A DNA stretch of 49,551 nucleotides, from assembly GCA_017557505.1 (NCBI GenBank), contig JAFYYP010000021.1, positions 1-49,551 of the forward strand, in the 5' to 3' direction. Source of the DNA: Bacillota bacterium. Its GTDB lineage: Bacteria > Bacillota > Clostridia > Peptostreptococcales > Anaerovoracaceae. Position 1 is the stretch's first letter, and each line of letters starts with the position of its first letter. Below the pieces are notes generated by a model. The model did no database searches. It was not told where the DNA came from and saw nothing but the letters and a program-made list of their open reading frames with translations. Of the stretch, positions 1 to 49,551 are shown in pieces. The position numbers and the translations under genes are program-made.

Positions 1-1
1 A

Positions 2-166
2 AGAGAAGGCGAAAATCTGGAAAGCGCTCTTAAGAGATTCAAGCGTTCTTGCGCCAGAGACGGCGTCATGTCCGAGCTCCGTAAGAGAGAACACTATGAA
101 AAGCCCAGCGTAAAGCGGAAGAAGAAGTCCGAAGCAGCGCGTAAAAAGGCTAACAAGAGATACTGA
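2..166 (+). CDS. rpsU: 30S ribosomal protein S21, C-terminal part (partial at window edge)
   Basis: The frame is open from the left edge to TGA at 164-166 and gives 54 residues. They match the end of ribosomal protein S21, with [14 protein letters not shown] followed by [14 protein letters not shown] and a very basic tail ending KKANKRY. S21 is a small basic protein of the 30S platform near the 3' end of 16S rRNA. Only the first few residues are missing. A strong hairpin terminator follows 21 bases later, so rpsU appears to be transcribed separately from the phoH operon. The identification rests on the motif and on the usual neighbourhood of phoH and ybeY. Confidence 0.95.
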
Positions 167-186
167 TCCGATCAAAAGCCGAAACG

Positions 187-221
187 AAAGCCGAAGCCGA
201 AAAGCTTCGGCTTTGTGTTTT
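187..221 (+). terminator. Intrinsic terminator after rpsU
   Basis: An 11-bp perfect stem (187-197 with 204-214, AAAGCCGAAGC / GCTTCGGCTTT) encloses the loop CGAAAA. The T-rich tail TTTGTGTTTT follows. It ends the rpsU transcript just before the phoH promoter region. Confidence 0.88.
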
Positions 222-247
222 CAAAAGGGGCCGTTTTATGGTATGAT
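218..247 (+). promoter_or_regulatory. Possible phoH operon promoter
   Basis: TATGAT at 242-247 is a good -10 box. The best -35 match 18 bases upstream is the weak TTTTCA (218-223). It lies directly after the rpsU terminator and before the phoH ribosome binding site, where a promoter is needed. The -35 box is poor, so confidence is moderate. Confidence 0.4.
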
Positions 248-278
248 ATATGTTGAAAAATTATGGGGAGGACCATAT

Positions 279-1250
279 TTGAGCGAGATCAGGATACATC
301 AGGATTCCGATCTGGGACCGAGGGAAGTCTTCGGCACTCTGGACGCGAATCTCAAGACGATCGAAAAGGACTGCGGCGTGGAAGTCGCCGTCCGCGGCGA
401 TGAGATCATCATCAACGGAGCGGAGCCCGAACGGGCCGCGTCCGTCATCGGAGAACTGTTCACGGTCGCAGGCGCAGGCCAGCAGCTGGACGAACAGAAG
501 GTCAATTACATACTGGAATTATCGCGAGAGGGCATCTCGTACGCGCAGAGCACGCTGGCGAAAGACGTCGTCTGCTTTACACATAAGGGAAAGCCGCTGA
601 AGGCGAAGACGCTCGGCCAGAAGCAGTACGTGGACGCCGTGCGCAAGAACGACATCGTATTCGGCATCGGCCCCGCCGGTACCGGCAAGAGCTATCTGGC
701 GGTCGCGATGGCCATCAACGCCCTGAAGAACAAAGAAGTCGAACGGATCATCCTTGCGCGTCCCGCCGTCGAAGCGGGCGAACGCCTCGGTTTTCTGCCC
801 GGCGACCTGCAGGAGAAGGTGGACCCGTATCTGCGGCCGCTGTACGACGCGCTGTACGATATCTTGGGCCGTGACGCCGCGCTGCGTTTAAAGGAAAAGG
901 AGACCATCGAGGTCGTGCCGCTCGCCTATATGCGCGGACGCACGCTCGACAACAGCTTCATCATCCTGGACGAGGCGCAGAACGCCACGAAGGAGCAGAT
1001 GAAGATGTTCCTGACCCGTATGGGATTCGGCAGTAAGGTCATCGTCACGGGCGATATCACGCAGATCGACCTGCCGCGAGGCAAGCGCTCCGGTCTGGTC
1101 GATGCCATGCACATCCTGAACCACGTCGAAGGCATCGCGTTCTGCCGGCTCACGGACAGCGACGTCGTGCGCCATCCGCTCGTGCGCCGCATCGTGAACG
1201 CCTACGACCGCTACGTGCAGAAGCACCCGGAATGGGCACAGGATGAATAG
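279..1250 (+). CDS. phoH: PhoH-family P-loop ATPase
   Basis: Cytoplasmic PhoH-like ATPase of the YbeY-associated type, linked to RNA and ribosome quality control in other bacteria. I chose the TTG at 279 because GGGGAGG (265-271) sits 7 bases upstream. An ATG-like extension to 213 would run back into the rpsU terminator. This gives 323 residues, normal for the family. Visible motifs are the Walker A GPAGTGKS (about residues 131-138) and Walker B IILDEAQN (about 228-235), then ITGDITQIDLP and GLVDAMHIL typical of PhoH. The N-terminal 110 residues resemble the KH-like part seen in Firmicutes PhoH. The last codons overlap ybeY by 8 bases, which indicates translational coupling. It heads the phoH-ybeY-cdd-era-recO operon. 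Confidence 0.93.
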   Translation: MSEIRIHQDSDLGPREVFGTLDANLKTIEKDCGVEVAVRGDEIIINGAEPERAASVIGELFTVAGAGQQLDEQKVNYILELSREGISYAQSTLAKDVVCFTHKGKPLKAKTLGQKQYVDAVRKNDIVFGIGPAGTGKSYLAVAMAINALKNKEVERIILARPAVEAGERLGFLPGDLQEKVDPYLRPLYDALYDILGRDAALRLKEKETIEVVPLAYMRGRTLDNSFIILDEAQNATKEQMKMFLTRMGFGSKVIVTGDITQIDLPRGKRSGLVDAMHILNHVEGIAFCRLTDSDVVRHPLVRRIVNAYDRYVQKHPEWAQDE

Positions 1251-1716
1251 GAAACGGTCTATGTTTATCTATTTTGACGACGAAGAAAAGGTCGATAAGA
1301 GGACTGCGAATACCATGTACGCGGCGGCTGCGCTGTGCGCAAGGGAAGAGGATCTGGACGACGAACGTCTGTCCATGTCAGTTTCCTTCGTATCCGCGGA
1401 CGAGATCAGGGATCTGAACCGGGAATACAGAGACAAGGACGCGGTCACGGACGTTCTGTCGTTCCCGCAGTTCGACCCGTACGAATACATGCAGGACTGG
1501 GATGAAGTCGCTCTGGGCGACGTCGTCATCTGCGAGGAGCGCGCGAAGCAGCAGGCGGAGGAATTCGGCCACAGCTACGAGCGAGAGCTCATCTACCTGT
1601 TCGTGCATTCGTGTTTCCACCTGCTTGGCTACGACCACGAGACCGAAGAAGAGAAGAAGGTCATGCGCGAAAAGGAAGAAAAGGTCATGACCCAGCTCGA
1701 CCTGAGGAGGATATAG
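1243..1716 (+). CDS. ybeY: Endoribonuclease YbeY
   Basis: Zinc-dependent RNase that takes part in 16S rRNA 3'-end processing and ribosome quality control. The signature H-x3-H-x5-H zinc motif is intact as HSCFHLLGYDH (about residues 122-132), and TDVLSFPQF earlier in the chain is also typical. The 157-residue length is normal. Two starts are possible: ATG 1243, which overlaps the end of phoH, and ATG 1261, preceded by AGGAAA about 7 bases upstream. I list the longer form. The neighbours phoH, cdd, era and recO form the conserved Firmicutes set. The usual dgkA gene between ybeY and cdd is absent here. Confidence 0.94.
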   Translation: MNRKRSMFIYFDDEEKVDKRTANTMYAAAALCAREEDLDDERLSMSVSFVSADEIRDLNREYRDKDAVTDVLSFPQFDPYEYMQDWDEVALGDVVICEERAKQQAEEFGHSYERELIYLFVHSCFHLLGYDHETEEEKKVMREKEEKVMTQLDLRRI

Positions 1717-1717
1717 T

Positions 1718-2101
1718 ATGGCAACTACGGATAAAAAGCTGTTCCGTATGGCGGTGAAAGCTTCGGAAAACGCCTATGCGCCGTTTTCTGACTTCCACGT
1801 CGGTGCGGCGCTGCTGGCAAAAGACGGCCGGATCTTCACCGGGGTCAACGTTGAGAATTCTTCTTACGGCGCAACGATCTGCGCCGAACGCACCGCCATG
1901 GTGAAGGCGATTTCCGAAGGCTGCCGCGAATTCGAGGCTATCGCGATCGCGGGGAACGGCGGTACGAGCTGGCCCTGCGGCATCTGCCGGCAGTTCATGT
2001 ACGAATTCTGCCCGGATATTCGTGTCATCAGCGGGGAAAGCGAAGACGAATTGAAAGTATATATCTTAAAGGAACTGCTTCCGGAGGGATTTAAACTATG
2101 A
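1718..2101 (+). CDS. cdd: Cytidine deaminase
   Basis: Deaminates cytidine and deoxycytidine to uridine and deoxyuridine in pyrimidine salvage. At 127 residues it fits the small homotetrameric class. The zinc site is complete: ICAERTA supplies the first Cys and the catalytic Glu, and PCGICRQ supplies the two further Cys ligands. The N-terminal AYAPFSDFHVGAALL and GVNVENSSYG are family hallmarks for substrate binding. A strong GAGGAGG site precedes ATG 1718. The stop overlaps the era start as ATGA (2098-2101), so the two genes are translationally coupled. The nucleoside genes deoB and pyrimidine phosphorylase about 19 kb away would act in the same salvage route. Confidence 0.96.
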   Translation: MATTDKKLFRMAVKASENAYAPFSDFHVGAALLAKDGRIFTGVNVENSSYGATICAERTAMVKAISEGCREFEAIAIAGNGGTSWPCGICRQFMYEFCPDIRVISGESEDELKVYILKELLPEGFKL

Positions 2102-3030
2102 AGAGCGGATTTATCGGCATCATCGGCAGGCTGAACGTAGGAAAATCCACGCTGCTGAACTCCATTTTGGGAGAAAAGATCGCCATTACGACGGAAAAGC
2201 CGCAGACGACAAGAAATACTATCCGCGGCATCTATACGCGTATGGAAGGCGAGGGCGAAAACAGAGAACCCGCGTGCCAGATGGTCTTTATCGACACGCC
2301 GGGCATCCATAAGCCCAAAAATAAGCTCGGAACGTTCATGACGGACTCCGCTGTGAATACGTTGAAGGAAGTAGACGTAATCCTATTTCTGGTAGACTCT
2401 GAATTTGAAGGCGAGGGCAGCGGCGACGCGTATATCCTGGACCTGCTGCGTTCGAACCAGACGCCAAAGCTTCTCGTCATCAACAAGATCGACAAGATCG
2501 ATCCCGATACGTTCCAGCGGATCTACGAGTATTATGAGGGTCTGGACCTGTTCGACGCCATCGTCGGCACGAACGCGAAGAGCGGCCAGAACGTGGACGA
2601 ACTGCTCGAAACGCTGGAAGACCTGCTGGCCGAAGGCCCGATGTTCTTCCCCGAAGAGATGATCACGGATAATCCGGAACGTTTCCTCGTCTCTGAGATC
2701 ATCCGCGAGAAGGCGCTTCTGTACTTAAACGACGAAGTGCCGCACGGCGTGGCGGTCGAGATCGAAAGATTCGACGAACAGCCGGACATTTCGAACATTT
2801 CAGCGGTCATCTACTGCGAAAAAGATTCCCACAAGGGCATCATTATCGGCCGCGACGGAAAGAAACTCAAGGGTATCGGCAAATCCGCGCGTCTGGAGAT
2901 CGAAGCGCTGCTCGGCACAAAGGTCTTCCTCGAACTGTTCGTTAAGGTCAAGAAGAACTGGCGCCAGAGCGACGTGATGCTCGGCAATTTCGGTTACGTC
3001 GCGTCCTGGAAGACGGACCTGCACCGCTAG
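2098..3030 (+). CDS. era: GTPase Era
   Basis: Essential-type Ras-like GTPase that binds 16S rRNA during 30S assembly. The 310 residues carry a GTPase domain followed by a C-terminal KH domain. Seen are G1 GRLNVGKS (residues 10-17), the TTR switch region, G3 DTPG (about 66), G4 NKID (about 129) and the KH core GIIIGRDGKKLKGIG. G1 is odd: residue 12 is Leu (CTG), where Era proteins nearly always have Pro (GRPNVGKS). The GxxxxGKS pattern itself is kept, so the protein should still bind nucleotide. The start overlaps cdd, and recO follows 6 bases after the stop. Confidence 0.96.
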   Translation: MKSGFIGIIGRLNVGKSTLLNSILGEKIAITTEKPQTTRNTIRGIYTRMEGEGENREPACQMVFIDTPGIHKPKNKLGTFMTDSAVNTLKEVDVILFLVDSEFEGEGSGDAYILDLLRSNQTPKLLVINKIDKIDPDTFQRIYEYYEGLDLFDAIVGTNAKSGQNVDELLETLEDLLAEGPMFFPEEMITDNPERFLVSEIIREKALLYLNDEVPHGVAVEIERFDEQPDISNISAVIYCEKDSHKGIIIGRDGKKLKGIGKSARLEIEALLGTKVFLELFVKVKKNWRQSDVMLGNFGYVASWKTDLHR

Positions 3031-3036
3031 CGCGTT

Positions 3037-3777
3037 ATGGTAACGGATACCGAAGGACTCGTGCTGCGGCAGATCAAAGCCGCGAACGGCCGGCGCATGA
3101 TCGTGATCCTCACGAAACGCTACGGCAAGATCAGCGCGGGAACGTCCATCAGCGAAGGCGGAAAGAACAAGACGGCGCTGGCGCTGCGTCCGTTCACGTA
3201 CGGGCGCTACGAGCTGTTCAAGGGCCGCGAGACGTTCAGCATCAACGGCGCAGAGACGCTGCAGAGCTTCTACGCGATCGGCGAGAACGTGGAGAAATAC
3301 ATGGCCGCGTCGTACGCGCTGGAGCTTACGGACCGCGTGACCGAAGAGGATCAGCCGCAGCCCGGGCTGCTCAGCGTGCTCAAGGATTTCCTGGAGCTGC
3401 TGGATGAAAGAAAGAGCGCGTTCGGCACCTTGCTGATCGCGTTTCAGAGCAAGGTCCTGCAGATCGCAGGCTGCGCGCCTCAGCTCGACCGCTGCATGCG
3501 CTGCGGTAAAGAAGAGGATCTTGCCGCTCTCAGCATCGCTGACGGAGGCCTGATCTGCGCGGACTGCCTGGCCGGGTCACCGCCCGATCCGCTCGTTTAC
3601 GAACTGAGCGAAGACCAGTTGGCAGCCCTGCGTTTCATGGCGGCAAGGCCAATCAATGCGCTCAAAGGGATCGGATTGAACGCAGATGCGGAGAAGAAGC
3701 TCCGCAGACTGTTTCAGGCATATATCGCTTATCACCTGGGGATCGAAGATCTGAAAAGTGAAAGCTTAGTCATGTAG
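3037..3777 (+). CDS. recO: DNA repair protein RecO
   Basis: RecF-pathway mediator that helps load RecA on SSB-coated DNA and anneals strands. At 246 residues it has normal length. The N-terminal OB-like part runs from DTEGLVLRQIKAANGRRMI. The zinc finger is intact, with C153-x2-C156 (CMRCG) and C174-x2-C177 (CADC), followed by a helical C-terminal domain. No clear ribosome binding site lies in the 6-base gap after era, so translation probably depends on coupling. Its place after era is the standard Firmicutes order. Confidence 0.93.
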   Translation: MVTDTEGLVLRQIKAANGRRMIVILTKRYGKISAGTSISEGGKNKTALALRPFTYGRYELFKGRETFSINGAETLQSFYAIGENVEKYMAASYALELTDRVTEEDQPQPGLLSVLKDFLELLDERKSAFGTLLIAFQSKVLQIAGCAPQLDRCMRCGKEEDLAALSIADGGLICADCLAGSPPDPLVYELSEDQLAALRFMAARPINALKGIGLNADAEKKLRRLFQAYIAYHLGIEDLKSESLVM

Positions 3778-3808
3778 ATCGGCGAAAAGCCGGAAAGGGG
3801 AAATACTT

Positions 3809-4534
3809 ATGGAAATCACACTGGAAAAGATCGAACTCGTCAAGGACAGGACCGGCGTCGGGTACAAAGAAGCCAAGGAAGCGCTGGAAAAGACCGAAGG
3901 CAGTGTCGTGGACGCCATCATCCTGATCGAAGATACGATCGATGAGTCCACCAAGGAGACGGAAAAGAAGAACGTCCAGATCCTGGATACCGTCAAGGAA
4001 GCCGTCCGCAAGGGCAACGTCAGCAAGATCGTCATCAAGAAGGGCGACGAAGTGGTCATGAATCTGCCGGTCAGCATCGGCATCATCGGGACCGTGCTGT
4101 TCCCCTGGGCCGCGATCGGCGGCTGCATCGCTGCGCTGGGAACGAAGTGCTCGATCGAACTGGTGAAGGAAGACGGCGAAGTCGTCAATGTCAGCGAAAA
4201 GGCGTCCAGAACGTTCGAGACCGTCAAGGACAAGGGCAGCGTCATCTATGACGAAGTGAAGGAAAAGAGCGGAGACCTGTTCGAATCCGCGAAGGATAAG
4301 AGCGGAGACCTGTTCGAATCTGCAAAGGATAAGAGCGGGGATCTGTTCGAAGCAGCTAAAGACAAAGGCGGAGACCTGTTCGAAGCGGCTAAGGACAAGG
4401 GCGGAGACCTGTACGAAGCGGCTAAAGACAAGTTTGTCAAGGAAAAGGAACCCGAAGCGGAAGAACCGTTCGCAAGACCCAACGATTTCGATCTGTCCGA
4501 CCTGGATCTGGACGAAATGGAAGAGGATAAATAA
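3809..4534 (+). CDS. DUF4342-type protein with C-terminal 11-residue repeats
   Basis: 241 residues. The first 45 residues (LEKIELVKDRTGVGYKEAKE, then GSVVDAIILIED) look like the UBA-like, TS-N-like head of DUF4342 proteins. A strongly hydrophobic stretch (about residues 88-112, VSIGIIGTVLFPWAAIGGCI) suggests membrane contact. Residues 153-207 are five tandem copies of an 11-mer of the form KxGDLFEAAKD, followed by a charged acidic tail. The 11-mer period and alternating charge suggest a long amphipathic helix like those of LEA or apolipoprotein repeats. The gene sits between recO and glyQS with GGGGAAA before ATG 3809. The function is unknown; a role in membrane stress is only a guess from composition. 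Confidence 0.8.
   Translation: MEITLEKIELVKDRTGVGYKEAKEALEKTEGSVVDAIILIEDTIDESTKETEKKNVQILDTVKEAVRKGNVSKIVIKKGDEVVMNLPVSIGIIGTVLFPWAAIGGCIAALGTKCSIELVKEDGEVVNVSEKASRTFETVKDKGSVIYDEVKEKSGDLFESAKDKSGDLFESAKDKSGDLFEAAKDKGGDLFEAAKDKGGDLYEAAKDKFVKEKEPEAEEPFARPNDFDLSDLDLDEMEEDK
4265..4429 (+). repeat. Five tandem 33-bp units inside the DUF4342 gene
   Basis: Units at 4265-4297, 4298-4330, 4331-4363, 4364-4396 and 4397-4429 each encode K(S/G)GDL(F/Y)E(S/A)AKD. The first three units are closest to each other and the last two share GG after Lys. The gradient suggests growth by repeated duplication. The units are in frame and have no spacers. Confidence 0.92.
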
Positions 4535-4552
4535 AACTTATAGGAGAGTATT

Positions 4553-5956
4553 ATGAATAAAGAACTGACGATGGACCAGCTCGTAGCGCTGTGCAAGAAC
4601 CGCGGATTCCTGTATCCGGGCTCCGAGATCTACGGCGGACTGGCCAATTCCTGGGACTACGGCCCGCTGGGCGTAGAGTTCAAAAACAACGTAAAGAAGG
4701 CATGGTGGAAGAAATTCGTCCAGGAGAGCCCCTACAACGTGGGCCTTGACGCTGCGATCCTCATGAACCCGCAGACCTGGGTGGCATCCGGCCATCTGGC
4801 CAGCTTTTCCGACCCTCTGATGGACTGCAAAGCCTGCCGGGCAAGATTTCGCGCGGATAAGCTCATCGAGGACTTTGCCGCGGAGAACGGCATCGACCTG
4901 GGCGGTTCCGTGGACGGATGGTCCAACGAAGAGATGGAGAAGTTTATCGCGGATCACAAGATCCCTTGCCCCGAATGCGGCAAGACCGATTTTACGCCGA
5001 TCCGTCAGTTCAACCTGATGTTCAAGACGTTCCAGGGGGTCACGGAAGACTCGAAGGCGGAGCTGTACCTGCGCCCGGAGACGGCCCAGGGCATCTTCGT
5101 GAACTTCAAGAACGTGCAGCGCACGAGCCGCAAGAAGGTGCCGTTCGGCATCGCGCAGATCGGCAAGTCGTTCCGCAACGAGATCACGCCGGGCAACTTC
5201 ATCTTCCGCATCCGCGAGTTCGAGCAGATGGAGCTGGAATTCTTCTGCCAGCCCGGCACGGACCTCGAATGGTTCGCGTACTGGAAAGAGTACTGCAGAA
5301 AGTTCCTCGAAGACCTCGGCATGAACATGGAGAAGCTGCGCCTGCGTGACCACTCCAAGGAGGAGCTTTCCTTCTACAGCCGCGCGACGACGGACTTCGA
5401 ATATCTGTTCCCGTTCGGCTGGGGCGAACTGTGGGGCATCGCGGACCGCACGGACTACGACCTCGGGCGCCATCAGGAAGTTTCGGGCCAGAACATGGAA
5501 TACATCGACCCGGTCACGAACGAGCGCTATCTGCCGTACGTCATCGAGCCTTCGCTCGGTGCGGACCGCGTGGCGCTGGCGTTCCTGTGCGACGCGTACG
5601 ACGAGGAAGACCTGAGCAAGGACGGCAAGGCAGACAGCCGCACCGTCATGCACTTCCATCCGTATCTGGCGCCGTTCAAGGCCGCCGTTCTGCCGCTGTC
5701 CAAGAAGCTGTCCGAACAGGCCATGGCGATCTATCAGGATCTGGCGAAATACTTCTCCGTCGATTACGACCAGTCCGGCAGCATCGGCAAGCTGTACCGC
5801 CGCCAGGACGAGATCGGTACGCCGTACTGCATCACCGTCGACTTCGATACCGCAAACGACGGCTGCGTCACCGTGCGCGACCGCGACACCATGGAGCAGG
5901 TCCGTATGCCCATCGGCGAACTGAGAGCATTTATCGAGAAATCGATGGAATTTTAA
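4553..5956 (+). CDS. glyQS: Glycine-tRNA ligase (one-chain, homodimeric type)
   Basis: Class II aminoacyl-tRNA synthetase that charges tRNA-Gly in the cytoplasm. The 467-residue single chain is the alpha-2 type, not the alpha/beta GlyQ+GlyS type. Features seen are the N-terminal [20 protein letters not shown], the class II motif 2 region around [20 protein letters not shown], motif 3 near [14 protein letters not shown], and a C-terminal anticodon-binding domain with [19 protein letters not shown]. There is a CxxC pair at CKAC, and CPEC in the insertion. An AGGAG site lies 8 bases before ATG. Only 18 bases separate it from the preceding gene, which leaves no room for a T-box leader. A terminator follows. 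Confidence 0.97.
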
Positions 5957-5966
5957 GAAAGGAAAG

Positions 5967-5994
5967 AGCGCAGGTGTTAAGCCTGCGCTTTTTA
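5967..5994 (+). terminator. Terminator after glyQS
   Basis: The 8-bp stem AGCGCAGG / CCTGCGCT (5967-5974 with 5982-5989) has loop TGTTAAG and tail TTTTTAT. It ends only 5 bases before the asparaginase start codon. Confidence 0.87.
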
Positions 5995-5999
5995 TAACG

Positions 6000-7007
6000 A
6001 TGAGTAAGATTTTGATCCTCAACACCGGCGGCACCATCGGTATGACCCGTACCGACAAAGGCTACATGCCCGACCGCGAATACTTTCGCAATTCGCTGCT
6101 GACCATGAATTCCCTGCGTGCGCCGGGAATGCCGGCGTGGGATTTCGTAGAAACGGAAGAATTGCTGGATTCGTCCAACATGACCGTCCGCGACTGGAAC
6201 GAGATCGCGGAACTGTTGGCAAAGTACTACGACGCCTACGACGGTTTCGTCGTGCTGCACGGCACGGACACCATGGCTTACACGGCTTCGGCGCTGTCGT
6301 TCATGCTGGAAGGGCTGAAGAAGCCTGTCATCATCACCGGCAGTCAGATCCCGCTGTGCGAGCTGCGTTCCGACGGACTCGACAACCTGATCTCCTCCAT
6401 GCTGATCGCGGCGGAAGGGAAGGCGAACGAAGTCTGCATCTACTTCGGCGGCAAACTGCTGCGCGGCAACCGCTCGACGAAGTATTCGGCCGACGGGCTG
6501 CTTGCGTTCCAGTCTCCGAACTATCCGGTCCTGGCGGAAGCGGGCATCACCATCAACTACAACAACAAAGCCATGCTGGAGCCGCCGAAGGAGCCGTTCC
6601 GCCTGCAGACGCTGGAGGAGGTGCCTATCGGGGTCATCAAGGTGTTCCCGGGCATCCAGTTCGGCCTGTTCGAATCCATCATGACGGAGAGCCTGAAGGG
6701 CATCGTCATCGAGACGTTCGGTGCCGGCAATATCCCGGCGGGCGGCGACGCCCTGCTGCCCATCATCCGCAGAGCGTTCGAGCACGGCAGCATCCTCACC
6801 GTGTGCTCGCAGTGTCCGCAGGGCACCGTGTCGCTGGGTACGTATGAAACGAGCAGCGGCCTGACAGCCGCAGGCGCCGTTTCCGGCAAAGACCTGACGA
6901 CCGAGGCCGCTGTTGCGAAACTGTATTATCTGTTCTCCAAGGGTTACTCCAAAGGGGAGATCAAGCGCCTGATGGAGCAGGATCTGCGGGGCGAGATGCG
7001 CTCTTAA
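6000..7007 (+). CDS. ansA: Type I (cytoplasmic) L-asparaginase
   Basis: Hydrolyses L-asparagine to aspartate and ammonia. The 335 residues lack a signal peptide, so it is the cytoplasmic AnsA class. Both catalytic blocks are intact: TGGTIG (residues 9-14, first catalytic Thr at 12) and HGTDTM (87-92, second catalytic Thr and the Asp), with NRSTKYSAD (Lys about 160) completing the site. The start is odd: ATG 6000 follows the glyQS terminator by 5 bases and has no ribosome binding site between, the nearest GAAAGGAAAG lying upstream of the hairpin. No later in-frame start fits, because TGG at residues 10-11 must be kept. The gene converges on the serpin gene with a single base between stop codons. 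Confidence 0.93.
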   Translation: MSKILILNTGGTIGMTRTDKGYMPDREYFRNSLLTMNSLRAPGMPAWDFVETEELLDSSNMTVRDWNEIAELLAKYYDAYDGFVVLHGTDTMAYTASALSFMLEGLKKPVIITGSQIPLCELRSDGLDNLISSMLIAAEGKANEVCIYFGGKLLRGNRSTKYSADGLLAFQSPNYPVLAEAGITINYNNKAMLEPPKEPFRLQTLEEVPIGVIKVFPGIQFGLFESIMTESLKGIVIETFGAGNIPAGGDALLPIIRRAFEHGSILTVCSQCPQGTVSLGTYETSSGLTAAGAVSGKDLTTEAAVAKLYYLFSKGYSKGEIKRLMEQDLRGEMRS

Positions 7008-7008
7008 C

Positions 7009-8370
7009 TTACTCGACCTGGTTGACGAGCCCCATGAACAGGGGCAGTCCGTCGATGCCGGTGACCACGAACAGGAAAGGTCTGTCCACACGGAATTCCA
7101 TCCTCTCGTCGGGAGGCATCGATGATTTGGAAAGCATCATGACCGTGAAGGCTGCGGCTTCGCAGCCTTCTTCGTTTATCTTGACCCGTGCGTCGTGCTG
7201 GGCGGAACTCACGTAGACGCCGTCTTCGTCCGTAAGATTAGAGAAGTCCGCTGCGCCGGTGAACATGCGCGTGACCCCCAGAGACGTCAGCGTTTCCTTC
7301 AGGTCCTGCGAAGCCGTAAGATCGAACTTCGGCAAGGCCAGATCGATGATGAGGCTCTTGCAGTTCTTCTCCCCATAGTCCTTGCTGAGAAAGGAGAGGA
7401 CTTCGCCGCTGCCGAGCAGATCTTCCGGGGCAGTGCCTTCGTCCGGCAGGATGATCCACATGCTGCCCGCTTCCGTGAAGGGCAGCTGCACGGCACCGAA
7501 ATCGTCTTCCCAGTAGTAAGTGCCTTCTCTGCCGCTGTGCAGGAAATCGACGTCCGCGTCTTTCTTTGTCCCGTGGAACGTCTCCGCGAACGTTCTGTCT
7601 TCGGAGAACTCGTTGTCCCATTTCGCGCTGAAATATACTGTCGTAGCGAGTGCCATGACGTTGTCCGGATTGAAATCGTCCATCTGCTCGATGTTGCCTT
7701 CGAGCAGCCCGCCGGTCATCTCGTTCAGCCAGTCTTTAAAGGCTCTCGAGAATGCAGGATCCGTCATCTCGCCGCGGAAACTGGCTGCAAAGTAGTCCTT
7801 CGCCAGCGTCTGCAGCGTCTTTTCCTTGAAATCGATATCCTGGTTCATCCACAGGGACGCGCCGAGGCGGCAGGTATTCGCGCCGTCGTCGGTATAGTTG
7901 GCGGTCCAGAGGTTGCCGGCGATCTCTCTTAACTCTTCGACCGTGGAGACGCCAAGCAGGTCCAGCAGTTCTTTCTGCGTATCGCCGGCCGCGCCTTCGG
8001 CTGCCATCGCCAGGGCGAACCACACGTTGACCGGCGAGCAGACCGCGTTGACGCTGCCTTTCTGCGGGGTCAGCAGAGCAGGGACTGCCGTCTGCAGATA
8101 GTGATTGAGCTTGCCTTCATATGTCTCGGCTGCCTGATACTGCGCCTGTTTCTGTGCGCTCCATTCCTCCCAGGCTGCAGGATCGTAATCCGATCCGTCG
8201 CCCATCTCGGGGTATGCTGCCATTTCCGGAAACTCCGGTACAGCCATGGCGTATACGCTATCGAAAACGTCCATCGAGCCCTGCGTTCCCTGGCCGGGAT
8301 CGACCGCGCAGCCGGTCCCGCCGGCAGCCACGACAAGGCTGAGTATCCATGCGATCAGTTTTTCTTTCAT
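7009..8370 (-). CDS. Secreted or lipoprotein serpin (serine protease inhibitor)
   Basis: 453-residue serpin. I set the start at 8370 because AAGGGAG lies 10 bases upstream and a signal sequence begins there (MKEKLIAWILSLVVAAGG). TGC near residue 21 could be a weak lipobox. After a 90-residue linker the serpin fold follows: SPVNVWFALAMAAEGAAGDT, NVMALATTVYFSAKWDNEF, and the breach/hinge region KINEEGCEAAAFTV. The closing signature FRVDRPFLFVV is kept. Aligned on the PP motif of antitrypsin, the reactive loop reads TVMMLSKS|SMPP, so P1 is probably Ser (Lys if the loop is one shorter). The hinge has Cys at P14, where Thr is usual. Small P10-P12 Ala residues predict an inhibitory serpin. It probably acts outside the cell on host or rival proteases. 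Confidence 0.92.
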   Translation of the reverse strand: MKEKLIAWILSLVVAAGGTGCAVDPGQGTQGSMDVFDSVYAMAVPEFPEMAAYPEMGDGSDYDPAAWEEWSAQKQAQYQAAETYEGKLNHYLQTAVPALLTPQKGSVNAVCSPVNVWFALAMAAEGAAGDTQKELLDLLGVSTVEELREIAGNLWTANYTDDGANTCRLGASLWMNQDIDFKEKTLQTLAKDYFAASFRGEMTDPAFSRAFKDWLNEMTGGLLEGNIEQMDDFNPDNVMALATTVYFSAKWDNEFSEDRTFAETFHGTKKDADVDFLHSGREGTYYWEDDFGAVQLPFTEAGSMWIILPDEGTAPEDLLGSGEVLSFLSKDYGEKNCKSLIIDLALPKFDLTASQDLKETLTSLGVTRMFTGAADFSNLTDEDGVYVSSAQHDARVKINEEGCEAAAFTVMMLSKSSMPPDERMEFRVDRPFLFVVTGIDGLPLFMGLVNQVE

Positions 8371-8404
8371 TTCGTATAATCTCCCTTCAAACAGAAAGAC
8401 AGAA

Positions 8405-8421
8405 GACGGACGGTGTCCGTC
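8405..8421. repeat. Inverted repeat in the serpin leader
   Basis: GACGGAC-GGT-GTCCGTC is a 7-bp perfect inverted repeat with a 3-base centre. It lies between the serpin -10 box and its ribosome binding site. It could be an operator or an mRNA hairpin. Confidence 0.6.
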
Positions 8422-8427
8422 GCTTTT

Positions 8428-8456
8428 ATTATACAAAAGCAGGCGGCTTTTTGCAA
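8428..8456 (-). promoter_or_regulatory. Serpin promoter
   Basis: On the minus strand TTGCAA (8451-8456) and a consensus TATAAT (8428-8433) are spaced by 17 bases. The transcript would have a leader of about 50 bases holding the inverted repeat and the ribosome binding site. The -35 box of the divergent tad promoter begins 9 bases away. Confidence 0.8.
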
Positions 8457-8464
8457 AAGAGTGA

Positions 8465-8492
8465 TTGACAAATATTAGCAAAGATATAAAAT
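8465..8492 (+). promoter_or_regulatory. tad operon promoter
   Basis: A consensus TTGACA (8465-8470) and TAAAAT (8487-8492) are spaced by 16 bases, within an AT-rich stretch that stands out from its GC-rich surroundings. AGAGGG precedes the first gene. TGACAA (8466-8471) and TTGTCA (8506-8511) form an inverted pair across the promoter. Confidence 0.8.
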
Positions 8493-8524
8493 TATATTAC
8501 ATAAATTGTCAGAAGAGGGAAATT

Positions 8525-9343
8525 ATGAACACCTTTCAATTAGCCATCGATCTCAGCGATGAAGCATTGGCAGCTGCGCTCGCGAGGGCAGTCGCAAAAG
8601 AATATCCTTATGTGAAGGTGACAGTAGGATCATGCGAAGACGCGGATTTTACGATACGCGACGAATTCTTAAGCACACCGGCGCCTGTCCGTGAGATCAT
8701 GGACCGCGTACTGGCGCAGTGCGGCAGGGAACTGATCGCGGACAAAAGACCGGACAGCTGTCCGTTTACGGCTTTCACGGCAGGGGGCGGAGGCCGCGGC
8801 GTTTCATCCTGTGCGTCTTTATACGCGTCGTGCCGTGCTGCGCAGGGGAAAACCGTGATGCTGCTCAGTTTCGACCCGTATACCGCACCATCCGACCCGC
8901 AGGCCGGCATGGCGCTTCTGAAAGCCGTGACCGGCGGCGGCCGCATCCCGCTGAAAGCAGCCTGCGTCGCAAGGGAAGACGGCGTTTACGTCCCTGCGCA
9001 GAGTATGCAGCGCAATCTGCTGTACGAACTCACAGCGGAAGACGTTGCTGTTTTTCTGCATGCGGTCGAAGACAGCGGGGAATGGGACGAAGTCGTGCTG
9101 GACGTGCCGAGAGCGTACGGATACTGGCAAGACGTGCTGAATATGTCCGAAACGAAGATCGTCATCGTATCTTATGATCCGCAGAGAGCATGGCAGGATG
9201 AGACAGCCCTGCGCGAACTGCAGGAAACAGCCGTACGCTTTGCGCCTGCGGAGGACGTGTCGCTGCGCAGCGGTCAACCGGATCTGTACGGGCAGCTGGG
9301 ATGCGAGGTGAGTGCTCTTGCGAAGCAACTGGAAACGATGTGA
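8525..9343 (+). CDS. tadZ: TadZ/CpaE-like ParA-superfamily protein
   Basis: 272 residues, starting at ATG 8525 after AGAGGGAAATT. The layout is that of TadZ: an N-terminal receiver-like pseudo-domain (residues 1-80), then a ParA/MinD-type ATPase core. The P-loop is degenerate, FTAGGGGRGVSSCA (about residues 83-96), with no Lys at the usual GK[TS] site. It is followed by VMLLSFDPYTAPS, which matches the strand holding the D-x-D/N of this family. Atypical Walker A motifs are known for TadZ proteins. TadZ is thought to place the Tad pilus machinery at the cell membrane. It is the first gene of the operon, and the stop overlaps tadA by 32 bases. Confidence 0.78.
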   Translation: MNTFQLAIDLSDEALAAALARAVAKEYPYVKVTVGSCEDADFTIRDEFLSTPAPVREIMDRVLAQCGRELIADKRPDSCPFTAFTAGGGGRGVSSCASLYASCRAAQGKTVMLLSFDPYTAPSDPQAGMALLKAVTGGGRIPLKAACVAREDGVYVPAQSMQRNLLYELTAEDVAVFLHAVEDSGEWDEVVLDVPRAYGYWQDVLNMSETKIVIVSYDPQRAWQDETALRELQETAVRFAPAEDVSLRSGQPDLYGQLGCEVSALAKQLETM

Positions 9344-10550
9344 TGCAACCCTCAGCATCTACGGCCTTGCGGAACAGGTCCGGGAGAATATGTCCCGGGA
9401 CAGCGTGGCTTTTACAGATGCGCAGGTGCTGGAACAATGCGAGCGGACAGTATTGTCTTCGTGCAGAGGCGTTGTTTCGTACAGACGTCTCGGGGAGCTT
9501 GCCCGTCTCGTGTTCTGCGCATTGCGCTGTGAGCTGGAGATATTACAGGACCTTGCGGACGACCCGGACGTGACAGAGATCATGGTGAACGGCCCGGACC
9601 ACGTCTTTCTGGAACGCCGCGGCAAGACCTGCAGAGCGGAACTCTCTTTCGAGACTGAGGAGCGCCTGACGAGGGTCATCCAGCGGTTGGCCGCGCGGGT
9701 CGGAAGAGAAATGAACGAACTGCATCCGATCGTGGACGCTAGACTGTCTGACGGTTCGCGCATCAATGCGGTGCACGGCAGCATCGCGATCGGCGGGCCT
9801 GTATTGACGGTACGGAAATTCAACCGCAGCCGTATGACGATGGAAGATCTGATCACCCAGGGCGACATCACCCGCGAAGCGGCGGATCTGCTGCAGATCC
9901 TGACGATGGCCGGATACAACATTTTCATCTCCGGCGGGACGAGTTCGGGCAAGACCACGTTCCTGAACATTCTGTCGGATTTCATCCCGCAGACGGAACG
10001 TGTCGTCGTCATCGAGGACTCCGCGGAACTGCAGATCCGCGGCATTCCGAACCTCGTGCGCATGGAGGCGCGCAGTGCCAATGCGCAGGGTAAAGGCGCC
10101 ATCGCGATCCGCGATCTGATTCGCACAAGCCTTCGCCAGCGGCCGGACCGCGTCATCGTGGGCGAGGTACGCGGCGAAGAAGTCGTGGATATGCTTGCCG
10201 CGATGAGCACCGGGCACGCCGGGTCGCTCTCTACGGGTCACGCGAATTCCGTGCGCGGCATGATCGGCCGGCTCGAAACGATGCATATCACGTCGTCAGG
10301 GTTTCCGGCAGCGTCCGTCAAGGCACAGGTCGCAGAGGCGATCGATATTTACGTGCATCTGGCAAGGATGCCGGACGGTCACCGGCGTGTCGTGGAGATC
10401 TGCGAGTCCGCCGGGATGCAGGACGGGGAGATCATGCTCAATCCGCTGTTTGTTTATGATCCGCAGCAAGGGCTCGTCTCCACAGGAAACGGATTGAAAT
10501 CGAAAGGGAAACTGCAGCTGCGCGGGCTGGCGGAAAGGATATACGTATGA
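9312..10550 (+). CDS. tadA: TadA/CpaF secretion ATPase
   Basis: Hexameric type II/IV secretion-like ATPase that powers Tad pilus assembly from the cytoplasm. Domains: helical N-terminus (residues 1-75), DPDVTEIMVNG and the N-terminal PAS-like domain, then the ATPase core with Walker A GGTSSGKTT (about 208-216), the Asp box IEDSAELQI, Walker B RVIVGEVRGEE and the His box STGHAGSLSTGHAN. I accept GTG 9312 because the family N-terminal helices need the upstream residues, but TTG 9318 or ATG 9390 (after GGGAG) are possible. At 412 residues it has normal length. It overlaps tadZ and tadB, so translation is coupled. Confidence 0.95.
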   Translation: MLLRSNWKRCDATLSIYGLAEQVRENMSRDSVAFTDAQVLEQCERTVLSSCRGVVSYRRLGELARLVFCALRCELEILQDLADDPDVTEIMVNGPDHVFLERRGKTCRAELSFETEERLTRVIQRLAARVGREMNELHPIVDARLSDGSRINAVHGSIAIGGPVLTVRKFNRSRMTMEDLITQGDITREAADLLQILTMAGYNIFISGGTSSGKTTFLNILSDFIPQTERVVVIEDSAELQIRGIPNLVRMEARSANAQGKGAIAIRDLIRTSLRQRPDRVIVGEVRGEEVVDMLAAMSTGHAGSLSTGHANSVRGMIGRLETMHITSSGFPAASVKAQVAEAIDIYVHLARMPDGHRRVVEICESAGMQDGEIMLNPLFVYDPQQGLVSTGNGLKSKGKLQLRGLAERIYV

Positions 10551-11290
10551 CAGATTACAGCAGTTACAGTCCCGGAAAACAGGAAAGACTTCGCTACTAT
10601 CTGAGCGTTTGCCCGCTGCTCGCGCTTTTGGGCATCCTGTTTTACCGCAGCATCGTGATGGCTGCAGTCTGTGCGGTTCTGGCGAAACCGTTGGAACGCT
10701 TTTATATTGCCTGGCAGATCCGCAGACGGAAAAACGCGCTGCAGGAGGGTTTTCGTGACGCATTGTACGCAATTTCGGCTTCCGTTGCGGCGGGACGGTC
10801 CATGCCGGCTGCATTGGCAGATGCGTCGAGTCAGTCGGAATCGTCCTATGGGACGGACGCAGACATTACGAGGGAGCTGCGTTCCATCGTAGACGTCTAC
10901 CGCAGCGTACACGGCGACGCGGCAGAATTGCTCTCTGATCTGGGCCGGCGCAGCGGCATTCCGGAGATCGCGCAGTTTGCGTCTTCGTACAGCATCTGCC
11001 GGCTGTGCGGCGGGGACCTGGAGGAAGTCTGCATGAAAAGCGCAGGTCTTCTGCTCGACCGCCTGTCGTTCCGAAAGGAAACGGAAAGCCTGATGGCACA
11101 GAAGAGGCTCGATATCGCGCTGCTCGTCAGCCTGCCTTTGCTGATGCTTGCGTTTCTGAACCTCGTCTCGTTCGATTATATCTCCGCATTATACCGGTCG
11201 ATGGCAGGGCGGCTGATCATGACGCTGTGCCTGCTGACCATGGGAGGCGCCGTATGGTGGAGCGTCCGTATCATCAACATCGATTTGTAG
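10547..11290 (+). CDS. tadB: TadB-like inner-membrane platform protein (T2SSF domain)
   Basis: 247-residue membrane protein of the GspF/T2SSF family. Two hydrophobic segments near the N-terminus (about residues 20-45) are followed by a cytoplasmic helical domain starting RRRKNALQEGFRDALYAISA. The A-AGRSMPAAL motif and the DLEEVCMKSAGLL region are typical. Two C-terminal membrane segments follow from about residue 185. It would form the membrane platform together with the next gene. The start overlaps tadA by 4 bases (ATGA). The last 37 bases overlap tadC, whose ribosome binding site lies inside this gene. Confidence 0.88.
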   Translation: MTDYSSYSPGKQERLRYYLSVCPLLALLGILFYRSIVMAAVCAVLAKPLERFYIAWQIRRRKNALQEGFRDALYAISASVAAGRSMPAALADASSQSESSYGTDADITRELRSIVDVYRSVHGDAAELLSDLGRRSGIPEIAQFASSYSICRLCGGDLEEVCMKSAGLLLDRLSFRKETESLMAQKRLDIALLVSLPLLMLAFLNLVSFDYISALYRSMAGRLIMTLCLLTMGGAVWWSVRIINIDL

Positions 11291-12609
11291 AAAAGATCCG
11301 CGCCTTCCCGGCTGGCCTGCGGGCCGGCATGCGCGAAAAAGACGAAGATGCACTGACGTCTTTTGGTTTTCTGCAGGAAGCCGGGGAAGATATCCCGTTG
11401 GAACTGGATAAAGCCGCGAAGAAGACGGAGCGTCTGCTGCTCATCTGCGCAGTTGCCGGATCGGTTCTGTTTTCTTTGGCTGCCGTTTTAGGCAGAGGGT
11501 CGTCCGACCTGGCTGCGTTACTGCAGAGACCTGCCCCGGACGGAGACGCGCAGCAGACAGACATGGTGCTGCAGCTTTCTTACGGGGAAGCCGCCATCGA
11601 ACAGGACGTAGTGTTGGACATTCCGCCGCGGGAGTGGACCCGCGGGGAAGCAAACGCGCTGTTCGAGCAATGCGAGAAGGAAATTCGCGAAAGACTCGGA
11701 TGCGCAGGCCCGGGACCAGGCCTTCTGCAAGGGGATCTGGATCTGCCACGGGTTTCAAAAGATGGGCAGGTGACTGTCACCTGGAGCAGTTCGGATCCGG
11801 CAAGGTTGAGCGAAGAGGGGAAAGCGGATCTCATTGGCATTAACCCGGACGAATCCGTGACCCTGACGGCTATATTAAGCGCAGGGGAATACAACCGGCG
11901 GGTCGATCTGGATTTTGTACCTTCGGCAGATGCCGACTGGAACGCTTCGCTGCGGCAGGAAGCCTCTGCCCTGGTGCAGCATCTGCCCTCATCCCTGACA
12001 GCGGACAAACAGATGCTGCCGGCGCAAAGCCCGTACGGAGCCAATGCGCAGTGGCAGTTGAACAAAACGCCGCTGCCCTGGGAGATTCCCGCATTCTTCC
12101 TGTTTATCGGCGCGGTTGTTTTCTTCAGCAGAACAGATGATCTAAAAAGGCGTTTGAAGCGTCAGAAGAGCGCGTTCGAACAGGAGATCCCGAACATGAC
12201 GATGCAGATGATCCTGCTGCTGGACGCAGGACTCACTGTCGAAACTGCTTTTACGCGGCTCATCGCGGAAAACAGGGAACAGGATAATCCGCTGTACCGT
12301 GCGTTTTTCCGCTTGGAAACGGAGAGCAGAGCGACGAACATGCCGTTCGTCAATCTGCTGTACGTGTACGCCAGACAGAGCGGCATGCGCGACCTGATCC
12401 GGTTCGCATCGCTGGCGCTCGACTGCAGCGGACGCGGCAGCGAACTGGCGGAAAAGCTCGACAGGGAACGCCGGCAGCTGTGGAACGACAGGCTGAATCT
12501 GGCGAAAGCAAAGGCGAGGGAAGCCGAGACGAAACTGAGTCTGCCGCTGATGCTTCTGCTGCTGGTCATGGTTGTCATCGCTATCACGCCGGCGCTGATG
12601 GAAATGTAA
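11254..12609 (+). CDS. tadC: TadC-like platform protein with an inserted outside Ig-like domain
   Basis: 451 residues from ATG 11254, chosen because GGGAGG lies 6 bases upstream inside tadB. Order: cytoplasmic head (1-60), membrane segment (61-80), a roughly 195-residue outside region (81-275), a second membrane segment (276-292), the T2SSF domain (about 300-425, EQEIPNMTMQMILLLDAGLT), and a last membrane segment (428-447). The outside region contains QVTVTWSSSDPARLSEEGKA then SVTLTAILSAGEYNR (about 171-215). That pattern resembles the atrophied bacterial Ig-like domain, TWSSSnP...vTLTAt. Ordinary TadC proteins are about 300 residues and lack it. The family call is firm; the Ig-like label is by pattern. 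Confidence 0.85.
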   Translation: MVERPYHQHRFVEKIRAFPAGLRAGMREKDEDALTSFGFLQEAGEDIPLELDKAAKKTERLLLICAVAGSVLFSLAAVLGRGSSDLAALLQRPAPDGDAQQTDMVLQLSYGEAAIEQDVVLDIPPREWTRGEANALFEQCEKEIRERLGCAGPGPGLLQGDLDLPRVSKDGQVTVTWSSSDPARLSEEGKADLIGINPDESVTLTAILSAGEYNRRVDLDFVPSADADWNASLRQEASALVQHLPSSLTADKQMLPAQSPYGANAQWQLNKTPLPWEIPAFFLFIGAVVFFSRTDDLKRRLKRQKSAFEQEIPNMTMQMILLLDAGLTVETAFTRLIAENREQDNPLYRAFFRLETESRATNMPFVNLLYVYARQSGMRDLIRFASLALDCSGRGSELAEKLDRERRQLWNDRLNLAKAKAREAETKLSLPLMLLLLVMVVIAITPALMEM

Positions 12610-12624
12610 GAAAGGAGAATTCAT

Positions 12625-12798
12625 ATGGACGCATGGCTCGTGCGCATCGAAACGAAACTCAGGGCACAGGAAGGGATGGAGCTCGTACAGGTCGCCATCC
12701 TCATCGCGATCGCGATCTTTCTGGGGCTCATCTTCAAAGACAAGATCGGTAAATTCGTCAACAATGTATTCGGCGACCTTCTTAAAGCGGATTTCTGA
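12625..12798 (+). CDS. Flp1-type class IVb pilin, 57 residues
   Basis: Short gene with AAAGGAG 8 bases before ATG 12625. A positively charged leader of 17 residues ends at the likely prepilin peptidase site RAQEG|MELVQ. The hydrophobic stem VQVAILIAIAIFLGLIF and the tail KDKIGKFVNNVFGDL are typical of small Firmicutes Flp1 pilins. Position +5 is Gln, where most prepilins have Glu; Glu is instead at +2. It is the only short pilin in the operon and thus the likely main fibre subunit. Its end overlaps the next gene by 35 bases. Confidence 0.85.
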   Translation: MDAWLVRIETKLRAQEGMELVQVAILIAIAIFLGLIFKDKIGKFVNNVFGDLLKADF

Positions 12799-13006
12799 TC
12801 CCGAGGGGTCGGCTATTGTCGAAGCGGCGCTGGTGTTTCCTCTCGTCGTGCTGCTGATCGCAGGGCTGACGGGTCTTTCACTGCAGGTACTGGATGAGAC
12901 GAAGACAGACGCCCAGCGGCACCGCACCGAAGCGATCGAAGCGCTCGATGCGCGGATCCTGTCGACGGAAAACATCATGAGAGGGGTCTGGGTGATGCAT
13001 GAATAA
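12764..13006 (+). CDS. TadE-like minor pseudopilin
   Basis: 80 residues. The N-terminal DPEG|SAIVEAALVFPLVVLLI has the class III prepilin pattern, with Gly before the cut and Glu at +5, and the VEAALVFP motif of TadE. A short helical tail follows. No convincing ribosome binding site precedes ATG 12764, which lies inside the flp1 frame, so translation is probably coupled. The stop overlaps the next gene by 8 bases. The short tail is unusual, since TadE proteins normally have an outside domain of 100 or more residues. Confidence 0.78.
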   Translation: MYSATFLKRISDPEGSAIVEAALVFPLVVLLIAGLTGLSLQVLDETKTDAQRHRTEAIEALDARILSTENIMRGVWVMHE

Positions 13007-14309
13007 AGGGTTTTCGTCAGTTTACGTCGTGATCTGTCTGTCCGCGCTCGTCTTTCTGCTTCTGTGCGTCTGTGAGCTCTGCGAAGGATATGCGGCGGGC
13101 AGCATCTGCGAAAACGTGTGTCTGAACGCCGGCAGCTCCGTCCTTTCGGAATACCAGCCGGATCTTCAGAGGCGCTATGGCATCTTCGCGCTGAATTCCT
13201 ACGAGCAGAAACTGTCTCAGCTCAGCAGTTTCTATATCCGTCATGCCTTAAACGGGACGGACATCCTGGTGCGCCCGCAATTGGCAGAATGCACGGTCTC
13301 GACAGAAGGAATGGAAGGGTTGCAGACGGATGTTTTAGCGCATCAGGTCGATACGATCGGCGTGATGCTGACCGCAAAGGACGGTCTGGAACTGACCGGC
13401 GCCACAGATCTTCTTCGCTCGCTGCTCGACCCCGTCAACGACAGAGAAGACGAACAGGCTTCGAAAGATCTCGCGAACGTACCTGTTTCTGAAAACTCCG
13501 GAGGCATGAGTCCGGCAGAGCTGAAGAGGGAATACGACGAGGCGATGGACCCGGATCTGGAGATCGAGGGCGGAAGAAGCCTGGTCAGCGTCAGGAAAGA
13601 GGAACTGCCCACGTCACTGCTGGGCATCCGTCCGTCCTCGTCGCTTCTCGGCTATGCCGCAACCGCTCTGGTACAGGACGGTCTTTCTCCTTCCTGCCTG
13701 CTGCAGGCGCGGTATACCATCGAGGTCTGTTCGGACCTTCTCCATATAAGAAACGATACGATCCTCGGCCTGGAGACGGAGTACGTCCTGTTTGGAAAAG
13801 GTTCTGACCGGGAAAACGAAGAGGAAATGAAGAAGGCGCTGTTCAAAGTGAGGACAGCCATCGATCTGGCCAGGAATCTGCGGGATGAAGCGAAGATGTC
13901 AGCTTACGCGGCTGCTGCCGCGGCATGTCCCGCCATTCCTCAGCCTATAGCGGTTTTGCTTTTTGCTGCGATAGACGCGGCAAGACAGGCGAAAGGAGAA
14001 GTGCTGGTCTTATGCGGAGGCGGCACTGTCGAGATCATACGCGGGTTCTCCATCGGGAACAGGCGCGTCGGTACATACCGCGATTACGCGATGCTGCTCC
14101 TGATGCTGCTGCCCGAACAGACGAGGCTGGCCAGGCTGATGGACCTGATGCAGGTGAATGCGGCTTACATGGACGGTGCTGCGTTTGCGTTCCGGGATTA
14201 CTGTTATGGATTTACGCTGGTTGCCGAATTCGAGAAGCGAAGCATTTTACCGCAAGTCAGCGGAAGCAGGCGCAGCGGAACAGTGGAGCAGACCCATGCG
14301 TACCGGTAA
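12999..14309 (+). CDS. DUF5702-like Tad-associated pseudopilin
   Basis: 436 residues. The start MNKG|FSSVYVVICLSALVFLLL is a very short leader and hydrophobic stem like that of Tad pseudopilins. Next comes a large outside region with GSSVLSEYQPDLQRRYGIFA, a feature of DUF5702 proteins encoded in clostridial tad loci, and an Ala-rich segment AYAAAAAACPAIPQPIAV near residue 305. A Tyr-rich C-terminus ends RDYCYGFTLVAEF. The role is unknown; it may sit at the pilus tip or base. ATG overlaps the TadE-like stop. The final 14 bases overlap the next gene. Confidence 0.72.
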   Translation: MNKGFSSVYVVICLSALVFLLLCVCELCEGYAAGSICENVCLNAGSSVLSEYQPDLQRRYGIFALNSYEQKLSQLSSFYIRHALNGTDILVRPQLAECTVSTEGMEGLQTDVLAHQVDTIGVMLTAKDGLELTGATDLLRSLLDPVNDREDEQASKDLANVPVSENSGGMSPAELKREYDEAMDPDLEIEGGRSLVSVRKEELPTSLLGIRPSSSLLGYAATALVQDGLSPSCLLQARYTIEVCSDLLHIRNDTILGLETEYVLFGKGSDRENEEEMKKALFKVRTAIDLARNLRDEAKMSAYAAAAAACPAIPQPIAVLLFAAIDAARQAKGEVLVLCGGGTVEIIRGFSIGNRRVGTYRDYAMLLLMLLPEQTRLARLMDLMQVNAAYMDGAAFAFRDYCYGFTLVAEFEKRSILPQVSGSRRSGTVEQTHAYR

Positions 14310-15081
14310 GAACTGCGACGGCGCGCTCATCGTCGATGCGGCGATCTGCCTGCCCATATTTCTGATCGCCATGGGGTTGCTAATGCTGCTCCTTATGCAG
14401 GCCGGAACGGAAGATACGCTCGTTCGGTCGCTTGTCAGCGCGGCAGACGTTTGCGTAAAGGCAGAGGCTGCCGGAAACGCTGCGGATGCAGAAGAACTGG
14501 ATTATGTGCTCGAAGCCGGTTCGTTCACCATCGCTTTGAAGACTTCTCTGGCGAAAGAATGGGACGAAGGGCCTTCCGTGCACGTCATCAGCTTTCTGAC
14601 GGATCAGAAAGCACAGATCGCCGGAAACGTAAGCATCGACCACCTGAACTGGGCAACGGTGTCGTGCAGCAGAAAGGCGCTGTTTTCGCTTGCGGGAACG
14701 GACGGCATCCGCTCGCTCCGGTCGTTCATTTTCCGTCCCTGGAAAGGTGAGTCTGTACAGTTGGTCGATGCTGACGACGAAAGAGTGTACGTTTTTCCCA
14801 AACGCGGAGAACGGTATCACAGCGCGGGCTGTCAGATCATGAAGGAGGGGAGCGTGGAAGCGATCCTGACGGAGCAGCTGAAGCGCAGGTATTCTGCCTG
14901 CAAGACGTGCAAACCCTCGTCGCTGGCGTATGGAAGCCTCGTTTTCATGTTTTCGGACGGATCGAGGGTCTATCACCGCAAGGAATGTCCGTGTATTACG
15001 AAGTATTACGTAAGCATGCCGAAGAGCGAGGCGGAAGCAGAAGGGTATACGCCTTGCTTTTTCTGCCGGGGAGGTCATTGA
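14296..15081 (+). CDS. Tad pseudopilin with two Ada-type zinc-binding modules
   Basis: 261 residues from ATG 14296, with GGAG 7 bases upstream. The N-terminus NCDG|ALIVDAAICLPIFLIAMG is TadE/G-like, with Asp at +5. A middle region follows. The C-terminal third holds two repeated modules. Module 1 (about residues 170-214): VYVFPKRGERYHSAGCQ...YSACKTCKP. Module 2 (about 222-260): VYHRKECPC...YTPCFFC. Each gives His, Cys and a Cys-x2-Cys pair, as in the Ada metal-binding fold often found in secreted proteins. If the stem is in the membrane, these modules lie outside the cell. The stop and the next start share bases (TGATG). Confidence 0.75.
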   Translation: MRTGKNCDGALIVDAAICLPIFLIAMGLLMLLLMQAGTEDTLVRSLVSAADVCVKAEAAGNAADAEELDYVLEAGSFTIALKTSLAKEWDEGPSVHVISFLTDQKAQIAGNVSIDHLNWATVSCSRKALFSLAGTDGIRSLRSFIFRPWKGESVQLVDADDERVYVFPKRGERYHSAGCQIMKEGSVEAILTEQLKRRYSACKTCKPSSLAYGSLVFMFSDGSRVYHRKECPCITKYYVSMPKSEAEAEGYTPCFFCRGGH

Positions 15082-15572
15082 TGCCGGACTACATGCGAAG
15101 ACTCTGGCAGAGCAGACTGTGTCCGGCATTGGTGCCCGCGGGCTTTTACGATGACTTCGGGCAGATACGTTCTGTTCTGAAGACAGAAGGATTGATCCGT
15201 ATAAACGAATATGCGCGTTCCTGTCCGGATGGGATCGAAGGCAGTTTCTGCGCGCTGCTGCATATGCTCGCATCAACGGCAGACAGTTTTGCTCTGCTGC
15301 AGCAGTGGCTTGCAGCCCCGGAATGGATCTGCCTGGATCCGGAGAGTCTTTTTTACAGCATATCCGCAGAACGTACGCTGCTGCTCTTCTGCGAAAAGCC
15401 GGATCCGAGGCCTTTTGCCGAGCGGTTCTGCGAAACGTGCGATGCCCTGGGCGGCAGCGGACAGCTGATCGCGGCCCGGTTTTCCGATCTCTGCGCCTGC
15501 CGCGTTCTGGAAGAGAAGGGGACTGCGTCTTTTCTGCGCGGCTGGCGCAGGGAGATCCTGACAGTCCATTAA
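15081..15572 (+). CDS. Tad-locus protein resembling DUF6382
   Basis: 163 residues with GGGGAGG 6 bases before ATG 15081. No signal peptide or membrane segment is seen, so it is probably cytoplasmic. The stretch LLQQWLAAPEWICLDPESLF then TLLLFCEKPDPRPF recalls the pseudokinase-like DUF6382 family encoded with tad genes in Firmicutes. The match is by pattern only. It has nine Cys residues, many for its size. It is the last gene of the tad operon; a strong hairpin follows 9 bases after the stop. Confidence 0.55.
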   Translation: MPDYMRRLWQSRLCPALVPAGFYDDFGQIRSVLKTEGLIRINEYARSCPDGIEGSFCALLHMLASTADSFALLQQWLAAPEWICLDPESLFYSISAERTLLLFCEKPDPRPFAERFCETCDALGGSGQLIAARFSDLCACRVLEEKGTASFLRGWRREILTVH

Positions 15573-15581
15573 ACAACAGAA

Positions 15582-15608
15582 AAAGGCCGGACGTTGTGTC
15601 CGGCCTTT
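15582..15608. terminator. Shared terminator between the tad operon and the zinc-ribbon gene
   Basis: The 11-bp perfect stem AAAGGCCGGAC / GTCCGGCCTTT has loop GTTGT. On the minus strand it is followed by a T5 run, so it best serves the convergent zinc-ribbon gene. The plus-strand tail is poor in T, but the stem is strong enough to mark the end of the tad transcript. Confidence 0.8.
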
Positions 15609-15629
15609 GGAATGTCTTTCTGGTCCAGT

Positions 15630-15809
15630 CTATTCTTCAGCGGGAGCTGCTTCTCTGGCTGCTCTTCTCGCTGCTTTACGCTTTTCTCTGCATTCCTTGC
15701 ATCTCTTCGGCTCGTTGTCGAATCCTTTTTCCTTGTAGAAGTTCTGTTCGCCTACGGTGAAAATGAATTCCTTACCACAGTCCTGACATACTAGAGTCTT
15801 GTCTTCCAT
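15630..15809 (-). CDS. Small zinc-ribbon protein (zf-trcl type), 59 residues
   Basis: The protein starts MEDKTLVCQDCGKEFIFTVG and continues EQNFYKEKGFDNEPKRCKEC. Two Cys-x2-Cys pairs form a zinc ribbon of the kind found in many short clostridial proteins. The Lys/Arg/Ala-rich tail may bind nucleic acid. AAGGAG lies 8 bases upstream of the start at 15809. A good minus-strand promoter with palindromes lies about 50 bases upstream, and a terminator follows the stop. The molecular function of the family is not known to me. Confidence 0.85.
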   Translation of the reverse strand: MEDKTLVCQDCGKEFIFTVGEQNFYKEKGFDNEPKRCKECREKRKAARRAAREAAPAEE

Positions 15810-15838
15810 TGCTTTATCTCCTTAGGGCTTTTGGTGTA

Positions 15839-15886
15839 GAATATGATTGTGCACATATCATATTCCTGTTTACGGGAAATGTAAAC
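15839..15886. repeat. Two inverted repeats over the zinc-ribbon promoter
   Basis: GTTTAC-N7-GTAAAC (15868-15886) covers the -35 side. GAATATGAT-N9-ATCATATTC (15839-15865), a perfect 9-bp inverted repeat, covers the -10 box and the start of the transcript. Both look like operators for dimeric regulators. Confidence 0.65.
15857..15885 (-). promoter_or_regulatory. Promoter of the zinc-ribbon gene
   Basis: On the minus strand TTTACA (15880-15885) and TATGAT (15857-15862) are separated by exactly 17 bases. I found no equally good plus-strand promoter for ispH-rpsA in this gap. Confidence 0.72.
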
Positions 15887-15931
15887 AGTTTTTTACAACC
15901 TTATCGTAAAATACGAAGGACTCGAGAAAAG

Positions 15932-17983
15932 ATGAAACATACCGTAACAGTAGCAGAACATGCGGGCTTTTGTTTCGGCGTCAAACGGGCGGTCGACGCG
16001 GCGGAGCGCGAACTGAAAAAGGCGGCGGAAGACAGCGTCACGCTTTACTGTCTGGGGTCACTGATCCACAACAAGACCGTGACGGACAGCCTGGAACAGA
16101 AGGGCCTCATCACGATACGATCCATAGACGAGGCGCAGCCGGGCAGTCGCGTGCTGATTCGCGCGCACGGAGAGCCGGACAGCACGTACGAGGCAGCAAA
16201 AGCGAAGGACATCACGGTCTGCGACGAGACCTGTCCGTTCGTGTGGCGCATCCACGAAGCGGCGCGCAAAGCGGGGGACGCCGGCAGGGCTGTCTTCGTG
16301 ATCGGAGACCCGGCGCATCCCGAGGTCATCGGCATCCTCGGCTCGACGGACGCGGCGGTCGGCGCCTGCGACGATCCGGACAAGGTCCGCGGTTTCGAAG
16401 ACGCCTTGAAAGACAAGCCTGTAACGGCTCTGGCCCAGACGACGCTCACGCGCGAAAAGTTCAACGCCTGCTGCGACGTTTTGAAGGAGATCTGCAGCGA
16501 TCTCGCGATCGAAGATACGATCTGCAACGCGACGCGGCAGCGCCAGGACGCAGCAGCAAAACTGGCGGAAAAATCGGATGCCATGGTCGTCATCGGGGAT
16601 AAAAACAGTTCGAATTCGCGCAAATTGTTCGACATCTGTTCGCAGCGCTGTCCGTTTACAGTTTTTGTTGAAAATTTAAGCGATTTACCGTTGCAAGAAC
16701 TTGAGAAATATAATAAAATAGGCGTTGCAGCGAGTGCGTCCGCACCGCAACAAATAATTTTGGAGGTTATTGCTAACATGAGTGAAGTACTCACCAACGA
16801 TCAGAACACAGAAATGAATGAAATGCTCGCCTATATGGACGAGATCGAGAAGTCCCTTAAACTTCCCGGCAGAGGAGAAGTGATCACAGGCACCGTCGTG
16901 CAGGTCACGAACGACTATGTGGTCGTCAATCTCGGATGTAAAAAAGACGGCATGCTGCCCAAGGAAGAGGTTACTCTCGAGGACGGTCAGGAACTTACCG
17001 CAGCATTTAAGGAAGGCGACGAAGTGCAGGCTAAGGTCATCAAGACCGACGATGGCGACGGCAACATCCTCCTTTCCAAGAAGAAGCTTCAGTCCGGCGA
17101 AAACTGGGAAGAGATCAATGCGGCCCTGGAGAGCAAGGAAGTCGTAAACGTAGTCGTCCAGAAGGAAGTCAAGGGCGGCGTCATCGCGGCTTACAAGGAA
17201 GTCTCCGGCTTCATCCCCATGTCTCAGCTGGCAGATCATTACGTAGAGAACGCCGAAGAATTCATCGGCAAGACCCTGCCTGTCAAGGTCACGAGAGTCG
17301 ATCAGCGCAGAAACAAGGCTGTCTTCTCCCACAAGGCTTTCCTGACAGAAGAGAAGCATAAGAAGATCGCAGAGATCTGGGATACCCTGAACGTCGGCGA
17401 CGTCGTCGAAGGCAAGGTCATGAGATTCACCGACTACGGCGCTTTCGTAGACATCGGCGGAATCGACGGTCTGCTCCACATCTCCGAGATCAGCTGGGGC
17501 AAGCTCAGACATCCGCAGGAAGCGCTGGAGATCGGCCAGGTCGTCAACGTCAAGATCCTGAGCATGAACCCCGAAAAGGGCAAGATCTCTCTGGGTCTCA
17601 AGCAGAACGCACCCGAACCCTGGTCCGTCATCGACGAGAACTATCACGAAGGCGATATCGTCAAGGGCAAGGTCGCGCAGATCAAGGAATACGGCGCATT
17701 CGTCGAACTGGCTCCGGGCCTCGACGGACTCGTACATATCTCCGAAGTGGCTCACAAGAGAGTCGGCAAGATCTCTGACGAGCTCTCCATCGGCCAGGAG
17801 ATCGACGCGAAGATCCTGGAGATCGACAAGGAAAAGAGAAGGATCTCCCTGTCCATCAAGGCTACGCTGCCCGCTCCCGGTTCTGAAGAAGAAGCAAAGG
17901 CTGCTCCCGCAGAGGAAGCTCCTGTCGAAGAGGCTCCCGCTGAAGAAGCACCCGCTGAAGAAGCACCCGCCGCGGAGGAATAA
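15932..17983 (+). CDS. ispH-rpsA: Fusion of IspH (HMB-PP reductase) and ribosomal protein S1
   Basis: 683 residues from ATG 15932. Residues 1-282 are IspH, the iron-sulfur enzyme making IPP and DMAPP in the MEP pathway. The three cluster ligands are C14 (GFCFGV), C101 (ETCPF) and C198 (ICNATRQRQ). Residues about 283-683 are S1 with four S1 RNA-binding repeats; the last two are clearest (KVMRFTDYGAFVDIGGIDGL and KVAQIKEYGAFVEL). An acidic Ala/Glu/Pro tail of about 25 residues follows. Such fusions are known in Clostridia. At the junction, GGAGG and ATG 16778 could also allow S1 alone to be made. A terminator follows the stop. Confidence 0.95.
   Translation: MKHTVTVAEHAGFCFGVKRAVDAAERELKKAAEDSVTLYCLGSLIHNKTVTDSLEQKGLITIRSIDEAQPGSRVLIRAHGEPDSTYEAAKAKDITVCDETCPFVWRIHEAARKAGDAGRAVFVIGDPAHPEVIGILGSTDAAVGACDDPDKVRGFEDALKDKPVTALAQTTLTREKFNACCDVLKEICSDLAIEDTICNATRQRQDAAAKLAEKSDAMVVIGDKNSSNSRKLFDICSQRCPFTVFVENLSDLPLQELEKYNKIGVAASASAPQQIILEVIANMSEVLTNDQNTEMNEMLAYMDEIEKSLKLPGRGEVITGTVVQVTNDYVVVNLGCKKDGMLPKEEVTLEDGQELTAAFKEGDEVQAKVIKTDDGDGNILLSKKKLQSGENWEEINAALESKEVVNVVVQKEVKGGVIAAYKEVSGFIPMSQLADHYVENAEEFIGKTLPVKVTRVDQRRNKAVFSHKAFLTEEKHKKIAEIWDTLNVGDVVEGKVMRFTDYGAFVDIGGIDGLLHISEISWGKLRHPQEALEIGQVVNVKILSMNPEKGKISLGLKQNAPEPWSVIDENYHEGDIVKGKVAQIKEYGAFVELAPGLDGLVHISEVAHKRVGKISDELSIGQEIDAKILEIDKEKRRISLSIKATLPAPGSEEEAKAAPAEEAPVEEAPAEEAPAEEAPAAEE
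16762..16780 (+). promoter_or_regulatory. Internal ribosome binding site and start at the IspH-S1 junction
   Basis: GGAGG (16762-16766) lies 11 bases before an in-frame ATG (16778). The sequence from there, MSEVLTNDQNTEMNEML, reads like a normal S1 N-terminus. A separate 401-residue S1 protein could thus be translated from the fused gene. Confidence 0.5.
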
Positions 17984-18009
17984 TATCCGGATCACGGACC
18001 GTAAGAATC

Positions 18010-18042
18010 GCCCCATACCGTTTTTTCGGTCTGGGGCTTTTT
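18010..18042 (+). terminator. Terminator after ispH-rpsA
   Basis: Stem GCCCCATACCG / CGGTCTGGGGC (18010-18020 with 18027-18037, one mismatch) with a T6 loop and a TTTTT tail. Confidence 0.87.
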
Positions 18043-18061
18043 CGTAATTGACCGCTACATC

Positions 18062-18589
18062 ATGAGTGAAGACAAAAAGACAAACATCATACTGATCGGC
18101 ATGCCCGGCAGCGGAAAGACGACGGTCGGCCGTATCCTGGCCGACAAGCTCGACCTGCTGCAGGCCGACGGCGACAAGATCATCATCGAGTCGGAAGGAC
18201 GTCCGCTCCAGGAGATCCTGGATACTGAGGGGAAGGAGTATTTCCTTTCTCTGGAGGGCCGCGTCCTGGCGAGCCTCAGTTACGAGAACTACGTCATTTC
18301 GCCCGGAGGCAGCGCCTGCTATTATCCGGACGCGATGAAGCACCTCTCGGAGATCGGGCACATCATCTACCTGAACGTGGAGTTCCCCGAGATCCAGCGC
18401 CGCGTTACCAATCTGGAGACACGCGGCATCGTGTTCAAGCCGGGTCAGACGTTCGAAGACCTGTACAACGAGCGCACGCCGCTGTACGAAAAGTACGCGG
18501 AATATACCGTGTGCTCCACGGGCCAGGAACCGGAAGAAACGGCGAACGAGGTCTTGAAACTCCTGGGTTACGAGATCCCGGAAGAATAG
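18062..18589 (+). CDS. aroK: Shikimate kinase
   Basis: Phosphorylates shikimate at O3 with ATP in the aromatic amino-acid pathway. At 175 residues it has the right length for AroK. Walker A is GMPGSGKTT (residues 13-21). ADGDKIIIE gives the metal-binding Asp pair, SPGGSACY is the glycine motif of the shikimate site, and NERTPLYEKYA supplies the conserved R-x-PLY of the lid region. No ribosome binding site is visible in the 20 bases between the upstream terminator and ATG 18062. Few other aroma genes are near, so context adds little. A kinase for another small substrate is possible but less likely. Confidence 0.85.
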   Translation: MSEDKKTNIILIGMPGSGKTTVGRILADKLDLLQADGDKIIIESEGRPLQEILDTEGKEYFLSLEGRVLASLSYENYVISPGGSACYYPDAMKHLSEIGHIIYLNVEFPEIQRRVTNLETRGIVFKPGQTFEDLYNERTPLYEKYAEYTVCSTGQEPEETANEVLKLLGYEIPEE

Positions 18590-18599
18590 GAAAGCAAAG

Positions 18600-18628
18600 A
18601 GAAAGGCACAAGCTGCCTTTCTTTTTTT
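18600..18628 (+). terminator. Terminator after aroK
   Basis: The 9-bp stem AGAAAGGCA / TGCCTTTCT (18600-18608 with 18614-18622) has loop CAAGC and a run of seven T. Confidence 0.9.
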
Positions 18629-18641
18629 ATGCCCCAAATTG

Positions 18642-18650
18642 TGGTATAAT
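18642..18650 (+). promoter_or_regulatory. Extended -10 promoter before rmuC
   Basis: TGGTATAAT carries a perfect TATAAT (18645-18650) with the TGn extension. The expected -35 position falls in the T run of the preceding terminator and has no clear box, which extended -10 promoters can tolerate. GGAGG follows before ATG 18674. Confidence 0.7.
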
Positions 18651-18673
18651 AAAATGTCATAGCGGAGGATATT

Positions 18674-19816
18674 ATGACCACAACCATCGTCCTGGCAATC
18701 ATCATCGGAGTACTGGCCGTCGCCGTCATCGTGCTGGCGGTGGCTTTGACTGCCGTCAGACGGGACATCAGCGCGCAGCGCGTTGAAATGTACCAGACGC
18801 TGCAGTCCGAATTTTCCGAGATGAACCGCGGTCTGTCCGACCGCGCCCAGGAGGAAGACCGGCGCATGGAATACCTGCGTGCGACGGTGGAGAACCGCCT
18901 GAACGCCATGCAGACGTCCAATGCGGCGGAACTGGAGAAAATCCGATCCTCCGTGGACGAAAAGCTGCAGAATTCACTGGACGAGCGGCTGGCCCGTTCG
19001 TTCGCGCAGGTGCGCGGCAGTCTGGACCAGGTGTACCGCGGTCTCGGCGAGATGCAGGGCCTGGCGCAGGACGTCGGCGATCTCCGCAAGCTCATGACGA
19101 ACGTCAAGAGCCGCGGCGTCATCGGCGAAATGCAGCTCGGGGCCATTCTGGAGCAGATCCTGGCGCCTGCCCAGTACGAAGCGAACGCGCAGGTGAAGCC
19201 GAACACGCAGGAGCGCGTGGAATATGCGGTCAAGCTGCCCGGCAGCGGCGAGGGAACGGTCTATCTTCCCATTGACTCCAAGTTCCCCGGCGACATCTAC
19301 GGCGCGCTGCAGGACGCTTACGACAATGCGGACGCGGTCTATGCGGAGACGCAGAGAAAGCGTCTGGCGCAGTTTATCAGGCAGTCCGCGAAGGAGATCC
19401 GCGATAAGTACGTGGAACCGCCGTATACGACGGACTTTGGCGTCATGTTCCTCCCGTTCGAGGGTCTGTATGCGGAAGTTGTGAACATGGAGCTCATGGA
19501 GATCTGCCAGAAGGAATACCGCATCATGATCGCGGGTCCGTCCACGCTGGCGGCGCTGCTCAACAGCCTGCAGATGGGCTTCCGCACGCTTGCGATCCAG
19601 AAGCGCTCGACGGAAGTCTGGGGCGTCCTGGGACAGGTGAAGGGCGAATTCGACAAGTTCGCGGACGTATTGGCAAGCGCGCAGCAGCGGATCAACCAGG
19701 CGAACGCGGAACTCGACAAACTGGTCGGCGTGCGCACGCGCAGCATCCAGAAGACGCTGTCCGGCATCCAGCAGCTCGGACCGGCGGATGAAGAAGAGGG
19801 CGGTGACCTGCTATGA
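18674..19816 (+). CDS. rmuC: RmuC-family protein
   Basis: 380 residues. An N-terminal membrane anchor (about residues 4-26) is followed by a coiled-coil region up to about 140. The RmuC core comes next, with KSRGVIGEMQLGAILEQIL, LPIDSKFPGDIY, FLPFEGLYAEV and LAALLNSLQMGFRTL. RmuC has a nuclease-like fold and limits recombination-linked rearrangements. Recent work on other bacteria links it to defence against foreign DNA, but nothing here shows a defence role. It heads a chain of five genes that overlap or touch; its stop shares ATGA with the phosphoesterase gene. Confidence 0.93.
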   Translation: MTTTIVLAIIIGVLAVAVIVLAVALTAVRRDISAQRVEMYQTLQSEFSEMNRGLSDRAQEEDRRMEYLRATVENRLNAMQTSNAAELEKIRSSVDEKLQNSLDERLARSFAQVRGSLDQVYRGLGEMQGLAQDVGDLRKLMTNVKSRGVIGEMQLGAILEQILAPAQYEANAQVKPNTQERVEYAVKLPGSGEGTVYLPIDSKFPGDIYGALQDAYDNADAVYAETQRKRLAQFIRQSAKEIRDKYVEPPYTTDFGVMFLPFEGLYAEVVNMELMEICQKEYRIMIAGPSTLAALLNSLQMGFRTLAIQKRSTEVWGVLGQVKGEFDKFADVLASAQQRINQANAELDKLVGVRTRSIQKTLSGIQQLGPADEEEGGDLL

Positions 19817-20565
19817 ACATCTGGGCCATAGGCGATCTGCACCTGTCGTTCGATCCGCGCATCGAAAAGCCCATGGGTATTTTCGGCGGCAGCTGGGTGG
19901 GTCACGAAGAAAGACTGAAGGAGATCTGGCTGCGGCTGGTCGGTGAAGACGACCTCGTCGTGCTGGCAGGGGATATCTCGTGGGCGCTGCGTTTAGACGA
20001 AGCGCTGGAAGATCTGCGCTGGATCGATGCTCTGTCCGGTACGAAGCTGATCCTGAAGGGAAACCACGACCTGTGGTGGTCGGGGATCTCCAAAGTGAAA
20101 TATGCCTGCCGGGATATGAAAAGCCTGCACTTTCTGCAGCATGACGCGTTTGCCTGGGGTAAAACGGTCGTGTTCGGTACGCGCGGCTGGGTCTGCCCGG
20201 GCGCCAAAGACTATGTTGAGGAAGAGGACGGTCCTATTTACCGCCGCGAAGTGCTGCGCCTGCAGATGAGCGCAGCTGAAGCGGAGAAACTGGCACAGTC
20301 CATAGAGGCGGAAACCGGTGAAAAGCCTTGCAAACTGGGCGTTCTGCACTATCCGCCCATGAATGAAAAGTTTGAGCCCAGCGGGTTTTCTGAGATATTT
20401 GAAGCAACTGGTGTACAGAAAATTGTTTACGGACACTTACACGGTCAGAATGCTTTCAAAAACGGCCCCCAGGGCATTTTCAACGGAATCGAGTATGGTC
20501 TAATTTCTTTGGACAAACTGGAGTGTTGTCCGAAGCTCATATATCAAGAAGGAGATACAATATGA
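19813..20565 (+). CDS. Calcineurin-like metallophosphoesterase
   Basis: 250 residues, cytoplasmic. The metal-binding motifs are in order: GDLHLS (D-x-H), LAGDISWAL (GD), KGNHDLWW (GNHD), LHYPP and YGHLHG. These identify a binuclear metallophosphoesterase similar to the YkuE/YpeE-type proteins of Firmicutes. The substrate cannot be read from the sequence. It is translationally coupled to rmuC and deoB by ATGA overlaps at both ends. Confidence 0.88.
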   Translation: MNIWAIGDLHLSFDPRIEKPMGIFGGSWVGHEERLKEIWLRLVGEDDLVVLAGDISWALRLDEALEDLRWIDALSGTKLILKGNHDLWWSGISKVKYACRDMKSLHFLQHDAFAWGKTVVFGTRGWVCPGAKDYVEEEDGPIYRREVLRLQMSAAEAEKLAQSIEAETGEKPCKLGVLHYPPMNEKFEPSGFSEIFEATGVQKIVYGHLHGQNAFKNGPQGIFNGIEYGLISLDKLECCPKLIYQEGDTI

Positions 20566-21740
20566 AACGCGCGATCATCATGGTACTGGACAGCCTGGGC
20601 GTCGGCGAACTGCCCGATGCCGCAGCCTATACCGACGAAGGGACCGATACCCTGGGCCACATTGCGGAGCATGCGCAGAACTTTCATCCGGACAATCTGA
20701 TCGGCCTCGGCATCGGCAACATCGAAGGGGTCAACCCGGCTGTGCCCAGAGCGGAAGCTCCGAAAGCCAGCTTCGCCAGACTTGCAGAGATGTCTACCGG
20801 CAAGGATACGACGACAGGACACTGGGAGATCGCCGGACTGCATACGCAGGTACCGTTCAAGACCTATCCCGACGGCTTCCCGAAGGAATTCATCGACGAA
20901 TACCAGAAGCGTATCGGCAGAAAAGTCATCGGCAACTATCCGGCTTCCGGCACCGTCATCATCGAAGAACTCGGCGACGAGCACGAAAAGACCGGAAAAC
21001 CCATCGTCTACACCTCCGCGGACAGCGTGTTCCAGGTCGCGTGCAATGTGGGCGTCGTACCGCTCGAAGACCTGTACCGTTACTGTGAGATCGCCAGAGA
21101 GATGCTCGTGGGCGAATGGGCCTGCGGCCGGGTCATCGCAAGACCTTACAGGACCAACGAGGAAGGCAAGCGCGAACGCACGTCCGACCGCAAGGACTAT
21201 TCCGTCAAGCCGCCCGAGAGAACGCTGCTGAACATGGTGCAGGACGCCGGACAGGTGTCCGCCACCGTCGGCAAGATCTCCGACATCTTCGACCGCTACG
21301 GCGTCGACCTCGGCGTGCATCTGAAGAACAACATGGACGGCGTCGACCGCACGATCCAGGCGCTGGCTGCCGATTTCGAAGGCCTGCTGTTCGTCAACCT
21401 CGTGGATTTCGACGCGAAGTACGGACACAGAAGGGACGTGCAGGGCTACGGCGACTGCATCATGGAATTCGATGCAAGAGTGCCCGAGATCATGGCTGCG
21501 CTCAAGGACGAGGACATCCTGATCTTCACGGCGGATCACGGCAACGATCCGACCGCCCACGGCACGGACCACACGAGAGAACACGTGCCCATGCTGATCT
21601 GCGGCAAGCCCATCAAGGAAGGTGTGGATCTCGGCACCCGCAGCAGCTTCGCAGACATCGCGTGCACCATCCTCGAATACCTGGGCATCGAAGAAAGACC
21701 CGCCATCGGCACGTCGTTCCTGAAAGAGGTACTGAAATGA
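20562..21740 (+). CDS. deoB: Phosphopentomutase
   Basis: Interconverts (deoxy)ribose-1-phosphate and (deoxy)ribose-5-phosphate in nucleoside breakdown. I start it at ATG 20562, with AAGGAG 8 bases upstream. The 392 residues match the family length. Motifs are the N-terminal VLDSLGVGELPDA, the phosphorylated-Thr region STGKDTTTGHWE, and the metal-binding FTADHGNDPTAHGTDHTREH. The next gene supplies its sugar-phosphate substrate. ATGA overlaps occur at both ends. Confidence 0.96.
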   Translation: MKRAIIMVLDSLGVGELPDAAAYTDEGTDTLGHIAEHAQNFHPDNLIGLGIGNIEGVNPAVPRAEAPKASFARLAEMSTGKDTTTGHWEIAGLHTQVPFKTYPDGFPKEFIDEYQKRIGRKVIGNYPASGTVIIEELGDEHEKTGKPIVYTSADSVFQVACNVGVVPLEDLYRYCEIAREMLVGEWACGRVIARPYRTNEEGKRERTSDRKDYSVKPPERTLLNMVQDAGQVSATVGKISDIFDRYGVDLGVHLKNNMDGVDRTIQALAADFEGLLFVNLVDFDAKYGHRRDVQGYGDCIMEFDARVPEIMAALKDEDILIFTADHGNDPTAHGTDHTREHVPMLICGKPIKEGVDLGTRSSFADIACTILEYLGIEERPAIGTSFLKEVLK

Positions 21741-23044
21741 TCGACATGGTAAACATCATCGAAAAGAAGAAGGCCGGACAGGCGCTCTCCGAAGAGGACA
21801 TCCGCGGCTTTGTGAAGGGGGTCACCGACGGGAGCATCCCCGATTACCAGACGTCCGCGCTGCTGATGGCCATCTGCTTTCAGGGAATGGACCGCGCTGA
21901 GACGTTCTGCCTGACGGACGCCATGCTGCATTCCGGCCAGACGATGGATCTGAAGGAAGTCAAAGGCGTCAAGGTCGACAAGCACAGCACCGGCGGCGTC
22001 GGCGACAAGACGACGCTCATCGTGGCGCCTCTTGCGGCAGCCTGCGGCGTATCCATCGCGAAGATGAGCGGCAGAGGCCTCGGATTTACCGGCGGTACGA
22101 TCGACAAACTCGAATCCATCCCGGGGTTCCGCGTGCAGCTATCGCCGGAGGAATTCCTGCAGACGGTCGAGACCGCGGGCATGTCCGTCGTCGGCCAGAC
22201 GCAGGACGTGGCCCCGGCCGATAAGAAATTGTACGCGCTGCGCGACGTCACGGGTACCGTCAACAACATTTCGCTCATCGCTTCTTCCATCATGAGCAAA
22301 AAGCTGGCCAGCGGATCGGACGCCATCGTTCTGGACGTCAAGTGTGGGCAAGGGAGCTTCAACAAGACGCAGAAAGCGGCGGAAGACCTCGGCCGCCTGA
22401 TGGTCGACATCGGCACCGACGCGGGCAAGAAGGTCGTCGCGGTCATCACCGACATGGACCAGCCGCTCGGCAACGCCGTCGGCAACAGCCTCGAGGTGAT
22501 CGAGGCCATCGATACGCTCAAGGGCAAGGGCCCGGCGGATATCACGGAACTCGCGCTGACCCTTGCAGGCTATATGATCTACTGCGGAAGAAAAGCTGCG
22601 TCTCCTGAAGAAGGCCGCCGCATGGCAGAAGAAGCGCTCACTTCCGGCAAAGCGCTCGACGTGTTCCGCAAGTTCGTGACCATGCAGGGCGGGGACGTTT
22701 CGTGCGTCGACGATTACAGTGTGTTCAAGCAGCCGCTCTTCAAAGGCGAGGCGAAGGCCGGCGCAGGCGGTCACGTCGCGGGCATCAAGGCTGACAGCAT
22801 CGGTCTGGCGTCCCAGCACCTCGGCGCCGGCCGCAAGACGAAGGAAGACGCCATCGACCTGTCCGCAGGCATCTTGCTTTTGAAAAAGGTCGGCGATACA
22901 ATAGAGAACGGCGAGCCTGTCGCCATCCTGTTCAGCGACAGCGAAGAAAAGCTCGCTGCCGGCATCGCGGAGGCCGAATCCGCCTACACGTTCAGCGCGG
23001 AAAAACCCGAAACACCCATCCTGATCAAGGAGATCATCGAATAA
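21737..23044 (+). CDS. pdp: Pyrimidine-nucleoside (thymidine) phosphorylase
   Basis: Splits thymidine or uridine with phosphate to base and sugar-1-phosphate. 435 residues from ATG 21737, with AAAGAGG 7 bases upstream inside deoB. The family signature KMSGRGLGFTGGTIDKLES is intact, as are KHSTGGVGDKTTL (phosphate loop) and KKLASGSDAIVLDVKCGQGS. The length fits Firmicutes Pdp and DeoA. With deoB and the distant cdd it forms a complete pyrimidine salvage route. The stop shares its last base with the next ATG (TAATG). Confidence 0.95.
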   Translation: MIDMVNIIEKKKAGQALSEEDIRGFVKGVTDGSIPDYQTSALLMAICFQGMDRAETFCLTDAMLHSGQTMDLKEVKGVKVDKHSTGGVGDKTTLIVAPLAAACGVSIAKMSGRGLGFTGGTIDKLESIPGFRVQLSPEEFLQTVETAGMSVVGQTQDVAPADKKLYALRDVTGTVNNISLIASSIMSKKLASGSDAIVLDVKCGQGSFNKTQKAAEDLGRLMVDIGTDAGKKVVAVITDMDQPLGNAVGNSLEVIEAIDTLKGKGPADITELALTLAGYMIYCGRKAASPEEGRRMAEEALTSGKALDVFRKFVTMQGGDVSCVDDYSVFKQPLFKGEAKAGAGGHVAGIKADSIGLASQHLGAGRKTKEDAIDLSAGILLLKKVGDTIENGEPVAILFSDSEEKLAAGIAEAESAYTFSAEKPETPILIKEIIE

Positions 23045-23958
23045 TGAAGCACGTATTTGTCATAAATCCTGCCGCCGGCAACGGCGCGGCGCTGCGGGAC
23101 ATCCTGCCCGCCATCCACAAAGCCCTCACCGGTTTTCAGGATGACTACGAGATCCACCGCACGCTGAGCGAACAGGAGACCATCCTGTACTGCAAGCAGA
23201 AGTGCGCGTTCGAAGGCGAAGTGCGTTTTTACGCCTGCGGCGGCGACGGGACCATCAACAACGTGCTTTCCGGCATCGTAGGCCATGATAACGCGCAGCT
23301 GGCCGTCATTCCGTGCGGCACGGGCAACGATTTCGTCCGCAACTTCACGGAAAAAGATAATTTTTTGGACATCGAAAAGCAGATTAACGGTTCAGTAATG
23401 CCGGCCGATGTGTTAAAATGGCAAGGTGGATATGCGTTGAACATGTTCAACATCGGCGTAGACTGCGACGTCGTGGCCGAAGCTGCCGCCATGAAGAGCG
23501 ACCGGCTGAAGGGCACAGCTGCCTATCTGGCCGCCGCGTTCAAGGTACTGCGCAGAGGCAAGACCTACCGCATGGCCTATACGAAGGACGGCGAAGAAGA
23601 GGTCGAGGACGAGCTGATGCTGGCCGCCATCGCCAACGGACATTTCTGCGGCGGAGGTTTCCAGAGCTGTCCGGCCGCCAGTCTGGACGACGGCTTTATG
23701 GACGTATGCATTGTGCGCCCGGTGAAGGGGCTCAAACTGCCCATCCTGCTCGGAAAGTACCGCGCAGGCACCCACCTGATGGATAAGGACGCCGACAAGT
23801 ACATCCAATATATCCACTGTAAAAAGTTCAAGCTCCGGGCGATGGAACCGGTGCGCATCTCCGTGGACGGAGAGGTGCTCGATTTCACCGACACGGAATT
23901 TGAGATCCTTCCCGGAGCGATCCGGCTCGTCGTGCCGCAGGGCAGCAGGCCGATCTGA
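23044..23958 (+). CDS. YegS/DagK-type lipid kinase
   Basis: 304 residues of the diacylglycerol kinase catalytic family. NPAAGNG starts the domain, ACGGDGTINNVLSG is the nucleotide-binding GGDGT motif, and PCGTGNDFVRN is the second glycine motif. A C-terminal beta domain with ISVDGEVLDF follows. It probably phosphorylates diacylglycerol or a related lipid at the inner membrane face, returning it to phosphatidate. That would suit a cell whose LtaS-like enzymes, encoded downstream, release diacylglycerol. The undecaprenol kinase gene dgkA, often found beside cdd, is missing from its usual place. The start overlaps the phosphorylase stop. Confidence 0.9.
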   Translation: MKHVFVINPAAGNGAALRDILPAIHKALTGFQDDYEIHRTLSEQETILYCKQKCAFEGEVRFYACGGDGTINNVLSGIVGHDNAQLAVIPCGTGNDFVRNFTEKDNFLDIEKQINGSVMPADVLKWQGGYALNMFNIGVDCDVVAEAAAMKSDRLKGTAAYLAAAFKVLRRGKTYRMAYTKDGEEEVEDELMLAAIANGHFCGGGFQSCPAASLDDGFMDVCIVRPVKGLKLPILLGKYRAGTHLMDKDADKYIQYIHCKKFKLRAMEPVRISVDGEVLDFTDTEFEILPGAIRLVVPQGSRPI

Positions 23959-23976
23959 GCGGGGAAGGACATATAC

Positions 23977-24065
23977 GGAGACGTATCGAAGCGGTCATAA
24001 CGGGGCTGACTCGAAATCAGTTTGCCAGCAATGGCACGTGGGTTCGAATCCCACCGTCTCCGCCA
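23977..24065 (+). tRNA. tRNA-Ser, anticodon CGA
   Basis: The acceptor stem GGAGACG (23977-23983) pairs with CGTCTCC (24055-24061). The discriminator G and an encoded CCA follow. The anticodon loop is CTCGAAA with anticodon CGA, the long variable arm has stem GCCA/TGGC, and the T arm is GTGGG-TTCGAAT-CCCAC. It begins 18 bases after the lipid kinase stop without a clear promoter, so it is probably on the same transcript. Confidence 0.96.
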
Positions 24066-24075
24066 AGGTATCAAG

Positions 24076-24145
24076 GACGGTGGGGGTCGAACCCACAGTG
24101 GGTTCACGTGAAGGCGAAGCCTGAACGATCCCACCGTCTCCGCCA
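24076..24145. repeat. Inverted and direct fragments of the tRNA-Ser 3' end
   Basis: 24076-24096 is an inverted copy (19 of 21 bases) of the tRNA T arm and acceptor strand 24038-24058. 24128-24145 is an exact 18-base direct copy of 24048-24065 including CCA, and 24098-24105 repeats the 5' side of the T stem (GTGGGTTC). The block can fold: GACGGTGGG (24076-24084) pairs with CCCACCGTC (24130-24138), with smaller hairpins inside. It is not a second complete tRNA. Confidence 0.8.
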
Positions 24146-24153
24146 TTATAATT

Positions 24154-24174
24154 AAGGGACCTTCGGGTCCCTTT
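24154..24174 (+). terminator. Hairpin after the tRNA-Ser fragments
   Basis: Stem AAGGGACC / GGTCCCTT with a TTCG tetraloop and a short T3 tail; the first of two tandem hairpins. Confidence 0.7.
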
Positions 24175-24175
24175 C

Positions 24176-24204
24176 AAAAAGCCTTGTGCGAACAGGGCTT
24201 TTTC
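24176..24204 (+). terminator. Second tandem terminator after tRNA-Ser
   Basis: A 12-bp stem (24176-24187 with 24192-24203, one G-T pair) with loop GCGA. Its 3' arm ends in TTTTT. Confidence 0.85.
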
Positions 24205-24240
24205 GGCTTGCAATAATAGTAAGGCATAACCCGGGACTTC

Positions 24241-25617
24241 ATGCAGAAAAACCGCAGTTCATCCAACGTCGATATGGTAACAGGGCCGCTGTTCGGCAAC
24301 ATCATCCGCTATGCGGTGCCGCTGATGCTCACAGGCATCCTGCAGCTGCTGTTCAACGCGGCGGATCTTGTGGTCGTCGGCAGATACTGCGGGCGTCTGT
24401 CTATCGCGGCCGTCGGCGCGACCGGAGCGATCATCAACCTAGTCGTAAACCTGTTCATCGGTCTTTCGGTCGGCGTCGGCGTCACCGTGGCGGTGTCGCT
24501 CGGCGCGCAGGACGGTGACCGCTGCAGCAGGGCCGTGCACACGTGCATGCCTGTCGCAGTTATCGGCGGCGCGTTCCTTACGGTCGTCGGCGTGCTGCTA
24601 TCGCACACGCTGCTGACCTGGATGAAAACGCCGGACGACGTCATCGGCCTGTCGTCGCTGTACATGCGCATCTATTTCTGCGGCATGATCCCGTCCCTGA
24701 TCTTCAACTACGGGGCGGCCATCCTGCGGGCGGCGGGCGATACGAAGCATCCGCTGTATTACCTCGTCACAGCTGGCGTCGTCAACGTGTGCCTGAACGT
24801 GATGTTCGTGACCGTGTTCGACCTGGACGTAGCGGGCGTGGCGCTCGCGACGGCGCTGTCGCAGTGCCTGTCGGCTTTCCTGATCGTGCGCTTCCTGATG
24901 AAGACGGAAGGGCCGTACCGGCTGGAGCTGCACAAGCTGCACGTCTACGCGCTGGAACTGAAGAGCATCGTCAAGATCGGGCTGCCTGCGGGCCTGCAGG
25001 GCTGCATGTTCTCGATCTCGAACGTCATCATCCAGTCTTCGGTGAACTCGTTCGGGTCCGTCGTGATGGCGGGCAATTCCGCCGCTGCGAACATCGAGAG
25101 CTTTACGTGGATCGCGATGAATTCGTTCCACCAGACCGGCATGAATTTCGCGGGGCAGAACGTCGGCGCGCACAGGCTCGACCGCGTCAGGAAAGTGCGG
25201 AATTACTGCCTGATCGACGTCGTCGTGACCGGTGTGGTCATGGGCGGGCTGACGTACCTGTTCGCGCACCGGCTGCTGTCGATCTACATCCCCGGCGACG
25301 AGGAGGCGATCCGCTACGGCATCACGCGCATGACGTACATCTGCCTTTGGTACGCGCTCAACGGCCTGCACGACGTCATGACCGGCGTCATCCGCGGACT
25401 TGGCAAATCCCTGGTTCCCATGATCATCACCGTGCTGGGCATCTGTGTGTTCCGCATCGTGTGGATCTACACGATCTGGCAGGTACCGCGCTTCCACACG
25501 CTGCCGATGCTGTACGTGACCTATCCGATCAGCTGGATCATAACCTTTGCCACGATGGCGGTGTGCTACGCCGTCATCATGAAGCGCCTGACCCGCGCAG
25601 AAAAATCAGCGATTTAA
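24241..25617 (+). CDS. MATE-family efflux transporter
   Basis: 458 residues with about 12 membrane segments in two similar halves. The start reads MVTGPLFGNIIRYAVPLMLTG, typical of MATE proteins. LFNAADLVVVGRYCG and GAAILRAAGDTKHPLYYLV also fit the family, and the second half repeats the pattern (MNFAGQNVGAHRLDRVRKV, GVIRGLGKSLVPMIITV). Such proteins export cationic drugs or metabolites using Na+ or H+ gradients; the substrate is not readable. The ribosome binding site before ATG 24241 is weak. The gene lies 15 bases before the first LtaS-like gene and may share its transcript. Confidence 0.92.
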   Translation: MQKNRSSSNVDMVTGPLFGNIIRYAVPLMLTGILQLLFNAADLVVVGRYCGRLSIAAVGATGAIINLVVNLFIGLSVGVGVTVAVSLGAQDGDRCSRAVHTCMPVAVIGGAFLTVVGVLLSHTLLTWMKTPDDVIGLSSLYMRIYFCGMIPSLIFNYGAAILRAAGDTKHPLYYLVTAGVVNVCLNVMFVTVFDLDVAGVALATALSQCLSAFLIVRFLMKTEGPYRLELHKLHVYALELKSIVKIGLPAGLQGCMFSISNVIIQSSVNSFGSVVMAGNSAAANIESFTWIAMNSFHQTGMNFAGQNVGAHRLDRVRKVRNYCLIDVVVTGVVMGGLTYLFAHRLLSIYIPGDEEAIRYGITRMTYICLWYALNGLHDVMTGVIRGLGKSLVPMIITVLGICVFRIVWIYTIWQVPRFHTLPMLYVTYPISWIITFATMAVCYAVIMKRLTRAEKSAI

Positions 25618-25632
25618 GACATTTTACTGTTC

Positions 25633-27654
25633 ATGACAGACAGAAATCCAAAACCGGAAGAAACAAGCAAAGAATCGAAGATCAGCGGCCTCAGGAGGGC
25701 TCTCAGCCTGTTGGCTCTCCCCCTGTGCTTTATGTACCTGGAGTGGCGCCTCGCAAGCGACTGCGGACTCGGGGCGGGCTATCATCTGCAGACGGCTCTG
25801 CTGGCCGGCGCAGCTTGCGGCATGATCGCGAATCTGATCGCGTTCGCGTTCCGCAGGAAGGGCGCGGGCTTCGCTGCGGCGCTCATCCTCGCGGAGATCG
25901 GCACGTTCTATTTCTGCCTGCAGTTCTTCGTCAACAACTCGTACCAGACGTTCATGGATCCCGTGACCATCTTCCAGGGCGCCGGCGGCGTCATGGAGGA
26001 ATTTGGCGAAGATCTCGCGCGCCTTGTGAAGGAAGGCGCGGGCTACATCGGGCTGTATCACATCCCCGTGCTCGGGCTCATCGCGCTGTATCCCCTGTGG
26101 GATTTCTCTCGGAAATCCAAGTGGACGCCGTTTTACGTCGCATTGGCTGCCATCGCGCTGCAGAGCGTCACAGTCTGCAATACCCAGATGGACAGCTTTG
26201 CCGCGCCGAAGTATACCTATGAATACGTCTTTAACGACGGCATCCGCAACTTCGGGCTCATCACGTCGACGCAGCGCGACGTCGTGTATTCGCTGACGGA
26301 AGTCCCGGACCGCCCGAAAAAGTCCGGCGGGCTCGTGAGCCGCGGCAGCAGTTCGAACGGCGCGCCCGCGTTCCACGGGCTCAACAAGCTGGACATCGAC
26401 TTCAACGCGCTTGCCGCTGCGGAGAGCAGCAGCGCCATCAGCGCGGTGCATAGCTACATAGCGGAGCAGAAGGCGACTGTCAAGAACGAATACACCGGCA
26501 TGTTTGCGGGCAAGAACCTCATCGTGATCTGCTGCGAAACGCTTTCAGCAGAAGCCGTGAGCGAGGAACTGACCCCGACGCTGTACCGGCTTGCCCATAA
26601 CGGCATACAGTTCGAAGACTATTACCACCCGTTCTGGGGCGGCAGCACGACGTCCGGCGAATTCGCTGTCCTGACTGGGATCATTCCGGTGAACAACGCG
26701 AACTCTATGCAGCAGATCATCGGCCATAAGAACTCGTCGTGTATCGGTTATTACCTGATGCCGCAGGGTTATCTGTCGCTGGCTTACCATAACGGAGATT
26801 ATGACTACTACAACCGGTATAAGACGCACCCGTGGCTTGGCTTCGAACGCTTTATTTCCAACGGGACCGGGATGGAAGGCTATCTGACCGACATGTGGCC
26901 TCCCAGCGATTCCGAAATGATGCTCGGGTCCGTGGACGACTGGATCGGCACCGAGCCGTTCTACATCTATTACATGACGTACAGCGGCCACAGCATCTAT
27001 AACTTCACGCACCACGAGCAGGCCATCAAGCATAAGGACGAAGTCAAGGACCTGAACGCCAGCACGAAGATCAAGGCATACATCGCGTCCCAGCTCGAGC
27101 TGGAAGAGGCAGTCTCCATCCTGATGGACCGCCTGACGGAGGCGGATCTGCTCGACGACACGGTCATCGTCGTCACGGCGGACCATTACCCGTATCCGCT
27201 GCAGAACAGCATGATCTGGGCGAACGACAGGGACTACGTAGCGGAACTTTACGGCTACCCGGCGACGAACGAGATGCTGCGCGACCACGAGATCCTCATG
27301 ATCTGGAACGGCGAACTCGAAAAGAGGGAAGATTCTATCGTGGTCTCCCAGCCGTGCAGCGCCATCGACATCATCCCGACAGTGCTGAACCTGATGGGCG
27401 TCGACTACGACTCGCGCCTGTATCCGGGCAGAGACCTGCTTTCCACAGACGAAGGTCTCGTGATCTGGAACAGCTACAGCTGGAAGACCGAGAAGGGCTT
27501 CTACGACGCGACGACCGGGCACTTTACGCCGGAAGAAGGACAGGAAGCCGACGCGGACTACATCGATTCGATCAAGGAGATCGTCCGCGGCAAGATAAAC
27601 TATTGCAGAAACGTGATCGAAAAGGACTATTTCAGTTATGTCTTCCCAGAATGA
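25633..27654 (+). CDS. LtaS-like membrane sulfatase 1
   Basis: 673 residues: five N-terminal membrane segments (about 23-40, 54-73, 78-100, 138-156, 165-180), then an outside sulfatase-fold domain. The metal and catalytic pattern of LtaS-type phosphoglycerol transferases is visible: Glu302 in VICCETLS, the Thr nucleophile candidate at about 339-340 in GGSTTSGEF, and VTADHYPY near residue 520. LtaS enzymes move glycerol-phosphate from phosphatidylglycerol to a polymer, but relatives transfer it to other glycans, so the product is uncertain. It overlaps its paralogue by 17 bases. A tandem pair suggests two polymer lengths or acceptors. Confidence 0.85.
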   Translation: MTDRNPKPEETSKESKISGLRRALSLLALPLCFMYLEWRLASDCGLGAGYHLQTALLAGAACGMIANLIAFAFRRKGAGFAAALILAEIGTFYFCLQFFVNNSYQTFMDPVTIFQGAGGVMEEFGEDLARLVKEGAGYIGLYHIPVLGLIALYPLWDFSRKSKWTPFYVALAAIALQSVTVCNTQMDSFAAPKYTYEYVFNDGIRNFGLITSTQRDVVYSLTEVPDRPKKSGGLVSRGSSSNGAPAFHGLNKLDIDFNALAAAESSSAISAVHSYIAEQKATVKNEYTGMFAGKNLIVICCETLSAEAVSEELTPTLYRLAHNGIQFEDYYHPFWGGSTTSGEFAVLTGIIPVNNANSMQQIIGHKNSSCIGYYLMPQGYLSLAYHNGDYDYYNRYKTHPWLGFERFISNGTGMEGYLTDMWPPSDSEMMLGSVDDWIGTEPFYIYYMTYSGHSIYNFTHHEQAIKHKDEVKDLNASTKIKAYIASQLELEEAVSILMDRLTEADLLDDTVIVVTADHYPYPLQNSMIWANDRDYVAELYGYPATNEMLRDHEILMIWNGELEKREDSIVVSQPCSAIDIIPTVLNLMGVDYDSRLYPGRDLLSTDEGLVIWNSYSWKTEKGFYDATTGHFTPEEGQEADADYIDSIKEIVRGKINYCRNVIEKDYFSYVFPE

Positions 27655-29815
27655 CGGCAACAGGAGAATGAGCAAAGAAGAACTCGAGCAGGCCATGGAG
27701 GAGCGCCGCGCAAAGCGCGCGAAGGCGAAGGCCAGGCACGAGCGGCGTACGGGAAAGGCGTCTGCGGAAACGCAGGTGGAGCGTCCCGCCAGACACGTCC
27801 GCTCGAATAGAACGGCTAAGCCGGAAACGGCTGAACCGGCAGAAACGGCAGAACCTTCCGGCAAGAAGGGATTCCGGCCGTATATGTGCCTGATGCTGGG
27901 GCCTGTCTTTGCGCTGTTCGAGATCTTGCTGTCCGTCCTGACAGGTTCGGGTTTCCTGCATATCGGCGTCATCCCGGCGTTCGGCCTCGGTCTGATCCTC
28001 GGCGCGCTGTGCAGCCTGCTGCCCGAGAAGCCCTCGTTCGTCGTGGCGACCTGGCTCATGGAGATCGTCACGGTCGCGTTCCTGGTCGAGTACTTCTGCT
28101 ATAACACGTACCGCGTCTACATGAGCATGAAGGATATCACGACGGGGGCCGGAGACGTCGTCACGGGCTTCGGCGGCGTCGTCGTCGGGCTCATCCTGCG
28201 CGGCATCCCCATCATCCTGCTGTTCCACATCCCGCTCATCCTGATGAACTGGAAGCGCAAGTCCTTGGGCTACCGCAAGCCCGGCGCGTATAAGACAGCA
28301 GGCATCCAGGCAGGCGTCGGCGTTGCCTTAATGATCATAGGCGCCATCGTCGCGGGCGGACACGAAGGCAATTTCAGCTCCGACGTGCAGACGAAAGGCC
28401 TGATCTACGCGACCGGCAAGGACCTCCGCGGCGGCTACGAACTCGACCTCGAAGAGGCAATGGAGCAGGCGGACGCCGTCAGAGCCTCCATCGGCGCCGG
28501 TTCTTCCTCGGGTCCGTCGTTCTTCGGACTCAACAAGCTGAACGTCGATATGGACGCGCTCATCGCGGGTTCTTCCGGCAATATCCAGAAGGCGCATCAG
28601 TACGTCGCTTCGCAGAAACCGTCGCCGAAGAACGAGTATACGGGCCTGTTCGAAGGCAAGAACCTGATCTTCATCACGGGCGAAGCGTTCTCCGCAGAGG
28701 TCATTGACGAAGAACTGACGCCGACGCTGTACCGCATGGCTACAAAGGGCATCCAGTTCACGGATTATTACCAGCCGGCCTGGGGCGGCAGCACGTCCAC
28801 CGGCGAATATTCCAACATGATGGGCATCGTGCCGATGGACGGGGTCAACTCCATCCACGATACGATCGGCAAGGACAATTCCATCAACATCTTCCATAAG
28901 CTCCGCAATCTGGGCTACTTCAGCGAGTGCTACCACAACGGTCTGTACGATTACTATGGCCGCAACAAGACGCACCTTGGCCTGGGCTTCGACGCATATA
29001 TCGCGAAGGGATCGGGCATGGAGCAGTATCTGTCCAACGTCTGGCCGGATTCCGACCTGGAGATGATGGAATATACGATGACCCGATACATGGACCATCA
29101 GCCGTTCAGCGTGTATTACATGTCCATCAGCGGCCACTGCAACTACGCCTGGACCGCGAACGCCATGGCAAAGCGCAACCGCGACGCCGTGCAGGATCTT
29201 CCGTATTCCGAGCACGTAAAGGGCTATCTGGCCGCAAATCTCGAGCTGGAATACGCCATGGAATATACGATCAAGACGCTCGAAGAGGCGGGGGTCGCGA
29301 ACGATACCGTCATCGTTATTGGCACGGATCACTATCCGTACGGCCTGGAGAAGAGTTCTGCCTGGGGCACGGACAAAGACTATCTGCAGGAACTGTATGG
29401 TTTTGCTTATCAGACACCGAAAGAGAGAGACCACAGCCGTCTGATCATCTGGAGCGGCTGCCTGGAGGAGATGGATCCGATCGAAGTTTCTTTCCCGACG
29501 TACAGCCTGGATATCCAGCCGACGCTGTGCAATCTGTTCGGCGTGGACTTCGATTCGCGCCTGTTCGTCGGCCAGGACGTGTTCTCCGAGGAAGAGCCCC
29601 TGGTGCTCTGGACGAACGGCTCGTTCATGACGGACAAGGGTTATTACTACGGCGGCAAGTGGACGGACGCGGATCCCTCCCAGCCTGCCAGCCAGGAATA
29701 CATCAACGCCATGCGTTCAAAGGTACAGGGCAAGCTGAGTTATTCCAAACTCGTGCTCAGCACCGACTATTTCAAGAGTTTCAATGCAGGAGTGATCCCC
29801 AAGGACTCGAACTGA
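27638..29815 (+). CDS. LtaS-like membrane sulfatase 2
   Basis: 725 residues; paralogue of the gene before it, with shared stretches such as FFGLNKLNVDMDALIAG against FHGLNKLDIDFNALAA, and NEYTGLFEGKNLIFI. It differs by a charged Lys/Arg/Ala/Glu-rich cytoplasmic head of about 75 residues before its five membrane segments. Catalytic elements are FITGEAFSAE (metal Glu), GGSTSTGEYS (Thr) and IGTDHYPYG. ATG 27638 overlaps the upstream gene; ATG 27668 is possible, but AGGAG would then be only 1 base away. An amidohydrolase gene follows after 13 bases with its own strong ribosome binding site. Confidence 0.85.
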   Translation: MSSQNDGNRRMSKEELEQAMEERRAKRAKAKARHERRTGKASAETQVERPARHVRSNRTAKPETAEPAETAEPSGKKGFRPYMCLMLGPVFALFEILLSVLTGSGFLHIGVIPAFGLGLILGALCSLLPEKPSFVVATWLMEIVTVAFLVEYFCYNTYRVYMSMKDITTGAGDVVTGFGGVVVGLILRGIPIILLFHIPLILMNWKRKSLGYRKPGAYKTAGIQAGVGVALMIIGAIVAGGHEGNFSSDVQTKGLIYATGKDLRGGYELDLEEAMEQADAVRASIGAGSSSGPSFFGLNKLNVDMDALIAGSSGNIQKAHQYVASQKPSPKNEYTGLFEGKNLIFITGEAFSAEVIDEELTPTLYRMATKGIQFTDYYQPAWGGSTSTGEYSNMMGIVPMDGVNSIHDTIGKDNSINIFHKLRNLGYFSECYHNGLYDYYGRNKTHLGLGFDAYIAKGSGMEQYLSNVWPDSDLEMMEYTMTRYMDHQPFSVYYMSISGHCNYAWTANAMAKRNRDAVQDLPYSEHVKGYLAANLELEYAMEYTIKTLEEAGVANDTVIVIGTDHYPYGLEKSSAWGTDKDYLQELYGFAYQTPKERDHSRLIIWSGCLEEMDPIEVSFPTYSLDIQPTLCNLFGVDFDSRLFVGQDVFSEEEPLVLWTNGSFMTDKGYYYGGKWTDADPSQPASQEYINAMRSKVQGKLSYSKLVLSTDYFKSFNAGVIPKDSN

Positions 29816-29828
29816 AAGGAGGCAAGAG

Positions 29829-31457
29829 ATGGACAGGATCTTCTACAACGGCGTCATCAAGACAGTCGACGACGCCTATCCCGTCGTGAGCGCGGTATGC
29901 GTGAAGAACGGCATCATCATGCACGTGGGCAGCGACGCGGAAATGCTTCGGTTTCAGAGCGATCAGACCGAACTGATCGATCTGAAAGGCCGGTTCATGA
30001 TGCCCGGCTTTATCGACTCCCACATGCACATGATCCTGACGCATTATCAGAACATGCAGCTGGATCTGGGCGGATGCAGGACGAAGAAAGAGGTGCTCAA
30101 ACTCCTTGCCGAAGAGGCGGACCGTCACCGCCGCGAAGGACGTGAAAACGAGTGGATCAAAGGCGTCAACTTCAACCAGGATTACTGGGCGGATGAAAAG
30201 CGCATTCCCACCCGCTTGGAACTGGATGCGGCAACAGGGGACGTTCCCTGTCTGATCCTGCGCTGCTGCGGCCATACGGCGTCCCATAACACCAAGGCGC
30301 TCGAGATCATGGGCGTCATGGACGAAAAAGAAGGAGAAACTTCCCTCAACATGCTGTTCCTCGACGATGGTACTCCCCAAGGCCAGTTGTTCGAAGGCGA
30401 CGCAGAGCTCTCGAGTCAGTACGTGGAGGTGCCGAGCGTAGAAGAGTACGTGCAGTGGATCCGGGACGAATCGGCGAACTGTGCGAAGCTCGGATTGGTA
30501 GGCATCCACTCCGACGACTTGAATATGGTAGCTCCGGGAAGAGACGTCCAGAACGTCATGGATGCGTATAAGATCGCCTCGGAAAGCGGACAGATGTCGG
30601 TCAAGGTCTACGAGCAGTGCCGCATCGAAGAGGCGGGCCTGCTGAAGGCATTTATTGAAAAATATCCCAGAGGCACCATGTTCGGCACCCGTTTTGTGAC
30701 GAACGCCATCAAGGAGATGGGCGATGGATCCCTCGGCGCGCATTCCGCGGTGCTGAGAGGGTCCTATGCCAACGATCCGAAGGCAAAGGGCGTACAGGTG
30801 CATACCGACGGGGAAATGAACGAACTTATCCAGATCGCTCACAGCGGCGGTTATCCCGTCGCTGTCCACTGCATCGGTGACGGGGCGGTGGAGCAGGTTC
30901 TGAACGCGATGGAACTGGCGCAGTACAACGACCCGAAGCCCGATATCCGCCACGGAATCGTTCACTGCCAGATCATGGGTACCGACCAGGTGCGCCGCAT
31001 GCAGAAGAACAACGTGCTCGCTTACGTCCAGCCTGTATTCTGCAGGGCGGACTCCGGCATCGTAGACGATTGCGTGGGGCCGGAGCTGGCGAAGCAGAGC
31101 TACGACTGGAGGCTGTTCGCAGATCTTGGCGTCCACCAGAGCGGCGGTTCCGACTGTCCGGTCGAACCCTGCGATCCCATCCCCAACATCTATTACGCCG
31201 TGACCCGCGACAACGGTAAGGGCGGCAGCTGGTATCCGGAGAATGCGGTCACGATGGAAGAAGCGATCCGGATGTTTACGATCGAAGGCGCCTACGCAGG
31301 ATATGCCGAAGCCACTAGAGGGTCGATCACGGTCGGCAAATACGCGGATTTCGTCGTTCTCAGCCAGGATCTGACGAAGATCGATCCCAAGGACATCCTG
31401 AACACGAAGATACTCATGACTGTGCTGGAAGGCGAGACCACCTACGACGGCCGCTGA
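29829..31457 (+). CDS. YtcJ-type amidohydrolase 1
   Basis: 542 residues, cytoplasmic (no signal peptide). It is a metal-dependent amidohydrolase of the YtcJ/amidohydrolase-3 type. DSHMHM (about residues 64-69) gives the first two metal His residues; CCGHTASHN, AVHCIGDGA and HGIVHCQ add others, and QSGGSDCPVEPCDP supplies the catalytic Asp. GRFMMPGFIDSH and the C-terminal GKYADFVVLSQD are typical framing segments of the beta-sandwich. AAAGGAGG precedes ATG. Substrates of this family are amides, carbamates and N-acyl compounds; the exact one is unknown. It resembles amidohydrolase 2 downstream. A promoter follows, so it may be transcribed apart from the permease. Confidence 0.85.
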   Translation: MDRIFYNGVIKTVDDAYPVVSAVCVKNGIIMHVGSDAEMLRFQSDQTELIDLKGRFMMPGFIDSHMHMILTHYQNMQLDLGGCRTKKEVLKLLAEEADRHRREGRENEWIKGVNFNQDYWADEKRIPTRLELDAATGDVPCLILRCCGHTASHNTKALEIMGVMDEKEGETSLNMLFLDDGTPQGQLFEGDAELSSQYVEVPSVEEYVQWIRDESANCAKLGLVGIHSDDLNMVAPGRDVQNVMDAYKIASESGQMSVKVYEQCRIEEAGLLKAFIEKYPRGTMFGTRFVTNAIKEMGDGSLGAHSAVLRGSYANDPKAKGVQVHTDGEMNELIQIAHSGGYPVAVHCIGDGAVEQVLNAMELAQYNDPKPDIRHGIVHCQIMGTDQVRRMQKNNVLAYVQPVFCRADSGIVDDCVGPELAKQSYDWRLFADLGVHQSGGSDCPVEPCDPIPNIYYAVTRDNGKGGSWYPENAVTMEEAIRMFTIEGAYAGYAEATRGSITVGKYADFVVLSQDLTKIDPKDILNTKILMTVLEGETTYDGR

Positions 31458-31472
31458 GATCAACGAACACAG

Positions 31473-31501
31473 TTGAAAAATGCGCATTAGTGTGCTAAAG
31501 T
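31473..31501 (+). promoter_or_regulatory. Promoter before the permease
   Basis: TTGAAA (31473-31478) and TAAAGT (31496-31501) are spaced by 17 bases, with TGC just before the -10 box (extended -10). It would start a roughly 45-base leader before the permease gene. Confidence 0.75.
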
Positions 31502-31551
31502 GTGATTGTAATATTATTCCTTTTCGTTCTTATTAAGAGAAAGGCTATATT

Positions 31552-32940
31552 ATGGAAGAAGAAAACAAAAACCTCAAACTTCATGAGGCGGAACTTGCTT
31601 CCGAAGAAACAGAGCTGCGGCGTGAGATCGGTTTGTTCGGCGGTGCTTCCATCCTGGCAGGCATCATCATCGGCGGCGGTATCTTCTACTTAGGCTCTTA
31701 CGTCATGATGCGTACCGGCTACAGCCTCGGCATGTGCATGCTCGCCTGGATCCTGGGCGGCGTCGTCTCCATGCTCGGCGGCCTGTGCTACGCTGAGCTG
31801 GGTGCCATGATCCCCAAAGCAGGCGGATCGATGTATTATCTGAACGAAGCATATCACCCCAGTGTGGGCTTCAGTTCTTCCTTTATGGGCTGGCTGATCG
31901 GATCTCCCGGTTCTATCGCGGCCGGCGCTCTGGCGCTTGCCTCCATGTTCGCCATCGGCGGCATCCCGGGTAAGATCTTCGCTACGGTCGTGTGCATTGC
32001 ATTTACGCTCTTCAACCTGCTGGGCGTAAAGCAGGGCTCCATCCTGACGAACATCACCGTTATCGGTAAGGTCATCCCCATCCTGATCATCCTGTTTGCC
32101 GCGTTGATCAAAGGCAATTCCGGAAACACGCTTTCGATGACCTCCGCATACCCGGAAGGGACCTCGGGCAATTTCTTCGGCATGGTCGCATTTGCCACTG
32201 TTGCCACCCTGTGGGCGTATGAAGGCTGGACGAACCTGAACACCGTGGCAGAGGAAGTCAAGAACCCGAAGAAAAACCTCCCCTTGTCCATTATCGTCGC
32301 CATCGGCGCGATCACGGTCCTGTACTGTCTGTTCAACTACGCGATCTGGAAGGTCATCCCCCTCAGTGAGATGCACGAACTCATCGAGAACGGCACGTAC
32401 TTCCTGGGTACCGAAGCCGCGAAGAAGATCTTCGGCGCTGCCGGCGCGACGCTGGTCGCCGTCGGCATGGCGATCTCACAGCTGGGCTCCATCAATTCCA
32501 TGACCCTGGCATTCCCGAGACTGCCTTACGCTATGGCGAAGGAAGGCCACTTCTTCAAGGGTCTCGGCCACATCAATAAGAACCAGGTCCCCGACTACGC
32601 CATGTGGTGCCAGCTGGTCATCATCCTGCTGCTCATCTGGGTCCGCGGACTGGATCAGCTCACGACTCTGGTCGTCTTTGCACAGCAGATCGCGAATGTG
32701 CTCATCATCGCAGCCGTTCTGATCCTGCGCAAGAAGATGCCGGATATGCCGCGTCCGTATAAGGTATGGGGCGGCGCAATAACCGTCATCCTGGCCATCA
32801 TCGTCAACCTAGCCCTGATGATCAACACGTTTAAGGAAGACCCCGTCACCGCTCTGATCGGTCTCGGCGTCTGGGCGCTCGCCTTCGTCGTCTACTTCAT
32901 CTTCGACGCGAAAAACAAGGCGGAAGCCAAGTCCAAGTAA
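31552..32940 (+). CDS. APC-superfamily amino-acid permease
   Basis: 462 residues, about 12 membrane segments. The first segment, GGASILAGIIIGGGIFYLG, carries the glycine-rich substrate loop of APC transporters. KAGGSMYYLNEAYHP and WAYEGWTNLNTVAEEVKNP in the middle are typical of LAT-like (L-amino-acid) permeases. A 25-residue acidic cytoplasmic head precedes the first segment. AAAGG precedes ATG 31552. It lies between amidohydrolases, which suggests uptake of their substrate, an amino acid or its conjugate. A strong terminator follows, though read-through to the next genes is possible. Confidence 0.9.
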   Translation: MEEENKNLKLHEAELASEETELRREIGLFGGASILAGIIIGGGIFYLGSYVMMRTGYSLGMCMLAWILGGVVSMLGGLCYAELGAMIPKAGGSMYYLNEAYHPSVGFSSSFMGWLIGSPGSIAAGALALASMFAIGGIPGKIFATVVCIAFTLFNLLGVKQGSILTNITVIGKVIPILIILFAALIKGNSGNTLSMTSAYPEGTSGNFFGMVAFATVATLWAYEGWTNLNTVAEEVKNPKKNLPLSIIVAIGAITVLYCLFNYAIWKVIPLSEMHELIENGTYFLGTEAAKKIFGAAGATLVAVGMAISQLGSINSMTLAFPRLPYAMAKEGHFFKGLGHINKNQVPDYAMWCQLVIILLLIWVRGLDQLTTLVVFAQQIANVLIIAAVLILRKKMPDMPRPYKVWGGAITVILAIIVNLALMINTFKEDPVTALIGLGVWALAFVVYFIFDAKNKAEAKSK

Positions 32941-32971
32941 GCGATAGGCTTACAACAGAAAAGGCTATAGA

Positions 32972-33006
32972 ATGCCCGGTCCGGTTCATCCGGGCCGGGC
33001 ATTTTT
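32972..33006 (+). terminator. Terminator after the permease
   Basis: A 13-bp stem (32972-32984 with 32990-33002, one G-T pair) with loop TTCAT and a T5 tail. Confidence 0.92.
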
Positions 33007-33030
33007 ACACATGCTAGACAGGAGGATTTT

Positions 33031-34671
33031 ATGAAGAAGATCGCTCTTATTAACGGCAAAGTTTACGTGGAGCGTGGCGATTTCCGCCAGGCACTGTACG
33101 CGGAAGACGGCGTCATCAAATTGGTCGGGTCAAACGAAGAGATCCTGGCAGCAGCAGAAACGGACTGCGAGACGATCGACGCGAAAGGCAAGACCGTCAT
33201 CCCGGGATTGAACGACGCCCATCTTCATTTTCTGTTCGTCGGCATCGGTCTTTCCCGCGTGAATACCATGGGCTGTAAGTCGCTCGACGAACTGGTGGAA
33301 CGCTGCAGGGCTTTCATGGCTGCGCATCCCGAGGAATGCAGACACGGCATGTTCTCCATGGGCTACAACGAAGACCTGTTCACCGAAGGCGAGAAAAGGG
33401 CGCCGAACCGCTACGATCTCGACAGGATCTCCACGGAGGTCCCCGTCATCCTGGCCAGGGCCTGCGGGCATATCGCGGTCACGAATTCCAAGGCGCTGGA
33501 GATGCTGGATATCAAGCCCGGTCCGCTGCCCGGCGGAGGGTATCCTGTATTCGACGAGAACGGCGAACCCACCGGAGTTTTCAACGAAGCTGCATATTAT
33601 CCACAGCGGCTGCTGCCGGAATACAGCGTGGAAGACTATGAAAGGCTGTTCATGCTGGGCAACCGTCACGCGATCGAATGCGGCGTGACGAGCGTGCAGT
33701 CCAACGATCTCAATAAGATCGTCGGCAACCGCGAAGATCTGAAGACGGCTATCGACAACGTCTATAAGGATGGCCGCGCCGACATCCGCTATCATCACCA
33801 GATCTGCTTCTACAGCCCTGAAGAGTTCGAGAAGGCGTGCGCGAGCGGCGAGTATTTCAAGATCGGCGATATCGGCAACCCCAAGATGACCAACGGACCG
33901 CTGAAGCTTTTCTCGGACGGCTCCCTCGGCGGACGCACGGCGACCATACGCGAAGGCTACCGCGATGACCCCGGCAATTACGGCGTGTCCAACATCGATC
34001 AAAAAGATCTGATGGAATTCTGCCGCGTCGCGGATAAGTACGGCGTACAGGTCTGCACTCACGTGATCGGCGACAAGGCGATCGAAGATACCATGAAAGC
34101 GTACGAGAGCGTGCTGCATTACGGCGAAGCAGAAGTGAATCCCTGCAGGCACATCCTGATGCACTGTCAGATCACTGACGCGGAGATGATGCGGAAAATC
34201 GCGGAAGACGATCTCATCCCATGCTATCAGCCCATCTTCCTGGATTACGATATGCACATCGTCGAGAGCCGCTGCGGCAAGGATCTGTGCTCTACGTCCT
34301 ATGCGTTCGGCACTGCGGATAGACTTGGCATCCATCAGAGCTTCGGCACGGATTCCCCTGTAGAGGATCTCGATCCGTTCCCCGGGATCTACTGCGCTGT
34401 CACTAGAAAAGATAAGAACGGTTGGCCGGAAGGTGGCTGGAATCCGCAGGAATGCATCGACGTGTACACAGCGGTCGACGCCTACACGGCCGGATCCGCC
34501 TATCAGGAATTCGCAGAGAACTATAAAGGACGCATCAAGCCCGGTTTTCTGTGCGATCTGGCGGTGCTGGATAAGGATATCTTCACCTGCGATCCCATGG
34601 AGATCAAGAATATCCGCTGCGATATGACCATCATCGACGGAGAGGTAGTTTACGAACGGGAGGATCGTTAG
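33031..34671 (+). CDS. YtcJ-type amidohydrolase 2
   Basis: 546 residues, paralogue of amidohydrolase 1. Metal motif DAHLHF (about residues 63-68), then ARACGHIAVTNSKALEM, SDGSLGGRTA, THVIGDKAIEDT and FGTDSPVEDLDPFPG with the catalytic Asp. No signal peptide. ACAGGAGG precedes ATG 33031. It is followed closely by amidohydrolase 3 (3-base gap) and the serine dehydratase-like gene (12-base gap), so the three form one operon. The likely role is cleavage of an N-acyl or amide bond in a small molecule. Confidence 0.85.
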   Translation: MKKIALINGKVYVERGDFRQALYAEDGVIKLVGSNEEILAAAETDCETIDAKGKTVIPGLNDAHLHFLFVGIGLSRVNTMGCKSLDELVERCRAFMAAHPEECRHGMFSMGYNEDLFTEGEKRAPNRYDLDRISTEVPVILARACGHIAVTNSKALEMLDIKPGPLPGGGYPVFDENGEPTGVFNEAAYYPQRLLPEYSVEDYERLFMLGNRHAIECGVTSVQSNDLNKIVGNREDLKTAIDNVYKDGRADIRYHHQICFYSPEEFEKACASGEYFKIGDIGNPKMTNGPLKLFSDGSLGGRTATIREGYRDDPGNYGVSNIDQKDLMEFCRVADKYGVQVCTHVIGDKAIEDTMKAYESVLHYGEAEVNPCRHILMHCQITDAEMMRKIAEDDLIPCYQPIFLDYDMHIVESRCGKDLCSTSYAFGTADRLGIHQSFGTDSPVEDLDPFPGIYCAVTRKDKNGWPEGGWNPQECIDVYTAVDAYTAGSAYQEFAENYKGRIKPGFLCDLAVLDKDIFTCDPMEIKNIRCDMTIIDGEVVYEREDR

Positions 34672-34674
34672 ACA

Positions 34675-35922
34675 ATGATCATCATCAAAGGAAGAGTCAT
34701 AGACGGCAACGGCGGAGCGCCGATCGAAAAAGGCGCCGTCGTCCTGGAAGACAATAAGATCAAGCTGGTATGCCGTGAAGCGGACTTGCCGGACTATCCG
34801 GACAGTCCGGATATCCAGGTGTTCGAAGTGGAAGACGGAAGCATCCTGCCCGGTCTCATCGACGCTCACGTCCACATGGGCTGGGGCTCCGCGAAGGCGA
34901 TCGACTGGATCGGCTCCACGCCCCAGATGCAGACATGTCTGGCGCTGCGCGACATGTCCCAACTGCGTGATTCCGGCTACACGGCATTCCGCGACCTCGG
35001 GAGCGACGTGGTCCTGATGCGTCCCGCGGCGGAAGCCGGTCTCATTTCGGTGCCCAGGATCTTTGCGGCGGGCCGCATACTGACGCAGATCGGAGGCCAC
35101 GGCGATCCGTATCACAAGATCACGGTCGAGGCGTCCAAGGCCATCTACAACGTGGCGTACATCGTGAACGGCGTGGATGAAGTGCGCGAAGCCTGCCGCC
35201 GCAACGCCCGCAACGGAGCGGATCTCATTAAGATCATGACGACGGGCGGCGTATTCTCCAACGGAGACAAAGCAGGGGAGATTTCCCACTTCAGCCGCGA
35301 CGAGATTCGTGCCGCTGTGGAAGAGGCAGAGAACATGGGTTCCTATGTCTCCAGCCACGCGCAGGCGAACCGCGGCATCCGTACGGCCCTGGAATGCGGT
35401 GTAAAGTCCATCGAACACGGTTTCTATCTGGACGATTACTGCATCGACATCATGGTAAAGAACGATTGCTGGTACGTGCCGACGCTTTCCATCATGCATA
35501 CTTCGAAGTTGTATTTCGAGAACCGGGAAGGCGTCCTGCCATATCTGAAGGAGAAAACACTGCGTTCGTACGAAGCGCATTACCAAGCTGTGGAAAAGGC
35601 CCGCAAAGCCGGCGTGAAGATCGGAATGGGCTGTGATTTCCTGGGCGACGCAGAATTTGGCTGCAGTTACGACAGAGCGACGATGGAATTCGAGCGCATG
35701 GCTGCTGCCGGGTTCACGCCGCTGGAGATCATCCGCATGGCGACGAAGATCAATTCGGAACTCCTGCTGATGGCGGACAGACTCGGCACGCTGGAAGAGG
35801 GCAAATTCGCGGACGTGATCCTGGTCAAAGGCGATATGTCCGCGTCGATCGACCCAATCACCGATGCAGGCAATGTGAAACTCGTCGTACAGGATGGAAA
35901 GATCGTAAAAAATATTATGTAA
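34675..35922 (+). CDS. Amidohydrolase 3 (Xaa-Pro dipeptidase/imidazolonepropionase-like)
   Basis: 415 residues of a different amidohydrolase branch. DAHVHMG (about residues 63-69) gives the first metal pair. NGADLIKIMTTGGV holds the Lys that is carboxylated in binuclear members such as prolidase-type dipeptidases. SSHAQ and SIEHGFYL supply the later His residues, and MGCDFLGDAEFG may hold the catalytic Asp. A dipeptide or N-acyl amino acid is a likely substrate class. It sits 12 bases before a serine dehydratase-like gene, so release of a hydroxy-amino acid is a sensible guess but unproven. Confidence 0.83.
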   Translation: MIIIKGRVIDGNGGAPIEKGAVVLEDNKIKLVCREADLPDYPDSPDIQVFEVEDGSILPGLIDAHVHMGWGSAKAIDWIGSTPQMQTCLALRDMSQLRDSGYTAFRDLGSDVVLMRPAAEAGLISVPRIFAAGRILTQIGGHGDPYHKITVEASKAIYNVAYIVNGVDEVREACRRNARNGADLIKIMTTGGVFSNGDKAGEISHFSRDEIRAAVEEAENMGSYVSSHAQANRGIRTALECGVKSIEHGFYLDDYCIDIMVKNDCWYVPTLSIMHTSKLYFENREGVLPYLKEKTLRSYEAHYQAVEKARKAGVKIGMGCDFLGDAEFGCSYDRATMEFERMAAAGFTPLEIIRMATKINSELLLMADRLGTLEEGKFADVILVKGDMSASIDPITDAGNVKLVVQDGKIVKNIM

Positions 35923-35934
35923 AGGGAGTCAGAA

Positions 35935-37518
35935 ATGATCAGTTTATATCCTGAATTTTACAACGACACTTTCGGGCCCATCATGCAGCCCGGATCATCC
36001 TCGCATATGGCGGCCCCGTGCCGCATGGGATACCTCTGCAACTCCCTGCTGGGCGAGCCTCTGTCTCACATCCGTGTCGAACTGGATACGGAAGGGTCGT
36101 TCACAGGCACGTTCGGTCTGATGAACGAAGACCTGGGCATGCTGAACGGTGCTTACGGCTGCCTTCCGGACGAAAAGGATTTCTTCGATATCAAATCCAG
36201 GCTGAAGGCGGAAAACATCGGCTATGAGTTTGATTTCTGCGAAATGAAGGAGAGCTCCCACATCAACGCGGTGAAGTTCATCCTGACGGGGAAGAGCGGA
36301 AAGAAAGCGAGCGTCGTCGCGAATTCCACGGGCGGCGGCATGGTGGAAACGGTTTGGGTCAACGGATACCGCTTCGCGGGAAAGGGCGATACCTGGGTCC
36401 TCTTCGTATATGACCCGGAGAGCGCTGCAGATCACGAAAAAATCCTGACTGATGTCCTGGCGTTCGCGAAGCCTCTGGAAGACGGTATCGCGAACGCGCA
36501 GAGCGGAAACGGCTGCGCGCACTGGTTCAGACTGGAACAGGCTCCGGCAAAGGTATTGCTCTCCGGATTTTCGTCCTGCGCGGTGATGAAGCCCGTGCTT
36601 CCCGTCCCGACGACCTTTGCCAAAAAGCCGCAGCTCTTCGACACCATGATGGAGTGGCGGCATCTCGCAAAGGAACAGGGTAAGAGCCTTGTGGAGGTCG
36701 CGATCGATTACGAGATAGCTGCGAGCGGCTGGACGGCGGAGGAAGTCGTGGCGTACATGCGCGACAGAGTACAGCCTGCCATGTACAGGCGTTCCCACGC
36801 ATCGTACGAGGAAGAGGGCCTTGAATGGCAGCATTCGCCTTTTGATCAGCGCCACGAGGCTGACTGGATGAAGTCCGAGCCGGACAATATGGTGACCGGT
36901 CCGATCTTTAAATCCATCAAGTATATGGAGGCGAACTTCCCCAATTTCCGAGGTGTCCTCAACGTGCCCGGCCCAATGGGCGGCGGAGGCGGTCTGATCT
37001 ACGGGACGCTGAGCGCCCTGCAGGACGAATACGGATACACGGACAGCGATCTTCTGAATGCTCTGTTCATCGCGGCAGGCGTGGGAGCGCTCTGCTATAC
37101 CCGCTCTGCCCCGACAGGTGAGGTCACGGGCTGCACGGGCGAGATGGGCTGCTGTTCCGCCATGGCTGCGGCAGCTGTAGCGTATCTGCGCGGCGGGACC
37201 GACGAACAGATCGAAAACGCCGCGACGTTTGCCCTGATGGCAGCTATCGGATGGCCCTGCGATCCGATCCCCGGCGGTCACGGCATGGCTTGTCACGTAC
37301 GCGGGCTCTATATGGCGAGTATGTCCATCGTCTGCGCGCAGTACGCACTGAACGGTATGGATCCCGTTCTCCCGTTCCATGAGGAACTGGACGTGGCCGA
37401 CCGTATCGGCCGCAGCCTTTCCGGCGACCTGCTCTGCACCTCCCGCGGCGGCCACTGCTGGGCACCCAGCGCACAGCAATGCATGAAAGCGTTTCGTGAG
37501 TGGCATGAACAGCAGTAG
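35935..37518 (+). CDS. Divergent iron-sulfur L-serine dehydratase-like protein
   Basis: 527 residues with fused beta-like (N-terminal) and alpha-like (C-terminal) parts. The beta signature reads SSSHMAAPCRMG instead of the usual SSSHT-x-GP-x-R. In the alpha part TGEVTGCTGEMGCCSAMAAA and GWPCDPIPGG are clear. Cys400, Cys442 and Cys453 have spacings of 42 and 11, the same as the cluster ligands described for the Legionella enzyme (343, 385, 396). The C-terminus WHEQQ lacks the terminal Cys of that enzyme. The reaction would be dehydration and deamination of L-serine, or of a related hydroxy- or amino-acid, to a keto acid plus ammonia. It is the last gene of the amidohydrolase operon. Confidence 0.75.
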   Translation: MISLYPEFYNDTFGPIMQPGSSSHMAAPCRMGYLCNSLLGEPLSHIRVELDTEGSFTGTFGLMNEDLGMLNGAYGCLPDEKDFFDIKSRLKAENIGYEFDFCEMKESSHINAVKFILTGKSGKKASVVANSTGGGMVETVWVNGYRFAGKGDTWVLFVYDPESAADHEKILTDVLAFAKPLEDGIANAQSGNGCAHWFRLEQAPAKVLLSGFSSCAVMKPVLPVPTTFAKKPQLFDTMMEWRHLAKEQGKSLVEVAIDYEIAASGWTAEEVVAYMRDRVQPAMYRRSHASYEEEGLEWQHSPFDQRHEADWMKSEPDNMVTGPIFKSIKYMEANFPNFRGVLNVPGPMGGGGGLIYGTLSALQDEYGYTDSDLLNALFIAAGVGALCYTRSAPTGEVTGCTGEMGCCSAMAAAAVAYLRGGTDEQIENAATFALMAAIGWPCDPIPGGHGMACHVRGLYMASMSIVCAQYALNGMDPVLPFHEELDVADRIGRSLSGDLLCTSRGGHCWAPSAQQCMKAFREWHEQQ

Positions 37519-37618
37519 CAACTCAGGCTCCCTCGGCGCGTTTTGCCCTTCTTTGAAGAATCTCTTAGCAGCAAAACAAAAAGATATACCGATATACAAG
37601 TATTAAAAAAATAAACCG

Positions 37619-37648
37619 TTACACAATTCACAAAAAAAGGCATATACT
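37619..37648 (+). promoter_or_regulatory. Probable ppdK promoter
   Basis: TTACAC (37619-37624) and TATACT (37643-37648) are spaced by 18 bases; TTCACA/TATGCT is an alternative pairing. The stretch 37570-37710 is strongly AT-rich against its surroundings. It also holds a GATATAC direct repeat (37583-37589, 37591-37597). I saw no clear terminator for the preceding gene here. Confidence 0.6.
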
Positions 37649-37708
37649 ATGCTGTGGTCATTACGATAAATAAGGGTAAACCCGTTAATACGAAAGGAGT
37701 AACTGTTT

Positions 37709-40339
37709 ATGAGCACAAAGTACGTGTACATGTTCTCGGAAGGCAACGCGAAGATGCGCAACCTCCTGGGCGGCAAGGGCGCGAACCTGGCTGAGATGAG
37801 CAACATCGGCCTGCCCGTACCCCAGGGCTTCACCATCACGACCGAAGCCTGCACCCGCTATTATGAGGATGGCAAGAAGATCGACGACGCGATCAAGGCC
37901 GAGATCATGGAATACATCGTCAAGATGGAAGAGGTCAACGGCAAGAAATTCGGCGACAAGGAGAATCCTCTGCTCGTATCCGTCCGCAGCGGCGCCAGAG
38001 CGTCCATGCCCGGCATGATGGACACCATCCTGAACCTGGGCCTGAACGAACAGGTCGTCCGCACCATCGCGGATAAGTCCGGCAACCCCAGATGGGCGTG
38101 GGACTGCTACAGAAGATTCATCCAGATGTTCTCCGACGTCGTCATGGAAGTCGGCAAGAAGTATTTCGAGGAACTCATCGACCAGATGAAGGCTTCTAAG
38201 GGCATCACCTATGACGTCGAACTGACCGCGGAAGACCTGGAAGTGCTTGCAAACCAGTTCAAGGCTGCATATAAGGACAAGATCGGCGCGGATTTCCCCG
38301 ACGATCCGAAGGAACAGCTGTTCGCGGCCATCGAAGCCGTATTCCGCAGCTGGGACAACCCCAGAGCCAACGTCTACAGAAGAGACAACGACATCCCCTA
38401 CAGCTGGGGCACCGCCGTCAACGTCATGCCGATGGTCTTCGGCAACATGGGCGACGATTCCGGCACGGGCGTTGCCTTCACGCGTGACCCGGCCACGGGC
38501 GAAAAGAAGCTGATGGGCGAATTCCTCGTGAACGCCCAGGGCGAAGACGTCGTCGCAGGCGTCCGTACCCCGATGCCCATCGCGCAGATGGCAGAGAAGT
38601 TCCCCGAAGCTTACGACGAATTCGTCAAGGTCTGCGGCATCCTGGAAGATCACTACAGAGACATGCAGGACATGGAGTTCACGGTCGAGAACCGCAAGCT
38701 GTACATGCTGCAGTGCAGAAACGGCAAGAGAACGGCTCAGGCCGCTCTGAAGATCGCGTGCGACCTTGTGGACGAAGGTATGATCGACGAGAAGCAGGCC
38801 GTTGCCATGATCGACCCGCGCAACCTCGACACGCTGCTGCACCCGACGTTCGACGCCGCTGCCCTGAAGGCTGCTACGCCGCTGGGCAAGGGCCTCGGCG
38901 CATCCCCGGGCGCTGCCTGCGGACAGGTCGTCTTTACCGCTGACGATGCCAAGAAGTGGGCGGAAGCGGGCAAGAAGGTCATCCTCATCAGACTCGAGAC
39001 TTCCCCCGAAGACATCGAAGGCATGAAGGCCGCGCAGGGCATCCTGACCGTCCGCGGCGGCATGACCTCCCACGCTGCCGTCGTTGCCAGAGGCATGGGC
39101 GAATGCTGCGTTTCCGGCTGCGGCGACATCAAGATGGACGAAGAGAACAAGAAGTTCGAACTCGCAGGCAAGGTCTTCCACGAAGGAGACAAGATCTCCA
39201 TCGACGGCACGACCGGCAACATCTATGAAGGCGTCATCCCGACCGTCGACGCGCAGATCGCCGGCGAATTCGGCCGCATCATGGGCTGGGCCGACAAGTA
39301 CAGGAGACTGAAGGTCAGAACGAACGCCGATACGCCGAAGGACGCCGCCAAGGCTGTCGAACTCGGCGCGCAGGGCATCGGCCTTACCAGAACCGAGCAC
39401 ATGTTCTTCGACGAGTCCAGAATTGCCGCGTTCCGCGAAATGATCTGCTCCGACACTCTCGAAGAGAGAGTTGCCGCGCTGGCCAAGATCGAGCCGATGC
39501 AGCAGGAAGACTTCGAAGGCATCTATGAGGCGATGCAGGGCTATCCTGTCACCATCAGATTCCTGGATCCTCCTCTCCACGAATTCGTTCCCAAGGAAGA
39601 GGCGGATATCGAGGAACTGGCCAAGGCGCAGGGCAAGTCCGTCGAAGACATCAAGAACATCATCTCCGGCCTGCACGAATTCAACCCGATGATGGGTCAC
39701 AGAGGCTGCAGACTTGCGGTCACGTATCCTGAGATCGCGGAGATGCAGACCAGAGCGGTCATCAAGGCTGCGCTGGCCGTTCAGGCGAGACATCCCGAAT
39801 GGACCATGGTTCCCGAGATCATGATCCCGCTCACCGGCGAGGTCAAGGAACTCAAGTACGTCAAGGATATCGTCGTCAAGGTCGCGGACGAGATCATCAA
39901 GGCCGCCGGCAGCAACATGAAGTACCTGGTCGGCACCATGATCGAGATCCCCAGAGCGGCTCTGACCGCCGACGAGATCGCGACCGAAGCCGAGTTCTTC
40001 TCCTTCAGCACGAACGACCTGACGCAGATGACGTTCGGCTTCTCCAGAGACGACGCGGGCAAGTTCCTCGGCGCCTACTACGACAAGAAGATCTACGAGA
40101 ACGATCCGTTCGCGAAGGTCGACCAGGTCGGCGTCGGCAAGCTGGTCGCCATGGCCTGCAAGCTGGGCCGCCAGACCAGACCGGATCTGCACCTGGGCGT
40201 CTGCGGCGAGCACGGCGGTGACCCGTCCAGCGTGGAATTCTTCCACAAGGTCGGCCTCGACTACGTCTCCTGCAGCCCGTTCCGCGTACCCATCGCGAGA
40301 CTGGCGGCAGCGCAGGCAGCCATCAAGGACGAACAGTAA
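37709..40339 (+). CDS. ppdK: Pyruvate, phosphate dikinase
   Basis: 876 residues, full length. It interconverts pyruvate, ATP and Pi with PEP, AMP and PPi. In order: ATP-grasp N-terminal domain (GGKGANLAEMSNIGLPVPQG), the swivelling phospho-His domain with RGGMTSHAAVVARGMG (His455, the same number as in the well-studied clostridial enzyme), and the C-terminal TIM barrel with GVCGEHGGDPSS (Cys near 832). A strong AAAGGAG precedes ATG 37709. In anaerobes PPDK serves PPi-linked glycolysis or gluconeogenesis. Here it could also recycle pyruvate from the serine dehydratase-like enzyme upstream. Confidence 0.98.
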   Translation: MSTKYVYMFSEGNAKMRNLLGGKGANLAEMSNIGLPVPQGFTITTEACTRYYEDGKKIDDAIKAEIMEYIVKMEEVNGKKFGDKENPLLVSVRSGARASMPGMMDTILNLGLNEQVVRTIADKSGNPRWAWDCYRRFIQMFSDVVMEVGKKYFEELIDQMKASKGITYDVELTAEDLEVLANQFKAAYKDKIGADFPDDPKEQLFAAIEAVFRSWDNPRANVYRRDNDIPYSWGTAVNVMPMVFGNMGDDSGTGVAFTRDPATGEKKLMGEFLVNAQGEDVVAGVRTPMPIAQMAEKFPEAYDEFVKVCGILEDHYRDMQDMEFTVENRKLYMLQCRNGKRTAQAALKIACDLVDEGMIDEKQAVAMIDPRNLDTLLHPTFDAAALKAATPLGKGLGASPGAACGQVVFTADDAKKWAEAGKKVILIRLETSPEDIEGMKAAQGILTVRGGMTSHAAVVARGMGECCVSGCGDIKMDEENKKFELAGKVFHEGDKISIDGTTGNIYEGVIPTVDAQIAGEFGRIMGWADKYRRLKVRTNADTPKDAAKAVELGAQGIGLTRTEHMFFDESRIAAFREMICSDTLEERVAALAKIEPMQQEDFEGIYEAMQGYPVTIRFLDPPLHEFVPKEEADIEELAKAQGKSVEDIKNIISGLHEFNPMMGHRGCRLAVTYPEIAEMQTRAVIKAALAVQARHPEWTMVPEIMIPLTGEVKELKYVKDIVVKVADEIIKAAGSNMKYLVGTMIEIPRAALTADEIATEAEFFSFSTNDLTQMTFGFSRDDAGKFLGAYYDKKIYENDPFAKVDQVGVGKLVAMACKLGRQTRPDLHLGVCGEHGGDPSSVEFFHKVGLDYVSCSPFRVPIARLAAAQAAIKDEQ

Positions 40340-40353
40340 GACATGAATCATAA

Positions 40354-40396
40354 GGACGGAGGAGTGTAATGCGTTTCACTCCTCCGTCCCTGTTTT
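40354..40396 (+). terminator. Terminator after ppdK
   Basis: A 13-bp perfect stem (40354-40366 with 40377-40389) with a 10-base loop, then CTGTTTTCT. Confidence 0.85.
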
Positions 40397-40422
40397 CTCC
40401 ACAGGCATAGGAGGACAAACAC

Positions 40423-42237
40423 ATGGCAGGACCGAAATCAAGAGAAGAACAGCTGCGGCTGTGGGAAGAACAGAGCAGGGTCAGACAAAGAGACCGGCTC
40501 GCGTATTTCCGCAAGGAATTCGGCGTGGAACCGGATCTCCCCACGGAGAAAAAGGCGAAAGAGATCTATTCAAAGATCCAGAAGGATGAACCGTACTTCA
40601 AGACGGCGATGGCAGGCCCGTCGGCCCGCATGCAGAGCCTTGTTTCCTCGGACGCGTTCCGGGAAGCTCTCATCGGAGCGGAAGGGGCAGGGAAGGAGGA
40701 GCAGCGTTTCGCGGATAAGGCGAGCGACGCGCTCACCTGGGCCATCGAAGCGTTCGGCGACGCCTACGGCGCGTATTCCAATACCCAGGCGGTAGAAGGC
40801 GTCCGGCAGAGCCATCAGCTCAAGAGACTGCTGAAGATGAAGGGTCCTGGAGGTGCGACGTTCTATCAGGCCATGAAAGCAGCTGCGGCCAAGAACGGCA
40901 CGCTGGATACGTTCTACGACGACTTGGCCTACGTCAACAGCGCATTTAAGATGGGGATCGATCTGGAAAAGATGGACCCCGATTTCAAGAAAGAGGCGCA
41001 TCCGGAGCATACGTCGACCTGGGCTGATTACAAACGCGAACATCTGGACAACATCCCTCACGATCCGGAAAAGAAAAAGGACTGTCTGGCGAAGGTCCTC
41101 GTCGGCGCGTTCGAAGCCGGGCTCCCCGACGCTCAGAAGGATGCATTCAGTCCCGAAAAAGCGGAAAAGTTCGCGCAGCAGATCAAAAAACGTCCTGTTT
41201 TCAAAAAGTTTTGTGAAGATCCGGTGCGCGTCAAAGAACTGCTGAAGGAAGACCCTAAAGATCCGGACAAGCACTTCAATGCGGTCATGGGTCTGTACAG
41301 CCCGTTCGCGAAGGTCCCCAAGGAAAAATGCAATGAGGCGCTCCGGAAGATCAAGGGGATGCTGCCCCATATGGACGGTCCCAAAGGACACGGCAAGGAG
41401 TGGAAGGCTCTGGTGGAGAGCGTCAGCACCATCGATCTGAACGACCCGAAGAACAGCGGTCCGAAAAAGCTCCAGGAGATCTTCGACAAGACCTGCGGCT
41501 ACGCCAAGGGCAGAAAGAGCCTGCGCGGAAAGCAGTCCGATCAGAATCTCGTCGACCAGTCGTTCGACGTCCTGGCAGAGTTGGGAAAATGCGGTCCGTA
41601 CGCAAAGATGGCTGCTGAAACGGTGATCGACCGCACGAACGAGGTCCGTCTGGGTCACGACAGGAATTATGATACGATCAGTCTGAGCGATTTCGGCGCT
41701 TCCAAAGCCGTCAGGCATTCGAATCACAAGAAGACCTATCGTGCGCTGGACGTTCTCCCCGAAGAGGCGAGATCCCTTCCCGAGATCCCGAAAAAGAAGA
41801 GAGGCGTGGCGTCGCCGCTGGCAGAGTACACGCAGGAACTGGCGCCTCTTGCTTCCGATAATGTGCTGAACGAGGTGGAAGCCGCTCAGGCGGTCGCTCT
41901 GGCGGTCGCGCTCAGCAAAGCGCCTGTCTACTATTATTCGGGAGACGCAAACAAAGAATTGTCTAAGGGGATGAAAAAGTACGGAAGAACGGTCATCGAC
42001 GGTACCGCTCTGCTGGAAGGCGTCATGAAACTACAGATGCAGGATCCCGCTGTTAAGCAACTGGCGGAGAAATATAAGGATCCGGAAGCCAGAAAGGCGC
42101 TGTTTGCCGGCGGGCGTCCGGAACAGGCGCTCGGAAAGCCCGGTTCCGCATTCGACGTGTCCAAGCTGGACGTTCAGAAGATCACACAGGAATACGAAGC
42201 GGCAAAGAACCCGCTGCAGCAGCAGGCCGGGCTGTAG
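40423..42237 (+). CDS. Unrecognised 604-residue soluble protein
   Basis: I do not recognise this protein. It has no signal peptide or membrane segment, is rich in Lys, Glu, Asp and Ala, and looks mostly helical, so it should be cytoplasmic. AGGAGG lies 9 bases before ATG 40423. Recurrent short segments of the type KKRPVFKKFCEDPVRVKEL and DPKDPDKHFNAVMGLY suggest repeated helical modules. Scattered Cys residues form no metal motif. Its own terminator-bounded left side and a TATAAT just after its stop suggest it is a one-gene unit, or the first gene before the phosphatase. It could be a structural or signalling partner of the next genes, but nothing proves this. Confidence 0.75.
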   Translation: MAGPKSREEQLRLWEEQSRVRQRDRLAYFRKEFGVEPDLPTEKKAKEIYSKIQKDEPYFKTAMAGPSARMQSLVSSDAFREALIGAEGAGKEEQRFADKASDALTWAIEAFGDAYGAYSNTQAVEGVRQSHQLKRLLKMKGPGGATFYQAMKAAAAKNGTLDTFYDDLAYVNSAFKMGIDLEKMDPDFKKEAHPEHTSTWADYKREHLDNIPHDPEKKKDCLAKVLVGAFEAGLPDAQKDAFSPEKAEKFAQQIKKRPVFKKFCEDPVRVKELLKEDPKDPDKHFNAVMGLYSPFAKVPKEKCNEALRKIKGMLPHMDGPKGHGKEWKALVESVSTIDLNDPKNSGPKKLQEIFDKTCGYAKGRKSLRGKQSDQNLVDQSFDVLAELGKCGPYAKMAAETVIDRTNEVRLGHDRNYDTISLSDFGASKAVRHSNHKKTYRALDVLPEEARSLPEIPKKKRGVASPLAEYTQELAPLASDNVLNEVEAAQAVALAVALSKAPVYYYSGDANKELSKGMKKYGRTVIDGTALLEGVMKLQMQDPAVKQLAEKYKDPEARKALFAGGRPEQALGKPGSAFDVSKLDVQKITQEYEAAKNPLQQQAGL

Positions 42238-42243
42238 TATAAT
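42238..42243 (+). promoter_or_regulatory. Possible -10 box before the SpoIIE-type phosphatase
   Basis: A perfect TATAAT begins right after the TAG of the 604-residue gene, 22 bases before the phosphatase ATG; GGAAGGAAA follows as ribosome binding site. No good -35 box is seen, so an activator would be needed if this is real. Confidence 0.4.
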
Positions 42244-42264
42244 AGACCCGGAAGGAAACAGACG

Positions 42265-44421
42265 ATGCGGAAGAACCTATCTCTCGGAAAGAAAATACTG
42301 TACGCCATGCTCGCGATCGTCAGCATCATGCTGCTGCTTGCTGTGCTGTTCTTTATCTTTACCATGAACAACCTTTCGAAGCTGCAGGCGGAGACCAACG
42401 AGGAACTGAGCGAGACGACAGGGCAGATGTCCTCGGAATACATGTCGCAGGAAGCGTCCCGTCTGCTGCAGGATATGGCTGTCGAAAAGGCGATGATCGC
42501 GGACGAGGTCTTTTCCGAATTTGAAAACGCAGTCTGCGAAGTGGCCTACGTGGCGGAGCAGATCTACAACAATCCGCAGGATTACGGTCCCCGCTCCGTG
42601 CCTCTTCCGGATGCGTCGAAGGACGGCGAACTCACCATGCAGGTCCTGTATTCCGCGAAGACGGATCCGGATGACCCCGCCATCAAAAAAGAGCTCGCCC
42701 TGATCGGAAACGTCCAGGACACGCTGATGGCGATCAACGCGAATCAGGAGATCATGGTCTCTGTCTATGTGGCGACAGAATCCGGTTTTATGGTACAGGC
42801 GGACTACATCCCCGCGAAGAAGTACGACGAGAACGGCGAACTCATGCCGCTCGAAGCGAAGGAAAGACCCTGGTACCGCGGCGCGTCTATCCTGAAGCGC
42901 CCGTATTTCACGCCGGTCACAAAGGACGCCCACACGCCGCGTCCCACCGTCATGTGCGGCGTTCCCGTCTTCAGAGACGGAGAACTTGTCGCGGTCGCCG
43001 GCGCGGGCATGTACCTCGACAACATGGAATCGTTCGTGCAGAGCATCGACGTCGGTTCGGGCGGGTTCGCCGCCATTATGAACAGAGACGGTCAGATCCT
43101 GTTCTCCACAGCGGCGGAAGGGAGCCTTGCCGCCGTGACGGGCGGTCCGGATATCCGCAGAAGCCAGGACGCCGCGCTGGCCCAGGTGGCCACGAACGCT
43201 TCGATCGGAATGAAGGGCGTCAACCTCATCAACGTCGACGGCGTTCCCAGCTATATCGCTTACGCGCCGATGAAGACCGTAGGCTGGTCTCTGTTCGTCG
43301 TCCTGCCGCAGGAAGGCGTCGAGGCACCGACGAAGCAGATGCTCGAGAGCCTCGGATCCATGATGGATCAGTCCATGCAGAAGAGTAACGAACAGGTGCG
43401 GAACGCCACGTGGGTCCTGATCGGCCTGTTCGGCGTCGCCGTTGCGATGGCTGTCTGGATCGCGGTCCGGCTTTCGCAGAATATCGTGCGTCCGATCCAC
43501 GTCCTGACGGAAAAGGTGAGCGCGATCGAAGGCGATACGCTGGATTTCACATGGGATCTCGAGACAGGCGACGAGACGCAGACGCTCGCCGAATCGTTCG
43601 GATCCATGACCCGCCGCATGAACGACTATATCGAGAATATCCGGACGATCACGGCGGAAAAGGAGCGCGTCGGGGCGGAGCTCTCGCTCGCGCAGCGCAT
43701 CCAGGAATCCATGCTGCCGAACGTCTTCCCGCCGTTCCCCGACAGACATGAATTCGATATCTACGCCTCCATGGATCCCGCGAAGGAGGTCGGAGGCGAT
43801 TTCTACGACTATTTCTTCATCGACGACGATCACCTGGGTCTCGTCATGGCGGACGTCTCCGGCAAGGGGATCGGCGCCGCGCTGTTCATGACGATCTGCA
43901 TGATCACGCTCAAGAACTTCGCGACGCAGAACCTGTCTCCCGCCGAAGTGCTGCGCAAGACGAACGAGATGATCTGCGCCAACAACTCGGCGGACATGTT
44001 CGTCACCGTCTGGATCGGCGTACTGGAGATCTCCACCGGCAAACTGACCGCTTCGAACGCGGGTCACGAATACCCGGTCGTGATGCTGCCCGGCAATGCT
44101 TACGAGATCGTGAAGGATAAGCACGGCTTCGTCGTGGGCGGCCTCGAGGATGAGGAATACGAAGACTACGAGCTGCAGCTGCAGCCCGGTTCGAAGCTGT
44201 TCCTGTACACGGACGGCCTGCCCGAGGCGAAGGGTCCGGGAGGCGTCACGAACATGTTCGGCCTGGAGCGCCTGCTCGGCGCGCTGAACGCGGATCCTGG
44301 CGCGACCCCGCAGCAGACTCTTTCGAATATGAACGACGCTGTGGCACGCTTCGTGCAGGACGAAGAACAGTTCGACGACCTGACCATGCTCTGCCTGGAA
44401 TACAAGGGTGCCGGATCCTGA
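42265..44421 (+). CDS. Cache-HAMP-SpoIIE membrane phosphatase
   Basis: 718 residues. Membrane segment 11-33, then an outside region of about 350 residues resembling a double Cache sensor (KERPWYRGASILKRPYFTPV, GVPVFRDGELVAVAGAGMYL). The second membrane segment is about 381-402, followed by HAMP (to about 455) and a PP2C/SpoIIE phosphatase domain. Metal-binding Asp residues lie in KEVGGDFYDYF (about 507) and MADVSGKGIGAALFM (about 528), and near the end in QFDDLTMLCL. Such proteins dephosphorylate anti-sigma-factor antagonists in response to an outside ligand. No partner anti-sigma pair is encoded in this window. The kinase gene follows 18 bases later. Confidence 0.9.
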   Translation: MRKNLSLGKKILYAMLAIVSIMLLLAVLFFIFTMNNLSKLQAETNEELSETTGQMSSEYMSQEASRLLQDMAVEKAMIADEVFSEFENAVCEVAYVAEQIYNNPQDYGPRSVPLPDASKDGELTMQVLYSAKTDPDDPAIKKELALIGNVQDTLMAINANQEIMVSVYVATESGFMVQADYIPAKKYDENGELMPLEAKERPWYRGASILKRPYFTPVTKDAHTPRPTVMCGVPVFRDGELVAVAGAGMYLDNMESFVQSIDVGSGGFAAIMNRDGQILFSTAAEGSLAAVTGGPDIRRSQDAALAQVATNASIGMKGVNLINVDGVPSYIAYAPMKTVGWSLFVVLPQEGVEAPTKQMLESLGSMMDQSMQKSNEQVRNATWVLIGLFGVAVAMAVWIAVRLSQNIVRPIHVLTEKVSAIEGDTLDFTWDLETGDETQTLAESFGSMTRRMNDYIENIRTITAEKERVGAELSLAQRIQESMLPNVFPPFPDRHEFDIYASMDPAKEVGGDFYDYFFIDDDHLGLVMADVSGKGIGAALFMTICMITLKNFATQNLSPAEVLRKTNEMICANNSADMFVTVWIGVLEISTGKLTASNAGHEYPVVMLPGNAYEIVKDKHGFVVGGLEDEEYEDYELQLQPGSKLFLYTDGLPEAKGPGGVTNMFGLERLLGALNADPGATPQQTLSNMNDAVARFVQDEEQFDDLTMLCLEYKGAGS

Positions 44422-44439
44422 CGCGGTGCCCGATCTGAT

Positions 44440-45711
44440 ATGGATCCTATCTTACAGCCGACAATTTTACTGGAGACCGCTCTCGTCCTGATGATGCTGG
44501 GACTGATCTTCGCCGTGCTCGTCGACCCCTATATGGACAGCCGGCGCCGCAAGGTCATGATCATCATCGTAGGGCTCGTTTTCCTGCTGCTGTTCCAGGA
44601 CCATCTGGAATACCAGCTGGAGACGGACGGCACTATGGCGTACCGCCGCATGCTGGCGGGCGTGTTGGGTTACTGCATCCGTCCCACCATCCTGGCCATG
44701 TTCTTCTACATCGTCAGCAACCGGGAGAGCCATAAGAAGGTCTGGGCGCTCATCGCGGTCAACGCCGCCGTGCACCTGACGGCGCTGTTCTCCGGCATCT
44801 GCTTCAGGATCACGCCGGACAACACGTTCGTGCGCGGACCGCTGGGCTATACCTGCCACGTCATCAGCGCATTGCTGCTGATGCAGCTGCTGTTCGTCAC
44901 GGTGCTCGAATGCAAGGACGAGCGGAAGAAAGACCTGCTGATCCCCGCATTCAACACCGCCATGATCATCGCGGCTGTTGCGGCGGACGGCACCTCGAGC
45001 GGCATGGTGGTCTCTTACCTGACGGGCGCCGTCGTGATCAGCGTGCTGTTTTATTACATCTGGCTGCATCTGCAGTTCGTGCGGCAGTACGAGAACGTCA
45101 TGAAGGAGGAGCAGCGCATCCGCATCATGGTGTCGCAGATCCAGCCGCATTTCCTGTTCAACACGCTTTCGACCATCCAGTCCCTGTGCCTCATCGACCC
45201 GAAGAAGGCGTCGGAGACGGTCGAAAAGTTCGGCACGTACCTGCGCCAGAACCTCGATTCGCTCAACCGAGAGGACATGATCCTCTTCGAGACGGAGCTG
45301 GAGCACACGAAGGTCTACGCCGAAATCGAGATGCTGCGCTTCCCGAACATCCGCGTGGAATACGACATCGAAGACACGCATTTCGGCGTGCCGGCGCTGT
45401 CGCTGCAGCCTCTGGTCGAGAATGCGATACGGCATGGCGTGCGCGTGCGCCGCAACGGCCTCGTGACCGTGACCACGCGCGAATACCCCGCGTATCATGA
45501 GATCCGCGTAACGGACAACGGCAAGGGCTTCAACGTGGCGGAAGCCATGGAGGCCGACAAGAGCCACATCGGCCTGCGCAACGTCAAGGACCGCATCGAG
45601 ACGCTGTGCGGCGGTACATTCCTCATCGACAGCAAACTGGGAGAGGGGACGGAGATCACGATACGCATCCCCCACAGGAAAGACCAGAGCGGAAAGGACG
45701 CCGTAGAATGA
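44440..45711 (+). CDS. LytS-type sensor histidine kinase
   Basis: 423 residues. Six hydrophobic segments fill residues 1 to about 205 with almost no outside domain, so sensing may occur in the membrane. The phospho-acceptor lies in QIQPHFLFNTLSTIQ (His237). The ATPase domain has N box LVENAIRHGV, G1 box DNGKGFN and SHIGLRNVKDRIE. Its partner is the next gene, joined by an ATGA overlap (45708-45711). The phosphatase upstream may belong to the same pathway. Confidence 0.93.
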   Translation: MDPILQPTILLETALVLMMLGLIFAVLVDPYMDSRRRKVMIIIVGLVFLLLFQDHLEYQLETDGTMAYRRMLAGVLGYCIRPTILAMFFYIVSNRESHKKVWALIAVNAAVHLTALFSGICFRITPDNTFVRGPLGYTCHVISALLLMQLLFVTVLECKDERKKDLLIPAFNTAMIIAAVAADGTSSGMVVSYLTGAVVISVLFYYIWLHLQFVRQYENVMKEEQRIRIMVSQIQPHFLFNTLSTIQSLCLIDPKKASETVEKFGTYLRQNLDSLNREDMILFETELEHTKVYAEIEMLRFPNIRVEYDIEDTHFGVPALSLQPLVENAIRHGVRVRRNGLVTVTTREYPAYHEIRVTDNGKGFNVAEAMEADKSHIGLRNVKDRIETLCGGTFLIDSKLGEGTEITIRIPHRKDQSGKDAVE

Positions 45712-46526
45712 ACATCATCTGTGTAGACGACGAAGACCTGGTGCTGCGGCTCACAGCGTCCATGTGCCGGGACATCGCCGGAGAAGACAGTTCCGTGGAG
45801 GAGTTCCTGTTCGCGCAGGATGCCCTGGACTGGCTGGACGCCGGCAACAGCGCGGACATCGCGCTGCTCGACATCGATATGCCCGACATGAACGGCCTCG
45901 TGCTGGCAGCGAAGGTCAAGGAGAAGAGCCCGGATACGGCCATCATCTTCCTGACCGGCTATTCCCAGTTCGCGGTGGAAGCATTCGCGCTCCGCGCGTC
46001 GGGTTATCTGCTGAAGCCCGTCAACAAGGATAAACTCGCGGAAGAGATCCGCTACGCGACGTCATCGCAGCCGGCGAAGACAGAGGAGGAGACGCCGCAC
46101 ATCGCTGCCGTGACGTTCGGCAACTTCGATCTGCTGGTCGACGGCAAACCGGTATCGTTCTCGCGCGCCAAGTCCAAGGAACTGCTGGCCTATCTCGTAG
46201 ACCGGCAGGGCAGCGGCGTGACCCGCGCAGAGGCCTTCTCGGCCCTGTGGGAAGACGGCTTCTACGACCGCTCCATGCAGAAGCAGCTGGACGTCATCCT
46301 GCGCAGCCTGCGCTCCACGCTGGAAGAAGCGGGGGTCGGGGAGATCCTGGAGGTGCAGCGGGGCTCCGTGCGCATCAGGCCCGAGCTCATCTCCTGCGAC
46401 CTGTACCGTTTTCTGGCAGGCGACGCCGACGCGGTGAACACCTACCGCGGCGAATACATGAGCGCCTACGCCTGGGCGGAACTGACCGAAGCGTATATCG
46501 AACGGCGCATCCAAAGTAATTACTGA
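45708..46526 (+). CDS. Response regulator with SARP-like output domain
   Basis: 272 residues from ATG 45708. The receiver domain (1-118) has the acidic pair DDED (7-10), the phospho-acceptor Asp55 in LLDIDMPDMNG, and YLLKPVNK with the conserved Lys. The output (about 125-225) starts FGNFDLLVDGKPVSFSRAKS, then KELLAYLVDR and QKQLDVILRSLRSTL. This is an OmpR-like winged helix of the SARP/AfsR type, followed by a short, incomplete bacterial transcription activator (BTAD) tail. It should bind direct repeats with one-turn spacing. A matching repeat pair lies 65 bases downstream of its stop. A strong terminator ends the unit. Confidence 0.9.
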   Translation: MNIICVDDEDLVLRLTASMCRDIAGEDSSVEEFLFAQDALDWLDAGNSADIALLDIDMPDMNGLVLAAKVKEKSPDTAIIFLTGYSQFAVEAFALRASGYLLKPVNKDKLAEEIRYATSSQPAKTEEETPHIAAVTFGNFDLLVDGKPVSFSRAKSKELLAYLVDRQGSGVTRAEAFSALWEDGFYDRSMQKQLDVILRSLRSTLEEAGVGEILEVQRGSVRIRPELISCDLYRFLAGDADAVNTYRGEYMSAYAWAELTEAYIERRIQSNY

Positions 46527-46536
46527 CCGATCACAG

Positions 46537-46574
46537 GATCACAGGGGCGACCCTGTGATCTTTTTTTATTTTTT
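46537..46574 (+). terminator. Terminator after the response regulator
   Basis: The 10-bp stem GATCACAGGG / CCCTGTGATC (46537-46546 with 46551-46560) has loop GCGA and a long tail T7-A-T8. An extra GATCACAG precedes it (46529-46536). Confidence 0.93.
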
Positions 46575-46590
46575 GAAAACTTTTTATTTT

Positions 46591-46626
46591 TCTGTTGGAC
46601 ATCTGTTGGACATGGACCAATACAAT
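46591..46626 (+). promoter_or_regulatory. SARP-type promoter: tandem 11-bp repeats and -10 box
   Basis: TCTGTTGGACA occurs twice without gap (46591-46601 and 46602-46612). TACAAT (46621-46626) follows after 8 bases. There is no good -35 box. For SARP activators, repeats with an 11-base period ending 8 bp before the -10 box are the known arrangement. The transcript would have a leader of about 90 bases to the pilin ATG at 46725. The direct sequence pattern is certain; use by the upstream regulator is inferred. Confidence 0.7.
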
Positions 46627-46724
46627 GCATAGTGAGTTAGTGTGCCGGACTGTATCTCCGGGACGGCGCGAATACTCCGGTCATCATTTTCATTTACATA
46701 TTTTAAAGAAAGGAAAGAGAAAAA

Positions 46725-47000
46725 ATGTTTGATTCTGCTGTCAATCCTGTAATCAGCCTGCTGGAAAACATGCTCAGCCCCCTGATTCTTCTGGTCAGCG
46801 CAGTCGGCGCCATTTACTGCGTCATCCTCGGCGCAAAGTTCGCCAAGGCGGAAGAGCCCCAGGACAGAGAAAAGGCAAAGCAAGCTCTGAAGAACGCCAT
46901 CATCGGCTTTCTTCTGATCTTCATCCTGCTGGTCGTTCTGAAGGGTCTCACGCCCCAGATGATCAAGTGGGTCAATAACAATTACAAGGGAACCATCTAA
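46725..47000 (+). CDS. Small two-segment membrane protein, VirB2/TrbC pilin-like
   Basis: 91 residues with AAAGGAAAG before ATG. Two hydrophobic segments (about 17-40, LSPLILLVSAVGAIYCVILG; and 59-73, NAIIGFLLIFILLVVLKG) flank a short charged loop KFAKAEEPQDREKAKQALK. This layout and the LGAKFAKAE-x-DREKAKQ loop resemble VirB2/TrbC-type pilins and the pilin-like transfer proteins of Firmicutes. No cleavable signal is obvious, and no conjugation or type IV secretion gene is in the window. It could be a lone pilin, a small membrane pore, or a holin-like protein. It is the first gene behind the SARP-type promoter. Confidence 0.7.
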   Translation: MFDSAVNPVISLLENMLSPLILLVSAVGAIYCVILGAKFAKAEEPQDREKAKQALKNAIIGFLLIFILLVVLKGLTPQMIKWVNNNYKGTI

Positions 47001-47004
47001 ACTA

Positions 47005-47082
47005 TCGAACGCGTTCGAGAGCCTGGATCCAGGCTTTCGATCCGAAAGCGCACCGTCTGCGCTCTGGGATCGAAAGCTTGGA
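47005..47082 (+). repeat. Densely palindromic spacer between the pilin-like and secreted-protein genes
   Basis: TCGAACGCGTTCGA (47005-47018) and AGCCTGGATCCAGGCT (47020-47035) are perfect palindromes. A long imperfect hairpin follows: 47028-47043 pairs with 47067-47082 (16 bp, one G-T), enclosing a 3x3 internal loop and the stem AGCGCA / TGCGCT (47047-47052 with 47058-47063). The second palindrome and the long hairpin share bases, so they are alternatives. No T run follows, so it is not a simple terminator. Confidence 0.85.
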
Positions 47083-47107
47083 ACGATACGAATAGTGAGC
47101 TGCAACG

Positions 47108-49551
47108 ATGAAAAAACAAAGCATTGCAAAGAGAATACTGACCGGTCTTCTGGCCCTGGGCATGACGGTCTCCGCAACGCTGAGCGCCAGCGCGGATACC
47201 ATAACCATAGACCAGAACGGTTTTACGAACCCTTCGATCACGAAGGGCACGGTCTATTACTGGCACAAAGGAGCGCCTCCCGCAACGCTGGACGGCACGT
47301 CTTACCCTGTGATCATGGTCTGGGATGACAAATATTATCTCGGTACGGACAACACGTTCTACAGCGAGATCGTCGGGACGAACAAGACGAATCACGCAGA
47401 AGATCTGGTAAGTCCGAAAATCAGAGATATCGACTCTCCGATGGACGTGGGCTGGGAGCTCGAAACGAATAGTGTACCATCCGGCGTATATCACAAAAAC
47501 CGTCTTTATTCAAGCCGTTCCGTTTCGGAACTGCCCTTCGATTACAGCGTGCTGAAGAACACCGGCACCGCCGTCTCCTTTGGTGCGGCGGGATTGCCGC
47601 GTTTTGTCGCTGTGGAAGACCAGTCAACGCTCACGATCAATGGCGAAACACAGCATCTCACTTACGGCAATCAGCTTTACAACAACAAATTGAATGTAAT
47701 GCTGAATGGCGATACGCAGGCATCTTACGCCATCTGGTTCCCGAATCCGACCACGGGCAACACGATGGAAAACCAGAAATACTGGCTGACATCCACGCAC
47801 CGCATCTATTCCTATTACGATGAAGTCGACAGAACGTTCGGTACGAAGGCAAAATACGTCAACAGTCTGGACTGGTTTCTGGATGTCAAAAGAGCCACGC
47901 AGTCGAACTTTACAAGCAAATCGTACACCTATACGCCGGAGCACAACGGCCTGAACAGCCGCGGCTATGAAGCCCGTCCGCCGAAAGTCGACCTCGGGCA
48001 CCGGACCTGGATTGTCTCCCAGATCGAAGGTACGCAGAAGTATCACATCTTCGGGATCCCCGGCGGAGACGCCCATCTCCAGAGCTTCTACGCCAGCGAC
48101 GGCCGGGATAAATTGATCACTTACGTCAAGAACATAGACAAGGCCGGCGGGATTGTCGGCCTGCTGCATACGGGCAGCCAGCTGCTGACTGCCGGCAACG
48201 GGGGCGGTCCGGTCGTTTACAGCTGGCAGCGGGGAAAGAGCACGTTGGAACTGCTCTGGACGATCATCACGGAGGATTATTCTCCCTGGAAAAAGGACGA
48301 CCGCTACGAGGACAGGAAGCCTTTCGAGGATGCGCAAGCCGATTTCGATCTGTATTGGGGCGAACCTGCCACCATCAGCTTCTGCCAGGTGGATTTCACG
48401 GTGCAGAAAGGCCAGGTGCAGACGTTCGACGGCCCCATCGCCGTGGGTCACGACGTGATCATCACGGTGGAGGACGGCGGCGTGCTGTCCTGCAGCGACT
48501 GGATCCTCAACAACGGCACCATCGTCGTAAAACCCGGCGGCACGCTGCTGCTGCAGACCTATGAGACGGCGAACGAACAGACCCGCTACGGCACGATCGC
48601 TTCGCTGCACGAGGCGGCGGGCGACGACGGCGGCCGCATCTACTGCGACGGGACCATCATCGTCATGCCCGACTGCAAGTTGTGTTGCAGCGGCAAGTAC
48701 GGCCTGACGCTGGGAGAGGGCGCCCAGGTGGTCAACTACGGCGCCATCATTTCCGAGAACCTGTCCGCTGCCCAGAGCTACACTATCGAAAACCGGGGCG
48801 ACAACAGCTATGTGTTCGCGGGGTGGGGTCTGAAGGACTGCGGATCTTCGCTGCTGACGGAGCGGATCACGAGCACGAGCTTTACCGAAAAAGGCGCCAG
48901 GGAAAAATCTGCTACCGTAAACCTTCCTTCGAATGCCATCTACGGTAAAGGATCTACGCGCTTTAACGCGAATACCGCTTCCACGGTCACGCACAAGCAT
49001 GAAACGCTCAGCGGCTATGTGACGGACAACGTCACGGATCTGCCGCCCCTGCCCAACGATGCGTCGGGAGGGAAGAAAGCGCAGTATTTCACGATCGCGG
49101 ACGGCTTTCCGTACACCGTATATTATCCGGACACAGGCGAGGTCATTTACAGCGAGAGAGACAGAGACGTCACGTTCGCGATCTACGAAGATCCTGAAAA
49201 AGAATCGTACCTGTATTATGAGACCCAGAACTCGTACGGCGACTGGCGCGGCGAAAAATATACGCTCGACCCGAACCGGTATGCGGAAGTTTACAAATCG
49301 TACTTCAATCCGGAGCATTCGACGCATCCGCAGAAGCTGGTGTTCAAGGGATCTCTGAAAAACTGGGACGGTACCGATCAGAACTATTTTGCTCCTCCGG
49401 AAACGGATGAGGTGCCTCTCGTAGACGTCATCCTGTCGGAAAAGCACGGGATCTACTATGACAGCGCTCCGAAGACGTGGAGCAATATGGTCCAGATCCC
49501 CTCCAAAAGCCGCGTCCTCATCTATGAAGAAGCGGAATCCTGCTTCCTGGG
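47108..49551 (+). CDS. Large secreted protein, incomplete at the right edge
   Basis: Open from ATG 47108 to the window end, at least 814 residues with no stop. The first 29 residues (MKKQSIAKRILTGLLALGMT then an SASA cut site) form a clear Sec signal peptide. The mature part is rich in Thr, Tyr, Gly and Asn. Residues about 435-570 alternate short hydrophobic strands and Gly/Asn turns (GHDVIITVEDGGVLSCSDWI, LNNGTIVVKPGGTLLLQTYE), as in a right-handed beta-helix. No catalytic family is recognised. GNGGGPVV (near 375) faintly recalls the GDSGGP of trypsin-like proteases but lacks the Ser. A cell-wall anchor would be beyond the edge. It is probably transcribed with the pilin-like gene, across the palindromic spacer. 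Confidence 0.85.
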   Translation, partial: MKKQSIAKRILTGLLALGMTVSATLSASADTITIDQNGFTNPSITKGTVYYWHKGAPPATLDGTSYPVIMVWDDKYYLGTDNTFYSEIVGTNKTNHAEDLVSPKIRDIDSPMDVGWELETNSVPSGVYHKNRLYSSRSVSELPFDYSVLKNTGTAVSFGAAGLPRFVAVEDQSTLTINGETQHLTYGNQLYNNKLNVMLNGDTQASYAIWFPNPTTGNTMENQKYWLTSTHRIYSYYDEVDRTFGTKAKYVNSLDWFLDVKRATQSNFTSKSYTYTPEHNGLNSRGYEARPPKVDLGHRTWIVSQIEGTQKYHIFGIPGGDAHLQSFYASDGRDKLITYVKNIDKAGGIVGLLHTGSQLLTAGNGGGPVVYSWQRGKSTLELLWTIITEDYSPWKKDDRYEDRKPFEDAQADFDLYWGEPATISFCQVDFTVQKGQVQTFDGPIAVGHDVIITVEDGGVLSCSDWILNNGTIVVKPGGTLLLQTYETANEQTRYGTIASLHEAAGDDGGRIYCDGTIIVMPDCKLCCSGKYGLTLGEGAQVVNYGAIISENLSAAQSYTIENRGDNSYVFAGWGLKDCGSSLLTERITSTSFTEKGAREKSATVNLPSNAIYGKGSTRFNANTASTVTHKHETLSGYVTDNVTDLPPLPNDASGGKKAQYFTIADGFPYTVYYPDTGEVIYSERDRDVTFAIYEDPEKESYLYYETQNSYGDWRGEKYTLDPNRYAEVYKSYFNPEHSTHPQKLVFKGSLKNWDGTDQNYFAPPETDEVPLVDVILSEKHGIYYDSAPKTWSNMVQIPSKSRVLIYEEAESCFL

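What the first reader, a model, noticed from the sequence alone, without database searches (positions are those of the whole stretch)
46591..46626. Textbook SARP operator layout in a clostridial promoter
Two perfect tandem copies of TCTGTTGGACA end exactly 8 bases before TACAAT, with no -35 box. SARP regulators (OmpR-like winged helix plus BTAD), best known from actinomycete antibiotic clusters, bind direct repeats of 11-base period placed 8 bp from the -10 box. The gene just upstream encodes a receiver domain joined to a SARP-like output domain. The site thus looks like its target, and an unusually easy one to read.
Basis: partly seen in the sequence, partly recalled or inferred. Interest (0 to 1): 0.75.

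Follow-up and report, generated by a model that had tools for sequence, protein, structure and literature searches.

The report
Gut-bacterium switch for a secretion machine
A doubled 11-letter DNA sign in front of a gene in a gut-type Clostridia bacterium looks like the landing site of the control protein encoded next door, and copies of the sign elsewhere in the genome lead to a set of unknown proteins that seem to belong with a secretion machine.

Summary
It is not chance. In the own genome the tandem site plus -10 occurs five times, always at spacing 8; reversed pattern 0. Of 73 non-redundant loci with a related regulator, 47 carry such a site; 30 permuted controls gave at most 3. In some loci both copies change letters together, with changes in the regulator's putative recognition helix. 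In 297 genomes, mismatch-free sites occur in the same three that have a close regulator.

The regulator is a receiver plus SARP-like winged helix, but no BTAD family is reported in 79 relatives. PhoB also binds paired 11-bp repeats, so the layout is not SARP-only.

Beyond the finding, the sites mark a regulon: a type IV secretion operon and large, mostly unannotated proteins, often with GPQ-like C-terminal tails (11 of 20; 4 of 196 controls; motif chosen after seeing the tails). Two relatives without regulator and VirB4 keep mostly decayed targets. That these proteins are secreted is inference. Binding was not shown.

The parts
46591..46601 (+). operator, upstream 11-bp repeat TCTGTTGGACA
46602..46612 (+). 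operator, downstream 11-bp repeat TCTGTTGGACA
46613..46620 (+). 8-bp spacer to the -10
46621..46626 (+). -10 hexamer TACAAT
   Evidence: start site not measured
46535..46562 (+). terminator-like hairpin after the regulator gene
45708..46526 (+). response regulator, receiver + SARP-like winged helix + short tail (272 aa), inferred to bind the operator
44440..45711 (+). histidine kinase with Pfam His_kinase domain (the label LytS-like is recalled), probable partner of the regulator
   Evidence: pairing inferred from overlap and order
42265..44421 (+). membrane protein with Cache and SpoIIE-type phosphatase domains and a HAMP match below cut-off
40423..42237 (+). 604-aa protein without Pfam match; the G004 ortholog has the operator in front, the window copy has none
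46725..47000 (+). 91-aa T4SS pilin-like protein, first gene behind the operator
47108..49549 (+). large protein with a signal-peptide-like start (by eye), second gene of the operon, runs off the contig

Best explanation
46591-46626 is an activator-dependent promoter. The regulator at 45708-46526, phosphorylated by the kinase encoded before it, binds the two 11-bp repeats as a head-to-tail pair on one face of the DNA. It sits where sigma region 4 would read a -35 and recruits RNA polymerase to the -10 eight bp downstream. The same operator at other places in the genome defines one regulon: the type IV secretion operon that begins with the 91-aa pilin, and scattered large proteins of mostly unknown function. 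Shown by computation: the site, its period and spacing, its recurrence, its conservation and its co-variation with the regulator. Inferred: binding, phosphorylation, activation, and the polymerase contacts (by analogy with AfsR).
For: Own genome: 5 sites, all with a -10 at exactly 8 bp, reversed control 0, and only one match for the regulator's output domain at E<=0.001. Genus: the pattern without any -10 requirement gives 33 places in 5 of 8 genomes, reversed control 0; of 34 distinct sites read (those 33 plus one in G033), 24 match TATAAT at 4 or more of 6 at spacer 8, and 5 more have their best -10 (5-6 of 6) at spacer 9. Regulator relatives, 73 non-redundant loci of 80: at spacer 8, repeats of period 11 in 24 loci, periods 9, 10, 12, 13, 14 in 0, 2, 0, 0, 0; period 11 in reversed DNA 3, in the reverse complement 2. 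TTGGACA-N4-TTGGACA just after the regulator gene in 25 of 73; 30 permuted units mean 0.8, maximum 4. Anywhere in the locus with a -10 at 8, 47 of 73; 30 permuted units maximum 3. Co-variation: of 25 loci tabled, all 10 with Tyr at residue 197 have a non-G fourth letter, against 2 of 15 with another residue (5 of the 30 loci listed, without GG in the unit, were left out of this table). Co-occurrence: mismatch-free sites in 3 of 297 genomes, the same 3 with a regulator match at E<=1e-50 (this cut was set after seeing the gap between 9e-60 and 1e-37).
Against: G001 and G005 keep sites but have no recognisable regulator; G286 (E<=1e-30) and G033 (E<=1e-20) have a site without a close one, and G047 one 2-mismatch hit. 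The reversed control gave one hit (G050) and one (G083). 26 of the 73 loci have no such site in the 3-7 kb held. In 5 of the 34 sites read there is no good -10 at spacer 8 or 9. The co-variation test is not corrected for relatedness; L169 departs from it, L143 does so through a slipped repeat frame, and L181, below the score cut of the table, would depart too. Of 11 more distant regulators looked at, only 3 have a clear 11-bp repeat at a like distance behind the gene (L050, L051, L053), 2 have a weak one seen by eye (L048, L064), L063 has one at another distance and 5 have none clear. The window's regulator operon has no operator in front of 40423. No expression or binding data exist.
Confidence: 0.85

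Rival explanations
1. The site is an ordinary OmpR/PhoB-type operator: the regulator is simply a PhoB-like receiver-winged-helix protein, and likeness to SARPs is general to the winged-helix superfamily. (This overlaps with the best explanation; it disputes the SARP likeness, not the regulator-operator pair.)
For: The domain order receiver then winged helix is that of PhoB; Pfam calls the output domain Trans_reg_C, and SaeR scores nearly as well as EmbR (E 4.9e-4 against 1.1e-4). PhoB binds two 11-bp direct repeats (PMC3978041, passage) overlapping the -35 (PMC3348028, passage).
Against: The EmbR match extends past the winged helix into the CDl.rF start of the following domain. The family has a conserved tail after the winged helix (CDYYRF...GEYM..YSWAE) that classical OmpR/PhoB proteins, as recalled, lack. 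The 8-bp distance is the SARP rule as printed (PMC10936776, passage).
Confidence: 0.3
2. TTGGACA is just a -35-like element duplicated by chance or drift, used by the main sigma factor or an ECF sigma factor; no activator is involved.
For: TGGACA of the upstream copy is 5 of 6 to TTGACA.
Against: It would need a 19-bp spacer, and the downstream copy lies 8 bp from the -10 where no -35 can be read. Letters change in both copies together (TTTATTGGACA x2 in L157 and L167, TTTGTTATACA x2 in L159, TTGGATGGATA x2 in L166).
Confidence: 0.04
3. A different transcription factor, encoded elsewhere, owns the operator; the neighbouring regulator is a bystander.
For: G001 and G005 carry sites but no recognisable regulator.
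Against: Targets in those two genomes are mostly decayed; close regulator and mismatch-free sites coincide in 3 of 297 genomes; 33 of 62 sites with a good -10 lie just after (26) or just before (7) the regulator gene, though the loci were centred on that gene; helix co-variation.
Confidence: 0.08

Closest known systems
AfsR / small SARPs of Streptomyces (PMC10936776, PMC10972967; passages read)
   Same: 11-bp direct repeats over the -35 region, 3' repeat 8 bp from the -10, OmpR-type winged helix, presumed head-to-tail pair
   Different: Receiver domain in front instead of NOD/TPR behind; no detected BTAD, only a short tail; letters (TTGGACA instead of CGTT(T/C)ATCGNN, with the conserved core lying about 2-3 bp nearer the -10 by my reading); targets seen are not antibiotic clusters
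EmbR of Mycobacterium (2FEZ)
   Same: Best solved-structure match of the output domain by sequence, E 1.1e-4
   Different: EmbR has an additional FHA domain (PMC10936776, passage) and, as recalled, a full BTAD; no receiver
PhoB and other OmpR/PhoB response regulators
   Same: Receiver plus winged helix; 11-bp tandem repeats overlapping the -35
   Different: No conserved SARP-like tail (recalled); distance to the -10 about 10 bp as recalled, not seen in the passages read
Mbov_0395/0397-type ICE conjugation genes and CD1110/CD1115 VirB4/VirD4 (NCBIfam)
   Same: Pilin over cut-off for NF045849; VirB4 and a VirD4 fragment related but below cut-off
   Different: No PF03432 relaxase in the 87%-complete own genome (other relaxase families not searched); operon includes large secreted-looking proteins; operator shared with scattered genes

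Membership tests
SARP | OmpR-type winged-helix DNA-binding domain of SARP kind | tested here: met
   Trans_reg_C over cut-off; profile best match EmbR 1.1e-4, AfsR 0.004; SaeR close behind at 4.9e-4, so only moderately specific
SARP | Bacterial transcriptional activation domain (BTAD) after the winged helix | tested here: not met
   No BTAD family among Pfam matches of 79 regulators at E<=0.01 (window, 9 from whole genomes, 69 of the 73 loci); about 55 residues remain after the winged helix, with an EmbR-like CDl.rF start only
SARP | Direct repeats of 11-bp period, 3' repeat 8 bp from the -10 | tested here: met
   definition from PMC10936776 passage
SARP | Activates transcription by holding sigma region 4 on top of the bound pair | not testable with these tools
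OmpR/PhoB response regulators | N-terminal receiver domain with phospho-acceptor Asp | tested here: met
   Response_reg in 79 of 79; D8, D55, K103 invariant and D7 nearly so in 79
OmpR/PhoB response regulators | Winged helix as the last domain with no further conserved part | tested here: inconclusive
   A conserved 50-55 aa tail follows the winged helix; the comparison with classical members is recalled
Effector-delivering type IV secretion system | VirB4, VirD4-type coupling protein and pilin in one operon | tested here: met
   G002 contig C30 holds all three in order; in the own genome they are split over contigs C2 and C21
Effector-delivering type IV secretion system | Protein substrates carried by the machine | not testable with these tools
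   only indirect: shared operator, shared tail, joint loss

The most novel reading that the evidence does not exclude
The operator marks a protein-delivery system of gut Clostridia that I did not find in the papers searched: a receiver-headed mini-SARP switches on a Gram-positive type IV secretion machine together with a scattered arsenal of substrates. The substrates share a C-terminal K/E-rich, GPQ-type tail as translocation signal and include a family with a PI3/PI4-kinase- or Fam20-like catalytic loop, which would suit action inside other cells such as rumen protozoa, host cells or other microbes. Operator letters, tail and joint loss with the machine would let one list candidate substrates by sequence alone.
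Probability: 0.45. Interest if true: 0.88.

Novelty: new variant of a known kind. Interest (0 to 1): 0.72.

Why it matters
SARPs are known to me mainly as antibiotic-cluster activators of actinomycetes. Here a stripped-down form under a receiver domain has a readable operator in many gut and rumen Clostridia, with natural changes in both operator and recognition helix that make the recognition code testable. The operator also gives a handle on genes otherwise nearly without annotation: it groups a type IV secretion operon with large proteins that look like its cargo. If cargo is confirmed, it would be a way by which uncultured gut Clostridia act on neighbours.

Tried and rejected
Rejected: chance repeat; plain sigma promoter; MerR- or LytTR-type site (no inverted repeat, and the period is 11; site rules recalled). 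Rejected as worded: 'regulator with BTAD'. The grid of period against spacer fixes the period sharply but not the spacer (22-24 loci at spacers 7-9), because the repeat frame can slide; spacer 8 rests on anchored counts.

Considered and left open: whether G001 and G005 truly lost the regulator or the draft genomes miss it. Regulator and VirB4 are absent from both, the first-type pilin too (G005 and also G002 hold a distant second pilin), and the region is broken across contigs in G000 and G004, so a gap is possible; decayed targets speak for real loss. The tail motif was chosen after seeing the tails and the length rule for 'intact' (300 aa or the 91-aa pilin) after seeing the lengths, so the Fisher values (2e-10 and 1.7e-4) are descriptive. 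Paralogs among the 20 proteins are not independent; with plain GP in the last 20 residues the counts are 11 of 20 and 9 of 196. One of the 4 control proteins with the motif (L108:10590-11093) lies in a regulon operon. Some of the sites behind the 1-of-9 count have no good -10 and may be chance (for example the C17 site of G005, L097).

Slips in the notebook: words the length rule as 90 aa, and one search gives the identity range as 52-69% (it is 51-69%); the report has the right ones.

Literature: no paper on SARP-type response regulators or this operator in Clostridia was seen in the listings, and none on such a secretion system in those; several listings were cut (20 of 23, 20 of 83, 20 of 25 and 10 of 226 papers shown), and most subscription journals are not held. 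PMC10936776, PMC10972967, PMC3348028, PMC10294691 and PMC3978041 were seen as passages only, other papers as listings.

Full report
OBSERVATION. The window reads ...TTTTTCTGTTGGACATCTGTTGGACATGGACCAATACAATGCA... at 46587-46629. The two 11-bp units are identical, adjacent and end 8 bp before TACAAT. The window has no other copy with up to one mismatch. No sigma-70 promoter of normal spacing is found there, and a terminator-like hairpin at 46535-46562 follows the regulator gene. At a 19-bp spacer the upstream repeat offers TGGACA, 5 of 6 to a -35.

GENES. Upstream: a 604-aa protein without Pfam match (40423), a Cache/SpoIIE-phosphatase protein (42265), a histidine kinase (44440) and the response regulator (45708-46526), receiver plus Trans_reg_C. 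Downstream: a 91-aa T4SS pilin-like protein (46725; Pfam PF18895 and NCBIfam NF045849 both over cut-off) and a large protein that runs off the contig (47108).

RECURRENCE IN THE OWN GENOME. The 22-bp pattern with up to 3 mismatches gives 5 places in 2.2 Mb, reversed control 0. With N8-TANNNT added, the same 5 match with 0 mismatches and nothing else within 3. All five lie in front of an ORF, with -10 hexamers TACAAT, TAAACT, TATAAT, TATGAT, TATAGT at exactly 8 bp. A looser genus search without any -10 adds a sixth own-genome place, with its best -10 at 9 bp.

RECURRENCE IN THE GENUS. Of 8 genomes held, 5 have sites, 33 places in all, reversed control 0. I read 34 distinct sites (these 33 and one in G033): 24 match TATAAT at 4 or more of 6 at spacer 8; 5 have their best -10 at spacer 9; 5 have neither. 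The 61-genome search with the -10 and up to 2 mismatches found 26 places in 7 genomes; the two genomes outside the genus (G033, G047) have one each, and the reversed control gave one hit in all.

RECURRENCE WITH THE REGULATOR FAMILY. For 73 non-redundant loci, out of 77 with at least 200 bases behind the regulator: repeats of period 11 with a -10 at spacer 8 lie behind the regulator gene in 24, against 0-2 for the other five periods tried, 3 in reversed and 2 in reverse-complemented DNA. TTGGACA-N4-TTGGACA (up to 3 mismatches) lies there in 25 of 73 loci, 28 hits, 24 of which have a -10 of 4 or more of 6 at spacer 8; 30 permuted units gave 0-4 loci, mean 0.8. Anywhere in the locus, with a -10 at 8, 47 of 73 against at most 3; 26 of the 62 such sites follow the regulator, 7 precede it, 29 lie elsewhere. 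26 loci have none.

SAME LAYOUT, OTHER LETTERS. In several loci both copies carry the same changed letters: TTTATTGGACA twice (L157, L167), TTTGTTATACA twice (L159), TTGGATGGATA twice (L166). The putative recognition helix changes with them. Of 30 loci listed with any 11-bp repeat and -10 behind the regulator (of 74 including the window), 5 without GG in the unit were left out of the table. In the other 25, residue 197 is Tyr in 10, all with a fourth letter other than G in the downstream copy; of the 15 with another residue, 2 have a letter other than G (L169, and L143 through a slipped frame); Fisher 2e-5, not corrected for relatedness. Among the 30, only the two TTATACA loci (L152, L159) have Asn195 and His199. 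For 11 regulators found outside the close group, 31-42% identical, the stretch behind the gene has a clear 11-bp repeat in a like register in 3 (GTTAC in L050, GCAACGGT in L051, TTGAC in L053), a weaker one seen by eye in 2 (L048, L064), one at another distance in L063, and none clear in 5. The T4SS pilin of G007 has TGTACCC/TGCACCC repeats, 7 of 11 letters, with TATAAT at 8 bp.

CO-OCCURRENCE. In 297 genomes of the order, mismatch-free sites (GTTGGACATYTGTTGGACA-N8-TANNNT) occur in G000, G002 and G317, and these are the 3 genomes whose regulator output domain matches at E<=1e-50 (cut set after seeing the values). 11 further genomes have 42-48% identical domains (E<=1e-30) and no such site; G005 and G286 have imperfect sites and no regulator at E<=1e-30; the reversed control gave one hit.

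WHAT THE REGULATOR IS. Receiver in 79 of 79 regulators, Trans_reg_C in 68, no BTAD family in any (that BTAD is PF03704 is recalled). The profile of the output domain finds EmbR first (1.1e-4), SaeR second (4.9e-4) and AfsR at 0.004. The EmbR alignment runs past the winged helix into the CDl.rF start of the next domain. I therefore call it a receiver-headed, shortened SARP-like regulator, and do not file it as a SARP. The printed SARP rule, direct repeats of 11 or 22 bp with the 3' repeat 8 bp from the -10, and the side-by-side dimer under sigma region 4, are from PMC10936776 (passages). Recognition-helix contacts there are T88 and R92; I did not map them residue by residue.

THE REGULON. In G002 the operon behind the site encodes the pilin, an 864-aa and a 327-aa secreted-looking protein, a 684-aa membrane-type protein without Pfam match, a 1344-aa VirB4-type ATPase, a 1692-aa protein and a VirD4-type protein cut by the contig end. 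VirB4- and VirD4-type genes lie on contig C21 of the own genome. No PF03432 relaxase was found in the own genome. The other sites lead to large proteins. Nine were scanned against Pfam: one had Big_2 domains, one a kinase-like match just under cut-off, and the rest nothing over cut-off. Seven members of the kinase-like family share G-N-x-D-R and IDND motifs; 5 of 7 match PI3_PI4_kinase and 5 of 7 Fam20C at E<=0.01, and the best solved structures by profile are FAM20A and FAM20C, with phosphatidylinositol 4-kinase 2-alpha behind.

TAILS. Of 20 regulon proteins of at least 150 aa (two of them remnants), 11 have GP followed by Q, A, V, K, I or L in the last 20 residues, against 4 of 196 other ORFs called in the same loci with a third-position GC filter. 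The motif was defined after seeing the tails.

JOINT LOSS. Regulator, VirB4 and the first-type pilin are found together in G000, G002, G004 and, as distant versions, G007; none of the three is found in G001, G003, G005, G006. Behind the sites, an ORF of at least 300 aa or the 91-aa pilin is found at 19 of 22 sites read of G000, G002 and G004 (of 23; the window's own not counted) but at 1 of 9 read of G001 and G005 (of 10; the C12 place not read). tblastn with intact relatives shows a frameshift and a stop in L112, a copy lacking its start and a middle part in L041, and one intact homolog, L043, 24-29% identical; at the others nothing but a distant pilin was reported, hits under 8% of the query not being printed. 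This turns the main counter-example towards support for a functional unit, with the reserve that draft genomes may miss the region.

MECHANISM AND LIMITS. Most likely, an unknown signal acts through the kinase (and perhaps the phosphatase-type neighbour) on the regulator, which pairs on the operator and activates. Nothing here measures binding, phosphorylation, direction of regulation or secretion. Repression is not excluded by sequence alone, but a pair of sites taking the place of the -35 is the activator layout.

Noticed in passing
L014:11190-13472, L123:6593-8788, L119:8853-11120, L122:2615-4873, L121:8191-10005, L108:11130-13331, L043:10017-12170: Family of regulon proteins (605 to 761 aa here, one cut by a contig end) with a PI3/PI4-kinase- or Fam20-like catalytic loop and an IDND motif in gut Clostridia.
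   Followed up: partly
L014:3101-9961, L121:1105-7980, L039:11905-18999: Very large (2287, 2292 and at least 2365 aa) conserved proteins of unknown function, each behind an operator.
   Followed up: partly
L108:7056-15407: G002 gene run behind one site: five proteins of regulon kind, a 105-aa protein and a second-type pilin-like protein; in G005 (L107) the site remains without a -10 and the five are not there.
   Followed up: partly
L015:1038-1071: G033, another genus, has an operator-like site in front of a type IV prepilin-like gene (by eye), although no regulator at E<=1e-20 was found there.
   Followed up: no
L115, L116: G034 has two T4SS-like gene runs, each with its own regulator just before a pilin; a weak 11-bp repeat of other letters is seen by eye at one (L064), none clear at the other.
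   Followed up: partly
window:25633-40339: Neighbouring metabolic genes: two sulfatase-domain proteins, three amidohydrolases, an amino acid permease, a serine dehydratase-type protein and a pyruvate phosphate dikinase-type protein.
   Followed up: no
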